Below, one piece after another: positions 1-64,000 of a DNA stretch of 64,000 bases; the stretch's first letter is position 1, and each line of letters starts with the position of its first letter. Source of the stretch: Nitrospinota bacterium (GTDB lineage: Bacteria > Nitrospirota > Nitrospiria > Nitrospirales > UBA8639); assembly GCA_022572725.1 (NCBI GenBank), contig JACZVJ010000002.1, forward strand, positions 1 through 64,000, read 5' to 3'. The notes under the pieces are model-generated. The model did not search any database. It saw nothing but the letters and a program-made list of their open reading frames with translations, and was not told the origin of the DNA. Made by a program: the position numbers and the translations under genes.

Positions 1-147
1 TCCGAGATTAGATTGATCTACTACGGTTGCGCCGGATTTGGCCAGATTCTCCGATCCTTTTCGTTAAATAGGCCCCACTATTCGCCTCAAACGATCGAAA
101 AATCTGACTCAAACCGACACAACCTCGTGACGATCACTAATCTCGGA
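1..147. repeat. Large imperfect inverted repeat downstream of atpA
   Basis: Bases 1-18 and 132-147 are near-exact reverse complements, and the similarity continues inward almost to the centre (about base 74), so the stretch reads as one long imperfect palindrome. Inner matching blocks include GGTTG(C/T)G(C/T)CGG, CAGATT and CGATC. At five differing positions arm 1 has C where the reverse complement of arm 2 has T. On the minus strand, which is the transcribed strand of the atp genes, these become G-U pairs, so a transcript hairpin would be kept. No coding frame is seen in the 154 bases after atpA, and atpG does not begin here. Possible identities are a MITE-like element, an intercistronic RNA structure, or a contig-end artefact. 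The arm may extend past the left edge. Confidence 0.6.
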
Positions 148-154
148 CAGCCTC

Positions 155-1675
155 CTAGGACGCTTGGCTGTATCCCTTACTCTTTTTAAACTCCGTAATG
201 ATCTCTTGTAATCGAGCGTTCAACTCATCATCGATTTTTTTCTTGGCCACAACGTCTTCCCGTACCGCCGGATGCTTTTCTTTAATAAAACCCAAAAGTC
301 CTTGCTCGAACTCCCGGATCTTCTTCACCGGCACATCGTCAAGGAATCCATTGACCCCAGTAAAAATGGCCAGGACTTGATCGGCCACCGGGATGGGCTT
401 GTACTGCTCCTGTTTTAGCAACTCCACCATGCGCGCTCCTCGGGCCAACTGGGCTTGGGTTGCTTTATCCAATTCGCTCCCAAATTGGGCAAAGGCTGCC
501 ATTTCCCGGTACTGGGCTAGATCCAACCGCAGGGTACCGGCCACCTGTTTCATGGTCTTGATCTGGGCAGCTCCACCCACGCGTGAGACCGACAACCCCA
601 CGTTAATCGCCGGGCGAATCCCTGAATAAAACAGGTCACTGGCCAAGTAGATTTGTCCATCGGTTATTGAAATCACGTTGGTGGGAATGTACGCGGACAC
701 GTCCCCGGCTTGGGTTTCGATGATGGGGAGAGCCGTCAGGCTGCCAGCACCTTTTTCATCGCTGAGTTTCGCGGCTCTCTCCAATAACCGGGAGTGAAGA
801 AAGAACACATCCCCCGGGTAGGCTTCACGACCGGGTGGACGACGAAGGAGCAGCGACAGCTGGCGGTACGCGGTCGCATGTTTTGAAAGATCATCGTACA
901 CGATGAGGGCATGTTTCCCCCGATCCCGAAAGTACTCCCCCATAGTCACTCCGGCATAGGGCGCAAAATATTGGAGCGAGGCCGCATCACTCGCTGTAGC
1001 CGAAACAACCGTGGTGTAAGCCATTGCCCCATGGTCCTCAAGCGTTTTGACCACCCGGGCCACGGTGGACCGCTTTTGGCCAATGGCTACATAAAAACAA
1101 TAAACATCCAGTCCCTTTTGATTGATGATGGTATCCACGGCAATGGCGGTTTTACCCGTCTGCCGGTCTCCGATGATCAGCTCCCGTTGGCCCCGCCCAA
1201 TAGGAATCATCGTGTCAATGGCTTTTAGGCCGGTTTGCAACGGCTCACAGACCGATTGGCGGTCCACCACCCCGGGCGCTTTGACCTCAATCAACCGCAT
1301 CTCACTTGTCTGAATCGGCCCCTTTCCGTCGAGGGGCTGCCCAACCGGATCGACCACACGCCCCACAAGGGCCTCTCCCACAGGGACTTCCGCGATGCGC
1401 CCAGTACGCTTGACGGGATCGCCTTCTCGAATCCCAACATCTTCCCCCAGGAGAACTACACCGACACTATCCTCTTCGAGGTTCAAGGCCACCCCGAACA
1501 AATTCCCTGGGAATTCCAGCAATTCCCCTGACATCGCCCCTTCAAGCCCATACACCCTGGCGATATTGTCCCCGACTTGAATGACATACCCGACCTCATT
1601 GACCTCGACACGCCGGTCGAATCCCTGTATTTTTTCCTGAATAATCGAACTGATTTCTTCAGCCTTAATTTGCAT
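155..1675 (-). CDS. atpA: F1 ATP synthase subunit alpha
   Basis: This is the non-catalytic nucleotide-binding subunit of the F1 hexamer, which works at the inner membrane in ATP synthesis or hydrolysis. The 506-residue length is normal for the family. The Walker A loop reads GDRQTGKT, the form typical of AtpA, with the beta-barrel domain before it and the helical C-terminal domain after. The gene starts 3 bp after atpH on the same strand, so the two are co-transcribed. The F0 genes are not in this window; upstream of atpH lies mnmA instead of atpF, so F0 must be encoded elsewhere. Instead of a tightly spaced atpG, at least 154 non-coding bases with a large inverted repeat follow. Identity is certain. 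Confidence 0.98.
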
Positions 1676-1678
1676 GCC

Positions 1679-2218
1679 TTACCCCTTTACGAGGAGGGCG
1701 CGTATCTTCTCTAACCGCCCCCGCACTGTACTGTCATACACTTTACTGCCTATTTGTACCTGAAGACCTGAGAGTAAGGATGAATCCGTTTGAAAAGTCA
1801 TCTCCACCTCCCGATCAAGACAGGACTGCATACGCGCCTGCAATTCTCGTTGCGCGGCCGGGTCCAATGTCTTTGCAGACACGAGCGAAACCTGCTGTTT
1901 TCCCAGTTGTTGATCGGTTAGTTCCTGAAGAGCCTGGGCAATTTCGGGAAGGAGGCTCACGCGATTTTTTTTCAACACCTGCCCCAGGAAGCTCTTCACT
2001 TTTGGTGGGCAACCAGCACGTTCGCTGCAGGTCGTGAGGACGGCCGTCTTTTCTTCCAGTGTAAAGACGGGAGAAGCCAGAACATGTTTTAGTGCTGGTG
2101 ATTCAGTCCATGCGGTAGATAAGGCAAAAAGGCCGGTTCGCGCCGACTCAAGGCTGGCCGGCTCAAGCAGATTAAACAGAGCCTTGGCATACCGCCGAGC
2201 AATGGAGCCTTTGGTCAT
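1679..2218 (-). CDS. atpH: F1 ATP synthase subunit delta
   Basis: Peripheral-stalk subunit that joins F1 to the b subunits of F0. The 179-residue protein has the expected N-terminus (IARRYAKALFNL, residues 6-17) and a C-terminal region with the VGSKVYDSTVRGRL-type motif (IGSKVYDSTVRGRLEKIRAL). It lies 3 bp upstream of atpA and 81 bp downstream of mnmA. It appears to be the first F1 gene here, because no atpF precedes it. No clear Shine-Dalgarno sequence is visible before the ATG. Confidence 0.95.
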   Translation of the reverse strand: MTKGSIARRYAKALFNLLEPASLESARTGLFALSTAWTESPALKHVLASPVFTLEEKTAVLTTCSERAGCPPKVKSFLGQVLKKNRVSLLPEIAQALQELTDQQLGKQQVSLVSAKTLDPAAQRELQARMQSCLDREVEMTFQTDSSLLSGLQVQIGSKVYDSTVRGRLEKIRALLVKG

Positions 2219-2299
2219 CAGTTAAAGACGTTTGGACACAACACGAATGCCCGCCGACACGATCAAGACGCGGCACCGTAGCACGCGGGATTTGGAGTG

Positions 2300-3484
2300 T
2301 CAACCAGGAAGAAGGACTGTGGAGTTAATTGAATTCGCGGGCACAGGGGATTGAGTGTCCTCTAAGGTTGAATGAGTGCGGCTCGGGCTTCGCCTGGTAC
2401 TAAAGCGCTGAATGATGCCTCCTCCAAGGACACGATCGCCCCGGTAAAAGACTGCCGATTGTCCAGGGCTTATCGCCCCCTGAGGAGCAGCAAATTGTAC
2501 ACGCAGGGTGTCTGGAGAAACCCGGTGGAGCTTCGCAGGCATGGAAGGGGAGGCATATCGAATCTTTACCTCCACCGTATCTTCATCATTGAGAAGGTGT
2601 TCATTAAAAAAATTCAAGTCAGCCACCATGCATTCCGACCGGAGTAATTCTTCAGGCGGTCCTAAAACCACAGCATCAGTCTCAGGAATGACCTCCTGGA
2701 CGTACAATCGTCTCCCGGTAGCCAGACCTAAGCCCTTGCGCTGCCCTGGGGTATAAAAGGCGATTCCCTTGTGCTGCCCCAACAGTTGGCCTTCCCGGTC
2801 TATGAACGGGCCAGCCCTTTGAGCCTGTGGTGCCCGTTCCATTAAAAATTGGCGATAATCTCCCTGGGTCACAAAGCAAATTTCCTGGCTTTCTTTTAAT
2901 TCCTCTGTGGGCAAGCCCATATCTTCGGCTCGCCGCCAGACTTTCTCCTTTTGTAATTCCCCCAAGGGAAAAAGAATGTGAGGAAGCCAAGATGGGGAAA
3001 GGCGATATAAAAAGTACGATTGGTCCTTTTTCTGGTCCACTCCTTTCAGAATTTCGAACCCCACCGATCCGACAGGTTGAATCCGTGCGTAATGCCCTGT
3101 GGCCAAAAAGTCACCGCCTAAATCCCGCGCAAGACGAAATAACGACCCAAACTTTACTCGCTCGTTACACCGGACACAGGGGTTCGGCGTGGTCCCATGG
3201 AGATATCCGGAAACAAAATCATCTACCACTCCCTTTCGGAAGGCCTCTCGCGTATCTACCACTTGATGTGGGATCCCCAGGAGCTTGGCTACATGTTTCG
3301 CTAAACCGACCTTGCAACACCCACGTTCCTGCCACCGCCTTGAAGAGGCAACCGCTTCATCCTCTTCTTCCCAGACCTGAAGGGTGATTCCATGGACATC
3401 ATACCCCTGCTCCACAAGGAGTGCCGCCGCTACAGAGCTGTCCACTCCTCCACTCATGCCTAGGATGACTTTGGGTTGGGCCAT
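2300..3484 (-). CDS. mnmA: tRNA-specific 2-thiouridylase MnmA
   Basis: Adds sulfur to C2 of the wobble uridine (s2U34) in tRNAs for Lys, Glu and Gln, using ATP and a sulfur donor. The PP-loop SGGVDSS is at residues 11-17. The two catalytic cysteines are in NPCVRCN (Cys103) and SQEICFV (Cys203). The 394 residues slightly exceed the usual 360-370 because of a Ser/Thr/Pro-rich tail of about 35 residues after the usual C-terminal barrel. MnmA acts on the same wobble base as MnmE/MnmG, encoded about 5 kb upstream. A DsrE/DsrH-like pair near 15.3-16 kb could belong to its sulfur supply, but both lack the usual relay cysteine. The ATG at 3484 is preceded by AGGAA. Confidence 0.96.
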   Translation of the reverse strand: MAQPKVILGMSGGVDSSVAAALLVEQGYDVHGITLQVWEEEDEAVASSRRWQERGCCKVGLAKHVAKLLGIPHQVVDTREAFRKGVVDDFVSGYLHGTTPNPCVRCNERVKFGSLFRLARDLGGDFLATGHYARIQPVGSVGFEILKGVDQKKDQSYFLYRLSPSWLPHILFPLGELQKEKVWRRAEDMGLPTEELKESQEICFVTQGDYRQFLMERAPQAQRAGPFIDREGQLLGQHKGIAFYTPGQRKGLGLATGRRLYVQEVIPETDAVVLGPPEELLRSECMVADLNFFNEHLLNDEDTVEVKIRYASPSMPAKLHRVSPDTLRVQFAAPQGAISPGQSAVFYRGDRVLGGGIIQRFSTRRSPSRTHSTLEDTQSPVPANSINSTVLLPG

Positions 3485-3501
3485 GGTGTCTTTTACATTT
3501 C

Positions 3502-3948
3502 CTAGGAACGGAGCTTGTCTCGGTGGGAAGCTAAGTCGTGCACGTTTTCAAGGTTGGAGGGTTCCTGCTCTATCTCTTCAATTTGACTGATTCCCATGTC
3601 GCACAGCCCATGAAATAATACCCCTTCCTCCATCGAGAAGGATGGAGCATGGATGTCTCCAATCACCACCGCAGGTTTGAGGAGCTGGACTTTCTTCGTG
3701 GCCGTGATGTTCCCTTCAACTTTACCGCCGCACACAATGACACCACCGATAATCGTCCCCTTGATCACGGCGTGCTCCCCAATGATCAATGTGTCGCCGG
3801 TGGTAATTTCCCCTTCAAAATGCCCATCCACACGAACGGTCCCGTCAAAGTGGGCTGTACCCTTGAAGTCCACACCTTTCCCGAGAAAGGTATAATGTTC
3901 CTCATTAAAGACCGTTTCCTTCTTTTTATTATTTTTATCGCCCCACAT
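3502..3948 (-). CDS. Bactofilin family protein (first copy)
   Basis: Bactofilins (DUF583) polymerise without nucleotide into filaments made of a right-handed beta-helix, and they scaffold cell-shape and chromosome-segregation proteins. The 148-residue protein has a short charged N-terminus (MWGDKNNKKK) and a core of short repeating beta-strands around residues 25-125, with glycine turns such as GTVRVDGHFEGEI. The upstream in-frame GTG at 3963 lies inside the Shine-Dalgarno sequence GGAGGAG, so the ATG at 3948 is the better start. It is the second of two bactofilin genes placed directly after parAB, a setting in which bactofilins organise the ParABS system in some bacteria. It ends 17 bp before mnmA. 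Confidence 0.9.
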   Translation of the reverse strand: MWGDKNNKKKETVFNEEHYTFLGKGVDFKGTAHFDGTVRVDGHFEGEITTGDTLIIGEHAVIKGTIIGGVIVCGGKVEGNITATKKVQLLKPAVVIGDIHAPSFSMEEGVLFHGLCDMGISQIEEIEQEPSNLENVHDLASHRDKLRS

Positions 3949-4073
3949 AAACTTCTCCTCCACCTTTTAATCTACCGTAAAGGGCGCGACCTTGGAGCAA
4001 ACGGTATCAAAACTTCTGCCTGTATACACAAGGAACCTTAGGTGGCTCTCTTCCTTCAATTATCAGCTAAGCG

Positions 4074-4574
4074 CTACACGACATTTACACCTTCATCAAA
4101 GGAACCCACAGGTTGCTCCTCACCAAATTGTGCATCACGGGCCACATGGGGTCCCATTTCGCAAGTCCCATTAAATATGACACCCTCTTCCATCGAGAGA
4201 GAGGGAGTTTTGAGGGAGCCATCCAGGACCCCCGGCGCCAAGAGTTGGATTTTTTCCCGCGCCACAATATCGCCAACAATTCGCCCTTGACAAACGATGG
4301 TACCAGCTTCGACCTTGGCGGAAATGGTTGCACCACGCCCCACCAACAAAACCCCGTCAGTGTGGATTTCCCCTTCCAGTTGGCCATCGATTCGAATTGT
4401 CCCTTGGTAACTGATCACTCCTTTGAATTCGACCCCCTCCCCGACAAAGGCACTCACATCATGGTTCCCCTCCAAAATTCGATCATGGGTTGATTGACCA
4501 CGACGGTTTTCCGTCGAGGAATGCTCTCCGAGGGCATCATTGGCATTTTCAGATTCATTATTTCTTCCAAACAT
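4074..4574 (-). CDS. Bactofilin family protein (second copy)
   Basis: A second bactofilin, 166 residues, with the same central beta-helix (VGEGVEFKGVISYQG, then IDGQLEGEIHTDG) but a longer polar N-terminus rich in Asn, Glu, Ser and Arg. The start is taken at the ATG at 4574 (MFGRNN), because AAGGAGGGA lies 5 bases upstream; an in-frame start at 4610 has no such site. The two copies share the SMEEGV-F-G-C-MG stretch near the C-terminus and are clearly paralogues. It lies between parB and the first copy, all on the minus strand, so a role in cell-pole or chromosome organisation is a reasonable inference. Confidence 0.9.
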   Translation of the reverse strand: MFGRNNESENANDALGEHSSTENRRGQSTHDRILEGNHDVSAFVGEGVEFKGVISYQGTIRIDGQLEGEIHTDGVLLVGRGATISAKVEAGTIVCQGRIVGDIVAREKIQLLAPGVLDGSLKTPSLSMEEGVIFNGTCEMGPHVARDAQFGEEQPVGSFDEGVNVV

Positions 4575-4704
4575 GGGGTCCCTCCTTAGATTTAGGTGTT
4601 GGCTGGCCAACCCTCGCCATTGATTTTACAGTTTCCCGCTCACATACTCGATCACCGTCAGGTAAGGTTTCCTTCACGTCTTGGCTATTTAGACTACCGC
4701 ATTT

Positions 4705-5565
4705 TTAAGATAAAATCACCTCTACAATTCGTGACAGGTCATCCTTTGAAAAATAGCCTACCGCAATTTCCCCTCCTCGGCCGCGCGACCTGATCACGAC
4801 CTTCGTGCCCAGCCGCTTCCGAAGCTCCTCCTCTACCTCAGGATAGGGATGACTTCCATTCTTAGGTCTGTGCCCTCGACTCTTTCTTTTCTCCCCATCC
4901 CTGAGCCTCACCAAAAGCTTTTCGGTATCCCGAACGGAAAGGTGGGTTTGAACAATCCGCCGGGCCAATTGCCTTTGAGCGTCCACTCCACGGGCGCCGA
5001 GGATGACCTTGGCATGGCCAAGGGTCAACTGGTCGGACTCGACCATCTTTTGAATCTCGGAAGGCAAGGTCAGAAGCCGGGAAACATTGGCTATGGAGGA
5101 ACGATCCTTCCCCACGCGGTCAGAAAGGATTTCCTGAGTCAAGCCGAATTCTGTCATCAACCGTGAATAGGCTCGGGCCTCCTCCATAGGATTCAAATCT
5201 CTCCTTTGGATATTTTCCACTAAGGCTAAAAACATAGATTGGTCATCGCTGGAGGTACGGACAATGGCGGGCAATGTGGACAACTTTGCCATCTTGGCCG
5301 CACGAAATCGCCGTTCCCCCACAATGAGTTCAAAGAACCCATCTCCCGTTCGCCGTACCAGAACAGGCTGAAGAATCCCATTGTGCTTGATCGATTCGGC
5401 CAATTCCCTCAAATCCCCTTCCGTAAATTCCTTTCTCGGTTGATGCCGGTTCGGGAGGATCTGCTCAAGGGGAATCTGCTGGATAATCTGGCTAGGTGCC
5501 CCACCAACCTGATCACGAATGGGCAATAGGGCATCAAGTCCTTTACCTAGGGCTTTTTTCTCCAT
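4705..5565 (-). CDS. parB: Chromosome partitioning protein ParB
   Basis: CTP-dependent DNA clamp that loads at parS sites and recruits ParA and SMC for origin segregation. The 286-residue protein has the family N-terminus KALGKGLDALL, box I with GERRFRAAKMA in the nuclease-like domain, and a central helix-turn-helix region (LTQEILSDRVGKDRSSIANV). The start chosen is the ATG at 5565 with AGGAG upstream. Reading on to 5646 would add 27 residues unlike the family. It overlaps the end of parA by 23 bases, which suggests translational coupling. Two matching parS sites lie 0.8-1.5 kb upstream, at the two ends of rsmG. Confidence 0.96.
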   Translation of the reverse strand: MEKKALGKGLDALLPIRDQVGGAPSQIIQQIPLEQILPNRHQPRKEFTEGDLRELAESIKHNGILQPVLVRRTGDGFFELIVGERRFRAAKMAKLSTLPAIVRTSSDDQSMFLALVENIQRRDLNPMEEARAYSRLMTEFGLTQEILSDRVGKDRSSIANVSRLLTLPSEIQKMVESDQLTLGHAKVILGARGVDAQRQLARRIVQTHLSVRDTEKLLVRLRDGEKRKSRGHRPKNGSHPYPEVEEELRKRLGTKVVIRSRGRGGEIAVGYFSKDDLSRIVEVILS

Positions 5566-6313
5566 TGTTGAGGAACTCCTTTGCCAACTCGATGTAGGCC
5601 TGAGCACCAGCGGAGGTCGCATTGTAGACCACCCCAATTTGTCCATAACTCGGGGCCTCCGCCAAAGAAATATTCCGCGGTATCATGGCCTGGTAGACAC
5701 TATCCTTAAAATACTTCCTTACTTCTTCTGAGACCTGCCTGGCCAAGGTCAGCCGCGAATCCCACATGGTTAACAGGATGCCCTCCAACTCAAGTCCCGG
5801 ATTCAGAGTATCCCGAACTCGCTCCACACTGGTCATGAGCCTGCCCAAGCCTTCCATTGCATAATATTCACACTGAACCGGGACGAGAACGGAATGCGCG
5901 GCTACGAAGGCATTGATCGTGAGCAGTCCAAGCGCCGGTGGGCAATCAAGGATAATCACCTCATAGTTTTCAACGATGCTTTCCAGGCTGTCTTTTAGGG
6001 CCATTTCCCGGCCTTGAATGTTGGCCAGCTCGACCTCAGCTCCAACCAAATCAGCGCCGGATGGAAGAATGCTGAGATGGGAAAACCCAGTCGAAAGAAT
6101 CACCTCACTAGGGGAGACCCTATTCATCAAGCAGTCATAAACAGTGGTGCAAGGTCGTTCAACTCCAACCCCGCTGGTGGCATTGGCCTGGGGATCCAAA
6201 TCCACCAACAATACCGTCTTTTGTGAAAGGGCAAGGGCACCCGAGAGATTGACGGAGGTGGTGGTCTTTCCTACCCCGCCTTTCTGATTGGCAATGGCGA
6301 CAATTTTTGCCAT
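5543..6313 (-). CDS. parA: Chromosome partitioning ATPase ParA (Soj)
   Basis: Walker-type ATPase that moves ParB-parS complexes. The deviant Walker A motif KGGVGKTT is at residues 10-17, and the DLDPQANAT and ILDCPPALGLLT motifs follow in the family order. The 256-residue length is typical of chromosomal Soj-type ParA without an N-terminal DNA-binding extension. It sits between rsmG (17 bp upstream) and parB (23-base overlap), the classical origin-proximal order gidA-gidB-parA-parB. Confidence 0.97.
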   Translation of the reverse strand: MAKIVAIANQKGGVGKTTTSVNLSGALALSQKTVLLVDLDPQANATSGVGVERPCTTVYDCLMNRVSPSEVILSTGFSHLSILPSGADLVGAEVELANIQGREMALKDSLESIVENYEVIILDCPPALGLLTINAFVAAHSVLVPVQCEYYAMEGLGRLMTSVERVRDTLNPGLELEGILLTMWDSRLTLARQVSEEVRKYFKDSVYQAMIPRNISLAEAPSYGQIGVVYNATSAGAQAYIELAKEFLNNGEKSPR

Positions 6314-6330
6314 TGGATTTTGAGGAACGC

Positions 6331-7014
6331 CTAGAGAGCTATTGTTCCACGTGGAACGGTCGAACTTTCAGGGTCCCCGGAGGCAAGAATACCAAGCACC
6401 CGACTCCCAAACCCACAAGGCAAATCATACTCAATTTCCCGAATAAGGGAAAACCCAAAAAAATTCTGGGGCTTCTCTGCCGACTTCGCCTTGCACCACA
6501 CGACCTGTCCCGATTCACCGAGGAGCGGTTTAAGATACGGCAAACAGGCGCTCAATCGCAACGCCTTAATGAGGGCTCGATCAAAACAGCCTTGACACTC
6601 TGGGAGCGTCGCGACTTCTTGAACCCTCTTGGTCCATACGAAGACGTCGGACAGTTTGAGGGTGCCAATTATGCTATGGAGAAAAGCGGCTTTTTTTAGG
6701 TTGGGTTCAATTAAGGTCAGTCTCACCCGAGGATAGGCAATTTTCAAGGGCACACCGGGAAAACCAGCTCCACTTCCAATATCGACAATTGAATCAGCCC
6801 TGAAAGGAGAAAGCGCCAGCCCACAGGCGAGGGAGTCGACAAACAGGCTCGCAATAATTTCGCCCTCTTCCTTGAGACCTATCAAATTGATTCTTTTGTT
6901 CCATTTGAGCAATTCCCTCAAGTAAACACTAAATTTACCTAAGGCCTCCTCGCTCAGCCCACAACCAACCTTTAAGGAACCCTGTCTCAATAGCTCTATG
7001 CTATCAGCGAACAT
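6331..7014 (-). CDS. rsmG: 16S rRNA m7G527 methyltransferase RsmG (GidB)
   Basis: Methylates N7 of G527 in 16S rRNA with S-adenosylmethionine. The SAM-binding loop is in VDIGSGAGFPGVPLKI, and the N-terminal WNKRINLIG motif is characteristic. The start is uncertain. The ATG at 7014 gives 227 residues; an in-frame GTG at 7044 adds 10 residues that would be encoded by the parS site itself. The C-terminal residues STVPRGT are also specified by a parS site (6343-6358). The gene is thus bracketed by partition sites, and its last codons are probably constrained by them. Neighbours are mnmG upstream and parA downstream. Confidence 0.94.
   Translation of the reverse strand: MFADSIELLRQGSLKVGCGLSEEALGKFSVYLRELLKWNKRINLIGLKEEGEIIASLFVDSLACGLALSPFRADSIVDIGSGAGFPGVPLKIAYPRVRLTLIEPNLKKAAFLHSIIGTLKLSDVFVWTKRVQEVATLPECQGCFDRALIKALRLSACLPYLKPLLGESGQVVWCKAKSAEKPQNFFGFSLIREIEYDLPCGFGSRVLGILASGDPESSTVPRGTIAL
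6343..6358. promoter_or_regulatory. parS: parS site (inner)
   Basis: The sequence TGTTCCACGTGGAACG matches the parS palindrome TGTTNCACGTGNAACA at all positions but the last. It lies inside the 3' end of rsmG, next to parA. ParB would nucleate here. Confidence 0.92.
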
Positions 7015-7019
7015 GTCGA

Positions 7020-7035
7020 TGTTCCACGTGGAACA
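7020..7035. promoter_or_regulatory. parS: parS site (outer), perfect palindrome
   Basis: TGTTCCACGTGGAACA is a perfect 16-base palindrome matching the parS consensus. It covers the region just before the rsmG ATG, or the first codons if the GTG at 7044 is used. It lies about 680 bases from the other parS and about 9 kb from dnaA. Confidence 0.95.
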
Positions 7036-7111
7036 AGGAAACACAAAAGGCTAGATTTAAACTTGGTTGAGGGCGACGACTTTTAGCGGAGTCTCCTTGT
7101 TGAGCCAGCTT

Positions 7112-8998
7112 TTAGATCAGAGAGGCGGATTTTCTTAGCTGATGATCTCGCTCTAAGACCACAAGGAGTAAGGATATCGCGGCTGGGGTTACTCCAGAAA
7201 TACGGGAGGCTTGGCCGACCGAGGCCGGTCGAACCTTTGACAGCTTCTCCGCAACCTCTTTAGAAAACCCCCTCACCATTTCATAGGGAAAATCTAGAGG
7301 AATAGGCTTTGACTCAAGCTTTTGAAACCGGCCAACCTGTTGAAGTTGCCGCTTGATATAACCTTCATATTTTACAGCAACGCTTACTGCTTCTCGAATT
7401 TCTTCGTCAGTTTCTCCACTGGAATTTGTTAACTCCATGAGCATGTCATAGGATATCTCTGGCCGCTTGAGTATTTGGGCTAGTGTGAAATTGGGAGGAG
7501 GAGGATTCAATCCGTGGAAGGTCCAACGTTCTTCCAACTCCTCGTTCCAATTGGGTGAAGTCTTGTTCAGACGGGTGATTTCTTCATCAATGCGTTCTCG
7601 CTTTTTCAGAAACTTGGAATACATGGAGCCCGGTATGAGCCCAAGCCGAAAACCGGTGTCCATCAAGCGCATATCGGCATTATCTTCGCGCAGCAACAAC
7701 CGATATTCAGCCCGCGAGGTGAACATCCTATAAGGTTCTCGGGCATCTTTTGTTATTAAGTCATCAATCAAAACCCCAATATACGCCTGGGAGCGATCAA
7801 GGATGAGAGGCGGTTCGCTTTTGACCTTCAGGGCGGCATTGATGCCGGCCATGATTCCCTGAGCTGCGGCCTCTTCATAACCGGACGTGCCATTGATCTG
7901 GCCCGCATGAAACAACCCTTCAACCGGCTTCGCCTCCAGGCTCGGATGAAGTTGCCGAGGCGGAAAATAATCATATTCAATGGCATATCCTGGCCTGAGC
8001 ATCTTGGCTTGCTTCAGCCCTGGAATGGTTTTGAGTATTGCGGCTTGGACATCAACCGGCAAGCTGGTGGAGATTCCATTGGGATAAAAGGAGTCCGAAT
8101 GCAACTCTTCCGGTTCAATAAACACCTGATGGCGCGACTTATTGGCAAATCGGACTACCTTATCTTCAATCGAGGGGCAATACCGTGGGCCGGTGGATTC
8201 AATGACTCCTGTATACATAGGGGAGCGGTTTAAATTCTCGCGAATGATAGAGTGGGTCGCCTCATTCGTGTAAGTCAAATGACAGGAAACCTGGGGATTC
8301 AGTATTTTTTGTGTTCGACAAGAAAAGGGCTTCGGAATGGGGTCACCGGGTTGGAGTTCCATGATATCAAAATCAATGGTATTCCGGTCTAATCGAGGAG
8401 GGGTTCCGGTTTTTAGGCGACCCACTTCAAACCCAAAGTCCTTCATGCAATCCGACAAACACTCCGCTGGGGCTTCTCCGGCCCTACCGGCGGGAAGATG
8501 ATTTAACCCAATGTGAATCAACCCCTTTAAAAAGGTTCCAGAAGTCATGATCACCGCCCGAGCCTGAATGGTTTCGCCGGTGTTTGTCACAACTCCGGAT
8601 ACAGCTCCGTTCTTCGTGAGAATTCGGTCGACCGTGCCTCGGACAATTTCTAGTCCTGGTTGTTGGCGGAGGGTCTGCTGCATCGCTTGTCGGTACAGGC
8701 TTTTGTCACATTGAACCCTAAGGGCTCGAACAGCCGGCCCTTTTCGAGTATTGAGCATCCGAAACTGAATACCCGCCCGATCGGTGTTGTACCCCATCTC
8801 GCCGCCTAAGGCGTCGATTTCCTTTACCAAATGGCCCTTGGCTATCCCACCTACCGCCGGATTACAGGGCATCTGCGCAATTTTCTCTTCATCAATGGTT
8901 AACAGCAGAACTTGGCAGCCCATCCGAGCTCCCGCTAAGGCTGCCTCACACCCGGCGTGTCCTCCCCCGATCACAATGATATCTCGCTCAATTGCCAT
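7112..8998 (-). CDS. mnmG: tRNA uridine-34 modification enzyme MnmG (GidA)
   Basis: FAD-dependent partner of MnmE. The complex installs the (carboxymethyl)aminomethyl group on C5 of wobble uridine. The Rossmann motif [12 protein letters not shown] is at the N-terminus, and the family signature [11 protein letters not shown] follows in the middle. The start is set at the ATG at 8998 ([13 protein letters not shown]), giving 628 residues, almost exactly the usual 630, with AGGGGG upstream. An in-frame start at 9040 would overlap mnmE by 16 bases and add 14 atypical residues. It is followed by rsmG. Confidence 0.97.
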
Positions 8999-9024
8999 TA
9001 GCAGTTTTTTCCCCCTTCCATGAA

Positions 9025-10494
9025 CTACTTCCCAATGCAAAATTCCTGAAATATACGGTCCAAAATATCCTCGTTGCTAGTGGCTCCAGTAATTTCACCT
9101 AAGTGTTCTAGGGCGGCACGAAGATCAAGAGCAATGAATTCACCAGAAAGCTGGTCTCCGATGGAATCGAGTGCATGGTCAAGGGCTTCTTTTACCAGCT
9201 TCAGAGCGCACTGGTGACGAAGTTTTGTGACAAGGGGCGAGCTCCCAGGTTCAAAGTCGGCATGGATGAAAAGAGCCTGAATCCGATCCCGAAGCTGATC
9301 CATCCCTTCCCCTGTCTTGGCTGATAGCCTCACGATCAGCCCGTCAAGGTCACTGTATTCCCCTTCACTTCCGGTCCCAAAGCTCCCGTTGGTCGGGAGA
9401 ATAGCCCTAATTTCAGATTCCTCGGTTTGGCTCGGCAAATCACTTTTGTTCACAACGATCAGCCGCCTTTGTTGGGAATGGTCTTGAATTAAAGCCCGGT
9501 CCTTATCTGAAAACGCCACTGAACCATCCACGACAATCAACAACAGATCGGCTTGCATAATCGCCTCTTGGGTGCGGCGAATCCCTTCTCCCTCAAGGAT
9601 GTCCACGGTCTCGCGAAGCCCGGCCGTGTCCACCAACCGGATCGGGATCCCACGCACATTCAACAATTCATCTAAAACATCCCGGGTGGTGCCGGGGATT
9701 TCCGAAACGATCGCCCGGTCTGTTCGTAAGAGGGCATTTAACAAGCTGGACTTCCCCACATTAGGACGCCCAATAATAGCCACCCGCGCCCCTTCTCGAA
9801 TGATTCTTCCCTCTTCGAATGTGCTAAGCAATTGGTCCAGGTGGCCCTGTATTTCCCGAAGCGCTCCTTCCAATTCCTTAGTTTCTATAAAAGTAATGTC
9901 TTCCTCAACGAAGTCCATTCCTGCCTCAAGTTGGGCCAGGAGGTGGATTAACTGGTCCCGCATGCGATCAACCTCTTTGGATAAAGTTCCCCGCAATTGG
10001 GCTTGTGCAGCTTTAAGACTGCTGGTTGTGGTGGCCTGGATTGTATCCAGGACGGCTTCAGCTTGGGCTAGATCGAGTCGGCCGTTTAAAAAGGCCCGCT
10101 TGGTAAACTCTCCGGGATTGGCAAGCCGAGCCCCATGTCGGATCAGCGCTCCACAGGTGGTGTGAAGAACAAGAGGTCCTCCATGGGCATGAATTTCCAC
10201 GACATCCTCTCCTGTGTAGGACCGAGGGGCTTTCATGACCACGACGAGGGCTTCGTCTATTGGACAAGACTCTCTCGAAGTTCCCCGGTTTTCCTGGGTA
10301 TTCACGACAGGGAGGATATCACTTACATACAGGCTATGGCTCCTCGCACTTTCAAGGGGACGGCCACATCGAAGTTTGACAACTTGAGAAACAATGGCCA
10401 ACGCTTGCTCACCACTGACCCTTATGATTCCAATGCCCCCCTCACCCAAAGGCGTTGCAACGGCACAAATCGTATCGTCGAGGAAATTCTTCAT
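9025..10494 (-). CDS. mnmE: tRNA modification GTPase MnmE (TrmE)
   Basis: GTPase of the MnmE-MnmG complex. The N-terminal tetrahydrofolate-binding domain begins [22 protein letters not shown]. The inserted G domain has [22 protein letters not shown] and NKSD. The protein ends with FCIGK, whose cysteine (Cys486) is the family's catalytic residue. The 489-residue length is slightly above the usual 455-465, from an insertion in the G domain after NKSD. The gene follows yidC after only 2 bases. Many bacteria carry jag (khpB) between these genes; here it is absent. Confidence 0.97.
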
Positions 10495-10496
10495 AT

Positions 10497-12275
10497 TTAA
10501 GCCCGCGGCTCAGCCTTCTCAGACTTCTTGAGCTTTCCCTTTCCCCTTCTTATCTTGCCGATGCCCTGGCCATCTTCCTTGGCATTCGGAGAGGGCTCTT
10601 CAGCCTGAGTGGTCGGCTGCGAGAAAGTGGGCCGTTTAAGGATGAAACGGTCCGTTATGAATTGCTGGGCAATGGTAAGGACATTATTGGTGAACCAATA
10701 CAGGACCAGGCCCGCTGGAAAGGTCAAGAAGAGAAAAGTCAGAAACACCGGAAGCATAAGCATCATCTTGGCTTGGGTGGGGTCCATTGTCGTAGGCATG
10801 ATCTTTTGCTGCACGACCATGGAAACCCCCATCAATATTGGAAAAACGTAATAGGGATCCGGCACGGAAAGGTCCGAAATCCAGAGGATGAAGGGGGCCT
10901 GCCTCATTTCTACCGTCATGTACAAAATATTAAACAGCGAAATGAAAAACGGCATTTGTACTAACATGGGGAGACACCCGCCGACAGGATTGACCTTGTG
11001 TTCCTTATAGAGATTGATGAGTTCTTTATTTAGCTTCTCCCGATCGTCTTTAAACTTGGCCTGCAAAGCCGCCACTTTGGGCTGAACCTTTTGCATCCCT
11101 TGCATGGATTTATAGCTTTTATATTGCAAGGGAACGAACATCAGCTTTATCCCACAGGTGAGAAGAATAATCGCCACTCCAAAGTTTTGTGTGTAGTCAT
11201 AGATGAACTGAAGGACGTAAAAGAGAGGCTTGGCTACAAACTCGACAATGCGCCAAGTCCCATAAATAAACCACCCAAAATCGATGGTGTCCTCAAGGCC
11301 AATGTCAAAAGCCTTCAACGTCTTGAATCGTTTGGGGCCCGCATACAGTCCAAAAGAAAGAGGTTGGGTTCCCCTATTTGAGGGGAATCCCACCCCCACA
11401 GTCACGACTCTTTCGGCTTCAGTCCTTGCAAAAACTTTAGTAGCCTCTTCCGTGATAATCGCGCTAATGAAATACTTATCCTGGAGAGCCACCCATCGAA
11501 TATCTCCCGTTCTTTGAATCTCGGGTTCATCGGGGTCAGGATCCTCTTTCTCCAACACATCCCCAATCATCCATGCCGGGCCATTATGCCCGATAAACTT
11601 CTGTCCTGGCCCCCCTCCCGGCTCTAGCAACACCCCAAAATTGGTCCCAAGCAGGACCCCAACCTCATCACCGATTCCTTGTACTTTAATGGTCACATCA
11701 ACCAAGTAGGAGTCATGATGAAAGGTGAGTTCCTTTTGAACCCAAATACCTCGTTCAGGTATCCGGTAGGTATAAGTCAGGTGCCCCGTTGGATGACGGT
11801 CATGCAGATTGGTAAAGTCCTGTTGAACATCATAGAGACCTTCCCTCAGGAGTTTGGTAAGCTCTGGATCAGGTAGGTAGAGGGACAGAGGACCGGGAAA
11901 ATTCCCTTCTGAATACACTAACTCCACCGGACTGGCATCTTCTGGATCCTGCGTCAAATAGTGTTTGAGCTTCCAACTTCGAATTACCCCTCCACGGTTG
12001 CTAATCTGGGTATGAAATAATGGTGTCTCAATATCCGCCAGCTCTTCCAATGTTGGCTGGTCCCCAGCTTCTTCTCCTAAGGGGAGTCCTCCTTCCCCTG
12101 CATCTCCCCTCGAAAAAGGTTCTGTCACTGCTGTCCCATCCGATGGGAACTTCTCCTCAGATATTTGGTCCGGGGCTGGGGCATCTGGAATGAGCCCCAG
12201 TTGTTTCAGCAAAAAGTCATAGCTGAAAATGATGGCCAGGGAAAGGATGAGGAAGATTACTACCCTTTTTTCCAT
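10497..12275 (-). CDS. yidC: Membrane protein insertase YidC
   Basis: Inserts and folds inner-membrane proteins, alone or with SecYEG. The 592-residue protein is of the long Gram-negative type: an N-terminal transmembrane segment (about residues 5-22), a large periplasmic domain to about residue 340, then the conserved five-helix core with FGVAIILLTCGIKLMFVPLQ and NPVGGCLPMLVQMPFF. The tail is basic and lysine-rich (GKIRRGKGKLKKSEK), as expected for ribosome contact. It lies between yidD and mnmE in the usual rpmH-rnpA-yidD-yidC order. Confidence 0.97.
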   Translation of the reverse strand: MEKRVVIFLILSLAIIFSYDFLLKQLGLIPDAPAPDQISEEKFPSDGTAVTEPFSRGDAGEGGLPLGEEAGDQPTLEELADIETPLFHTQISNRGGVIRSWKLKHYLTQDPEDASPVELVYSEGNFPGPLSLYLPDPELTKLLREGLYDVQQDFTNLHDRHPTGHLTYTYRIPERGIWVQKELTFHHDSYLVDVTIKVQGIGDEVGVLLGTNFGVLLEPGGGPGQKFIGHNGPAWMIGDVLEKEDPDPDEPEIQRTGDIRWVALQDKYFISAIITEEATKVFARTEAERVVTVGVGFPSNRGTQPLSFGLYAGPKRFKTLKAFDIGLEDTIDFGWFIYGTWRIVEFVAKPLFYVLQFIYDYTQNFGVAIILLTCGIKLMFVPLQYKSYKSMQGMQKVQPKVAALQAKFKDDREKLNKELINLYKEHKVNPVGGCLPMLVQMPFFISLFNILYMTVEMRQAPFILWISDLSVPDPYYVFPILMGVSMVVQQKIMPTTMDPTQAKMMLMLPVFLTFLFLTFPAGLVLYWFTNNVLTIAQQFITDRFILKRPTFSQPTTQAEEPSPNAKEDGQGIGKIRRGKGKLKKSEKAEPRA

Positions 12276-12391
12276 TTTCTACCTACCCCACCTAGTGAGG
12301 GACAAGAAGGCTCCACAGTGATGGCGCTTGAACTCCGGCGGCAGAACGACGAAGGTATTTCAACACGAGAAGTACGGCCGTCGGCGTTGAT

Positions 12392-12601
12392 TTAGGGAAC
12401 GGGGTCAACCCCGCCAGGATGGAATGGATGACACTTTACAAGCCGAAGAAGGGCAACTCCAACTCCGAAACACACTCCATGCCGCTGAATAGCCTCATAT
12501 GCGTATCGAGAACAGGAGGGTTCAAAACGGCATGTGGGCCCAAATAGGGGAGAAACCCAGCGCTGATAGGTAACAATCAACCAGAGGAGGATTCGGCTCA
12601 T
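12392..12601 (-). CDS. yidD: Membrane protein insertion efficiency factor YidD
   Basis: A small protein of 69 residues with the family signature [15 protein letters not shown] and [12 protein letters not shown] at the C-terminus. YidD helps YidC-dependent insertion at the inner face of the membrane. Its start codon overlaps the end of rnpA by 4 bases, and yidC follows after 116 bases. Confidence 0.95.
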
Positions 12602-12969
12602 GATGGAGTGTTGAACGAAACCACCAAGCCTTCATGGGCCAAGGCCTCCATCCAGGCCTCGGTTAAAGCCCGATGGTTCGTCGAAAGCGCCGCGCGCTTG
12701 GGAAACACAATCAGATCGTGCCCCTTAACCAAAGCGCGGTTGGTCTTCCTGACTAATTCTCGAAAGACCCTTTTGGCCCGATTCCTGGTAACGGCTTTCC
12801 CCATCCGACGTCCCACTACGATACCAACTCGGACCCCCGCACTTGAGGAGAGGGTAAAAATTAAATTGAATAAAGGGGTCTGAAGCCTTGTTCCTTCGCG
12901 TTTCACGCGGTCAAAGTCTTTACTCTTTCGAAGGAAAAAGGGGGACGAAGTAAGTTCTTTATCACTCAT
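12598..12969 (-). CDS. rnpA: Ribonuclease P protein component
   Basis: Protein subunit of RNase P, which trims the 5' ends of tRNA precursors. The RNP motif region reads [20 protein letters not shown], which includes the conserved arginine-rich RNR signature. The 123-residue length is typical. The ATG at 12969 lies inside the last codons of rpmH (8-base overlap), and the stop overlaps yidD by 4 bases. No RNase P RNA gene was recognised in this window. Confidence 0.96.
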
Positions 12970-13108
12970 CAGAAACTGTCAGACGAGACCGCCCTTTTCG
13001 TCGGCGCCGAGCCAGCACCTTCCGGCCGTTCTTTGTGCTCATTCGCTTCCGGAACCCATGGTCCCGTTTTCTCTTCAAATTTGATGGCTGTCGATAGGTT
13101 ATGGACAT
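12962..13108 (-). CDS. rpmH: 50S ribosomal protein L34
   Basis: A 48-residue, very basic protein. [20 protein letters not shown] is followed by [14 protein letters not shown], the L34 signature. AAGGGAG precedes the ATG at 13108. The stop codon TGA lies within the rnpA start region, an 8-base overlap in a different frame. It is the first gene of the minus-strand operon and lies about 30 bases after the likely transcription start of the promoter at 13147-13175. Confidence 0.96.
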
Positions 13109-13146
13109 GATGAGACACTCCCTTAGACAAGAACCCCAAAAGTTTT

Positions 13147-13175
13147 ATTTTAGATTTCATTGGTTTTCCTGTCAA
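13147..13175 (-). promoter_or_regulatory. Sigma-70-type promoter of the rpmH operon
   Basis: On the minus strand, TTGACA (13170-13175) and TAAAAT (13147-13152) are separated by exactly 17 bases. The expected start near 13140 lies about 30 bases before the rpmH start codon. Confidence 0.8.
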
Positions 13176-13688
13176 TGGTTGTGTCACAGATGGGTAGAAA
13201 TTTTCTTTTCTGAGAACTACATCAGGTAGCCCACCAGGCAGTTCACACTCTAACCTCAGCCTCCCACCATGAGAAATTCCAACTGCCGTTGACCTCTGCT
13301 CGCCGGGATTCCTCCCAGCTTCCCGTTGAATACATTGGAAGCCCAGCCGACCTGACCTCCGCTAGGCCTCTCCGGCGCGGCCCCCGTCCCGAAAAGTCTC
13401 CCTACCTCCCTCGCTGGGGTCCTCTTCAATCCCAGAAGACTAAATCCCAGGCAACGTTACGCTGGTAGCCAAGGGACCTCTATCTCCTTCACGCCTTAAC
13501 TCTTCGGAAGAGTTGTCGTGATTTCCTAGGACGGAGGGTTGTGGACTCCTTGTTTCGATCATGGAATTGAGAAAGGTCCTCACACTGTTATTTGCTTCGG
13601 TCGTCGGGTTCTGAGTTGGGCGGAGGGGCGCTCCCTCAGGCCCTCACTTTGAGATGACCAACTCCCCGCTTTCATCCTTGGGCCTACA
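13176..13688. other. Non-coding stretch between divergent rpmH and hisS promoters
   Basis: About 510 bases with no convincing open frame or recognised RNA. I looked for conserved RNase P RNA, tmRNA and SRP RNA sequences on both strands and found none. A perfect 17-base inverted repeat (AACTCTTCGGAAGAGTT, 13498-13514) is present. The stretch is not AT-rich and has no clear DnaA boxes, so it is a poor origin candidate compared with the region before dnaA. Confidence 0.5.
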
Positions 13689-13717
13689 TTGACTACCTTG
13701 AATACTGACTATATATT
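13689..13717 (+). promoter_or_regulatory. Sigma-70-type promoter of hisS
   Basis: TTGACT (13689-13694) and TATATT (13712-13717) are spaced by 17 bases, about 37 bases before the hisS start codon. Each box matches the consensus at 5 of 6 positions. Confidence 0.7.
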
Positions 13718-13753
13718 CGCTAGATCCTTTTTACCTCAACGTGAGGAGCTTTG

Positions 13754-15025
13754 GTGTTCACCATGATACGGGCCATTAAGGGCATCAAGGACATTCTTCC
13801 TGATCAACTCCCGCGTTGGAATGTCGTGGAGGGCGCTGCTCATCGGCTAGCTCGGTGCTATGGATTTCGGGAAATCCGAATCCCCATTTTTGAAATAACG
13901 GAACTCTACATCCGGAGCATTGGTGGAACCACGGATATTGTTGAGAAGGAGATGTACACATTCAACGATCGAGACGGGACATCACTTACTCTAAGACCCG
14001 AGGGAACCGCAGGGGTTGTTAGAGCCATTATCGAACATGGGCTGGCCAACAACCCTGCCACGCGGAAGCTTTACTATATTGGTCCCATGTTCCGTCATGA
14101 ACGCCCTCAGGCAGGTCGATTCCGCCAGTTTAATCAGTTCGGGGTGGAGTTCATCGGCAGTACTAGCCCCAAGGCCGATGTTGAAGTTATTTCCCTCCTT
14201 TGGCGGTTTTTTTCAACACTAGCCCTTCCAAGTATCACCTTGGAGATCAACTCCTTGGGCCAACCCCCAGAACGCCAACGGTACAAAGCGGTTCTCCTTA
14301 CTTACCTCCAAGGGAAAATAGACCGGCTTTGTGGGAATTGCCAAAGGCGAATGGAGTTCAATCCTCTGAGGGTTCTGGATTGTAAGGTAATGGAATGCCG
14401 AGCTGTGACGGAATCGGCCCCCAGCCTTATCGACTATCTCTCAACCTCGGCTCAACACTTTAAAGATGTTCGGGCCGGGCTGGAAGACTTGGGAATTCCT
14501 TATTCTCTCAACTCGCGCCTTGTCCGAGGTTTGGACTATTATTCAATGACCACCTTTGAGGTAACCTCCTCTTCACTGGGAGCCCAAAATACCATAGGCG
14601 CGGGGGGGCGATACGATGGCCTCTTTGAGGTTTTGGGTGGGAAATCAACCCCAGCCATCGGGTTCGCGGTTGGCCTTGAGCGGGTAATCTCGATTCTTCC
14701 TGAATCTGCCATGCCGCTTCCGAACCCCTTAGTATTTATAGCCGGTTTTGGGAACCGCGGTCTGCCAGCCTCCTTTCGCCTTTTGGAGGCCCTCCGTTCA
14801 AAGGGTGTAACTGCGGAAACTGACCATTATGGGTCCTCCCTCAAGAACCTCCTCCGCTTGGCAGATCGTCTGGGAGCTTCTTTTACCATCATCCTGGGAG
14901 ACGAAGAATGTATGCAGGGCCAGGTTCTTTTACGAAACATGTATACGAAAGAGCAGGAGACCATTCCCCTAAATTCGGCGCCTGATGTACTAGCCAATCG
15001 CCTAAAAACCCCAAACTCCCCGTAA
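13754..15025 (+). CDS. hisS: Histidyl-tRNA synthetase
   Basis: Class II synthetase that charges tRNA-His. The N-terminus has the family IRAIKGIKDILP sequence. Motif 2 is MFRHERPQAGRFRQFNQFGVE, the histidine-specific RGLDYY block is present, and motif 3 is PAIGFAVGLERV. The anticodon-binding domain occupies the last 100 residues. The start is taken as GTG at 13754, 5 bases after AGGAG, giving 423 residues; ATG at 13763 and TTG at 13751 are also in frame. It is the first plus-strand gene right of the divergent promoters. Confidence 0.96.
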   Translation: MFTMIRAIKGIKDILPDQLPRWNVVEGAAHRLARCYGFREIRIPIFEITELYIRSIGGTTDIVEKEMYTFNDRDGTSLTLRPEGTAGVVRAIIEHGLANNPATRKLYYIGPMFRHERPQAGRFRQFNQFGVEFIGSTSPKADVEVISLLWRFFSTLALPSITLEINSLGQPPERQRYKAVLLTYLQGKIDRLCGNCQRRMEFNPLRVLDCKVMECRAVTESAPSLIDYLSTSAQHFKDVRAGLEDLGIPYSLNSRLVRGLDYYSMTTFEVTSSSLGAQNTIGAGGRYDGLFEVLGGKSTPAIGFAVGLERVISILPESAMPLPNPLVFIAGFGNRGLPASFRLLEALRSKGVTAETDHYGSSLKNLLRLADRLGASFTIILGDEECMQGQVLLRNMYTKEQETIPLNSAPDVLANRLKTPNSP

Positions 15026-15033
15026 ACATTTCA

Positions 15034-15081
15034 TTGACTTTTTTCACCTTCTGATGTTATAATTTTCTGTTGAATTTCAAC
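15034..15081 (+). promoter_or_regulatory. Promoter with overlapping 13-base palindrome
   Basis: TTGACT (15034-15039) and a perfect TATAAT (15058-15063) are 18 bases apart. The predicted start, about 15069-15071, falls in the perfect palindrome GTTGAA-T-TTCAAC (15069-15081), which looks like an operator. A short hairpin (CATTG/CAATG, 15093-15105) followed by GG and six Ts (15108-15113) lies just downstream and could terminate or attenuate. Confidence 0.6.
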
Positions 15082-15339
15082 GACTAACGATTCATTGACC
15101 CAATGGGTTTTTTGCTTCTCCCATCCTAGAAAGAAGCTCCAAATCCTTCTTCTAAATCCATTTTTTCTACCTAAGAGCCCATCCGGCCTCTCTGGTGGAA
15201 TTCTGATCGCCAGTGTTCAGAATGCAAAGAAAACTCACACACCCTTTTAACCTGGCTAATTAATGGTCTTACTCCAAAGGGGACCCAAACCTCCTGCAGA
15301 TGCGATCCTTCAAAGAGTGAAAAATTCTCATTAACTAAA
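15082..15339. other. Leader region before the DsrE-like gene
   Basis: About 260 bases between the promoter and the first start codon, with the small hairpin and T-run at 15093-15113. The plus frames are full of stops. A 64-codon minus frame (15171-15365) overlaps the downstream gene start and resembles nothing I know. Confidence 0.4.
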
Positions 15340-15684
15340 ATGCCATTAAGCATCGTGGTCCTCATTCGAGAGGACCCAAGAAAAACCTACCGCCCAGCCG
15401 AGGGGCTCCGTATTGCTCTTGGCCTCTCAACTGGCACCAATCCTATAACGATTATATTAACGGAATGGGGACCTTACCTTCTTACAGAGGAAGCTAGTGA
15501 GACTGTTGGCGGAGAACTCTTAGAGAAGCATCTTCCTGTGATACAGGAATTAAAAATACCTATTCTGATCCCTGAAGGAACCATGGCTAAGTTTTCCATT
15601 GATCCAGGCTTTTCCGTTCTTGAGTCGTCGCCAACCCAGATGGCTGCACTCGTCCGCAAGGCTGACCGCGTCCTTGCCTTCTGA
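15340..15684 (+). CDS. DsrE/TusC-family protein without cysteine
   Basis: The 114-residue protein looks like the DsrE/DsrF/TusC fold: an N-terminal strand (SIVVLIREDP), a helix starting YRPAEGLRIALGLS, a second strand (ITIILTEWGPYLL), and a C-terminal MAALVRKADRVLAF similar to the last strand of the family. Active members of the family pass sulfur through a cysteine; this protein has no cysteine at all, as in the non-catalytic TusC/DsrF subunits. It is followed after 18 bases by a DsrH-like gene. Possible roles are in a sulfur-relay complex feeding MnmA, or something unrelated to sulfur transfer. No clear Shine-Dalgarno site precedes the ATG. Confidence 0.65.
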   Translation: MPLSIVVLIREDPRKTYRPAEGLRIALGLSTGTNPITIILTEWGPYLLTEEASETVGGELLEKHLPVIQELKIPILIPEGTMAKFSIDPGFSVLESSPTQMAALVRKADRVLAF

Positions 15685-15702
15685 TCTCAATCGGAGGAGG
15701 AG

Positions 15703-15963
15703 TTGAGAAACATTCTATACATCCTATCTCAAGACCCCTCGGAAAGAAGTGGGCCCTTCCTTCTTTCGGAGCCTGATCCAAATCAGCAGGTGTCTATCCT
15801 CCTAATTCAGGAAGGAGTTCGTAATGAAAGGAGTTTGCACGGAAAGTGTTTTGTACTACAGGAGGATGCTCAGGCACGAGGTGTGTTTCCTTTGTTCCCG
15901 TTGGTGAGTTACGCTGATATGCTCCGCATGATTTTGCAAGCTGACACGGTGGTGGCAATCTAG
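15703..15963 (+). CDS. DsrH/TusB-like protein
   Basis: The 86-residue protein starts at TTG in a GGAGGAGGAG-rich region. It has the overall pattern of DsrH/TusB: N-terminal ILYILSQDP, a middle CFVLQEDAQARGV, and a C-terminal YADMLRMILQADTVVAI, which matches the usual end of this family. Its single cysteine (in KCFVLQED) is not clearly at the position used for sulfur transfer. It probably forms a complex with the DsrE-like protein encoded 18 bases upstream. A terminator at 16181-16210 closes the unit before dnaA. Confidence 0.6.
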   Translation: MRNILYILSQDPSERSGPFLLSEPDPNQQVSILLIQEGVRNERSLHGKCFVLQEDAQARGVFPLFPLVSYADMLRMILQADTVVAI

Positions 15964-16116
15964 GCAGTTTTTACTCACCTGACTATGAATTTGAAAGTAA
16001 CTTCTAAAGATATAGAAGTAGGAGGAGAAGGAGTAAGAGGGAGTGTGATTTATTAGGAAAAGTAGTATTTTCTCTTTAGAATTACCTAGGTTTGAAGGTA
16101 TTTTTTGGATATAACC

Positions 16117-16251
16117 AGTGAATAACTAAGGGAATTTCATCTTATTATGGTTGGGATTGCTTGTGAGTGGGATGATGGGGCCTGGGCGTGGGTGCCCAGG
16201 GGCTTTTTTTGTGAGGAGGTTATCAACAGGTGTTTATAACATTGTGAATAA
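16117..16251. other. oriC: Candidate replication origin: DnaA-box-like cluster
   Basis: Near-matches to TTATNCACA occur at 16117-16125 (minus, TTATTCACT), 16220-16228 (TTATCAACA), 16233-16241 (TTTATAACA, weak) and 16243-16251 (minus, exact TTATTCACA). The stretch before them (15964-16175) is AT-rich. It lies directly before dnaA, and gene orientation flips a few kilobases to the left. Location by gene context is firm; the exact unwinding element is not identified. Confidence 0.5.
16181..16210 (+). terminator. Rho-independent terminator
   Basis: CCTGGGC (16181-16187) pairs with GCCCAGG (16194-16200) around a 6-base loop and is followed by GGC and seven Ts. It would end transcription of the DsrE/DsrH-like unit just before the dnaA leader. 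Confidence 0.8.
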
Positions 16252-16266
16252 TTGGAGGTTTTTGTC

Positions 16267-17616
16267 GTGGACTCCTCAAAAATGTGGGATTGTGTTTTAA
16301 AGCATGTTGAGTCCCGTCTGGGAAAGGAGGTTGCAGAGACGTGGTTTCAACCCAGTCGATTGGGAAGCGTTAAAGGGTCCGTCGCCAGAGTTGTCGTTCC
16401 AAATAAATTTTTTGGCGAGTGGCTTGAGCGAAATTACAGGGATGTCATTGCCGAGGCGCTTCGGACCAATGATGCCATGGGGGAAGGGGAAGTTAAGGTC
16501 GTTTTCATCGTTGAGGAGAAAGAGCAAAGTGGCGTTCATCTTACCCCCGCGGGGCCTCCAATGGGGGAACAGAGTCCTATTGGAACCCGTGGGCGAAGCC
16601 AAATCCCCAATTCCAAGTATACCTTTAGTAAATTTGTGGTTGGAGCTAGCAACCAGTTCGCTCATGCAGCCAGTCGAGCTGTCGCAGAAGCGCCAGCGCG
16701 GGCGTACAACCCATTTTTCCTCTACGGGGGGGTGGGGTTGGGAAAGACGCACCTTTTAAGTTCCATTGGTAACTACGTAATGGAAAAAGGGGATCTCCGA
16801 ATTGCGTATGTCACCACTGAGCAATTTACCAACGAGGTTATCAACTCCATTCGATATGACAAAATGATCGAATTGCGAAGGCGATATAGGCACGTCGATA
16901 TGTTGTTGATCGATGATATTCAATTCCTGGCTGGCAAGGAAAGAACTCAGGAAGAGTTTTTTCATACATTTAATGCTCTATATGAGGCCGGGAAACAAAT
17001 TGTTCTCTCTAGCGACCGATTTCCCAAGGAAATGCCCTCCATGGAGGAACGACTGCGATCCCGGTTTGAGTGGGGTCTGATTGCAGATCTGCAGCAACCC
17101 GATATTGAAACACGGATAGCTATTCTTCGGAAAAAATCGGAGGATGAGGGAATTATTATTGAGGATGATGTCGTTCAACTATTGGCAGTCAACCTAAAAA
17201 GTAACATTCGTGAGTTGGAAGGAGCGCTTATCCGTCTTGGAGCATATTCATCTCTGATAGGGCAGAACATCACCGTTGACATGGCCAAGATAGTCCTCCG
17301 GGACTTGCTTGGGACTAAGAAGCGGGTTATCACCATTGAAGATGTGCAGGAGGCGGTCGCGACCCGATTTCATGTTAAAATCCATGACCTGAAGTCCAAG
17401 CGACGAACCAAAACGTTGGTCTACCCCAGGCAGATTGCAATGTATCTTTCCAGAGAACTCACGAATGCATCTTACCCCGAAATTGGTCGAGACTTTGGGG
17501 GAAAGGACCACACGACTATCATTCATGCGTGGAAGCAAGTAGAAAAGGGTTTAGAGAAGGACAATACGTTGCAGACCACTGTAGAAAGCCTCAAGGACGA
17601 AATTGCCAAGGGTTAG
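16267..17616 (+). CDS. dnaA: Chromosomal replication initiator DnaA
   Basis: Origin-binding AAA+ protein that opens oriC and helps load DnaB. Domain I is at the N-terminus (MWDCVLKHVESRLGKEV). The AAA+ domain has GGVGLGKTHLL and LLIDDIQFLAGKERTQEEFFHTFN. The C-terminal DNA-binding domain ends with the DnaA signature GGKDHTTIIHAWKQVE. The start is placed at GTG 16267, 7 bases after GGAGG. The upstream in-frame TTG (16252) is in front of that site, so it is unlikely. This gives 449 residues. dnaN follows after 17 bases. Confidence 0.98.
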   Translation: MDSSKMWDCVLKHVESRLGKEVAETWFQPSRLGSVKGSVARVVVPNKFFGEWLERNYRDVIAEALRTNDAMGEGEVKVVFIVEEKEQSGVHLTPAGPPMGEQSPIGTRGRSQIPNSKYTFSKFVVGASNQFAHAASRAVAEAPARAYNPFFLYGGVGLGKTHLLSSIGNYVMEKGDLRIAYVTTEQFTNEVINSIRYDKMIELRRRYRHVDMLLIDDIQFLAGKERTQEEFFHTFNALYEAGKQIVLSSDRFPKEMPSMEERLRSRFEWGLIADLQQPDIETRIAILRKKSEDEGIIIEDDVVQLLAVNLKSNIRELEGALIRLGAYSSLIGQNITVDMAKIVLRDLLGTKKRVITIEDVQEAVATRFHVKIHDLKSKRRTKTLVYPRQIAMYLSRELTNASYPEIGRDFGGKDHTTIIHAWKQVEKGLEKDNTLQTTVESLKDEIAKG

Positions 17617-17633
17617 AGGAAGGGAGGTCTCTC

Positions 17634-21307
<3,674 letters not shown>

Positions 21308-21403
21308 TTCGGCCAGATCCGGTGCCAAAAATCCCGCCACAGGCCCAGCCAAGAATCCCTAAGTTCCCACCCAGTCACCCTCAAACCAGTGGTGTCGTCC
21401 GGA

Positions 21404-23905
21404 ATGCCGGTTGAAGAACGCCTCACTCAGGTAGCCATCGAAGACGAGATGCGATTGTCGTATCTCGATTACGCCATGAGCGTGATCGTGGGACGGGCCT
21501 TGCCGGATGTCCGGGACGGCCTCAAGCCTGTTCACCGGCGGATCCTCTTTGGCATGAACCAGATGGGATTGGGCCATAACCGCACGTATCGGAAGGCTGC
21601 CAAGATCGTCGGCGAGATCATGGGGAATTACCACCCGCATGGTGACTCGGCGATCTATGATGCCTTGGTTCGGATGGCGCAGAACTTCAACATGCGTTAC
21701 GCCTTGGTGGATGGGCAAGGGAACTATGGGTCCGTCGATGGTGATCCACCGGCAGCCATGCGGTACACAGAGGCCAGATTGACCAGGCTCGCCGGGGAAA
21801 TGCTGGCGGATATTGATAAGCAGACAGTGGATTTTGGCCCTACGTACGACGAGTCGGACACCGAACCGCTGGTTTTACCGGCGAGGATACCAAACCTTCT
21901 GATCAATGGGGCAAGTGGGATCGCCGTCGGCTACGCCACCAATATCCCAACCCATAATCTGTCCGAAGTGGTAACAGGTCTCATACAGCTTCTGGAAGAC
22001 CCTCATCTTTCAATTGAAGATCTCATGCAGTGCATTCCTGGGCCAGACTTTCCAACAGCGGGATTCATCTATGGGACGCAGGGCATTCGGGATGCCTACC
22101 ACACCGGGCGGGGCCTGTTGACGGTTCGGGCAAAGACCCATATTGAGACCGACGAGCGAACGGACCGAGATCGCATCATCGTCACGGAAATTCCCTACCA
22201 AGTCAACAAAGCCAAACTGATGGAGAAAATTGCAGAATTAATTCATGAAAAGCGGATTGATGGAATTTCGGACCTCCGTGACGAATCCGACCGGGAGGGG
22301 TTGCGGGTGGTCATCGAGCTAAAAAAAGGCGAAATTCCGCTGGTTGTGGTCAACCAACTGTACAAGCACACGCAACTCCAGAATACGTTTGGGGTCATCA
22401 TGCTGGCCCTGGTCCACAACCGTCCGGAAATTCTCAACCTTAAAGAAATCCTGACCGCGTTCCTCGACCATCGTCGTGAGGTCGTGATACGCCAAACGGG
22501 GTTTGAGCTGCGCAAGGCGGAGGAACGAGCTCATATTCTAGAAGGCCTCAGGGTCGCGCTGGGAAATCTTGATGAGGTGATCACCCTGATTCGGGGTGCG
22601 ACCTCTCCCGAGGAGGCCAAGACGGGTCTAACCCGGCAATTCCCGTTGACAGACCTTCAGGCCGCGGCGATCCTGGACATGAGGCTTCAGCGGTTGACGC
22701 AACTCGAAAGGGAGAAGCTGGCTAAGGAATACGAGGACCTTACCTCACGAATTGCCTACCTCAAGTCCGTTCTGGGGTCGGAGGCCATGGTCAAGCAAGT
22801 GGTCAAAGATGACCTGGTCGAGGTGAAAGAGGCATACCAAGACGAACGCCGGACCCACATCGTTCCCGAGGAAGCGGAAATCAACCTTGAAGACCTCATC
22901 AAGGACGAAGAGGTAGCAGTGGCGATTTCTCATGCCGGATATATCAAGCGCAACGCGGTGTCCCAATATCGCGCGCAACGTCGGGGTGGGAAAGGAAAAA
23001 TTGGAATGGGTGTCAAAGAGGAGGATTTTGTCGAAACCCTTTTTACGGCTTCGACTCATGATTTTCTTTTATTTTTCACGGATGCCGGTAAAGTGTACTG
23101 GCTGAAGGTGTACGAGATTCCTGAAGCTGGGCGAACGAGTAAGGGAAAAGCCATTATCAATATCCTGGCGGTGTCCCAAGGAGAGCAGGTGACGGCTACC
23201 CTTCCCGTCAAGGAGTTTCGCGATGACCTGTACGTGGTCATGGCAACCAGGCAAGGGACTATCAAAAAGACGGAACTTTCGGCCTATGGGAATCCTCGAC
23301 AGGGTGGGATTATTGCCCTCACCCTAGATGAGGGTGATAAGCTGATTGGCGTGAACATCACAGATGGCCAAAAGGAAATTTTATTGGGAACCAAGCAAGG
23401 TATTGTGATCCGTTTTAAGGAAGATGCCGTCCGGGCAGTGGGACGAACGGCTCGTGGGGTCCGGGGAATCAGCCTGGATGAAGGCAACGAAGTGATTGGA
23501 ATGGAAACTATTACGCCTGATGCCACCGCCTCCATTCTTACGGTAACCGAGGGAGGCTATGGGAAGCGAACGGTCGTCAGCGAATACCGGCTGCAGGGAC
23601 GTGCTGGGCGGGGGATTATTAGTGTGAAGGTGACGGAAAAGAACGGTCCGGCCGTATCGTTTCACCAGGTCCGTGATGGGGATGAAATTATGGTCATGAC
23701 GGCTGAGGGAAAAGTCTTGCGGACGAGGGTCGTCGATTTGCGGGAAATCGGGAGAAATGCTCAGGGTGTTCGTCTGATTGAAATGGAGGATTCCGACCGG
23801 GTGGTTGGAGTTGCCAAGTTGGCGGAGGGTATTGACCGGAATGTAGAACACATCGAAGTTGAGGTAGGGGAAGATCCGGAGCAAAAGGCCGAAGCCTCTG
23901 AGTAG
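21404..23905 (+). CDS. gyrA: DNA gyrase subunit A
   Basis: DNA cleavage subunit of gyrase. The active-site tyrosine is in AAMRYTEARLT. The breakage-reunion domain starts at MRLSYLDYAMSVIVGRALPDVRDGLKPVHRR. The GyrA box is QRRGGKG, which identifies the protein as GyrA and not ParC, and six-bladed pinwheel repeats follow. The ATG at 21404 gives 833 residues; an in-frame GTG at 21389 is also possible, and neither has a strong ribosome site. The last residues are acidic (VEVGEDPEQKAEASE). Confidence 0.97.
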   Translation: MPVEERLTQVAIEDEMRLSYLDYAMSVIVGRALPDVRDGLKPVHRRILFGMNQMGLGHNRTYRKAAKIVGEIMGNYHPHGDSAIYDALVRMAQNFNMRYALVDGQGNYGSVDGDPPAAMRYTEARLTRLAGEMLADIDKQTVDFGPTYDESDTEPLVLPARIPNLLINGASGIAVGYATNIPTHNLSEVVTGLIQLLEDPHLSIEDLMQCIPGPDFPTAGFIYGTQGIRDAYHTGRGLLTVRAKTHIETDERTDRDRIIVTEIPYQVNKAKLMEKIAELIHEKRIDGISDLRDESDREGLRVVIELKKGEIPLVVVNQLYKHTQLQNTFGVIMLALVHNRPEILNLKEILTAFLDHRREVVIRQTGFELRKAEERAHILEGLRVALGNLDEVITLIRGATSPEEAKTGLTRQFPLTDLQAAAILDMRLQRLTQLEREKLAKEYEDLTSRIAYLKSVLGSEAMVKQVVKDDLVEVKEAYQDERRTHIVPEEAEINLEDLIKDEEVAVAISHAGYIKRNAVSQYRAQRRGGKGKIGMGVKEEDFVETLFTASTHDFLLFFTDAGKVYWLKVYEIPEAGRTSKGKAIINILAVSQGEQVTATLPVKEFRDDLYVVMATRQGTIKKTELSAYGNPRQGGIIALTLDEGDKLIGVNITDGQKEILLGTKQGIVIRFKEDAVRAVGRTARGVRGISLDEGNEVIGMETITPDATASILTVTEGGYGKRTVVSEYRLQGRAGRGIISVKVTEKNGPAVSFHQVRDGDEIMVMTAEGKVLRTRVVDLREIGRNAQGVRLIEMEDSDRVVGVAKLAEGIDRNVEHIEVEVGEDPEQKAEASE

Positions 23906-23935
23906 CTGGCCGATTGCACCCCTTGCTGTTTTCCC

Positions 23936-24517
23936 ATGAAGCCGCCGAAAAAACCCCTTGATCCGGTTGTCAAGCTAGGTCTCGGAGTCTTGCTTGGGTC
24001 CTTCCTTCTCATTGGGATCGGGATGGTTCTTTCAAGGCCGGATCGGTCTATTCCTCCATACAGTGTTGGGTCGCAGGAGGACGGTATTGTAGCGGTTCAC
24101 CTCCCAGCATGGACCAGCGACCCTGAGATTGAAACCCTCATCCGTCGGTTTCGAAAAGTCGGGAGGGGAACCCGAGATTTCGGGCCCATGAAAATTCGAC
24201 CAACCACTCCCGACGATCCCAAGGGCCAATACCATTACCTGACCATTTATATTTTTTCCGATCATCACTGGGCGGCGCCTGAGGTGCTCCATCGCTATTT
24301 GATCCTCTCCACTGGGGACCCGGAGGAAGAAGCCTTTAAAAGGGATTTTGAACAGACAGTGAGAGGCGGCTACATCCTCGAAGATCGAAGGGACAGGGGA
24401 TGGTTAGGGCCAATTTCTCCACCGGGTGCTGATACCTCGAGCCACTTGATTCAGGTCTTGTTTGACAGTGCCTTTAACGAGGAACACTTCGCTCTCGCCG
24501 ATGCCCCAAGATTGTGA
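23936..24517 (+). CDS. Membrane-anchored protein of unknown function
   Basis: I do not recognise this 193-residue protein. It has a basic N-terminus, one strong transmembrane segment (about residues 12-33, GLGVLLGSFLLIGIGMVL) and then a soluble, probably periplasmic, domain rich in aromatic and charged residues (YHYLTIYIFSDHHWAAPEVLHRY, about 99-121). No cysteines or catalytic motif stand out. It starts 30 bases after gyrA on the same strand, and its last 44 bases overlap the end of the convergent DUF721 gene. Confidence 0.75.
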   Translation: MKPPKKPLDPVVKLGLGVLLGSFLLIGIGMVLSRPDRSIPPYSVGSQEDGIVAVHLPAWTSDPEIETLIRRFRKVGRGTRDFGPMKIRPTTPDDPKGQYHYLTIYIFSDHHWAAPEVLHRYLILSTGDPEEEAFKRDFEQTVRGGYILEDRRDRGWLGPISPPGADTSSHLIQVLFDSAFNEEHFALADAPRL

Positions 24518-24980
24518 GTGTAGGCTTAGGAGTGAGAGCCTTCACAATTACCCTTGTGAGGGATCTTCGTAAATCGGGGTTTTTCACACTGGCTGTGTAT
24601 TGGGTAGCGATGATGAGGGCCTCAGAAGAGCCCGGGGCCTGAGGTTCCTCTGTTCCCATCGGTTGGGTTATCCCCTCGGCCCATTCCCCAATCCGGAAAG
24701 CCATGTCGTTGATCAGTGGCTGTTCCATGGCGGCGTTAATTTTCTCAAGAAGGGTCGGCTTTAAAAACATTAACTGTTGAAGCCAAACGGAGTTCTCTAC
24801 GATGACGTAAAGTTTTCGAAACTTAATCCGGTCTGGTCTCGTGTGAGCAGCGATGGACATTCCGACGATACCGGCCCACCTTTCTTTAAGGCGGTACTCC
24901 CACAGTCTGATTTCAAAGCCGTAGCCTGGAGCGATCCCTTTCAAAATGCGCTGGACCGACGTGAAGGAGATTGTTGACAT
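24474..24980 (-). CDS. dciA: DUF721 (DciA-type) protein
   Basis: The N-terminal half has the DUF721 pattern: helix TSVQRILKGIAPGYG, then LKERWAGIVGMSIAAHTRPDRIKFRKLYVIVENSVWLQQLMFLKPTLLEKIN split over residues about 28-83. DUF721 proteins of the DciA group assist loading of the DnaB helicase in bacteria lacking DnaC, and they are often encoded near dnaA-gyrB-gyrA, as here. The start at 24980 (MSTISFTSV) fits the family; an in-frame GTG at 25091 adds 37 atypical residues. The C-terminal half is not conserved in a way I can name. Confidence 0.75.
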   Translation of the reverse strand: MSTISFTSVQRILKGIAPGYGFEIRLWEYRLKERWAGIVGMSIAAHTRPDRIKFRKLYVIVENSVWLQQLMFLKPTLLEKINAAMEQPLINDMAFRIGEWAEGITQPMGTEEPQAPGSSEALIIATQYTASVKNPDLRRSLTRVIVKALTPKPTLTILGHRRERSVPR

Positions 24981-25120
24981 GAGGCATTGTAGAAGGCCAG
25001 GCCGAAAGGGTTCAAGCTGGCTCCAAGGCTCGGGCGGTTTTGGGGCATCTCCCCTTTGTTTTTTATTTCGATGATGGCGCGCTGGGCCCACTGGGGGACA
25101 TGCAATGGAAGGGTCTCTTG

Positions 25121-25597
25121 ATGGTCAAGGACCAAGCTGAAAGAGTCGTAGGCACCAACAGGAAGGCGTTTCATGACTATGCCTTTGAAGAGAGGCTTGA
25201 GGCTGGGATTGTTTTAAAAGGGACCGAGGTGAAATCGCTTCGTGAAGGCCGGGTTAACTTACGGGAAAGTTATGCCAGCGTGGTACGGGGACGAGCCATT
25301 CTCCATAACTGCTATATCGGGGAATATAGCCATGGGAATATCATGAACCACGAGCCGTTACGGCCACGTACATTACTTTTGCATCGAAAGGAAATCAATA
25401 AGATAATGGGCAAAGTTCAGCAACGGGGACTGACCTTGATTCCCCTTCGCGTGTATTTTACCCCTCGAGGCTTGGCGAAGGTCGAGATTGCCCTGGCCCG
25501 GGGTAAAAAACAGTATGATCGACGGGACACCATGAAAAAACGGGAAGCCAGTCGTGAAATGGAGAGAGCTTTAAAGACGACGCGGCAAGGCGCATAG
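25121..25597 (+). CDS. smpB: SsrA-binding protein SmpB
   Basis: Binds tmRNA and brings it to stalled ribosomes. The 158-residue protein has the OB-fold markers RKAFHDYAFEERLEAGIVLKGTEVKSLREG and the basic C-terminal tail KKQYDRRDTMKKREASREMERALK, which enters the mRNA channel. The ATG at 25121 has GGAAGGG 7 bases upstream. The longer frame from 25040 is not family-like. No tmRNA gene was found nearby. Confidence 0.97.
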   Translation: MVKDQAERVVGTNRKAFHDYAFEERLEAGIVLKGTEVKSLREGRVNLRESYASVVRGRAILHNCYIGEYSHGNIMNHEPLRPRTLLLHRKEINKIMGKVQQRGLTLIPLRVYFTPRGLAKVEIALARGKKQYDRRDTMKKREASREMERALKTTRQGA

Positions 25598-25702
25598 GCG
25601 TCGGTCCGGAAGGTCTTCCAACTTCGCACGGAATGTATGGTTCCCTGGAAGGTTCTCATCAAGATCGACTGGGAAATGATTAAGTCGGGTCATGATTAGG
25701 TG

Positions 25703-26344
25703 ATGAAAATTTGTTCTGCGGAGTTTGTTCAAAGTTGTGTGTCTCCGGAGGATTACCCACGGGAACGGCTTCCCGAGGTGGCCTTTGTCGGGCGATCGAA
25801 TGTGGGAAAGTCTTCTGCTATCAATTCATTGCTCTATCGGAGAGGGTTGGCCAAGGTCAGTGGCACTCCAGGGAAAACCCGCACCGTGAACTTTTTCCGG
25901 GTCGCCACGACCGATCCTCTTTTGAAGCGGTTCTATCTTGTGGATCTGCCCGGTTATGGGTATGCCAAGGCCTCTCGGTCGGTTCGTGAGCAGTGGGGCC
26001 CGATGATTGAGCGGTATTTGACTTCTCGCCCGACGTTACAGGGAGTCGTGCTGGTTGTCGATGCACGTGGCCTGGAGTCCAGCGATTTGGCGACAATTCA
26101 ATGGCTGTGGCATATCGGCCATCACCCTGCGGTCGTGGGGATCAAGGTCGATAAGCTTACCTTCAGTGAGCGGCGTCCTTTGCTCATGCGGGTTCGCACA
26201 TCCCTGACCTTGTCGGATTCCGATGAAGTGGTGTTGTACTCGGCGCAATCTCACGAAGGCCGGTCGGAATTATGGCAAGTCATCCGTCGGATGATGGGGA
26301 TAAAGGGCAAGGGGGTAAAGGAATGTACTCAGCGATTTGATTAA
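25703..26344 (+). CDS. engB: Ribosome biogenesis GTPase EngB (YsxC/YihA)
   Basis: GTPase needed for 50S subunit assembly. G1 is GRSNVGKSSAIN, followed by the G2 threonine in SGTPGKTRTVNFF and G3 DLPGYGYAKA. G4 is degenerate: the usual TKxD corresponds to KVDKLT. The 213 residues are near the family length. The ATG at 25703 is used; GTG at 25700 is one codon longer. It follows smpB after about 100 bases and is convergent with the SurA-like gene. Confidence 0.95.
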   Translation: MKICSAEFVQSCVSPEDYPRERLPEVAFVGRSNVGKSSAINSLLYRRGLAKVSGTPGKTRTVNFFRVATTDPLLKRFYLVDLPGYGYAKASRSVREQWGPMIERYLTSRPTLQGVVLVVDARGLESSDLATIQWLWHIGHHPAVVGIKVDKLTFSERRPLLMRVRTSLTLSDSDEVVLYSAQSHEGRSELWQVIRRMMGIKGKGVKECTQRFD

Positions 26345-26470
26345 CAAGCGTGGTACCTGGCGGAGAGGTGCCTTCTCGTTAAGCCCGGGGTTGATCGGCT
26401 ATACCCAAAAGAGGGCCCTGAATGGTGATCCTCCCAAGCCTGTAGCTGTGGGTCGATACACGGTATGACA

Positions 26471-27490
26471 CTAAAATTTGACTTCAATATAGGCCTTGTC
26501 CTTTAGGTTCGATAACCAGGCCTGGTAGGCCTCTTCCGTTTTTTTCTCGTAGAGTAGCTGACGAACCCGGGTTTCAACTTCCTCGAATGTTCGCGCTTTA
26601 GGGGGTTTGACGTCGTCCAGGATAATAATGTGAATACCCAACCTAGTTTCAAGAGGCGCGCTCATTTCCCCTACTTGCATACCCTCAAGCTCCTTGCCCA
26701 GCAGAGCCAGCAATTCGTCCTTTCTTAGAAACCCTAACTCCCCCCCTTGTATGGCTTCTGGGCCGTCCGAATAGCGGGTGGCTAGATTGGAAAAGTCCCC
26801 CCCCTTCTTGAGCTCAGAGAAAACTGATTGGGCGCGTGCGTGGACTTCCGTCATGGGTTCCCCCGGCTTTGGTAACAACAGAATTTGTCTAAGTCGGTAT
26901 TCGGGAGGGGTCATAAACTGGCGTTGGTTTTTCTGGTAATAGTCACGAACTTCCTCAGGCGAAACCATGACGTGGCGACGAACTTCAAAATCCAGCAATT
27001 TCACCAAAAGGAGCTCTTCCCGAATCCGCTCATTGTTCGGTATTGGAAATACCACCGACGCGTTCCGACCCAGTGTTAACCTTTCGAGGGCATTCCGAAT
27101 CTCCTCATCGGATGCTTCGAAGCCTTTGGATTTGGCCTCTTGAAGTTGCAGTCGGCGTTCAATGAGATAATTAAGGATTTCATATTGCTTGTGGAGAAGT
27201 CGTCGTTGTAGCTCTTCTCCCTCAAATCGGGCTTTCAAGCGAATGGTCTCATCCTTCAGTTCAGCTTGGAGCTCTGATTGGGTAATGACCTCGGTGTTCA
27301 CAATCGCCGAAATACCATCCGTAAGTGCCCATGCTGCCGATGAAAGGTTTAAAATAAAGCCTAAGACAACCATCCCCTGGGTGATCCCTGTCAGGGGTAT
27401 CGACTGAGTGCAATGTTCACGACCATAGCGAAGGCCGTTCCACCTTGAACGGAGCGAGAGAAACCCGTCTATCCTCGTCCAGTGAGGCAT
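26471..27490 (-). CDS. SurA-like periplasmic peptidyl-prolyl isomerase
   Basis: The 339-residue protein has a hydrophobic export signal at about residues 34-56 after a longer than usual N-terminal stretch. A SurA_N-like helical region follows (DGISAIVNTEVITQSEL, then a heptad-rich part), and then one parvulin domain (about 205-300: RLRQILL, FSNLATRYSDGP, GGELGFLRKDEL). It probably chaperones outer-membrane proteins. The ATG at 27490 is supported by AAGGAGGTTGA directly upstream and overlaps the end of mfd by 22 bases, so the two are translationally coupled. A later start that shortens the signal peptide is possible but lacks such a site. Confidence 0.88.
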   Translation of the reverse strand: MPHWTRIDGFLSLRSRWNGLRYGREHCTQSIPLTGITQGMVVLGFILNLSSAAWALTDGISAIVNTEVITQSELQAELKDETIRLKARFEGEELQRRLLHKQYEILNYLIERRLQLQEAKSKGFEASDEEIRNALERLTLGRNASVVFPIPNNERIREELLLVKLLDFEVRRHVMVSPEEVRDYYQKNQRQFMTPPEYRLRQILLLPKPGEPMTEVHARAQSVFSELKKGGDFSNLATRYSDGPEAIQGGELGFLRKDELLALLGKELEGMQVGEMSAPLETRLGIHIIILDDVKPPKARTFEEVETRVRQLLYEKKTEEAYQAWLSNLKDKAYIEVKF

Positions 27491-30400
27491 TCAACCTCCT
27501 TCCCATCCTGGGATAGTGTGGGAGCTACCGGGCGGACTGAAAAACGGCTCAGTTCTTGGAGAATATAAGAGAGTTCCTCCAAAAGCAAAGGCCAGTCTTG
27601 GTGATCGGTTTGGAGTTTAAAGGACCTTGGCGAGAGAAATCGGATTCGTTCTTTCCCATAGTCCATCAACCAGCCGAGCCCTGCTTCAGAGATAGATGCC
27701 CTCCGATCGAAAGCTAGGGCAATGACTTTATTCTTGGCTTCCACCGATTCTAGGCCCAAAAGCTTGGCTTGCACTTTGATTTGCATGACTTCGAAGAGGC
27801 GTTCCACTGCCTCGGGAAGTGAACCGAAACGGTCCTGGGTTTCCCCGTGAAGCAGGGCGAGGTCACCAATTTGCTGACTGGCTGAAAGCCGTTTATACAA
27901 CGAGAGCCGTTGGTGCACGTCCTCCACATAGTCCTCTGGAATGTAGGCTGAGACATTGAGATGGAGGGTCGGATCCAGCTCTTCCTCCAACTCTACCCCT
28001 TTCATTTTTTGGACAGCTTGTTCCATCATTTTCATGTAAAGGTCGAGGCCGACTGCCGCAATGTTCCCGGATTGTTGCTTGCCCAACAAATTCCCAGCCC
28101 CTCGGATCTCCAGGTCCGCTGCCGCAATTCGAAAGCCCGAACCCAAATCGGTAAAGTCTTGAATAGCCATAAGCCGTTTTTGCGCATCGGTGCTGAGGAC
28201 TTCTTCGTTTGGAAAGAAAAAATAGGCGTAGGCCTGGTCCCCAGCCCGTCCAACGCGGCCCCGGAGTTGGTACAACTGAGCTAGCCCAAAGGTGTCGGCT
28301 CGATCAATCAGAATGGTGTTGGCACGGGGGAGGTCAAGGCCGGATTGAATAATAGCCGAGGCTACCAACACGTCGATTTCTCCTCGAATGAATTTAAGCA
28401 TCACCCCTTCCAGCACCCGTTCGTCCATTTGCCCGTGTGCCATGACTACTTTGGCTTCAGGCACCAATTCCTTGATCCACGTTGCCATGCGCTCCATGGT
28501 CTGCACGCGATTATGAACGAAAAACGTTTGCCCACCCCGTGCCATCTCTCGGCGGATGGCTTCCTGAATGACCTGGGGATCGAAGCGAAGCACTTTCGTG
28601 AGGATGGCAAGCCGTCCTGGCGGTGGAGTATCAATGATCGAGAGATCTCGCACGCCGGAGAAGGCCATTTGGAGGGTTCTTGGAATAGGAGTGGCCGTGA
28701 GGGTGAGCACATCCACTTGGGTACGGAGCTGCTTCAGACGCTCCTTGTGCCGAACTCCAAACCATTGCTCTTCATCGACGATGACCAAGCCCAAGTTCTT
28801 GAATTGGACACCTTTTTGTAACAGCCGATGGGTCCCAATCACGATGTCGATAACCCCGGAGGCCAAATCGGGCAGGAGAGCCTTGACCTCCTTCGGCCTC
28901 TGAAAGCGGGAGAGTGTCGCAATTCTGATCGGAAAGGAGGCGAACCGTCGGGAGAAGGTTTCAGAATGTTGTTGAGCCAAAAGCGTCGTAGGAACTAAAA
29001 CCACAACCTGGCGGTTATCTTGGACAACTTTAAAGGCCGCCCGCATGGCTACCTCCGTTTTTCCATACCCAACGTCGCCGCAGACCAAACGATCCATAGG
29101 CTTTGTATTCTCTAGATCACGTTGGATGTCTTGGATGGCTCGAGCCTGATCAGGGGTCTCCTCATATTCGAATGCTGCCTCGAATTCATGGGTGAGGGTC
29201 GTATCTTCCCCATAGACCTTTCTCTTTACCACTTCACGGCTGGCGTACAGTTCCACCAACTCCTGGGCCATATCCTCGATCCCTTTTTTCACCCGTGCGG
29301 TTGTTTTTGCCCAACTCGTTCCTCCGAGGCGGTCCAATTTTGGTGCGTGGTTATCGCCACCTCGATACTGCTGCACCTGGTTCAACCGGTCCAGCGGGAC
29401 GTAGAGGGTATCATGGGATGCGAATTTGAGGACCAGGTAATCGCTCTCGAACCCCTGAACCGAAAGACGGCGAAGGCCCTGGTAACAGCTGATCCCATGT
29501 TGGATGTGGACCACATAGTCTCCAACATTCAAGTCGTCCAGATTGGACAGAAAAGTGGCAGCCTTGCTTTTTGGCTGCGGTCGAGGCCGAGATACTTTGG
29601 CGAACAGCTCCTCTGCTGTCACAATGGCAAAAGAAGGCCCCTCCTGGCACACAAACCCCGTGCTAAGGTGGCCAGGAGCGATATAAAATGGAGCCCGTTG
29701 GGGAAAAGCGATTCTCCATTCTCGGGGGTTCCACTCTACGGCGGGGGAATCATGCTCCGAAAAGAGTGCCAGAAGTCGCCCAGCCTGGCCTTGGTTGCCT
29801 GCGACAACAAGAACTGGTCCCTGGCTCCGAAGTGTTTCCAACGTGCCAAGAGTATCGGTAAAGGAAGTTCTCCGGAGTCCAAGACCCAGACTACTTGGAG
29901 CCTGGATAGGGTAATGGACCACGGGGTGCCAAGACTGGTCGGAAGGAGAGAAAGGGTCAATTCCCAGGATCGAATGGTCCTGCAGGGAGTCCATCACCTC
30001 TTCCCACCTCGCGTACTGCCGTTCCGGCTCTGAAGAGTTCCCTCGCCCCTCAGTATTCTCCATTCGTTCCCAGGCCTCCAGGATCCTCTGCCAAAATTCT
30101 CTAGCTTGCTGGTCCAAACTCAAGGGGCGGTCCATCACAACGACCGGGGAATCGAGAAAGTAATCAGCTAAGAGGTCCATTTTGGGGTACACCTCGGGGC
30201 TCTGCCATTCTGCGTCTGGTGGGAGGTCTGCCCGAGCCGAACTGGAGTCGTTGCCCGGAGGAAGAAACTCCCTGGCTGGAAGGACCCATGCCTGTGCCAG
30301 GCGGGTAGTTGATTCCTGAGTTGCAGGATCGAACATACGAGTCGATTCAAGGGAATCCCCTAGAAACTCCACCCGCAAGGGTTCGGAATAGGCCGTTGAA

Positions 30401-31020
30401 AAAATGTCGACGATCCCTCCCCTCACACTAAACTCCCCCGGAATCTCAACAACGGAGACCCGCCGATATCCAAGATGGAGCAACCGGGCCACCAAGGCCT
30501 CCCGTTCAATCACAGCCCCCACCGTCAATTTCAGACAGGCTTCTGAAAGGACGGAGAAGGGAAGCAGTCGCTGAATGGTCTCACTCACAGAAGTGATCAC
30601 CACCGTGGGCTTCCCTTGGGTCAAACGGAAGAGGGTGCGCATCCGTTGGGCCACTAGGTCAATGGGGGTGGGTACGGCTTCATAGGGCGAATGTCCCCGT
30701 TGCGGGAAAAAGGCAAGGGACTCTGCAGGCATTTCCAACAAGGCGTGAAAGAACTGGAGGTCCTGATACAGCCGTTCCGCATCCTCGCCGGTTGGTGTCA
30801 AGATGAGCCAGGAGCGAGATGGAAAGACTGGGGCTCCCCTCTTTTTTGATGAGGCTGGCGGTGGGGCGGTGCCCGGAGTCGTATGGATCAACAGGGTGAG
30901 AGCCAGCGCTAAACTCGAACCATGAGGCCCGACTAATAAGGGCTTTTGGTCTTTCGTGCCAAGGGCCTCGACAATTGGACGGAAAGTTTCTTCATTGAAG
31001 GGGGAAGCTGGGAGTACCAT
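27469..31020 (-). CDS. mfd: Transcription-repair coupling factor Mfd
   Basis: Removes stalled RNA polymerase from DNA lesions and recruits UvrA. The 1183 residues contain the UvrB-like N-terminal module, the RNA polymerase-interacting CarD-like domain (about 490-560, LNVGDYVVHIQHGI), and the RecG-like translocase with GDVGYGKTEVAMRAA, DEEQ and the helicase motif VASAIIQSGLDLPRANT. The C-terminal TRCF domain is complete. The ATG overlaps the rfaE2 stop by one base (TAATG). Confidence 0.97.
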   Translation of the reverse strand: MVLPASPFNEETFRPIVEALGTKDQKPLLVGPHGSSLALALTLLIHTTPGTAPPPASSKKRGAPVFPSRSWLILTPTGEDAERLYQDLQFFHALLEMPAESLAFFPQRGHSPYEAVPTPIDLVAQRMRTLFRLTQGKPTVVITSVSETIQRLLPFSVLSEACLKLTVGAVIEREALVARLLHLGYRRVSVVEIPGEFSVRGGIVDIFSTAYSEPLRVEFLGDSLESTRMFDPATQESTTRLAQAWVLPAREFLPPGNDSSSARADLPPDAEWQSPEVYPKMDLLADYFLDSPVVVMDRPLSLDQQAREFWQRILEAWERMENTEGRGNSSEPERQYARWEEVMDSLQDHSILGIDPFSPSDQSWHPVVHYPIQAPSSLGLGLRRTSFTDTLGTLETLRSQGPVLVVAGNQGQAGRLLALFSEHDSPAVEWNPREWRIAFPQRAPFYIAPGHLSTGFVCQEGPSFAIVTAEELFAKVSRPRPQPKSKAATFLSNLDDLNVGDYVVHIQHGISCYQGLRRLSVQGFESDYLVLKFASHDTLYVPLDRLNQVQQYRGGDNHAPKLDRLGGTSWAKTTARVKKGIEDMAQELVELYASREVVKRKVYGEDTTLTHEFEAAFEYEETPDQARAIQDIQRDLENTKPMDRLVCGDVGYGKTEVAMRAAFKVVQDNRQVVVLVPTTLLAQQHSETFSRRFASFPIRIATLSRFQRPKEVKALLPDLASGVIDIVIGTHRLLQKGVQFKNLGLVIVDEEQWFGVRHKERLKQLRTQVDVLTLTATPIPRTLQMAFSGVRDLSIIDTPPPGRLAILTKVLRFDPQVIQEAIRREMARGGQTFFVHNRVQTMERMATWIKELVPEAKVVMAHGQMDERVLEGVMLKFIRGEIDVLVASAIIQSGLDLPRANTILIDRADTFGLAQLYQLRGRVGRAGDQAYAYFFFPNEEVLSTDAQKRLMAIQDFTDLGSGFRIAAADLEIRGAGNLLGKQQSGNIAAVGLDLYMKMMEQAVQKMKGVELEEELDPTLHLNVSAYIPEDYVEDVHQRLSLYKRLSASQQIGDLALLHGETQDRFGSLPEAVERLFEVMQIKVQAKLLGLESVEAKNKVIALAFDRRASISEAGLGWLMDYGKERIRFLSPRSFKLQTDHQDWPLLLEELSYILQELSRFSVRPVAPTLSQDGKEVECLTGRG

Positions 31021-31604
31021 TAACGATGAGGGCTGGGGGATGAAGAGTTTGATGGGTAAGAAGGCCCATCACCTCCTTTGGGAGTTTCTCTAGTTGTAAA
31101 TTCGCCACTCTTGGAACACTCTTCGACCTGCAAGGTCTGAATTTTTTCTATTAAGAATGTTGTAGAAATACCCGGAACTAGCGGGAGAATGTGCACGGTT
31201 CCCCTTCGTGCCTCGACAGATTCACGGCCTACGATCTGGTCAAGGTCCCAGTCACCACCTTTGGCAAGAATATCGGGTTGAATGAAGGTGATAATCTCCA
31301 GAGGATTTGGCTCGTCAAACAAGACAACGTAATCCACGCAGGACAAGGCTGACAAGACTTCTACCCGCTGGGCTTCTGGAACAATTGGGCGGCCTGGACC
31401 TTTCCCAAGTAATCGGACAGAGGAATCGGAATTTACCGCAATGATGAGTAAATCACCTAGGGCCCTAGCGGATTGAAGATATCGGATGTGGCCAATATGA
31501 AGGAGATCAAAACAACCGTTTGTCAGCACAATCCGGAGGCTACGTTGGCGATGTGCGTCGAGAATGGCGGGAAGGTCTTGTCGGGCTTTTATTTTATCGA
31601 TCAT
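31020..31604 (-). CDS. rfaE2: D-glycero-beta-D-manno-heptose 1-phosphate adenylyltransferase
   Basis: Makes ADP-heptose for the LPS inner core. The nucleotidyltransferase motif is in [17 protein letters not shown] (residues 27-43), and the catalytic core also has [13 protein letters not shown]. Only the adenylyltransferase half is present; the kinase half of HldE must be a separate gene elsewhere. A serine/proline-rich tail of about 35 residues follows the core. The gene is first in an operon with mfd and the SurA-like gene. It supports a Gram-negative envelope. Confidence 0.93.
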
Positions 31605-31970
31605 GAATCAGCGGGGACGCGGAGGAAGCTCTTTTGTATGATACCCTGTCGTCGGGAGAAATCCTAGACATCGATCGCACCGAACCCGCCACCAGTTTAT
31701 GGTTTCAGGCCCCAAGAAGCTCTGTCGACGAGAAGGATATGCCTTAGGATACCACAAAGGCGATTAATGGGGTGACGGGTACCTACACGGTGGTTTCCAC
31801 TGAATACGTGAGGGGTCTTTACGGTAATCAGGGATTCTCTGAAGGTGGAATTTTTTCAGCTGAGCGGAGTCGTGATCCGGCTCAATCAATTATGTTAGTG
31901 TGGGACCACTTTCTGGATTGCTACTGGTTGATCTTGCCGCAATCCTTGCCGAAGCAGCTCACACTCAGAA
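31605..31970. other. Intergenic stretch upstream of rfaE2 and the transporter
   Basis: Divergent gap of about 365 bases between rfaE2 (minus) and the broken transporter (plus). I see no convincing gene, RNA or repeat. Promoters for both sides are expected here, but no clear pair of boxes stands out. Confidence 0.4.
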
Positions 31971-33488
31971 GTGTTCCTTGGTTTCAGTGAGGCTATCACT
32001 TTGGAAAACGTGATAGCAAAGGGTTCGACGCGTGTTGGTTTGAAACAAAGAGTCGGGCTTCTGGCTGGTCCAATTTTAGGCGGGGTGGTGTATTTTCTCC
32101 CACTTCCTCCTCTCACCCTCCCGGCTCACACTCTAGCGGCGATTCTCACCTGGGTCGTCGTCTATTGGATCACCGAAGCTATCCCTCTCCCCATCACTTC
32201 CCTCCTCGGCGCGGCCTTTTGTGTGGTCGCGGGATTGGGGTCGGTCAAGACGGTTTTTGCCAACTTCGCCCATCCGATTATTTTCATGTTTATCGGGAGC
32301 TTTTTCATTGCCGAAGCCCTCGTCGTTCACAAAGTTGACCGAAGGTTCGTGACTTGGCTGCTGAGCTTTCAATGGGTGAGACGAACTCCTTCGCGCATAT
32401 TTTTTGCGGTGGGATGCGCCACTGCTCTCTTGTCAATGTGGATTAGCAACACCGCTGCGGTGGCCATCATGGTTCCTATTGTGCTGGGCCTCCTTTCCAC
32501 CATACGGGGCCAGATGAAAACCACGAGCGCAATGAACCTGGGGTCATGCTTCTACTCGCTTATGGAGCGGCAGCGGGCGGGATTGTCACCATGATTGGAA
32601 CGCCACCCAATCTTATCGGGGTTGGTCTGTTGTCTGAACAGGCCGGCATCACCTTACCCTTTCACACCTGGGTTTGGGTGGGCCTGCCATTAGGAATCAT
32701 CATGTTCCTGGTGATTTTCATTGTCCTGTTCTGGCTCCATGCCCCGCCTGATGCTCTTCCCGGGCTTCGTGAGCATGTGCAAGACCTTCGTACAAACCTT
32801 GGGGCCTGGACGCCGGGGCAAGTCAATACTTGTGTGGCATTGGGGCTAGCCGTGTGCCTGTGGATTGTACCGGGGCTTCTTGCCGGAATGGTGGGATGGG
32901 ACCATAACGTGGTGGTCTGGCTCAACGCACGATTCCCGAAGGAATTGGTCGCCATATTGGCTGCCGGATTGCTTTTTGTCCTACCGGTTAATACGAAGAG
33001 AGGTGAATTTACTCTTTCCTGGAAACAGGCTGCGAATATTGACTGGGGGACCATTTTGCTGTTTGGTGGGCCTTGCCTTCGGTCACCTCATGGTGAAAAC
33101 CGGACTGGCTGAGGCGGTGGGAAGGGGAATGGTCGCCCTGATTGGGGAAAATGCTTTGTGGAGTTTAACAGCGGTGCCGATAGGGACGACCCTGATCTTG
33201 ACGGAGTTGGCTTCCAATACCGCAGCCGCGAGCATGCTGGTGCCTGTGGTGATCGCGATTGCCCAATCGGCAAATGTCTCACCCGTTCCCCCGACTTTAG
33301 GGGTTTGCATGGCGGCAAGCTTGGCTTTTGTGTTGCCGGTTTCTACCCCGCCGAATGCCATCGTCTATGGAACCGGTTTGGTTCCTCTCATAAACATGCT
33401 CTGGGCAGGTGTAATTCTAGATATTCTAGGGGCAGGACTTATTTTTTTGGTTCTCCGCCTCATGTGTCCACTCCTGGGCTTAATTTGA
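31971..33488 (+). pseudogene. SLC13/DASS-family transporter broken by two frameshifts
   Basis: Three overlapping frames together make one complete divalent anion:Na+ symporter-like protein of about 500 residues. The first part ends near 32540, the middle part (32546-33070) carries MIGTPPNLIGVGLL, and the last (from about 33070) carries LAFGHLMVKTGL and the SNTAAASMLVPVV signature. The frame drops out near 32535-32545 (consistent with one missing C in AACCTGGGG) and is restored near 33062-33072 (GGTGGGCC). Both spots are short homopolymer runs and the coding sense between is intact, so a sequencing or assembly error is as likely as a young pseudogene. The start is unclear (GTG at 31971 or 32010). 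Confidence 0.75.
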
Positions 33489-33620
33489 TGAGGAGCCTTG
33501 GGATTTTGAAAGTATGGTGGAAGAAGAATTTTCATGCTCTTCCGAGGCCGATTTCTGATTTAATTGACAATGTAATGCGCTTTCAGGATAATCCGCCACC
33601 TTCCTGTTTTTGGAAAATCC

Positions 33621-34211
33621 GTGGACAATCACCTTAACATTGTAGTGGTCAGTCCAGACCCGGATGTGGCCAACAAAATACAACGCGTAGGTTCCCGTCT
33701 TGGCATTTCACACGTCAGAGATGTTAAGGCACTGAAGCAAAAAGCAACGGCCCGATCCTTAGATGGAGTGGTCATGGAAACCAAAGCGGAAGGTCTAGAC
33801 GAGCTTGCTCGCTTGACCCAAAGCATTGATTTATCAAAAACCTGTATCTTGGCTGGTCCTCTTCCCGTTTTTGAAGCTGCCGAGAAGCTCAGCCAAGTTC
33901 TAGGAAATGGTCGTCTCAATACCCAGGAGGACCAGAGGCGGGATTTTACCCTTGAGGGTTACGTTGAAGCGAAATTTGGGGATTTTGTTCGCGCCATGAA
34001 GGCCAGTTCAGCCCGCAGCCTGTATTCCACCCTCATTAGAACCGTAGAGCGGCCCCTGATTGAACTCGCTCTTCGAGAAACCAATGCCAATCAAATCCAA
34101 GCTGCCCGGCTTCTTGGGATGAACCGTAATACCCTCCGCAAAAAGATCACTGAGTTTAAGATTCCGGTCAAGCGTCGGGATCAGACTAGTCCACAAAAAA
34201 AGCCAAAGTAG
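33621..34211 (+). CDS. Fis-type HTH regulator with a degenerate receiver-like domain
   Basis: The C-terminal part of this 196-residue protein (about 145-182, ERPLIELALRETNANQIQAA then RLLGMNRNTLRKK) is a Fis/NtrC-type helix-turn-helix. The N-terminal 100 residues have the strand-helix rhythm of a response-regulator receiver (NIVVVSPDPDVANKI), but the acidic pocket is lost. The expected phospho-aspartate is Glu53 (VVMETK), the conserved Thr/Ser is Ala (ILAGP), and the late lysine is not evident. There is no AAA+ domain between the two parts. It probably binds DNA without phosphorylation. The start is GTG at 33621 with GGAAAA upstream. Confidence 0.8.
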   Translation: MDNHLNIVVVSPDPDVANKIQRVGSRLGISHVRDVKALKQKATARSLDGVVMETKAEGLDELARLTQSIDLSKTCILAGPLPVFEAAEKLSQVLGNGRLNTQEDQRRDFTLEGYVEAKFGDFVRAMKASSARSLYSTLIRTVERPLIELALRETNANQIQAARLLGMNRNTLRKKITEFKIPVKRRDQTSPQKKPK

Positions 34212-34299
34212 CGTTGCTTTTCTCCCCTAGAAACACAAGCCACGTGCGGTAAGTTTCTTCATTGACCTACAGACTTTCCCCAACTAAATCAATCACTTC

Positions 34300-34329
34300 T
34301 TGACATTATGGTAAAGGGTAAACTAGCAT
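34300..34329 (+). promoter_or_regulatory. Promoter of tRNA-Val/thrS
   Basis: A perfect TTGACA (34300-34305) is followed after 18 bases by TAGCAT (34324-34329). The predicted start is just before the tRNA 5' end. Since thrS begins shortly after the tRNA, this may drive thrS-infC-rpmI-rplT as well. Confidence 0.6.
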
Positions 34330-34344
34330 GACGCTATTGTATTT

Positions 34345-34419
34345 AGGCGCGTAGCTCAGGGGGAGAGCGCTACCTTGACACGGTAGAGGTCGGCGGTTCA
34401 ATACCGCCCGCGCCTACCA
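34345..34419 (+). tRNA. tRNA-Val (GAC)
   Basis: Cloverleaf with acceptor stem AGGCGCG/CGCGCCT, anticodon stem CTACC/GGTAG around loop TTGACAC (anticodon GAC), T stem GGCGG/CCGCC with loop TTCAATA, discriminator A and an encoded CCA. It lies upstream of thrS with no terminator between. Confidence 0.96.
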
Positions 34420-34500
34420 TCCTGATAGACTCATTTGCCAGCTTTGGATGATTCTGTGGCTGTAAAACAAGCTAATTCTGTGTCTCCTGAAGGTCCAGAA

Positions 34501-36453
34501 GTGCAGGTCGATTCCCACGGCATTGACATTTCATTTCCAGGAAAGTCCACCCGCCTTCTTCCGGTTGGCACAACCGCCCAGGAAGCCCTGCGTGGGGAAG
34601 GGAAAAGCAAACCCACCGACATCTTTGCCGTCAAGGTTGATGGAATTCCAAAAGACCTTGACACCGAGCTTAAACAAAATGTGACGTTGGAGCCGATAGA
34701 GTTCTCTTCAGCGGATGGAAAAGAAATTTATTGGCACAGCAGTGCACACATCATGGCCCAGGCTGTAAAAGAAATCTTCCCCTCGGCCAATCTCACCATT
34801 GGCCCTCCTATTGAAGAGGGCTTTTATTATGATTTTGCCTTTGAACGGCCCTTTACCCCAGAAGACTTAGAGAAAATCCAGCAGAGGGTCTGTGACATCA
34901 TCAAGGCAGATCTCCCAATTCAACGCCTCGAGATGTCTAAAGATGAAGCCATTCGATTTTTTCAGAAGAGAGGGGAACTTTATAAAGTTGAAATTTTAAA
35001 ACAGATTGAAGACCAGGAGGTATCCCTGTATCGCCAGGGAGATTTTGTTGATCTCTGCCGGGGACCTCATGTTGGTTCGACCGGCAAAGTGAGGGCGTTG
35101 AAACTTCTGTCGAGTGCTGGTGCGTACTGGAGGGGGGATGAACGAAACCCTATGTTGCAGCGAATTTACGGAATCTCCTTCCCCACGCAAAGTGAACTCG
35201 ACGACCATTTGGCTCGCCTGGAAGAGATCAAGCGAAGAGACCATAGAAAGTTGGGCAAGGACCTGGACCTCTTCAGCATTCAAGACGAGATTGGGCCGGG
35301 TTTAATCCTTTGGCATCCCAAAGGTGCCTTGATCAGGTTGTTGATTGAGAATTTTTGGCGCGAACAACACCTTAAACACGGCTACGAATTGGTCTACTCC
35401 CCTCATGTAGCCCGTCTGGATTTATGGAGAACCAGTGGTCACGTAGACTATTACCAGGACAATATGTTTGCCCCGATGACAGTGGAAGCCAGTGAATACC
35501 AATTGAAGCCCATGAATTGTCCCTTTCATATTATGGTGTACAAGTCCCATCTCCGGAGCTACCGTGAATTACCCATTCGCTATGGAGAGTTGGGAACGGT
35601 CTACCGATATGAACGGTCAGGGGTTCTTCATGGGCTTATGAGGGTTCGCGGGTTTACCCAAGATGATGCCCATATTTTCTGCCGACCGGACCAGATTGAG
35701 TCAGAAGTCCGTCAGGTATTGCACTTTACCATTTTTGTGCTTCGGCGGTTTGGATTTTCAGAGTTCGAACTCTATCTTTCCACCAGGCCACCCAAGGCGG
35801 TTGGCGCTCAGGAGAAATGGGATCAAGCCACTCAGGCCTTGGCGGCGGCCCTTAAGGGGGGAGGATTTTCCTACAAGGTCGATCCGGGGGAAGGTGTTTT
35901 TTATGGACCCAAAATTGACCTGAAGATCAAAGACGCCTTGGGCCGTGCCTGGCAATGCTCCACCATCCAGATCGATTTTAATAATCCCGAGCGGTTTGGG
36001 TTGACTTATATTGGAGATGATGGGAAAGCGCATCAGCCCATCATGATTCACCGGGCTTTATTGGGCTCCATTGAGCGGTTCTTCGGAATTTTGATCGAGC
36101 ACTTTGCCGGAGCCTTCCCTACCTGGCTTGCCCCCGTTCAGGTTAAAGTTCTCCCCATTACTGACCAGCAAGTTCCTTATGGAAGGCAAGTGGTGGAGCA
36201 GTTTCGGACGGCTGGCTTTCGAGCGGAGATTGACTTACGGAATGAAAAGGTGGGGCTCAAGATCCGAGAAGCTGAAAAGGCTAAGGTGCCCTTTATGCTC
36301 GTTGTTGGAGAAAGGGAAAAAGAGGGAGAAATGGTTTCGGTACGAAAGCGGGGTGGGACGAACCTCGGAGCTTTAAAGATACATGAGGTACTGGATCTCA
36401 TTCGAAGTGATATGCCAGTGGAGGAACTGACCAGTTCATCTCTTGAGGAATGA
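34501..36453 (+). CDS. thrS: Threonyl-tRNA synthetase
   Basis: Class II synthetase with an N-terminal TGS domain (about residues 2-60), an editing domain with HSSAHIMAQAVKEIFP, and a catalytic core containing the zinc-binding cysteine in MNCPFHIMVYKS. Motif 2 is in RYGELGTVYRYERSG, and motif 3 is MIHRALLGSIERF. The GTG at 34501 has GAAGG upstream and gives 650 residues beginning at the TGS domain. A TTG at 34435, 16 bases after the tRNA, would add 22 residues without a ribosome site. The stop overlaps the infC start (ATGA). Confidence 0.95.
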   Translation: MQVDSHGIDISFPGKSTRLLPVGTTAQEALRGEGKSKPTDIFAVKVDGIPKDLDTELKQNVTLEPIEFSSADGKEIYWHSSAHIMAQAVKEIFPSANLTIGPPIEEGFYYDFAFERPFTPEDLEKIQQRVCDIIKADLPIQRLEMSKDEAIRFFQKRGELYKVEILKQIEDQEVSLYRQGDFVDLCRGPHVGSTGKVRALKLLSSAGAYWRGDERNPMLQRIYGISFPTQSELDDHLARLEEIKRRDHRKLGKDLDLFSIQDEIGPGLILWHPKGALIRLLIENFWREQHLKHGYELVYSPHVARLDLWRTSGHVDYYQDNMFAPMTVEASEYQLKPMNCPFHIMVYKSHLRSYRELPIRYGELGTVYRYERSGVLHGLMRVRGFTQDDAHIFCRPDQIESEVRQVLHFTIFVLRRFGFSEFELYLSTRPPKAVGAQEKWDQATQALAAALKGGGFSYKVDPGEGVFYGPKIDLKIKDALGRAWQCSTIQIDFNNPERFGLTYIGDDGKAHQPIMIHRALLGSIERFFGILIEHFAGAFPTWLAPVQVKVLPITDQQVPYGRQVVEQFRTAGFRAEIDLRNEKVGLKIREAEKAKVPFMLVVGEREKEGEMVSVRKRGGTNLGALKIHEVLDLIRSDMPVEELTSSSLEE

Positions 36454-36971
36454 GCCGACCTGTTAGCGGAAAACAGCGCGTCAATCATTTGATTCGGGCC
36501 CCTGAAGTTCGGGTCATCGGTCCTGACGGGGAGCAGTTGGGTATTCTGAAAACACCTGATGCCCTTCGGCAGGCCAAGGATTTGGGCTACGATCTGGTGG
36601 AGGTGGCTCCAAATTCCGACCCACCTGTCTGCCGGATCATGGATCATGGAAAGTTTAAGTATGAGCAGAGTAAAAAGGAGCATAAGAGCCGGCAACACCA
36701 AAAGTCCACGCAGGTTAAGGAAATTAAGTTCAGGCCCAGAACCGACACGCATGACCTGGAAACCAAGGTCAGGCAAATTCGTGGGTTTCTGGCCGACGGG
36801 AATAAGACAAAGATCATCGTCATGTTTCGAGGTCGGGAAATGGCGAACCAGGAACTTGGGCGACAGGCCATGAGAAAAGTCATGGAAAATTTAGTGGAAG
36901 CAGGGACGATTGAAACCCAACCTCGAATGGAAGGGCGAAATCTGTTTATGGTTGTGGCGCCCAAGAGTTAA
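36450..36971 (+). CDS. infC: Translation initiation factor IF-3
   Basis: Binds the 30S subunit and checks start codons. The N-domain has NHLIRAPEVRVIGPDGEQLGI, the linker is lysine-rich, and the C-domain has VKEIKFRPRTDTHDLETKVRQ. The 173-residue length is usual. The start is ATG, not the rare AUU used for autoregulation in enteric bacteria, and it overlaps the thrS stop by 4 bases. rpmI and rplT follow. Confidence 0.97.
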   Translation: MSRPVSGKQRVNHLIRAPEVRVIGPDGEQLGILKTPDALRQAKDLGYDLVEVAPNSDPPVCRIMDHGKFKYEQSKKEHKSRQHQKSTQVKEIKFRPRTDTHDLETKVRQIRGFLADGNKTKIIVMFRGREMANQELGRQAMRKVMENLVEAGTIETQPRMEGRNLFMVVAPKS

Positions 36972-36983
36972 AGGGGTACAATG

Positions 36984-37187
36984 ATGGCTCGACTGAAGCT
37001 GAAAAATCACGCAGGAGCCAGCAAACGGTTCAGGCGAACTGGCACAGGGAAATTGATGCGACGAAAGGCTGGGTTGAGGCATATTCTTACCAGCAAGAAT
37101 GCCAAACGGAAAAGCCGGCTCAATGATACGGTTCTGATTTCTAAGGCTGATCGTTCTGCAGTCAAACGATTGCTCCCTTATTCCTAA
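36984..37187 (+). CDS. rpmI: 50S ribosomal protein L35
   Basis: A basic 67-residue protein with KNHAGASKRFRRTGTGKLMRRKAG near the N-terminus, which matches L35. Two ATGs are adjacent (36981 and 36984); the second has AGGGG at better spacing. It sits between infC and rplT, as in most bacteria. Confidence 0.95.
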   Translation: MARLKLKNHAGASKRFRRTGTGKLMRRKAGLRHILTSKNAKRKSRLNDTVLISKADRSAVKRLLPYS

Positions 37188-37219
37188 CCACCACTTTAAT
37201 TAGACCAAGGAGAAAGCAC

Positions 37220-37573
37220 ATGCCTCGGGTAAAAGGCGGGCCGCAGACTCGGCGGCGTAGGAAAAAAAGGCTCAAGCTTGCAAAGGGTCAGTATGGAGCG
37301 AAAGGGAAGTTATTTCGCACTGCAACGGAGTCGGTCGATAAGGGTGGGGTCTATGCGTACATTGGTCGCAAGCGCAGGAAGCGCGATTTTCGCCGTTTGT
37401 GGGTGACCCGTATCAGCGCGGCCGTTCGCTCGTACGGTCTCACCTACAGCCGGTTTATGAATGCTCTCAAGAATGTCAACGTGGTGTTGAATCGGAAGGT
37501 CCTGTCGGATATGGCCATTCGGGACGTCGACGGATTTAAAAAGCTAGCCGATCTGGCCAAAGCTACCACCTAA
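37220..37573 (+). CDS. rplT: 50S ribosomal protein L20
   Basis: A basic 117-residue protein needed early in 50S assembly. The signature is MPRVKGGPQTRRRRKKRLKL followed by FRTATESV and YIGRKRRKRDFRRLW. A clear AAGGAG precedes the ATG. It is the last gene of the plus-strand run; pheT approaches from the other side, with stops 33 bases apart. Confidence 0.97.
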   Translation: MPRVKGGPQTRRRRKKRLKLAKGQYGAKGKLFRTATESVDKGGVYAYIGRKRRKRDFRRLWVTRISAAVRSYGLTYSRFMNALKNVNVVLNRKVLSDMAIRDVDGFKKLADLAKATT

Positions 37574-37606
37574 CGGTCGTCAGACTCTCTTCGCACGGCG
37601 TTTTCC

Positions 37607-39307
37607 TCACCCTCCTTCACTCAAGGGCTCAACCTCAAGTTCGAACAAGGCGACAGGCATAGTAATCTGCCAGGCTTCCAGGACTTCTGGATGGAGTTCA
37701 CCAATGAGTCCGATTGGCTGGCCTTCGCAGATGATCTTCCCCACCCGTCCCTCCAAGAACGATCCATGGCTGGTTGGCTCCAATGTATAAGTCCGAACCA
37801 AGTGATACATCAACTGGTCCAAGGAGGTGTGTACTTCGGAAAAACTTGACGTGGGGTGGGCAATGAGGGCTCCGAGCTTCGTGAGAGTACGCGAGCCCAA
37901 CTCCTGACCGAGGTCTGGGACTGCAACCTCCCCGAGTTCGAAAAGGCGATGAGGGTAGAAGGTGCGAGGAGAGGCCGTTTCTACTCGCAGAAGGGATGGG
38001 ATCATCCAAGATCGCAGGCAGGAAAAATTCTGGGACATCACGTTATCAATCTCGACAAATTGTCCGGGGTCCCCGATTCTAAGACGCATCCGATCGACCA
38101 GATCTTCCGGAGACATCAGGATATTGGAAATAATCTCCTGATACCCCAATCCCACCATGTGGTCTCGGATATGGTCGGAGATTGTCTCGATGGGTGAAAG
38201 GGCCCCCACAGTAAATTGGGCAGGCATCAAAGGGGTAAAGGACTCATACCCTCGGCTAATGGCGACGTCTTCCGCGACGTCCACCGCATGCATGAAATCA
38301 TTCCGGTAACAAGGAAGTCTTAGGGCCAATTTGCGCTGGCTGGCCTTCACTTCATACCCATAACTCGTCAAAGCTTGTTTTATCGCTTCGGTTCCTAATG
38401 GTAGCCCTAAGGCTGATTCGATTGCATGAACGGAAATTCGCTGGACTTGGGTGAATTCACAGGGAGTCCGAACGGTTCTTCCAAATTCCGTGGCGTAAGG
38501 GTAGGCCACCTCGATGGCTTCAATGGAAGCTCCCCGGTCGGCGAGGTTGGCAGCCAAAATATTGAGGGTAAGGAGGACCATCCGGAGATCGGTCCCAGTA
38601 ACTTCTATCAACAATTCCGCATCGCCTGGGCGAACCTCGCCAATTTCCTGGCTGTTGATGATGGGAGGAAAAGAAAGGACCTGCCCTTCCTTGTCCCAAA
38701 GCAGAGGCAGTGAATCATGCCCGGCAAGAATCGATCCAAATTCCATTCCCTTCGGATGGATCGCAAGGATATCCTGCAAGGTCAGTTTTTCAGAAAACCC
38801 GAGAGGAACAAAACGGGCTTCTTGGGGCTTGACAAGCCCGTAGGTAACGGGAAATTGAATCGGATTCAGGCGATAGAGACCGATGGACACCGAACGACGT
38901 TTGTGCCCGTAAATGTCCGCCAGTTTCTCTTGCGCCTGAATAAGTTGGGTTAACCCGTCCTCGGTCATCCTATAGCTTACGGCGGTACAGGCAGCCACAA
39001 AGGGTCGGACGTTTTCCATCCCCGCTGCCACCATAATCCGGCGCTTGGGGCGAGATTTGGTTCGGAGGAATGGGTACTGAACTGGACACCCCTCAAGAGC
39101 TGAGCGGATTTGCCGGGTAATGCCTTCGACCGACCAGAGATCAGGACGATTGCTGTCCTGTAGTTCAATTCGAAGCTCTCCAGAGGTCGGGGTGTAATCC
39201 TTTAACTCCCCCTTGACCAGGGGCAACCGCGCTTCGATTTCTTCAACCGTCACGGCTCGGCCGAGGAGGCGCTCAAAATCCTGGTGGTAAATAGAAATGG
39301 TGGGCAT
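37607..39307 (-). CDS. pheT: Phenylalanyl-tRNA synthetase beta subunit, archaeal/eukaryotic type
   Basis: This 566-residue beta subunit is far shorter than the roughly 800 residues of bacterial PheT. It lacks the N-terminal EMAP-like tRNA-binding domain and the C-terminal anticodon-binding domain. Its N-terminus (MPTISIYHQDFERLLGR, then SNRPDLWSVEGITRQIR) matches archaeal and eukaryotic PheT, as does the C-terminal LIGELHPEVLEAW. It is the partner of the long PheS encoded 45 bases upstream. Bacterial pheST normally follows rplT on the same strand; here the archaeal-type pair lies at that place in opposite orientation. Replacement by lateral transfer is the likely explanation. Confidence 0.93.
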   Translation of the reverse strand: MPTISIYHQDFERLLGRAVTVEEIEARLPLVKGELKDYTPTSGELRIELQDSNRPDLWSVEGITRQIRSALEGCPVQYPFLRTKSRPKRRIMVAAGMENVRPFVAACTAVSYRMTEDGLTQLIQAQEKLADIYGHKRRSVSIGLYRLNPIQFPVTYGLVKPQEARFVPLGFSEKLTLQDILAIHPKGMEFGSILAGHDSLPLLWDKEGQVLSFPPIINSQEIGEVRPGDAELLIEVTGTDLRMVLLTLNILAANLADRGASIEAIEVAYPYATEFGRTVRTPCEFTQVQRISVHAIESALGLPLGTEAIKQALTSYGYEVKASQRKLALRLPCYRNDFMHAVDVAEDVAISRGYESFTPLMPAQFTVGALSPIETISDHIRDHMVGLGYQEIISNILMSPEDLVDRMRLRIGDPGQFVEIDNVMSQNFSCLRSWMIPSLLRVETASPRTFYPHRLFELGEVAVPDLGQELGSRTLTKLGALIAHPTSSFSEVHTSLDQLMYHLVRTYTLEPTSHGSFLEGRVGKIICEGQPIGLIGELHPEVLEAWQITMPVALFELEVEPLSEGG

Positions 39308-39352
39308 GATTGTGGTGAATGCGGTTCTGAGGCCGACGAGGGTTTTCCCATT

Positions 39353-40912
39353 TCATATGAAGCGGCTTCGCATGGTTCGAACCTTTTCCAGGTCGCAGGA
39401 AAATAGGTCTCGAATATCATGGAGACCTAACGCCACCATGGCCATTCGATCCAGCCCTAGCCCCCAGGCAATCACGGGAACCGTGACACCCAGGGGGTGA
39501 GTCACTTCAGGGCGGAACAGTCCAGCGCCCCCAAGCTCCATCCACCCTAACTGTGGGTGGCGAACATGAAGCTCGACCGAGGGTTCCGTAAACGGAAAAT
39601 ACGCGGGCAAGAACCGACTTTCCTGAGCCTGGGCCATTTCTTTAGCGAAAAGCGTGAGGAGACCCAACAGCGTGCGAAAGTTAATGTCTTCGCCTAAGAC
39701 AATGCCCTCCACCTGGAAAAAGTCCGTGGCATGGGTGGCATCGACTTGGTCATACCGGAAACACCGGGCAATGGAAAAATATTTCCCGGGAATAGCTGGG
39801 TTCGCCGCGAGCGTCCGCGCCGAAACGGCCGTTCCCTGGCTTCGTAAAACAAGCCGGCAGGCGCGTTGCCGGTCATAGCGATATCTCCACCCGGTCGACC
39901 CGGTGGACCCACCATTCTCATGGGCGGCGGCAACTTTGGAGAGAAACGGTTCCGGAATTTTGTCGGCATGAGTTGGCCGTTTCACGAAGTAGACGTCATG
40001 AATGGCCCGCGCAGGATGGAATTGCGGCATAAAAAGGGCGTCCATATCCCAAAATTCCGTTTCCACCAACGGCCCCCGCATTTCCTGGAATCCCATACTG
40101 ACAAGCTTTCCTTTGACGGAATCCAAAAATTCACGGTAGGGGTGTCGGCGCCCGAACGCGACCCTTGGTGGACGAAGGTTAATGGTGTACCTTCTGAACC
40201 GTTTATTTCGCCAGGACCCATCTTTCAACATTTCCGGGGTAAGCTGGGAAACTTCCTCTAAAGCCCCGGGACGACAGAGTTTGGCGACGGTGTGGCCCTC
40301 AGGTGTGAGGAGGTAGACTCGTTCAATCCGTTCCTCGATCCGAAACGGTTCCCGGGTGTTCCCGCGTTTCACGGAATAGTGGCGGATCGTGGTTTGAAGG
40401 GAGGAAGGAAACGTGTGAAGACCTTTCGGGCCTTCGTGTAATTGGATGAGAAGTGACCGGAGGGCCTTTTCGGTCGGGCTCTCCACACCAGTGGCTTCGA
40501 CGACCCCGCCTGATACCAAGCGTATGGCCCCTTCTTTTTTCAACAGGCCGATGGCTCGGCTTAACTCGGTTGGCTGGAATTCCTCTTTTGATTGGAGGTC
40601 CTTGACGGTCAACCGACGATCCTCCTGGTGGGCACTAGAAAGAGCACCTAAAATCCAGTCAAGTGGAGAGGCCACCACGTGATACCGCTGACCCACATCC
40701 GTGAGACTGACCAATGGCGTAACGATTTCTGACTCCATTCGAAGAAGACCCTTGGCCTGGAGCCATCCCAGGGCCATGCTGACTTGGGATTGTTCAAGGT
40801 GGCTCATTTCAACCAGTTGGGTATCCTTGACTGGCCCGCTCGTTTGATCAAATGCAGCCAGAATATTGACCTCGAGGGGGTGCAAACTCTCATGGATGGT
40901 CATGGTGTCCAT
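39353..40912 (-). CDS. pheS: Phenylalanyl-tRNA synthetase alpha subunit, archaeal/eukaryotic type
   Basis: This 519-residue catalytic subunit is much longer than bacterial PheS (about 340). The N-terminal 250 residues are a series of winged-helix-like DNA/RNA-binding folds (LHPLEVNILAAF; VEMSHLEQSQVSMALGWLQAKGLL), as in archaeal and eukaryotic PheS. The C-terminal class II core has HPYREFLDSVKGKLVSMGFQEM, ARCFRYDQVDATHATDFFQVEG (motif 2) and WGLGLDRMAM (motif 3). The gene follows rpe after 8 bases and is co-transcribed with pheT. Confidence 0.93.
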   Translation of the reverse strand: MDTMTIHESLHPLEVNILAAFDQTSGPVKDTQLVEMSHLEQSQVSMALGWLQAKGLLRMESEIVTPLVSLTDVGQRYHVVASPLDWILGALSSAHQEDRRLTVKDLQSKEEFQPTELSRAIGLLKKEGAIRLVSGGVVEATGVESPTEKALRSLLIQLHEGPKGLHTFPSSLQTTIRHYSVKRGNTREPFRIEERIERVYLLTPEGHTVAKLCRPGALEEVSQLTPEMLKDGSWRNKRFRRYTINLRPPRVAFGRRHPYREFLDSVKGKLVSMGFQEMRGPLVETEFWDMDALFMPQFHPARAIHDVYFVKRPTHADKIPEPFLSKVAAAHENGGSTGSTGWRYRYDRQRACRLVLRSQGTAVSARTLAANPAIPGKYFSIARCFRYDQVDATHATDFFQVEGIVLGEDINFRTLLGLLTLFAKEMAQAQESRFLPAYFPFTEPSVELHVRHPQLGWMELGGAGLFRPEVTHPLGVTVPVIAWGLGLDRMAMVALGLHDIRDLFSCDLEKVRTMRSRFI

Positions 40913-40920
40913 ACGATTGC

Positions 40921-41598
40921 CTAATGAAGGACCTTGTGTGCCTCGGACCGAAAGGCCCTAATCGTGGCTGCATAATCCGAGCTGTCAAAAATCGCCGACC
41001 CTGCAACCAAGATCCCCGCCCCGGCCTTGATAACCTCGGCCGCATTCTCAACCTTCACGCCGCCATCCACCTCGAGGACAGCGTGACTTTTGGTGCGGGC
41101 AATCAACTGGCGTGCCCGGACAATTTTATCGAGACTGGAAGGAATGAAACTCTGCCCGCCGAATCCAGGATTGACCGACATGATCAACAGGAGGTCTACA
41201 ACCGAGATGACCTCTTCAAGGGTCGATAAGGGGGTTGAAGGATTCAACGTCACCCCGGCTTTAACCCCATGCTCCTTGATGGACTGAATCGTTCGATGCA
41301 AATGCGGGCATGTTTCGACATGGACTGTCAGGTAATTGGCCCCAGCCTGGGCGAATTCGGGAATAAATGAATCGGGGTGTGTGATCATCAAATGAACATC
41401 CAAGGGAAGGGCCGTCACTTTCCGTAAGGCCTCGACGATTGGGGGGCCGACCGTGAGATTGGGGACAAAGTGGCCATCCATGACGTCAATGTGGATGATA
41501 TCTGCGCCAGCAGCTTCGACACGTGAGACTTCCTCAGCCAGGCGACCAAAATCGGCTGAGAGAATCGAAGGAGCAATTTGGACTGGTGGTCCCGTCAT
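40921..41598 (-). CDS. rpe: Ribulose-phosphate 3-epimerase
   Basis: Interconverts ribulose 5-phosphate and xylulose 5-phosphate in the Calvin and pentose phosphate pathways. The TIM barrel shows [23 protein letters not shown] (metal-binding His and Asp), [10 protein letters not shown] and EVDGGV. The start is the ATG at 41598, which overlaps the rsmB stop (ATGA) and gives 225 residues; the upstream reading to 41757 lies inside rsmB. Confidence 0.96.
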
Positions 41599-43004
41599 AA
41601 GGTTTCTTCCTTTCGGAGACGAGCGGCGAAAAACCCGTCCATGGGGTATGGCGTAGCCATTGTCAGCAGGTCTCCGTCTTGATTCACGAGAAACCGACCT
41701 AGGGGAGGGAGCCAGGGCGTCGAGGCTTCGTGGTAGAACTCTGGATGTGCCCGGCAAAAGCGGGAGATCACCTGGATACTTTCTTCGGGCTCCGTCGAGC
41801 AGGCACTATAGACTAACACTCCACCTGGTCTCAAGAGGCGCCACACATGTTCGAGGATCTGGTTTTGGACCATGCTGTGACCTTCAAGCCGGTCTGGCCC
41901 CTTGTGCCATTTGGCTTCAGGGTGGCGGTTCAACACTCCCATGCCGGAACAGGGTGCGTCCACCAAGATTCGATCGAAACTCTCTTCAGTGAGAGATCCA
42001 TGCTCTTTGGCGTCACTCCAGTTCTCCCCCACGCTTGCGAGAATAGGAGTGAGAATGCAGACTCCGAGTCGACGACAGTTTTCTTCAAGAACCTTCAAAC
42101 GCTTTGGGTTCTTGTCGATGGCGATAATTTCACCTTGGTTTTTCATGAGGGCGGCAATGTGGGTGGCCTTACCCCCTGGAGCGGCGCACGCATCGAGGAC
42201 TCGGTGACCCGGCTTCACATCTAACAGGAGTGGAACCAACTGAGCCGCTTCGTCTTCCACATAACACCAACCCTCTTGAAGGGGCTGAAGGTTGCTGAGA
42301 GAGCCGCATTTTTCAAGGACCATCCCCACAGGACTGACTGTGGTCCGTCTGACATGGTGGCCTTCCTGAATGAGCCTAGCTTCAAGAGCATTCGGTGAAC
42401 ACCGTAAGGTGTTGGTGCGGAGCGTTAAAGGGGGAATGGTGGCCGCGTGACGACAAGCACGCTGTGCCCCTTCCAATCCGAATCGGCTGATCCACCTCTC
42501 CGTCAACCAAGGGGGACAGGAATAGCGGATTGACAACGCTGTGACGGGATCCTCAGAGATCTCTGGCCAGGGCGGGACCGGGAGTCGGCAAAGGCTGCGA
42601 AGGACCCCGTTGACAAATCCGGCCCAATTTCGACCCGGCGTTGTCTTCACCAGTTTTACGGATTCATTGACGGCAGCCGAATGGGGGATTTTATCAAGAT
42701 AGCGGATTTGGTAGGCTCCCAATCGAAGAGCCTGCGCCACTGAAGCTGGGAGTCGGTGAATCGGGCGATCTGCCACCAGGTTGATATGCCAATCGAGGGT
42801 CCCCCGATGGCGCAGCACGCCATAAACCAAATCGAATGCCAGGGAAAGATCCTGCTTGTGCAAGTGAATACCCCTGGTGAAACGGTCAAAGGCTTCGTCC
42901 GGAAAGACGTCATACCGCTCGATCTTCCGCAAAATCTCACAAGCTGCCGTTCTCGCGTTCCAATTTCTCCCTGGGGCCTTGGATGAACTCGATGGGCTGG
43001 ACAT
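41595..43004 (-). CDS. rsmB: 16S rRNA m5C967 methyltransferase RsmB (Sun)
   Basis: The 469-residue enzyme has an N-terminal NusB-like RNA-binding domain (about residues 15-150, [16 protein letters not shown]) and a C-terminal SAM-dependent domain with [15 protein letters not shown]. The two catalytic-region cysteines are in [15 protein letters not shown] and [11 protein letters not shown]. It heads the minus-strand unit rsmB-rpe-pheS-pheT and overlaps rpe by 4 bases. Confidence 0.96.
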
Positions 43005-43147
43005 TGGGTCATGACCCCGAAGGCTTTATCACTTTACAACGATCCGTTTGGCGGAAATCCAGAAGTTCACGGGTTGGATGCGTACGAATGAGGTATGAAC
43101 CGGGCGGAGGTCCTACGCTGTTTTTCCGGCCATTGTGCCTGCGAACG

Positions 43148-44188
43148 TCATGTTTGACGGGCGAACCGAGCCGCCAGTTTGATCGCCTCGATCAGGCTTT
43201 GAGGATCGGCTTTCCCTTGGCCAACGATGTCATAGGCTGTCCCATGATCCACGGAAGTCCGAATGATGGGCAAGCCCACTGTCATATTCACGCAACGGCC
43301 GAAGGCTACCGTCTTTAGCGGAATGAGACCCTGATCGTGGTACATCGCGACAATGACATCGTAGGCCCCGCGAACAGCGGCTCCGAACAGGGTATCTGCG
43401 GGAAGTGGGCCACTAACCTGAATGCCGCATTTTTTGGCTTTTTGGGTGGCGGGGGCGATCACTCGGCGCTCTTCATCTCCGAACAGCCCGTTTTCACCGG
43501 CGTGGGGGTTTAAGGCTGCCACACCAATCCGAGGCTTGGAAAGTTTAAAATACTTCTGCAGTGCAAAATTCGCCAAGCGAATGGCACCGAGAATCCGTGA
43601 GGGAGTCAGCGCAGCGGGGAGGTCACGAATGGCCACATGGGTTGTGACAAAGAGAATTTTGAAGGGGCCCCCAAGAATCATCATGCCCACCTGCTTTGAG
43701 CCGGTAAAATCCGCCAAGAGTTCCGTATGCCCAGGGTAGGCATACCCGGCTAGGCTGATCGCCTTTTTATTGATCGGTGCCGTGACGATCCCAGCAACAC
43801 AACCACTCAGGGCAAGCTGGGCAGCCTTCTTGATACACTCCACAGAAGCTAAACCAGGACCTGCTGCTGGTTTCCCCATCTGAAAACGCCCTAGGGTTTT
43901 CCCGATAGGATCTAGCACGGGGAGACATCCCCTGGTGAACTTGCTCCGGGGCCCTACCTTAGGATCATCTTTGAGTCCCACCACTTTGACTGGGGAGCGA
44001 AGAGCCCGGACGGTTTTCCCCATGACTTGAACCGAACCAACCACGATGGGACGGCATAGCCTCCAGACAGTTGGTGAAGCCAGAGCTTTGACAATAATTT
44101 CAGGGCCGATCCCTGCGGGATCTCCCATGGTTATCGCGAGAATTGGGCGATTTGGAGGAGCAAAGGGAAATGGAGGCGTTACGGCCAC
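43148..44188 (-). CDS. pdxA: 4-hydroxythreonine-4-phosphate dehydrogenase
   Basis: Pyridoxal 5'-phosphate synthesis enzyme of the DXP-dependent route. The N-terminus is ITMGDPAGIGPEI. Metal-binding histidines are in HPGHTELLADFTG, in NPHAGENGLFGDEE and in MYHDQGLIPLK. The 346 residues are typical. The GTG start at 44188 has AAGGAA upstream. larC is 27 bases away on the same strand. Confidence 0.95.
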   Translation of the reverse strand: MAVTPPFPFAPPNRPILAITMGDPAGIGPEIIVKALASPTVWRLCRPIVVGSVQVMGKTVRALRSPVKVVGLKDDPKVGPRSKFTRGCLPVLDPIGKTLGRFQMGKPAAGPGLASVECIKKAAQLALSGCVAGIVTAPINKKAISLAGYAYPGHTELLADFTGSKQVGMMILGGPFKILFVTTHVAIRDLPAALTPSRILGAIRLANFALQKYFKLSKPRIGVAALNPHAGENGLFGDEERRVIAPATQKAKKCGIQVSGPLPADTLFGAAVRGAYDVIVAMYHDQGLIPLKTVAFGRCVNMTVGLPIIRTSVDHGTAYDIVGQGKADPQSLIEAIKLAARFARQT

Positions 44189-44215
44189 GGACGGAAGTTC
44201 CTTGGGGAAATCGGC

Positions 44216-45421
44216 TTACCGGGTCGAAGTGGAAGAAAACTTGTGCTTGATATTTTTTAATTCCTGAACCACCTCATCAAGGATCTCCCGTACTGGTCGC
44301 CCGGTTTTATCTGCGATTTTCTGGCAGTCTTGGAATTCCGGAATGAATTTTGCTGCATCCCCAACACGGGCTGTTTTCACCCTAACCCATCCCTGTCGTA
44401 GGCGAAGCCTTTCCACTTTCCGGGGAAGTGTATAGCGGGTGACCGGTTGGACCCTAATTCCCAAGGTACTGGTTTCCTGAAAGATCGCCTGCACGACTGC
44501 CTCAACCTGGGCTGGGTTCACCAGGGCAGAGAGGACAATCCCCGGACGGCTTCGTTTCATGATCACGGGGGTAAGGGTCACATCCAGAGCGCCAGATTGA
44601 AATAACCGGTCCATGACCGTTTCGTAAACTTGGGGGTTCAGATCATCCACGTTGGTTTCAATCTGGACAATCTGCTCCAGGTGGTCTGCTCCAGGTGCGT
44701 AAGGCTTCCCAACAAAAATTCGTAGCACATTAGGCCATTCTTGGGAGTCCAGGCTTCCTGCCCCATATCCGATCCTATCGGTGACCATACATGGGAGTAA
44801 CCGAAATTCTTGCGTGAGTGTGGTGAGCACGGCCATCCCGGTTGGGGTGGTTAACTCATGGTGAGGGCCCGCTGAAAATACCGGAACCTGCCTGGCCAAT
44901 TCCGCTACAGCCGGACCGGGAACTGGGAGGGTTCCATGAGAAGAGTGGATGGTTCCGGATCCTACATTGACTGGTGAAGCGGACACGGTCTGAATGCCAA
45001 GTAGATGGCATCCCAACATACCACCCACCACATCCACTAAGGAATCAATGACCCCGATTTCATGAAAATGAACTTTTGACGGTGCAATGCCATGTACGGC
45101 CCCTTCCGCCAGAGCCAGTCGGTCAAACGCCTCAAGTGATTGGGATTTGACTCGACTGGGAAGGGTGCTTCTGGTGATGAGTCGGCGAATGCGGGCAACC
45201 GAAAGTGGGGCTGTCAGACCTTTTTGAATTTTAACATTCACCTTAGTTGCCCGAAGCGGCCCACGTTGAACCTGTGTCGTCTCTAACCGATACCCCTGAA
45301 TGTCTAAGGCTTTGAGGCCCCGTTTGAGCGAAGTGGGGGCCAGTCCAGCATCAACGAGTGCACCGAGCATCATGTCCCCGCTGATTCCTGAAAAACAGTC
45401 TATGTGGAGATGGGGTCCCAT
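44216..45421 (-). CDS. larC: Nickel-pincer cofactor nickel insertase LarC
   Basis: LarC inserts nickel into the pyridinium bisthiocarboxylate nucleotide made by LarB and LarE, giving the cofactor of lactate racemase and related enzymes. The 401 residues match the family, starting with HIDCFSGISGDMMLGALVDAGL and having KVHFHEIGVIDSLVDVVG in the middle. It is one continuous frame; in some lactobacilli LarC is made by frameshifting. LarB, LarE and LarA are not in the window. The ATG at 45421 is used; a TTG precedes it directly. Confidence 0.92.
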   Translation of the reverse strand: MGPHLHIDCFSGISGDMMLGALVDAGLAPTSLKRGLKALDIQGYRLETTQVQRGPLRATKVNVKIQKGLTAPLSVARIRRLITRSTLPSRVKSQSLEAFDRLALAEGAVHGIAPSKVHFHEIGVIDSLVDVVGGMLGCHLLGIQTVSASPVNVGSGTIHSSHGTLPVPGPAVAELARQVPVFSAGPHHELTTPTGMAVLTTLTQEFRLLPCMVTDRIGYGAGSLDSQEWPNVLRIFVGKPYAPGADHLEQIVQIETNVDDLNPQVYETVMDRLFQSGALDVTLTPVIMKRSRPGIVLSALVNPAQVEAVVQAIFQETSTLGIRVQPVTRYTLPRKVERLRLRQGWVRVKTARVGDAAKFIPEFQDCQKIADKTGRPVREILDEVVQELKNIKHKFSSTSTR

Positions 45422-45424
45422 CAA

Positions 45425-45871
45425 GCTTTCGGGTTGGATCAGTAGGTTGATCGCTTAAAGCACATACGGAATTTCTTTGCAAGTAACAATAGAGCGCCTA
45501 CAGCCATTTCGGAATCGGGCCAATGAGCAACTTTCCGTGAGGTTGGTTGATCTGGTTACAGGGCCAAGCAAATGATCTTTAGAGGAGGTGCGGGCCTGCA
45601 AGGACGCCCTGGCCACCCTCTTCACCGCCAATGCCCGACTGGTGATTCTGGCCCGCCAGTAGCTGCGCCACGGAACACTGGGGGCTACTGGAAAATACCC
45701 CTGCACTCTTGCGGCTGGCTGGAAACGTCATTGCCACGCCAGGTAAGCCTCACGGGAGCAGTTTTCAAGGAACATTCCGAACGGCTGACTGTCACAACCA
45801 TTTCTTGCAATGACTTACACTTCCGGGTATGCTGAGAAATTGACCTAACTATTCGGTTTTATAGGCCTTTC
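45425..45871. other. Intergenic stretch between larC and pheA, with a weak pheA promoter
   Basis: About 440 bases. The frame ending at the TAG near 45660 reads LEEVRACKDALATLFTANAR for some 28 codons and may be a decayed gene end, but it lacks a start. TTGCAA (45805-45810) and TATGCT (45828-45833) are 17 bases apart and lie about 40 bases before pheA, a possible promoter with 4 of 6 matches in each box. The long frames here on either strand have no recognisable protein. Confidence 0.35.
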
Positions 45872-46954
45872 ATGAGTGATCGCAAGAAAATCGAGGATTG
45901 CCGGCAAGAGATTGACCGGCTGGATAATGAAATCCTTCGTCTGCTGAATGAGCGCTCGAAGCATGTCATTGAAATCGGGCGCCTGAAGAAGGAGTTAGAT
46001 GCCAACGCGCCCCTCCACACCTCCGGTCGGGAGTCGGCCATTGTGGAACGCCTCATGCGCCAAAATTCAGGACCCTTCCCCAATGAGGCCATTCGACCCG
46101 TATACCGGGAAATTATGTCGGCCTCTCTTTCCTTAGAAGGGACTCAAACGGTGGCCTACCTTGGTCCCTCTGCCACGTTTACCCACCTGGCCGCTCTCGG
46201 GAAATTTGGTCAATCGGCTCAATATCATCCAGTCAACGGAATTAAAGAGGTCTTTGATGAAGTCGAGCGGGGACGAGCCACTTTTGGGGTCGTGCCTATC
46301 GAGAATTCAACCGAAGGCGTGGTCAACTATACGCTCGATATGTTCATTGATTCGAATCTCCTCATCTACGGTGAGGTCCTGCAAGAGGTTTCCCATCATC
46401 TCATGTCAAAGGCGGACGGCCTTGAGGCGATACAAACTGTCTACTCTCACCCACATGCTATCGCGCAATGCCGCAATTGGCTGGAAACCAACCTTCCCAA
46501 CGTCTTGATCGCTGAGACTCCCAGCACCTCCAGCGCCGCCGAAAAGTGCGCAGACGAACCGACCGCCGCGGCCATCGCCTCTGACCTCGCTGCTTCGCTG
46601 TATGGATTGCAAATTCTCAAATCCCGGATTGAGGATAACATCAACAATTTCACCCGATTCCTCATCCTTTCCCGCAACCCGTCTGAGCGAACCGGGAAAG
46701 ACAAAACCTCTATCATGTTGTCCATCAAAGATAAGGCCGGCGCGTTGTACGACCTTCTTCGCCCCTTCGCCTCGAATGGCATCAATATGACCAAAATCGA
46801 GTCCCGTCCTTCTCGCCGGAAAGCGTGGGAGTATTTTTTCTTCGTGGATTTGGAAGGACACACTGAAGAAGACCGAATTCGAAAGACCCTGGAAGAGATT
46901 AAAGGACGCTGCCTGTTCTTGAAAATATTGGGGTCGTACCCTATCGGCACCTGA
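45872..46954 (+). CDS. pheA: Bifunctional chorismate mutase/prephenate dehydratase (P-protein)
   Basis: Converts chorismate to phenylpyruvate. The AroQ-type mutase occupies residues 1-90 (IEDCRQEIDRLDNEILRLLNER). The dehydratase follows (YLGPSATFTHLAA; GVVPIENSTEGVV; the TR motif in NNFTRFLIL), and then the ACT regulatory domain (about 275-355, KDKAGALYDLLRPFASNGINMTKIESRP), which gives phenylalanine feedback control. It is the first of the plus-strand aromatic series. Confidence 0.97.
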   Translation: MSDRKKIEDCRQEIDRLDNEILRLLNERSKHVIEIGRLKKELDANAPLHTSGRESAIVERLMRQNSGPFPNEAIRPVYREIMSASLSLEGTQTVAYLGPSATFTHLAALGKFGQSAQYHPVNGIKEVFDEVERGRATFGVVPIENSTEGVVNYTLDMFIDSNLLIYGEVLQEVSHHLMSKADGLEAIQTVYSHPHAIAQCRNWLETNLPNVLIAETPSTSSAAEKCADEPTAAAIASDLAASLYGLQILKSRIEDNINNFTRFLILSRNPSERTGKDKTSIMLSIKDKAGALYDLLRPFASNGINMTKIESRPSRRKAWEYFFFVDLEGHTEEDRIRKTLEEIKGRCLFLKILGSYPIGT

Positions 46955-47016
46955 ATGCCGGGCACAGTCCTTCAAGGAGCTTTGTTGCCAGGAGTAAGGT
47001 TTGAGAGCATCAACTT

Positions 47017-48129
47017 ATGGGCCTAACGGTTCATCCCAACATTGCGAAGCTCGTGCCGTATTCACCGGGGAAACCTCTGGATGAGTTGGAGCGAGAGCTT
47101 GGCATTTGTGACGCGGTGAAACTCGCCTCGAACGAAAACCCTCTGGGGCCTTCACCAAAAGCCTTGGCAGCACTCCGCGATGCGGGGGGCACGTTGCACC
47201 GCTATCCGGATGGAGGAGCTCATCATCTGACCAGAGCGCTGGCGGACCGATGGAAAATGGTTCCCAACCAGATCATTGTCGGAAACGGGTCGGATGAGAT
47301 CATCAGCTTGCTGGTGAAAGCCTTCCTTTCTCCCGGCGAGGAGGCCGTCATGGCCGACCACACCTTTGTGATGTACAAATTGGCCGTGACTGGTGGCCAC
47401 GGCATCCCCATTGAAGTCCCCTTGACGAATTGGCGGCATGATCTTCCTGCCATGGCCAAGGCGGTGACAGACCGCACGCGGCTCTTGTTTGTGTGTAACC
47501 CCAACAATCCCACTGGCACCATGGTCACCCGGACCGACGTGGAAGCCCTCATGACCGCCGTTCCGGATCACGTCATTGTGGTCTTCGACGAGGCCTATTA
47601 TGAATATGTGCGGGACCCTCAATTCCCCGACAGTATCCATTTTGTAAAACAAAACCGTCCCGTTGTGGTGCTACGGACCTTTTCCAAGATCTATGGTCTC
47701 GCTGGGTTGCGCATTGGCTATGGCATTACGACACCGGAAATCCTCAATTTCCTCCACAGAGTGCGCAATCCCTTCAACACCAACTCGTTGGCGCAACAGG
47801 CGGCCTTAGCTGCCCTCCAGGACGAAGACCATGTCGCCACCAGCCGGGCCCTCAACGAGGTGGAAATGGCCACTGTGGAAAAAGGACTCCAAGCCCTAGG
47901 GTTGAATCCGCTTCCCAGCCAAGCCAATTTTCTGTATTTCGATACGAAGCGGGACGGCCCGCAGCTTTTTGAAAAGCTCCTCCAAGAGGGGGTTATCATC
48001 CGCCATATCCGAGGCTCGCTGGTTCGTGTGACCATTGGGAAACCTGATGAGAACGCCCGATTCCTTGATGCGCTCGCCAAGGTATTGGAACAGGTTCCTT
48101 GCGTGGATCAAGGGATGCCCCACCCATGA
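47017..48129 (+). CDS. hisC: Histidinol-phosphate aminotransferase family protein
   Basis: PLP-dependent class II aminotransferase, 370 residues. KLASNENPLGPSPKA, NPNNPTGTMV, VVFDEAYYEYV and the PLP-lysine region LRTFSKIYGLAGLRIGYG are all present. Its place between pheA and a DAHP synthase suggests that it transaminates phenylpyruvate or 4-hydroxyphenylpyruvate as well as, or in place of, imidazole-acetol phosphate. Its stop overlaps the next start (ATGA). Confidence 0.93.
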   Translation: MGLTVHPNIAKLVPYSPGKPLDELERELGICDAVKLASNENPLGPSPKALAALRDAGGTLHRYPDGGAHHLTRALADRWKMVPNQIIVGNGSDEIISLLVKAFLSPGEEAVMADHTFVMYKLAVTGGHGIPIEVPLTNWRHDLPAMAKAVTDRTRLLFVCNPNNPTGTMVTRTDVEALMTAVPDHVIVVFDEAYYEYVRDPQFPDSIHFVKQNRPVVVLRTFSKIYGLAGLRIGYGITTPEILNFLHRVRNPFNTNSLAQQAALAALQDEDHVATSRALNEVEMATVEKGLQALGLNPLPSQANFLYFDTKRDGPQLFEKLLQEGVIIRHIRGSLVRVTIGKPDENARFLDALAKVLEQVPCVDQGMPHP

Positions 48130-49139
48130 TTATCGTGTTTAAACCCAGTGCCACCGAGCAGGATATCGATCATGTGACCGATCGACTTCGGGAATTGGGC
48201 CTCAAGTCTCAAATATCCAGAGGAGAAGAACGCACCATCCTCGGCGTAATTGGAGATGAGCGGATTTTGGAAAACCAGCCCCTTACCGTGTTTGCCGGCG
48301 TTGAGAGTGTCACTACCATCTTAGCTCCTTGGAAACTCGTCAGTCGGGAGTTTCAAAAATGGGATTCGATCATTGATGTGAATGGAGTCGCCATTGGCGG
48401 GAAAACTCTCACCATCATGGCCGGGCCCTGTGCGGTTGAAAAGCTCGAAATCACCGTGGGCATCGCTCATGAGGTGAAAGCGGCCGGAGGGACCGTTCTA
48501 AGAGGAGGGGCGTACAAACCTCGCACTTCGCCATATTCTTTCCAAGGGTTGGGACGCGAAGGGTTAGACTACCTCGTGGAGGCCAAAAGGCAGACCGGGC
48601 TACCGGTGGTCAGTGAAATTCTGGACCCTCGAGATACCGATGTGTTCCTTGAGAAGGCTGACATCATTCAGATCGGCGCCCGCAACATGCACAACTTCGA
48701 ACTGCTGAAGGAGGTGGGCGCCTACGACAAGCCTGTCCTGTTAAAACGCGGCCTTTCGGCCACGATCAAAGAACTTCTACTGTCTGCAGAATACATCATC
48801 TCCCGCGGAAACCGGAATGTCATATTGTGCGAACGAGGCATTCGAACCTTTGAGACCCAGTATCGAAACACCCTGGACCTCTCAGCCGTCCCAACCTTGA
48901 AAGAGCTGTCGCATCTGCCGGTCATCGTTGACCCCAGCCATGCCACAGGGAAATGGTCTCTGGTGGCTCCCATGGCCAAGGCAGCGATCGCGGCGGGTGC
49001 GGATGGACTCCTGATCGAGGTGCATTCCAATCCGGAATGCGCACTCTGCGACGGGGAAGAATCCCTCAAACCGCACCGATTCAAAGAGTTGATGAGCGAC
49101 CTCAAACTGATTGCCAAGGCCGTGGGAAGAGAGCTATAG
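48126..49139 (+). CDS. aroF: 3-deoxy-7-phosphoheptulonate synthase, type I-beta
   Basis: First enzyme of the shikimate pathway. The N-terminal 80 residues are a small ferredoxin-like regulatory domain (MIIVFKPSATEQDIDHVTDRL). The barrel has IMAGPCAVE, LRGGAYKPRTSPYSFQG and DPSHATGKW with the metal-binding His. The ATG at 48126 overlaps the hisC stop by 4 bases and gives 337 residues. Confidence 0.96.
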   Translation: MIIVFKPSATEQDIDHVTDRLRELGLKSQISRGEERTILGVIGDERILENQPLTVFAGVESVTTILAPWKLVSREFQKWDSIIDVNGVAIGGKTLTIMAGPCAVEKLEITVGIAHEVKAAGGTVLRGGAYKPRTSPYSFQGLGREGLDYLVEAKRQTGLPVVSEILDPRDTDVFLEKADIIQIGARNMHNFELLKEVGAYDKPVLLKRGLSATIKELLLSAEYIISRGNRNVILCERGIRTFETQYRNTLDLSAVPTLKELSHLPVIVDPSHATGKWSLVAPMAKAAIAAGADGLLIEVHSNPECALCDGEESLKPHRFKELMSDLKLIAKAVGREL

Positions 49140-49205
49140 AAAATACGCCAACTCCTTTCTGGCTCATCTTCCACCTTCCAAACCCATCACCACGACTTTA
49201 CGTTG

Positions 49206-50078
49206 ATGTCCATTCACTTCAAACAGGTGGCCATTGTCGGCGTCGGTTTAATTGGTGGGTCCCTGGGAATGATCTTGAAGCGGGATGGCCTCGCCGAAGG
49301 GGTGGTGGGAATTGGCCGAAGCCTCACCAATCTTGAACTGGCCGTGAAGCTGGGAGCGATCGACCGGTTTGAGCGGGAGGCCGGGGAAGTGATGGGAGAC
49401 AGCGATTTGGTGATCCTGGCCACCCCCGTCGAAAGCTACTTGGGGCACCTCAGGAATTGGGCGAAACATCTCAAACCCGGTACGATTGTCAGTGATGTTG
49501 GAAGCGTGAAGGGGCAGTTGATTGAACAGGTTGAGGAACTGGTTCCTCCAGGAGTGTGTTTTGTCGGGGCCCACCCGATCGCCGGCATGGAAAAATCCGG
49601 CGTCAGGGCGGGATCTCCCGACCTTTTTCGCGGAACCACTTGCATCCTCACTCCCACTGCCCGAACCAATACTGACGCATTGAACAAAGTCCAAGGCCTG
49701 TGGGAAGCGGTGGGCTCCGTCATCATTTCGCTGGATCCCTTTCTTCACGACTGGATTTTAGGGGCTGTGAGCCATCTCCCTCATATTGCAGCCTTCGCCC
49801 TCATGAATGCGCTGGCTGATCTTCAACGCGAGACGATCGGGGATGTGCCTCTTCTTGATTTTTCGGGAGGAGGGCTTCGGGATGCCACCAGAATTGCAGC
49901 CAGTTCGCCAGAGATGTGGAGGGACATCCTGTTGCGGAACCGTGAAAATCTTCTCGCCATGATTGAGACCTACCAGAGGCACCTGCAGAAGTATAAGGAG
50001 CTGTTGAAATCCCAAGATGGGCCAGGCCTTGAAAAGGAAATGGCACAGGCTAGAGAAGCAAGGCATCGACTCAAGTGA
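49206..50078 (+). CDS. tyrA: Prephenate dehydrogenase
   Basis: NAD(P)-dependent conversion of prephenate to 4-hydroxyphenylpyruvate. The Rossmann motif VAIVGVGLIGGSLGM is at residues 8-22, and the catalytic-site blocks VSDVGSVKG, HPIAGMEKSGV and AVSHLPHIAAF follow. The ATG at 49206 is taken; a TTG precedes it directly. No C-terminal ACT domain is seen in the 290 residues. The stop overlaps the aroA start (GTGA). Confidence 0.95.
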   Translation: MSIHFKQVAIVGVGLIGGSLGMILKRDGLAEGVVGIGRSLTNLELAVKLGAIDRFEREAGEVMGDSDLVILATPVESYLGHLRNWAKHLKPGTIVSDVGSVKGQLIEQVEELVPPGVCFVGAHPIAGMEKSGVRAGSPDLFRGTTCILTPTARTNTDALNKVQGLWEAVGSVIISLDPFLHDWILGAVSHLPHIAAFALMNALADLQRETIGDVPLLDFSGGGLRDATRIAASSPEMWRDILLRNRENLLAMIETYQRHLQKYKELLKSQDGPGLEKEMAQAREARHRLK

Positions 50079-51370
50079 GCTCCCTTACTATCACCCCCCA
50101 GGGACCCCTTCGGGGAACGGTGAGGGTCCCAGGGGATAAGTCCATTACCCACCGGGCCCTCATTCTCAGCGCCCTGGCCGAAGGACCATCCACCATCACG
50201 GGGTATTGCAAAGGACAGGATTGCCTGAATACCCTTCGCTGTCTCCAGGATTTGGGAATTTCAATTCAGGAATTACCCGATTCACTTCAAGTATTTGGAA
50301 AAGGGCTCTGGGGGATGACCGAACCAACCCATCCCCTCGATTGTGGCAACTCGGGGACTGGCCTCCGGCTCTTGACCGGCGTCCTGGCTGGGCAAGATTT
50401 TTTCTCGGTTCTGACCGGGGATGACTCATTGCGCAGCCGACCCATGGGGCGCATCGTCACTCCCCTTCGCAGCATGGGAGCCAATATTCAGGGGAGGAAA
50501 GGCGGAGAGCTGACCCCCTTGGCCATCACCGGGGGGGCTCTCAAAGGGATCGAGTATTCCTCTCCGGTTTCAAGCGCTCAGGTCAAATCCGCGGTGTTGC
50601 TGGCAGGGCTTCTGGCCGATGGCCCCACGACCTTTGTTGAACCCTTACTATCTCGTGATCATACGGAGCGGATGTTTCGCTATTTGGGAATTCCCTTGGA
50701 AATCACGGGTCGGAAACTTCGCCTCACCGGGCGGACCCCTTTCCAAGCCAGGGACCTGTCCGTGCCAGGAGACCTTTCGGCAGCCGCCTTTTTTTTGGTT
50801 GGGGCCTCCATTGTCCCAAACTCCGAGGTGCAGATCCCCAACGTAGGATTGAATCCCGAGCGGACAGGCATTTTGGAGATTTTGAAGGAAATGGGAGCAG
50901 ACATTCAGGTTCTTAACCGGCGGGAACAAGCCGGCGAACCAGTCGGCGACCTCCTTGTTCGATCAGCCTCCCTTCATGGGACCTCAATCGGGGTGGAGCG
51001 AATTCCTAAAACTATCGACGAATTACCCATTTTTTGTGTGGCTGCCTCCATCGCCAAAGGAGATACCACCGTGACAGGGGCACAGGAACTTCGACTAAAA
51101 GAAACAGACCGCATCCATGCCATGGCGACAGAGTTAAGAAAAATGAATGTCTCCATCCAAGAAACAGCAGATGGGTTCATCATTCGAGGTGGCTCGAAAA
51201 TCCATGGCGCCGCCTGTGCGAGTTATGGTGATCATCGGATTGCTATGGCAGTGGCGATTGCCGGGTTGGCTGCCGACTCGCCCACGGGTATTGAGGACAC
51301 GGCCTGCATCGACACCTCCTTCCCAGGGTTTTACCCTAACCTATTGGAATTATTGACATCTTCTCGTTAA
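50075..51370 (+). CDS. aroA: EPSP synthase (3-phosphoshikimate 1-carboxyvinyltransferase)
   Basis: Makes 5-enolpyruvylshikimate 3-phosphate. Seen are PGDKSITHRALILSALAEG, LDCGNSGTGLRLLTG and RLKETDRIHAMATELRKM. In the inhibitor-contact region the motif is DCGNSGT followed by SLRSRPMGR, a class I/II decision I cannot make by eye. The 431-residue protein starts at GTG overlapping the tyrA stop. Confidence 0.97.
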   Translation: MSSLTITPQGPLRGTVRVPGDKSITHRALILSALAEGPSTITGYCKGQDCLNTLRCLQDLGISIQELPDSLQVFGKGLWGMTEPTHPLDCGNSGTGLRLLTGVLAGQDFFSVLTGDDSLRSRPMGRIVTPLRSMGANIQGRKGGELTPLAITGGALKGIEYSSPVSSAQVKSAVLLAGLLADGPTTFVEPLLSRDHTERMFRYLGIPLEITGRKLRLTGRTPFQARDLSVPGDLSAAAFFLVGASIVPNSEVQIPNVGLNPERTGILEILKEMGADIQVLNRREQAGEPVGDLLVRSASLHGTSIGVERIPKTIDELPIFCVAASIAKGDTTVTGAQELRLKETDRIHAMATELRKMNVSIQETADGFIIRGGSKIHGAACASYGDHRIAMAVAIAGLAADSPTGIEDTACIDTSFPGFYPNLLELLTSSR

Positions 51371-51403
51371 TCCCTAATAATAGTTTCCTTGTAGACTAAC
51401 CCA

Positions 51404-52090
51404 GTGGGACCGAGTTCCCCTAAGCGGCGCCTTGTGATTACCATTGACGGCCCTGCTGGGGCCGGGAAGAGTACGACAGCCCGACAGCTGGCCTCTCGCT
51501 TGGGGTATACCTATTTAGACACAGGGGCGTTATATCGAGGAATTGCTTGGAAGGTAAAAATTTCAGGTGTTGACTATTCAAATACGAACCAACTGGAGCG
51601 ACTCCTTTCCACAATGGATCTGCGGGTATCGTTGCAGAACGGTGAAACGAGGGTCCTGGTTGACTCCAATGATGTCACGGCGCAACTTCGCTCACCGGAC
51701 ATCAGTCGCCTCGCCTCTTCGGTTGCAGCTATTCCCACCGTCCGGGAGTGGGCGCTTCCTATTCAACAGAGGTGCGCAGGGACGGGTGGAATCGTGGTAG
51801 AAGGGCGCGACATAGGAACATGTGTTTTCCCGGACGCCGACGCCAAATTTTTTCTGGACGCCGACGTCAAGACGCGAACCAACCGTCGATTCCAGGATGA
51901 GCTCAAAGTTGGCCAGGGCGGTGACCGCCGTAAAGTCCAAGACCAGCTTCTTGCCAGAGATGCGCAGGATCGGTCCAGAAAGATTGCCCCTTTGAAACCG
52001 GCTCCCGATGCGGTGGTGATTGATTCCTCGCTCCTGACAGTGGGCCAGGTCGTTGACAAAATGATGGAAATAATTTCCGCTCGACGGTGA
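51404..52090 (+). CDS. cmk: Cytidylate kinase
   Basis: Phosphorylates CMP and dCMP. The P-loop is IDGPAGAGKSTTARQLA (about residues 14-30), and YLDTGALYRGIA, VVEGRDIGTCVFPDA and KFFLDAD follow. The 228 residues match the family. The start GTG at 51404 has no clear ribosome site. cmk before plsC and rpsA is a common arrangement. Its stop overlaps the plsC start (GTGA). Confidence 0.96.
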   Translation: MGPSSPKRRLVITIDGPAGAGKSTTARQLASRLGYTYLDTGALYRGIAWKVKISGVDYSNTNQLERLLSTMDLRVSLQNGETRVLVDSNDVTAQLRSPDISRLASSVAAIPTVREWALPIQQRCAGTGGIVVEGRDIGTCVFPDADAKFFLDADVKTRTNRRFQDELKVGQGGDRRKVQDQLLARDAQDRSRKIAPLKPAPDAVVIDSSLLTVGQVVDKMMEIISARR

Positions 52091-52725
52091 GCGCATTAGG
52101 GTATGGGATCCTTTGGCTTCTGTTCAGGGTCGTGGGCCAAATTTTCCTTCGATACCGGACCATTGGAGCCGAACACATTCCCCCCAAAGGTGGTGTGCTG
52201 TTGGCCGCCAACCACGCGAGTTATGCCGACATTCCCTTATTAGGGTGCGGGGTTGCGCGCCGGCTTGCCTTTTTGGGACGGTCCAACTTATTTCCGAACC
52301 CTGTCCTGAAGTGGATGTTGCGGTCTCTTGGCTGGATTCCGCTAAAAACCGAACGCTTGGATCGCCAAGCCTTCGGGGAGGCCATTAAGTTGTTGAAAGC
52401 GGGTAAGCCCGTTGTCATCTTTCCCGAGGGAACTCGCACACCCAATGGGAAACTGCAGCCCGGAAAACCAGGCATTGGCGTGATTGTCGCGGAAGCCGAG
52501 TGCCAGGTGGTTCCCGTGTATATTGGAGGCACCTACAAGGTTTTACCGATGGGATCGTCTCGAATTCGCCTTCACCCTGTGGTCGTGACGTTTGGAGAGC
52601 CCATTTCTTTCAGTGAAGACACCCAAACCTATCAGGGGAAGGCTTTTTATGAGCATGTGAGTCGAACGGTTATGGCGAGGATCGCTGAGTTAAGCCACGT
52701 GGGGCAGTCGGCGACGCCTGTTTGA
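52087..52725 (+). CDS. plsC: 1-acyl-sn-glycerol-3-phosphate acyltransferase
   Basis: Second acylation step of phosphatidic acid synthesis, at the inner membrane. The catalytic motif is NHASYAD (H-X4-D), followed by FPEGTRTPNGKLQPGKPG and VVPVYIGGTYKVLP. The N-terminal hydrophobic stretch (ILWLLFRVVGQIFL) is a membrane anchor. 212 residues. Confidence 0.94.
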   Translation: MSALGYGILWLLFRVVGQIFLRYRTIGAEHIPPKGGVLLAANHASYADIPLLGCGVARRLAFLGRSNLFPNPVLKWMLRSLGWIPLKTERLDRQAFGEAIKLLKAGKPVVIFPEGTRTPNGKLQPGKPGIGVIVAEAECQVVPVYIGGTYKVLPMGSSRIRLHPVVVTFGEPISFSEDTQTYQGKAFYEHVSRTVMARIAELSHVGQSATPV

Positions 52726-52780
52726 TCAACCCAGGGTCCCCAGCCGCCCACGTTTTCACAATGGCTGGCTGACCACTTGC

Positions 52781-52802
52781 CCACCGCGGGTCAGTGCGGT
52801 GG
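52781..52802 (+). promoter_or_regulatory. Hairpin in the rpsA leader
   Basis: CCACCGC (52781-52787) and GCGGTGG (52796-52802) form a perfect 7-bp stem with an 8-base loop, ending a few bases before the AGGA ribosome site of rpsA. It is placed to affect S1 translation. Confidence 0.5.
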
Positions 52803-52817
52803 AGATTAGGATTATGG

Positions 52818-54545
52818 ATGGACATCGCATCAGAGCCAACTGAAGAATTTGACCGAGGGTCCCTTGCTTCTCTTTATGAGGAAACCTTTCGCAATTTCGA
52901 AGAGGGAACCATCACCGAAGGCCGGGTGGTGGCGATTCAAAAAGATAGAGTCGTCGTTGATATTGGGTACAAATCTGAGGGGATGATTTCCACCAGTCAG
53001 TTTATTCCCGAGGAACTTGAGACTCTTTCGGTCAATGACCGCGTACAGGTCTATATCGAACAACGGGAAGATGCAGAGGGCAATCTTGTCCTTTCCAAGG
53101 AAAAGGCCGACAAGATGAAGACTTGGGAAGACCTGGAAATCGCCCATCGAGATGATAAAGAAGTCCAAGGGCGAGTCATCTCCCGCATAAAAGGCGGGAT
53201 GATGGTGGATATCGGCGTGAAGGCTTTTCTCCCCGGTTCCCAAATTGACCTGACCCCCATTCGAGATCTTGACGGGTTGGTCGGAAAAACCTTTTCTTTT
53301 AAGATCATCAAAATAAACCACCGGCGAGGGAATGTGGTCATTTCCCGTCGCGCCCTCCTCGAAGAAACTCGCGATAAGAAACGGCGAACCACCTTATCGA
53401 CTTTGGCCGAAGGTCAGCTTATCCAAGGGATTGTGAAAAACATCACCGATTACGGCGCCTTCTTGGATTTGGGAGGCATTGATGGACTCCTGCACATCAC
53501 CGATATCTCATGGGGACGGGTTGGCCATCCATCGGACATGTTCCGGGTGGGCGACAGACTGGACGTGTTGGTTCTGAAATACGATCGGGAGTCCGGACGG
53601 ATCTCCTTGGGACTCAAACAAAAAACCGCAGATCCGTGGATGGACATTGCCACCAAATATCCCGAAGGATCGCGGGCTCAGGGAAAGGTCGTCAGCCTGA
53701 CCGATTACGGAGCGTTTGTTGAACTGGTCCCCGGCGTTGAGGGCCTTGTTCACGTTTCAGAAATGTCGTGGACCCATGAGGTGCGGCATCCGTCACGGGT
53801 AGTCTCGGTCGGCGATTATATCGAGGCCCAAGTCCTTCATGTGGACCAACATGGGAGAAAGATCTCCTTGGGGATGAAACAGACGGCTCCCAACCCGTGG
53901 GACCTTATTCAATCGCGGTATCCTGTTGGCACCCGGATTGAGGGGAAAGTAAAAAGTGTCACAGACTTCGGCACGTTCGTGGGCCTTGACGAAGGGATTG
54001 ACGGGCTTATTCACATTTCGGATATGTCATGGACTAGACACATTAAGCATCCTTCCGAGTTGTTCAAAAAGGGGCTGCGGGTGGAAGCCGTCATCTTACG
54101 AATCGATAAAGAAAAAGAACGGCTTTCCCTCGGGTACAAACAACTTATCCCAGATCCCTGGAAGTCAGAAATTCCAACCCGATATCAGGTCGGTGGGACG
54201 GCTTCGGGCCCCATATCCAAAATTGCCGATTTTGGTGTGTTTGTCGAGCTGGAGGGCGGAATCGAAGGCCTCATCCACATTAGCGAGATTGGTCAGGAAC
54301 CTCATGGGCGACTCGAGGACAAATTTAAAATTGGTGACCCCATCACCGCCAAGATTGTCAAAGTCGATTGCGATGACCGGAAAATTGCCCTAAGCTTGCG
54401 GGAGTATAATCAGGGTCTTGAGACTCAAGAACTCGAGGAATTTCATTCAGCCCAAGGGGATCCGGACCAAAGTTTAGGGCGGGTCGCGGAAAGCCAGGAA
54501 AGCCCCCGGCAGGAAGAGTCGAGCAATCAAGGAGAAAATGCCTGA
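52818..54545 (+). CDS. rpsA: 30S ribosomal protein S1
   Basis: Binds mRNA on the ribosome. Six S1 domains are visible at about residues 29-98, 113-180, 197-268, 283-354, 370-440 and 457-525. The last four carry the repeated core (ITDYGAFLDL, LTDYGAFVEL, VTDFGTFVGL, IADFGVFVEL). The tail is acidic and Gln/Ser-rich. The ATG at 52818 (MDIASEP) has AGGA upstream and gives 575 residues; a GTG at 52794 falls in the leader hairpin. Confidence 0.96.
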   Translation: MDIASEPTEEFDRGSLASLYEETFRNFEEGTITEGRVVAIQKDRVVVDIGYKSEGMISTSQFIPEELETLSVNDRVQVYIEQREDAEGNLVLSKEKADKMKTWEDLEIAHRDDKEVQGRVISRIKGGMMVDIGVKAFLPGSQIDLTPIRDLDGLVGKTFSFKIIKINHRRGNVVISRRALLEETRDKKRRTTLSTLAEGQLIQGIVKNITDYGAFLDLGGIDGLLHITDISWGRVGHPSDMFRVGDRLDVLVLKYDRESGRISLGLKQKTADPWMDIATKYPEGSRAQGKVVSLTDYGAFVELVPGVEGLVHVSEMSWTHEVRHPSRVVSVGDYIEAQVLHVDQHGRKISLGMKQTAPNPWDLIQSRYPVGTRIEGKVKSVTDFGTFVGLDEGIDGLIHISDMSWTRHIKHPSELFKKGLRVEAVILRIDKEKERLSLGYKQLIPDPWKSEIPTRYQVGGTASGPISKIADFGVFVELEGGIEGLIHISEIGQEPHGRLEDKFKIGDPITAKIVKVDCDDRKIALSLREYNQGLETQELEEFHSAQGDPDQSLGRVAESQESPRQEESSNQGENA

Positions 54546-54557
54546 ACAGGTGACGTG

Positions 54558-55451
54558 ATGTCCGAATCACAGCCAGGCCCTGCTTCTCCTACCCGATGGC
54601 GCCGAATCTTCTGGATGTTAGCGAGCGCTTTCGTGCTCACGCTGTTGGGCAAGGCCCTTCTTCCCGAATTGACCTCCTTCGGGCAAGAGCGCATTGCCCT
54701 GGTCAGAGTGGAAGGCCCCATTCTGAACTCCCAACCTGCGGCCGGCGAAATTAAGACATTCGGAGAAGACCCCTTAGTCAAAGCTATCGTCCTTCGGATC
54801 GATAGCCCGGGCGGTGGGGTGGCCTCTTCACAAGAAATTTACAATGCGGTCAAACGGGTCAGGGAGCAACACAAAAAACCCGTGGTTGTCTCCATGGGAA
54901 CCGTGGCAGCCTCCGGTGGGTATTATATTGCCGTCGCCGCGGATCGAATTTTAGCCAATCCCGGCACGCTCACCGGAAGTATCGGGGTCATTATGCAGAT
55001 GGCCAACCTGGAAGAACTCCTAGAAAAAATCGGCGTTCGGAATGTGGTCATCAAGAGCGGACGCTATAAGGATGTGGGGTCGCCCTTCCGGGCTATGGGA
55101 GAGGAGGACCGGGAACTCCTACAATCGGTTATGGATGATGCTCACCGGCAATTTATTGAAGCCGTGGCAGAAGGACGGTCCCTGGATATCGCCGATGTGG
55201 AGGTTTTGGCGGACGGACGGATTTTTACCGGGCAACAGGCCAAGGACGTTCTGTTAATTGATGAAATTGGGGACCTTCAAGACGCCATAAAGCTTGCCGC
55301 CGATATGAGCGGAATCAAGTACCCTCCAAAGGTGATTGAACCCTCCCGGCGATTTTCTTTTCGGGAGTTTCTTACAAACCGTTTCTTCGGGAAGACCTCG
55401 GCACTGCCTCTTCAGACCGGAGTCCACTTATTGTACTTGATGGCCTTTTAA
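54558..55451 (+). CDS. sppA: Signal peptide peptidase SppA (short form)
   Basis: Membrane-bound serine protease that degrades leader peptides. A transmembrane segment spans about residues 17-34. The catalytic serine is Ser119 in TVAASGGYY, and the lysine is Lys171 in SGRYKDVGSP. IDSPGGGV is the conserved fold motif. The 297-residue length is the short single-domain form found in Gram-positive and many other bacteria, not the duplicated 600-residue enteric form. Confidence 0.95.
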   Translation: MSESQPGPASPTRWRRIFWMLASAFVLTLLGKALLPELTSFGQERIALVRVEGPILNSQPAAGEIKTFGEDPLVKAIVLRIDSPGGGVASSQEIYNAVKRVREQHKKPVVVSMGTVAASGGYYIAVAADRILANPGTLTGSIGVIMQMANLEELLEKIGVRNVVIKSGRYKDVGSPFRAMGEEDRELLQSVMDDAHRQFIEAVAEGRSLDIADVEVLADGRIFTGQQAKDVLLIDEIGDLQDAIKLAADMSGIKYPPKVIEPSRRFSFREFLTNRFFGKTSALPLQTGVHLLYLMAF

Positions 55452-55530
55452 GGAGAGTCGGTTTGCGCCGACGAAACCAGCTTCCCAAACCAGTCACTCG
55501 GTCAATGTTATTTGATGAGGGAGACAAAAG

Positions 55531-55821
55531 ATGACAAAAGCTCATCTTATTGAAATGGTGGCAGAGAAGGTCCCAAACCTGAACCGACGGGAAGCAGAAA
55601 AGGTTGTCAATTGTTTCTTTGACTCGATTCGGGATGCTCTCCGGAATGGGGAAAAAACAGAAATCCGAGGATTTGGCAGTTTTCGCTTGCGAATCAGGCG
55701 GAACAAGAATGGACGGAATCCCAAAACCGGGGAAACCGTCTCGGTGCCCGAAAAACGAATGCCCTTTTTCAAGGCCGGCAAAGAAATCAAAGAACTGCTC
55801 AACAATAAGACGGCGGAATGA
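55531..55821 (+). CDS. HU/IHF-family DNA-binding protein
   Basis: DNA-bending histone-like protein of 96 residues. The N-terminus is MTKAHLIEMVAEKVP, the core is GFGSFRLRIRRNKNGRNPKTGE, and the DNA-inserting arm region leads to PFFKAGKEIKELL. The sequence looks closer to IHF than HU, but the subunit type cannot be fixed by eye. GAGGGAG precedes the ATG. The stop overlaps the PCP_red gene start by 4 bases. Confidence 0.94.
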   Translation: MTKAHLIEMVAEKVPNLNRREAEKVVNCFFDSIRDALRNGEKTEIRGFGSFRLRIRRNKNGRNPKTGETVSVPEKRMPFFKAGKEIKELLNNKTAE

Positions 55822-56813
55822 TCCCCGTGAACACCCCAAATTCTGACACCTCTATTCCGGAAGTCGCCTGGACCGAAGATGCCCTCCAACGGCTAGAACA
55901 GGCGCCTGTGTTTTTGAGGGGGATGGTCAAACGCCTTGCGGAGAAAAAGGCTCGAGAGCTTGAACGAGTTGAAATCACCAGCGAGCTCCTCGATCAATTC
56001 AAGCGGCAAATGATGGGACGGATGGGAGGGGAATCGGCGATGGCCGAAGCGGCTTCCCAAATGGGGAAAGGCCATTTGCCTTGGACGGCCGAGGCTCGAA
56101 AACGCCTCGAATCAGTTCCGGAGTTCATGCGGGCTATGATCCAGCGGATCGCGGAGGAAATCGCTCAGGAACGCGGACATTTAGAGGTCAACGTCGAGCT
56201 GTTTGAAAAGGTCGAAGCGTTGGGGGATAAACCCGAACATGCCTTAGCTCCTTTGGAATGGACGGAAGGGGCCCTCGCGATGTTGCACGAGAAGATCAAA
56301 GACTCACCTCCGATAGCCATGGAGTTTGTGACTGACATGCTGAAGCGGGACGCCGAAGACCTTGCCCGCGAACGGAAGTTATCCCGCATTGACGATGGGA
56401 TCCTGACCCAACTTTGGGAAGCTCCTCAGGAACAAATTGCGTGGACCGATGAGGCCTGGAAGCGACTTCTGACCTCACCAGATTTTGTCCGGAGCGGGAT
56501 CAGAAAGGCCGCCGAACGCCGAGCCAGGAAACTGGGGCTCAAAGAAATCGATTCCGAACATCTTACCCAATTTCGGAACGAAGCCATGATGAAGGCCGTG
56601 AAACGGATCCGGAGTTTTGGATACAAAGAACTCACCTTTAACGCCTTTGATGACGCACTCGAGAAGGTCAAACGATTGAAGGGCAATGATCAAGCGGAAC
56701 AACGACTTGGTGAAATCCGCGAATACATGAAAGAGAAACCGGAGGCGGGCGTCCTTGGGGAAGAATTAATGGATCGATTCCGAAAGTACCTCAAGGGCGA
56801 GGGAAAGCTCTAA
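55818..56813 (+). CDS. Four-repeat PCP_red (protochlorophyllide reductase-like) domain protein
   Basis: The 331-residue protein has four copies of a roughly 45-50 residue unit beginning with W-T and continuing A-x-x-x-L-(E/L)-x-x-P-x-F-x-R, then a long charged helix. The copies begin at about residues 18, 89, 148 and 209; the third carries a few extra residues. This unit resembles the small C-terminal domain of the ChlB/BchB subunit of dark-operative protochlorophyllide reductase (PCP_red). None of the nitrogenase-like parts is present and no photosynthesis genes are nearby. Its function is unknown to me. It is translationally coupled to the HU/IHF gene (ATGA overlap). Confidence 0.8.
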   Translation: MIPVNTPNSDTSIPEVAWTEDALQRLEQAPVFLRGMVKRLAEKKARELERVEITSELLDQFKRQMMGRMGGESAMAEAASQMGKGHLPWTAEARKRLESVPEFMRAMIQRIAEEIAQERGHLEVNVELFEKVEALGDKPEHALAPLEWTEGALAMLHEKIKDSPPIAMEFVTDMLKRDAEDLARERKLSRIDDGILTQLWEAPQEQIAWTDEAWKRLLTSPDFVRSGIRKAAERRARKLGLKEIDSEHLTQFRNEAMMKAVKRIRSFGYKELTFNAFDDALEKVKRLKGNDQAEQRLGEIREYMKEKPEAGVLGEELMDRFRKYLKGEGKL

Positions 56814-56875
56814 CGATCTTCCTGTCTCGGGTTCTCCAATCTTCTTTTCAGCTTTTCCCTCTCCAGTATTTCCTT

Positions 56876-57511
56876 TTATTCCTGACATTTCCCTTGTGCG
56901 GCAGCTCGTGCGAGTTGATCAACGACTTCGTTGTATGGCTCACCCGAATGGGCCAGAACCTTTTTCCACGTCAGAACCATGCCGGAATTGCGGACAGCCT
57001 TCACATAGGCCTGGGTAAAGGGCATTTTAGCTTTCCATGAACCCTGCGGCCAGCTCGCCAGACCTTGGTAATCATAATAAACGGTTGCGGCAGGGATTCT
57101 CTGGTGTTCGCACCAGGCAAGGGCTCTGAGGACCGCGGTAATTTCTCCAGCCACATTTCGATGGACGTGGGCCTCCGGCGAAACATCGTTCCCGTTGGCT
57201 CGGTGCAGCTCCTGGCCTCCCTCCATAACAAGGTAAGCCCAACCGAAACGCATGCCCCCTTCCGCATGCTGGAGGCAGGCTCCATCAACCCAAATACCCA
57301 CCGGCCCATGGATTTTTGGAGCCCTTTTTCTTCTCCTTTCCTTCCTTGGAGCGCCTTGGCCTGAACTCCCAGAGGCGAAAACCTCTGCTTCTTGGCTGGT
57401 CTTAAAGGATTCGTATTTCGCCCCAGAAAATCCCTCCACCTGAGCCCGACACGCCTCCCAAGTTGTGTAGACTCCAGGCTGACGCCCTTTCTGGACCCCA
57501 TAGAACTTCAT
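56876..57511 (-). CDS. rnhA: Ribonuclease HI with N-terminal hybrid-binding domain
   Basis: Cuts RNA in RNA-DNA hybrids. The N-terminal 45 residues (KFYGVQKGRQPGVYTTWEAC then EGFSGAKYESFKT) form the viroplasmin-like hybrid-binding domain seen in eukaryotic and some bacterial RNases HI. A basic linker follows, and then the catalytic domain with Asp76 (IWVDGAC), Glu123 (GEITAVLRAL), Asp147 (YYDYQG) and Asp198 (NEVVDQLA). It is 211 residues long, starts 8 bases after the TPR gene and is convergent with the PCP_red gene. Confidence 0.93.
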   Translation of the reverse strand: MKFYGVQKGRQPGVYTTWEACRAQVEGFSGAKYESFKTSQEAEVFASGSSGQGAPRKERRRKRAPKIHGPVGIWVDGACLQHAEGGMRFGWAYLVMEGGQELHRANGNDVSPEAHVHRNVAGEITAVLRALAWCEHQRIPAATVYYDYQGLASWPQGSWKAKMPFTQAYVKAVRNSGMVLTWKKVLAHSGEPYNEVVDQLARAAAQGKCQE

Positions 57512-57519
57512 GGCCTTGG

Positions 57520-58668
57520 TTATTCACCCTTGAGTTTTTTTACTCGCTTCCGGACGAGGGTGGCGCGCCCTTCCTCCTCCGGTATGCCTTCAGCAAGGGC
57601 CAAATAGGTTTCATATTCCTCGATCGCCCGGCTTGGGTTTACCACTTCCAAGGCTTCAGCCAGGTTGAACCGTGCCCGAGCATAGTTTGGTTTCAAAATA
57701 ATGGCCCGTTCGAACAACTCACTTGCTTGGATACGGTGTCCCTGCTGCGCAACCACAGCTCCGAGGTGGTTAATCACCTCCGGCACATTAGGCCGAATGG
57801 TCAAAGCCTGCTCGAGTTGAGCACGGGACTCCTGTAAAAGCCCCTCCTCCTGGAGAGCTAACCCCAGTCGATGATGGGTTTCAGAAAGCCTTACTGAATC
57901 TTCGAACCCGTGGGAAATGGCCTTCGTGTACGCCTTGATTGCCGTCCTGGCATCCCGAACCCCACACGACGCAAACAATGCGGCTTCTCCCCTCGCGAAT
58001 TGCTGAAGTGCCAAGAAGTCTTTGGCTTTCTCCGAGACAATATCGCCACCTTGGGTCCTTCCTTCAACGCCTTGGGAAAGCTCGAATCCCGGAAGGAAAG
58101 CTTTTTGGTAGCTGGTGAGGAGCGGTTCATATGGATCAATGGCCACTGAAGCCACGAGTAATTTCGGGGCATCATCACTTTCTAGGACGAGGTATTGAGT
58201 TGTACTGGTTTTATCACCGGTTCGGTAGAGCACAGCGGTCTGGAGAGATCTCCCTCCTAACAAACTGGTCGAGTTTAAATAGACCTCAAACGTAGGATTT
58301 AACTGGGTGAGGGTTCCACGAAGAACCGAGTAGGGTTGAAGACTGAGCCCATCAAGGTACCGAAACACACCACCAACAAAAACATCATCCTCATTGAAAA
58401 AATAGAACCGATCATGGTCGGGTTGGAGACTCTGGGCAATTCGTTGGAGCTGCTCTCCGGATCCCCATGGCTTTCGAGTGAACGATGTCCCTTCCCAGCT
58501 CGCGAGGATTAGCGGCTTCGCATCACAGAGCCGAGTAGTTCCAAGCAATTCCAGATCGCTTTCAGAGGGCGGGAATTCCGGTTGGGAGGCCGGGGTGGCA
58601 CAAGAAAGGAGCAACGAGAGGATGGCGAATATGCTCAGCCACCCAACCCAGCATTTCACAGCACTCAT
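57520..58668 (-). CDS. TPR-repeat lipoprotein
   Basis: The first 23 residues form a lipoprotein signal with the lipobox LLSC (Cys23). A domain of about 200 residues that I do not recognise follows, rich in beta-type sequence. The C-terminal third has tetratricopeptide repeats (about residues 255-350; HHRLGLALQEEGLLQESRAQ, then VINHLGAVVAQQGHRIQASE). It is probably anchored at the periplasmic face of a membrane. The start at 58668 fits a signal peptide better than the ATG at 58695. Confidence 0.85.
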   Translation of the reverse strand: MSAVKCWVGWLSIFAILSLLLSCATPASQPEFPPSESDLELLGTTRLCDAKPLILASWEGTSFTRKPWGSGEQLQRIAQSLQPDHDRFYFFNEDDVFVGGVFRYLDGLSLQPYSVLRGTLTQLNPTFEVYLNSTSLLGGRSLQTAVLYRTGDKTSTTQYLVLESDDAPKLLVASVAIDPYEPLLTSYQKAFLPGFELSQGVEGRTQGGDIVSEKAKDFLALQQFARGEAALFASCGVRDARTAIKAYTKAISHGFEDSVRLSETHHRLGLALQEEGLLQESRAQLEQALTIRPNVPEVINHLGAVVAQQGHRIQASELFERAIILKPNYARARFNLAEALEVVNPSRAIEEYETYLALAEGIPEEEGRATLVRKRVKKLKGE

Positions 58669-58890
58669 TCCGCCCGACCGGTTAGATGAATACATGCAAG
58701 GTCAAAAAAGACTAGAAGCTGACAAGATCCTCCAAGAGCACAACGTCGGGAGATTTTCTAAAATTTTTACGCATGCCAGCGGTGAAAAAGAATCAAGATA
58801 GAAATGATTGGACTGGCTCAGGCCATGGCAACATCAACCACCGAAAACCAAAAGATGTCTGAGTTGAGGATGGGATAATTGATGGGGAAG

Positions 58891-58965
58891 TGGTGGGCGA
58901 TACTGGTATTGAACCAGTGGCCTCTTCCGTGTGAGGGAAGCGCTCTCCCACTGAGCTAATCGCCC
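58891..58965 (-). tRNA. tRNA-Val (CAC)
   Basis: Acceptor stem GGGCGAT/ATCGCCC, anticodon stem CTTCC/GGAAG around loop CTCACAC (anticodon CAC), T stem CTGG/CCAG with loop TTCAATA, and an encoded CCA. It is the second valine tRNA in this window. Confidence 0.96.
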
Positions 58966-58975
58966 ACAGGTGGTC

Positions 58976-59005
58976 AGTCTACCACAGGGGTATGGAGAGG
59001 GACAA
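58976..59005 (-). promoter_or_regulatory. Likely promoter of tRNA-Val(CAC)
   Basis: On the minus strand TTGTCC (59000-59005) and TAGACT (58976-58981) are 18 bases apart. The predicted start lies a few bases before the tRNA. Each box matches the consensus at 4 of 6 positions. Confidence 0.4.
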
Positions 59006-59143
59006 CGAACCCGCATCGGAAATATCCTATCGAGCCAATTCGGTGTGGCCTTTCTCCATGGAGTGAGGCGAGGTTGTGCCCGATGAGAGGATACATCCCT
59101 CTGATTTTTTGTTATTATCTCTTTTTGGCCAACGGTGTGAAAC

Positions 59144-59836
59144 ATGCCACCTCTCCTAGCTCTCATCCTTGCCACTGTTCTTATACTCGGCACCGCACAG
59201 TCCAATTCCCAAGTTCAGGCCCCGCCACCTACCAAAGCAATAAGGGCGGGTACCATTCTCATCGCGAGTCCTCATCTGCTGGACCCACACTTTCAAAAAA
59301 CCGTTGTCTTGATCTGCCAGCATAGCTCACAGGGGACGATTGGGCTGATTCTGAACCGTCCCCTGGAAATTCCCCTGTCAAAGGCCCTGCCAACAGTCCC
59401 CGCGCTGGAAGGAACCTCTCATGTCCTTTACACTGGTGGCCCCGTTCGACCGAAAGGGATTCTCATGCTCTTCCATACCGATACCCCACCAGCCAACACG
59501 CGGAAAGTCTTTGAGGAGGTTTACTTTGGAGGGAACGAAGAGGTGGTCGAAAAGATAGTAACCAACCCGAATCCAGGCATGCCGTTTCGAGTGTACGCTG
59601 GTCATGCAAGCTGGTCCCCCGGGCAGCTCAACGCCGAGATTGAACGGGGGGGCTGGGCGACCCAGTTGGCTGAAGTGAACAGCGTGTTTGACCCAGCCCC
59701 TACGACCCTTTGGGATTACTGGTACCACAAACTCACCACCCCTCATTTGTTGATTAAGAATTCCATTTATCTCAGGAAAAACCAGGTTCGCCACGAGGGC
59801 GTGAGCAGTTTCCGCCGGGACAGGCCTTTGCCGTGA
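59144..59836 (+). CDS. yqgE: YqgE/AlgH (UPF0301) family protein with a signal peptide
   Basis: The core from about residue 34 (RAGTILIASPHLLDPHFQKTVVLICQH; GTIGLILNRPLEIPL; LYTGGPVRPKGILMLFH) is clearly YqgE/AlgH, a family of uncertain function whose usual members start directly at this strand and have no export signal. Here a 30-residue hydrophobic leader (LLALILATVLILGTAQS) precedes the core and ends in a signal-peptidase-like site. The core is complete, including YAGHASWSPGQLNAEI. The total length is 230 residues. Export is predicted, not proved. Confidence 0.88.
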   Translation: MPPLLALILATVLILGTAQSNSQVQAPPPTKAIRAGTILIASPHLLDPHFQKTVVLICQHSSQGTIGLILNRPLEIPLSKALPTVPALEGTSHVLYTGGPVRPKGILMLFHTDTPPANTRKVFEEVYFGGNEEVVEKIVTNPNPGMPFRVYAGHASWSPGQLNAEIERGGWATQLAEVNSVFDPAPTTLWDYWYHKLTTPHLLIKNSIYLRKNQVRHEGVSSFRRDRPLP

Positions 59837-60024
59837 TAGAAAAGCTGCCACCCCCGGGTAGCATCGAAGATCGGCTTTTGAATGGCCTGGCCCTTGGCAA
59901 TCCTTGGAGAAATGGGAGACTCGGGCAAAAACAATCCTTTCATGACCAGGCCTCCCAGGTGAAACAAGAGAAAATTGAGCACGGAGTTCTCACGCCGGAA
60001 GACACCCGGTCAACACGGATTTAG
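59833..60024 (+). CDS. Possible 63-residue protein overlapping yqgE
   Basis: A short frame whose GTG start overlaps the yqgE stop (GTGA), the pattern used for coupled genes elsewhere in this window. It is polar and Gln/Lys-rich, without a recognisable motif. Only the overlap supports it; it could be chance. Confidence 0.2.
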   Translation: MIEKLPPPGSIEDRLLNGLALGNPWRNGRLGQKQSFHDQASQVKQEKIEHGVLTPEDTRSTRI

Positions 60025-60601
60025 GCGGAACCCATCGACTCACGGTTTAGACGCTGCTAAACTATTATGACCAGGGAAGGAGTACCGAATTGAAGGCCAG
60101 ACCCCAGAGGTTCCCTGTGGCAATCCCTGGCACGATAATACTTACATAAAACTGTTGATTCTTCTTGACCTGCCCCACCAAGATGTTCATAAATGCTGCC
60201 TTTCAAAGAGGTTGGGGGTTGCAAACTGCCCGAGGGCACAAGCAGAGTTGCACCGTGCGGGAACACCCTGAACCATTCAACTGTTCCTCTCTCACTTCCT
60301 TCCAGAATGGGGAGAGTCTCACTCCCTACGCTGGGCGGACTCATCCATTTATCTCCTCTCTTATTCGTCCTTCATCCGTGTTGAGAACATTTCCCCTGGG
60401 CAACGAACACAGGGCCCGGTCCATTTTAGCAGGCAGCTAAACGAGGAGCGACCGGGTTGGAGGATAAGCGCGGGGCTGGATTCCAGCTTGTGGGAATCGT
60501 GTTCGTCAAGAAGACGGATCCCAACAAACTCACCCAACCCCTTTGGAGAAGGAGAGGTTTTATGGAAGGTTAGGCACCCTTCCGCGAGCAGAGGGACCCC
60601 C
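60025..60601. other. Leader region before the histidine kinase
   Basis: No convincing gene is seen. TTGACC (60165-60170) and CATAAA (60188-60193), 17 bases apart, form a possible plus-strand promoter. The frame leading into the kinase is open from 60488, but the ribosome site and family match favour the later ATG. Confidence 0.3.
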
Positions 60602-62602
60602 ATGACTAAACGAACACAAACATTGTTGCTGGTGGATGATTCTCCGGTAGACAGGGCCTTGTATCGCAGACTCCTCAAACACGACAAAACCCGGACTTGG
60701 GTAGTCCTGGAAGCTGAGACGGGCAAAGAAGCGATGGAGTTCTGCCGTACTCACGAACTGGGCTGTATTCTTCTCGATTACCACTTGCCGGATTGTACGT
60801 GCCTTGATTTTATCAAGTCATTGGGACAGGACGGCCCCATTTATTCCATTCCGGTGGTTATTCTGACCGGCCAAGAGGACGAATTGCTCGGCCTGAAAGC
60901 GGTTCAGGCCGGAGCCCAGGATTTTCTTCTAAAAGGGAAACTCGACTCCCAAGTCCTCATCCGCTCTCTCCATTATGCGATCGAACGGAACCAATTGCTT
61001 CGTGCCCAAGAGCAGCAAATCAACCTTCTCCGCCAAAAGCACCAGCTAGAAGAGCTCCCTCCCGGCCTTCAAAATCACATAGGCCCACAATGGAATAGGA
61101 CATTGGAAGCTCGTGAGGCACGGTTCCGTGTTGTCATCGACCAAAATGTGGACGGAATGGTGATCGTCGGGGAAGATGGAACCATTCGCTTCCTCAACCC
61201 TTCTGCTGAGGCCTTGTTTGCTCGACCCAAGCAGCAACTATTGGGGGGGGCTTTCGGGTATCCAGTCATCCCCGGGGAAACAACGGAAATTACTCTTCTG
61301 AGGGAGGAAAAACATCCGGTCACTGTTGAAATGCGGGTGGTTGAAATCGATTGGGGAAATGAAACAGCCCACCTTGCCTCGCTTCGTGACATTACCTTAC
61401 GGAAGGTGGCTGAGGAAGAACGGAAGCGCGCCGAAACACAGATGCAATATATTCAGCGGCTGGAGAGCCTTGGTATTTTGGCAGGCGGGATCGCCCATGA
61501 CTTCAACAATTTGCTCATGACCATCATGGCCCATTCTGGTTTGGCCGCAAAGAAGATGCCATTGGAATCCCCGGGACGGGACCACTTGCAAAAGATTGAA
61601 CAAGCGGCCTTACGGGGAGGCGAATTGGCCAATCAAATGCTGGCCTATGCCGGTAAGGGGAGGCCGGTCATTCAAACCATCAATCTTTCTACATTGGTCG
61701 AGGAAATGGGCCATTTACTATCGGTGTCCATTTCCAAACTCGCTGTCCTGACTTATGACTTAATGGCCGAGATCCCACCCGTCCAAGTCGACCCCTCCCA
61801 AATCCGGCAGGTGGTCATGAACCTGATTATGAATGCGTCGGAGGCCATTGGAGAACGTAGCGGGATGATTACCCTCCGTTCAGGGGTCATGGCCGTTAAT
61901 CGCGCTTACTTGAGTCAGGGACATGTCATCGGTGATCTCCCTGATGGTGAGTGTGCCTACCTTGAGGTTCAGGACACCGGGACTGGAATCGATGAAGAAA
62001 CAATGGAAAAAATTTTCGATCCATTTTTTACGACAAAATTCACGGGGCGCGGGCTTGGGCTTGCAGCCCTTCTTGGGATCGTCCGTGCCCACGGTGGCGC
62101 CATAAAAGTCACCAGCCAGGTGGGAGAGGGCACATCATTTCGCATTCTGTTGCCCTGCGCCCACACTCATGAATTCATTCCACAAGAAGGACGCGACGGA
62201 AACGGGTCATGGGAAGGAAGCGGAACAGTCCTCGTCGTCGATGACGAGGAGGACGTACGGGTGGCCGCCCAGCTTATTTTAGAGGACATTGGATTTCGTA
62301 TTCTCACGGCTCGGGATGGACGAGCCGGGCTCGACATGTTCCGCACCAATTTGGAAACCATCCAAGCCGTTCTTCTCGACCTCACCATGCCCCACATGAG
62401 TGGAGAAGAATTGTTTCAGGAAATTCGCCAGCTGCGTCCCGACATTCCCATAATCCTTTCAAGCGGCTATTCCGAGGAAGAAGCGCTCAAACGCTTTGCC
62501 GGGAAAGGCATTAATGCCTTTATTCAAAAACCTTACCAGATCGATTCGCTAATCGATAAAATCCGCCAGATATTCGAAAAAGCCCCATCCCTCCCATCGT
62601 AA
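60602..62602 (+). CDS. Hybrid sensor histidine kinase (REC-PAS-HisKA-HATPase-REC)
   Basis: A soluble 666-residue kinase with a receiver at each end. Receiver 1 (about 5-125) has Asp59 in LLDYHLP and Lys111. A coiled stretch and a PAS domain (about 175-265) follow. The dimerisation helix has His299 in GGIAHDFNNLL. The ATPase domain has an N box (MNASEAI), DTGTGID and GRGLGLAA, and receiver 2 (about 542-662) has Asp593 in LLDLTMP and Lys643. No membrane segment is present. The ATG at 60602 has GAGGG upstream. No response-regulator gene is adjacent, so its partner is unknown. Confidence 0.93.
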   Translation: MTKRTQTLLLVDDSPVDRALYRRLLKHDKTRTWVVLEAETGKEAMEFCRTHELGCILLDYHLPDCTCLDFIKSLGQDGPIYSIPVVILTGQEDELLGLKAVQAGAQDFLLKGKLDSQVLIRSLHYAIERNQLLRAQEQQINLLRQKHQLEELPPGLQNHIGPQWNRTLEAREARFRVVIDQNVDGMVIVGEDGTIRFLNPSAEALFARPKQQLLGGAFGYPVIPGETTEITLLREEKHPVTVEMRVVEIDWGNETAHLASLRDITLRKVAEEERKRAETQMQYIQRLESLGILAGGIAHDFNNLLMTIMAHSGLAAKKMPLESPGRDHLQKIEQAALRGGELANQMLAYAGKGRPVIQTINLSTLVEEMGHLLSVSISKLAVLTYDLMAEIPPVQVDPSQIRQVVMNLIMNASEAIGERSGMITLRSGVMAVNRAYLSQGHVIGDLPDGECAYLEVQDTGTGIDEETMEKIFDPFFTTKFTGRGLGLAALLGIVRAHGGAIKVTSQVGEGTSFRILLPCAHTHEFIPQEGRDGNGSWEGSGTVLVVDDEEDVRVAAQLILEDIGFRILTARDGRAGLDMFRTNLETIQAVLLDLTMPHMSGEELFQEIRQLRPDIPIILSSGYSEEEALKRFAGKGINAFIQKPYQIDSLIDKIRQIFEKAPSLPS

Positions 62603-62910
62603 CCCGTTTACCCTTCACACCCATTTCCAAAAGCAAGAGGATAAAGGGGCAGGTCTTGTCATAACACAAAAGCTTTGCCCTTCCCTCCTCTCTTCCACCC
62701 TTTCTTTCTGAAAATCAAAAGAATTGGTATTTCATAAAACCATTAAGAAATCCTCATAACTCCCTCTAATCAGTAAATTTCGGCCACCCCGTGGATGAGA
62801 AACTTCATGGAACCACATGAACCCTGTTTACCGGGATTCAAGTTTAAAAACCATGGACCCGAAGTCGCCCATAGCAACAATGTTCATCCACACTTAAAAG
62901 GAGGAAGATT
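62603..62910. other. Gap between the kinase and the small protein gene
   Basis: AT-rich in its middle, with no frame I trust. A weak flagellar-type match (TCAAGTTT, then CCGA after 13 bases, in 62839-62866) is noted but not called. Otherwise I see nothing in it. Confidence 0.3.
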
Positions 62911-63084
62911 ATGGATGTCTCTGCTGTTGGCAGTGCAGCTCAAGCTACCGAGGCTCTTGGAAAAGGCCCCACCCAACAAACGCAACCGGTCCCACCCCCA
63001 CCCACGGAGCCATCTGAGAGTGTATCCGTGGAAATTTCTGATGACGCAAAAGCCTTAGCGGCCAGTTCACTCGCAGACAAGTAA
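62911..63084 (+). CDS. Small protein of 57 residues, unknown function
   Basis: The frame begins MDVSAVGSAAQATEALG, passes through a Gln/Pro-rich middle (TQQTQPVPPPPTEPS) and ends VSVEISDDAKALAASSLADK. The ribosome site AAAGGAGGAAGATT-ATG is one of the strongest in the window, which supports real translation. The start MD-(I/V)-(S/A) and the ISDDAKAL end resemble small motility-associated or secreted proteins, but the match is only by eye. No membrane segment or cysteine is seen. Confidence 0.6.
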   Translation: MDVSAVGSAAQATEALGKGPTQQTQPVPPPPTEPSESVSVEISDDAKALAASSLADK

Positions 63085-63521
63085 CTCCCTTCACAACACC
63101 CTAGGGTGGTACGTCAAGGGATGGACGTACCCCACCATTCGGTTGTTAAAGTTCCAACCCACCTAATTCTCTGATATTCTCCTCTTCAAATGTGGCGATT
63201 CTTTTTTTCTCCACCGAGATTCCAAGGCTATAGGGGTCAGAGATAAGGCTCGAGTTTTGCAATCCAGCAGTCCACAGGACTAGGTGGACGCCCTGCTCCA
63301 GCCACCCTATTCCCCAGGTAAGCCAAGCATGCTGTGAGTCCTCAATCAGCTAGAAGCGCTTGCCAGCCCAAAGCCTCCTATGGGCACTGTCCATTCAAGA
63401 ATCGCTCTGACCATGCCGACCTGATTTGATACGGATTTATCTGAATGAACATTCCGTCACAGCTTTGTTCCCTTTACCAGTCACCAGAAGTGCTTCATAC
63501 CATTCCCACGGAGCCACACTC
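63085..63521. other. Gap between the small protein and the right-edge gene, with a hairpin
   Basis: GGTACGTC (63108-63115) pairs with GACGTACC (63124-63131), an 8-bp stem shortly after the small protein stop, without a T-run. The remaining 390 bases hold nothing I recognise. Confidence 0.4.
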
Positions 63522-64000
63522 ATGCGATATCTGTTCAAACTGTTTGTCTGGGTCCTGATTCTTCTCCCATTGCCGGTCCTGGGCGGTATTTATTTGTGCA
63601 TTGAAGATCACCCGTTGATTCAGCGGGACGTCCGACTCACTCCGGATGAAGTGCAAAGGGCCAAGCGACTCTTTCAGGAGCACGATCCCCGAAAACTCAA
63701 AGACGGGGAAATCAAAACCGTGAGCGTGAGCCAAAGAGATTTAAGCGTGGCATTAAATTATCTGGTGCATCTGCTGGGACGCGGTGGCTCAGTCGTGACC
63801 GTGAAAGACGGCTACCTTGCTGCCCAGGCCACGGTCAAACTTCCCACGAACCCGTTTGGCGCTTATGTGAATGTCGACGTCGGGTTAACCCAAACAGCGG
63901 ATTTTCCTCGCTTCGCCCACCTTCGCATTGGGCGGCTGGAGATTCCCAAGTGGCTGGCGGATATGGGATTTCAACGTGGACTTGACAGCCTGTATGCCAA
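63522..64000 (+). CDS. Membrane-anchored protein of unknown function, cut by the window edge
   Basis: An open frame of about 159 residues that runs off the right edge. It starts MRYLFKLFVWVLILLPLPVL, a single N-terminal membrane segment or signal anchor, followed by a soluble part (TPDEVQRAKRLFQEHDPRKL; VSQRDLSVALNYLVHLLGRG; then strands such as AQATVKLPTNPFGAYVNVDV). CGGAG lies before the ATG. I do not recognise the family. Confidence 0.75.
   Translation, partial: MRYLFKLFVWVLILLPLPVLGGIYLCIEDHPLIQRDVRLTPDEVQRAKRLFQEHDPRKLKDGEIKTVSVSQRDLSVALNYLVHLLGRGGSVVTVKDGYLAAQATVKLPTNPFGAYVNVDVGLTQTADFPRFAHLRIGRLEIPKWLADMGFQRGLDSLYA

Follow-up and report, generated by a model that had tools for sequence, protein, structure and literature searches.

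The usual bacterial phenylalanyl-tRNA synthetase (PheRS) combines a PheS (alpha) subunit of ~340 aa with a PheT (beta) subunit of ~800 aa that carries the B3_4 and FDX-ACB domains. A different type is found in Spirochaeta, Treponema and Borrelia, where the enzyme is archaeal in character (Andam and Gogarten 2011, PMC3191353), and its presence in spirochaetes has been known since 2000 (Woese et al. 2000, cited in PMC2939571). Among solved structures, those closest by sequence to the pair considered here are PheT of Pyrococcus horikoshii and the human, Plasmodium and other cytosolic enzymes.

The window analysed, 64,000 nt from a Nitrospirota genome, carries neither the PheS nor the PheT expected of a bacterium; the pair it encodes is an archaeal/eukaryotic-type PheRS alpha and beta. 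It resembles the spirochaete enzymes in size (spirochaete alpha 513-528, beta 514-573 aa), in standing in place of a bacterial enzyme, in falling into one clade with them in the trees of both subunits and in the affinity of its beta subunit to Pyrococcus, the last agreeing with what was published on spirochaetes (PMC3191353; Woese et al., cited in PMC2939571). It differs in phylum, and in that Nitrospirota have a conserved locus convergent with thrS-infC-rpmI-rplT and switches of PheRS type within the phylum.

The gene pair and its surroundings

Both genes are on the minus strand. pheT (37607..39307) encodes 566 aa with B1, a B3/4-like editing region, B5 and CLM, and is without B2 and FDX-ACB; pheS (39353..40912) encodes 519 aa, a winged-helix region of ~210 residues preceding a class II catalytic core at residues 242-512. 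On the same strand, rpe (ribulose-phosphate epimerase, 40921..41598) lies 8 nt upstream of pheS, its reading frame being listed from 41757 with 41598 the likely ATG, and its start is overlapped by the stop codon of rsmB (16S rRNA methyltransferase, 41595..43004). The plus strand from 34435 to 37573 is occupied by thrS (34435..36453, start codon uncertain), infC (36450..36971), rpmI (36981..37187) and rplT (37220..37573), the last convergent with pheT across a gap of 33 bp. With only 8 nt between rpe and pheS and 45 nt between pheS and pheT, a single predicted rsmB-rpe-pheS-pheT transcript is plausible; scans of the window for a promoter serving it, and for a terminator between rplT and pheT, gave nothing better than chance. 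A pheA-like chorismate mutase/prephenate dehydratase gene, for phenylalanine synthesis, is at 45872-46954 on the plus strand, 5 kb from pheS.

PheT scores 476 bits on the archaeal family model TIGR00471 pheT_arch (NCBIfam; cut-off 283), of whose 551 positions it covers 1-548, that is, full length, and 113 bits on TIGR00472 pheT_bact, below the cut-off of 403; PheS scores 560 bits on NF003210/PRK04172 (cut-off 350). With E below 1e-140 for these whole-family matches, chance can be set aside. Pfam domains detected in PheT are restricted to B1, B5 and CLM. Neither B2/tRNA-bind nor the C-terminal FDX-ACB (B8) was found in it at E up to 1, and Pfam B3_4 gave no match to it; a bacterial-type Nitrospirota PheT taken as control (L133) yielded 110 bits for FDX-ACB and 236 bits for B3_4. 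The catalytic motifs are conserved across 41 aligned sequences. The original prediction, of a 519-residue PheS with N-terminal winged-helix folds and a 566-residue PheT lacking the extra bacterial domains, is borne out on the first count by length, coordinates, the PRK04172 match and an AF2 model, and on the second by the absence of B2 and FDX-ACB together with the pheT_arch score.

The AF2 model of PheT (mean pLDDT 91.9) is matched by Foldseek to the P. horikoshii beta structure 2cxi at TMt 0.95 and rmsd 1.7, the latter across the 350 N-terminal residues, which take in the editing domain, with 36% identity; 2cxi is archaeal, and as a solved structure is a fragment only. For PheS (mean pLDDT 89.4), whose residues 1-210 are modelled as helices and wing strands, the best match is human cytosolic PheRS alpha (3l4g, 510 columns). 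The whole-chain TM is low (0.46, rmsd 17; pTM 0.56), probably due to the N-terminal arm being placed differently in the model. The human enzyme matches both subunits over their whole length, shares the N-terminal winged helices of alpha and likewise has a beta without B2 and B8; it differs in that identity is 25-28% and the eukaryotic alpha falls outside the bacterial clade described below.

The product is predicted to be a class II enzyme, (alpha-beta)2, with archaeal/eukaryotic-cytosolic architecture, that charges tRNA-Phe(GAA). Lacking the C-terminal B8, it cannot read the anticodon in the manner of bacterial B8, and, by analogy with the archaeal/cytosolic family, it is probably the N-terminal winged-helix region of PheS that binds the tRNA instead. 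The N-terminal half of beta retains the editing-domain fold seen in Pyrococcus.

The only PheRS found in its genome

In the genome from which the window derives (98.96% complete, 221 contigs) the single PF01409 match is the window pheT, and no bacterial pheT exceeds its cut-off; a back-up bacterial PheRS, a candidate that was considered, was not found. A second, weak pheT_bact match, confined to model positions 40-123 and in another frame of 707 codons, is most likely a tRNA-bind domain. The search elsewhere in the genome that the original prediction proposed thus leaves the archaeal-type enzyme as the sole one found, and the pair is predicted from sequence to be the cell's only PheRS.

Distribution and gene order in the phylum

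Of 396 Nitrospirota genomes scanned for pheT, 159 exceed the bacterial cut-off, all of them outside the class of the present genome. Within that class none is over or near it, the best E values (to ~1e-39) reflecting the shared core; a few class members match only at E ~1e-7, probably because their PheT lies at a contig end and escaped the scan. The pheT_arch cut-off is exceeded in all 66 genomes picked as archaeal-type, which comprise the class together with families f14, f15, f18, f21, f22 (which we take to be Leptospirillum) and f39. Archaeal-type PheRS is present in every usable sampled genome of the class and in several other lineages, Leptospirillum included, so the switch of type is old: it is a trait of the whole class and not a local oddity of one genome.

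Gene order is also pertinent. In the bacterial-type families, presumably Thermodesulfovibrio-type, thrS-infC-rpmI-rplT-pheS-pheT are on one strand. Their enzyme carries out the same reaction with the same tRNA-Phe beside the same thrS-infC-rpmI-rplT neighbours, but has a PheS of ~340 aa and a PheT of ~690-820 aa with FDX-ACB, and is encoded in a co-directional operon. In most loci of the class, in f21 and in Leptospirillum, the pair instead faces the cluster (thrS-infC-rpmI-rplT> <pheT-pheS), and in the class and f21 pheS is then usually followed by rpe(-rsmB). The gap between rplT and pheT widens to 1-5 kb in f21 and some others, and in the majority of loci from Nitrospiria, f14 and f21 rpe adjoins pheS. 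The f14 loci keep pheT-pheS-rpe-rsmB with thrS not in view; in f18 and a few others neither the thrS cluster nor rpe-rsmB is beside the pair. In f39 the archaeal-type pair is co-directional after rplT, in the native pheST slot of the thrS operon. (Among the bacterial-type enzymes, PheT of Thermodesulfovibrio-type Nitrospirota and f42 is ~690-720 aa and without B2/tRNA-bind [L133:6884-8983; L012-L033], and f16 and f19 have kept ~800 aa. Loss of B2 has otherwise been reported from CPR bacteria [PMC5370408].)

The pair does, as predicted, occupy the usual pheST place in inverted orientation and co-directional with rsmB-rpe; the strands agree, and relatives carry pheST there. The comparison with related genomes that had been proposed shows the convergent arrangement to be conserved over the class and in Leptospirillum, which makes it an ancestral feature and not one left behind by something recent. 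Of the proposed replacement of the native synthetase by a transferred one, the foreign origin stands.

Switches of type within Nitrospirota

An RpoB tree (76 rows, frames picked by homology, spirochaete root) shows at least three changes of PheRS type; its root depends on long branches and a single gene. The early branches are all archaeal-type, namely f22, f14, f21, the class of the present genome and f15; f18 and f39, also archaeal-type, lie inside an otherwise bacterial-type part. These two are sisters in both PheS and PheT, and in PheS their nearest relative is f21 (SH-aLRT 91), which suggests, from the sequences, that their pair moved within Nitrospirota. The Leptospirillum RpoB sequences (L560, L561), at ~1,725 aa, have an insertion of ~400 residues after about residue 220 that by eye is not intein-like.

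The order of these branches bears on a history in which the phylum began with the archaeal type and a bacterial pheST was taken up afterwards by Thermodesulfovibrio-type lineages. For the window such a history is compatible with the explanation preferred below; it differs on what happened in the phylum. The spirochaete-rooted RpoB tree favors it in placing archaeal-type lineages on all early branches and bacterial-type ones within, but that root has the weakness just given, and the bacterial-type PheTs of Nitrospirota families, G154 apart, behave as a native gene should: they form one coherent clade and sit in the usual operon position. It deserves a hearing, though on balance the evidence leans against it. 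G154 (f29, L138) has a full-length bacterial PheT of 810 aa that is outside the other bacterial-type Nitrospirota PheTs and near some spirochaetes, perhaps another transfer.

Origin of the pair

In the PheT tree (97 rows, LG+C20, rooted on bacterial-type PheT) the archaeal-type bacterial sequences form one clade (UFBoot/SH-aLRT 100/99) of Nitrospirota, Spirochaetota, Fermentibacterota/Aegiribacteria, one WOR-3, one Armatimonadetes and one Planctomycetes MAG. It joins Bathyarchaeia, Heimdallarchaeota and P. horikoshii at 100/97, and P. horikoshii alone at 94/77, Thermococcales being represented in the trees by one PDB fragment. The same bacterial clade appears in the PheS tree (88 rows) with 100/100, and the successive branches that place it within archaea have support of 98-100. 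Both subunits, in the trees that had been proposed as a check, are with archaea and eukaryotes and split from bacterial-type PheRS at 100/100. For PheT, a tree with all archaea and eukaryotes together on one side survives the AU test (p 0.26), and it is chiefly PheS and interior support that speak for a position within archaea. Monophyly of Nitrospirota is weak (68/60 in PheT; one Armatimonadetes MAG inside in PheS, 37/88), and in both trees the window falls in its own family within the phylum.

Some of the sequences encountered are from single genomes. Planctomycetes UBA4800 and Armatimonadetes AS09scLD_256 (L244 and L251) are single MAGs with archaeal-type PheRS of the bacterial clade. The Thermoplasmata-like PheRS, on a long branch, of the Deltaproteobacteria single-cell genome AH-558-G13 (L204/L276) is likely mislabelled or contaminated, and G435 (L287), of the spirochaete phylum, has a PheT among archaea outside the bacterial clade, also on a long branch, through separate transfer or contamination.

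The reading that very probably applies is a single transfer from an archaeon to bacteria followed by spread among bacterial phyla, spirochaetes included, with the pair already in the ancestor of the class; the direction and number of transfers are what we infer from the trees. The nearest relatives outside Nitrospirota being spirochaetes, Fermentibacterota and other bacteria, Nitrospirota probably obtained the pair from a bacterium, with the archaeal donor further back. Acquisition straight from an archaeon, separately from spirochaetes, would suit a sequence archaeal in type, and with archaeon-to-spirochaete transfer documented (PMC3191353) a second event is conceivable. However, the joint clade of Nitrospirota, spirochaetes, Fermentibacterota and others contains no sampled archaea at 100/99 and 100/100, and a Nitrospirota PheS profile scores 610-670 on full-length spirochaete and Fermentibacteria sequences versus ~310-470 on archaea, making a direct archaeal donor improbable.

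That a truncated or decayed bacterial PheRS has been taken for an archaeal one, as the shortness of PheT and the lack of a Pfam B3_4 match might suggest, is ruled out for practical purposes by the trees and by matches that span the family models, with the conserved motifs and the fit of the model to the Pyrococcus beta fragment (TM 0.95) pointing the same way. Derivation of the contig from another organism can be dismissed with similar assurance: the assembly is in 221 contigs, but the same locus is found in relatives, single-contig genomes among them, and is more alike the closer the relative, from class through order to family, and the concordant placement of window PheS, window PheT and genome RpoB rules it out.

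Under the preferred course, one ancient archaeon-to-bacteria transfer of pheS-pheT with later spread between bacterial phyla, the class ancestor would already have had thrS-infC-rpmI-rplT > < pheT-pheS-rpe-rsmB and have lost the native bacterial pheST.

The tRNA-Phe sequences

Exchange of PheRS would, on the evidence of the tRNAs, have needed no change in tRNA-Phe identity. tRNA-Phe(GAA) was read in 72 genome/sequence pairs, those of 76 nt being compared by position (36 from archaeal-type and 30 from bacterial-type genomes). An identical 76-nt tRNA-Phe is present in two genomes with bacterial PheRS (G003, G013) and three with the archaeal type (G005, G015, G053), and another is shared by G032 (bacterial) and G203 (archaeal-type, f39). 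The GAA anticodon and A73 are unchanged across both types.

U20 is a determinant for the E. coli enzyme, and G20 for those of Aeropyrum pernix and yeast (PMC9976931). All 30 bacterial-type tRNAs have U20, as do 25 of the 36 archaeal-type ones; the other 11, that of the present genome included, have C20. G20 occurs in none of the 36 archaeal-type Nitrospirota tRNAs, and a shift of tRNA-Phe to archaeal identity, also considered, was in that respect not seen. Since C20 represents few independent events (Nitrospirales, f7), loss of the U20 constraint under archaeal-type PheRS is put forward as a suggestion. The broader proposal is that type is freely exchangeable, unmodified bacterial tRNA-Phe being accepted, with the at least three switches, the f39 swap at the native thrS-operon slot and the subsequent non-maintenance of U20 (C20 in Nitrospirales) all its expressions; the grounds for accepting and for doubting it seem to us about equal.

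Implications

Archaeal-type PheRS in bacteria is a phenomenon of an already known kind, to which Nitrospirota adds a new and large member. The papers found treat it as a peculiarity of some spirochaetes, and searching the literature for archaeal PheRS in Nitrospira turned up no account, which need not mean that none exists. It now marks most early-branching Nitrospirota, including Nitrospira and Leptospirillum, and occurs in further phyla. What is new here is the at least three switches of type within one phylum, the f39 pair in the native slot and identical tRNA-Phe serving both types. The pheS-pheT pair may also serve as a shared derived marker of the internal order of Nitrospirota. With either enzyme found alongside identical tRNA-Phe within one phylum, there is a natural test bed for synthetase swap without tRNA change, and that is the part most worth testing.
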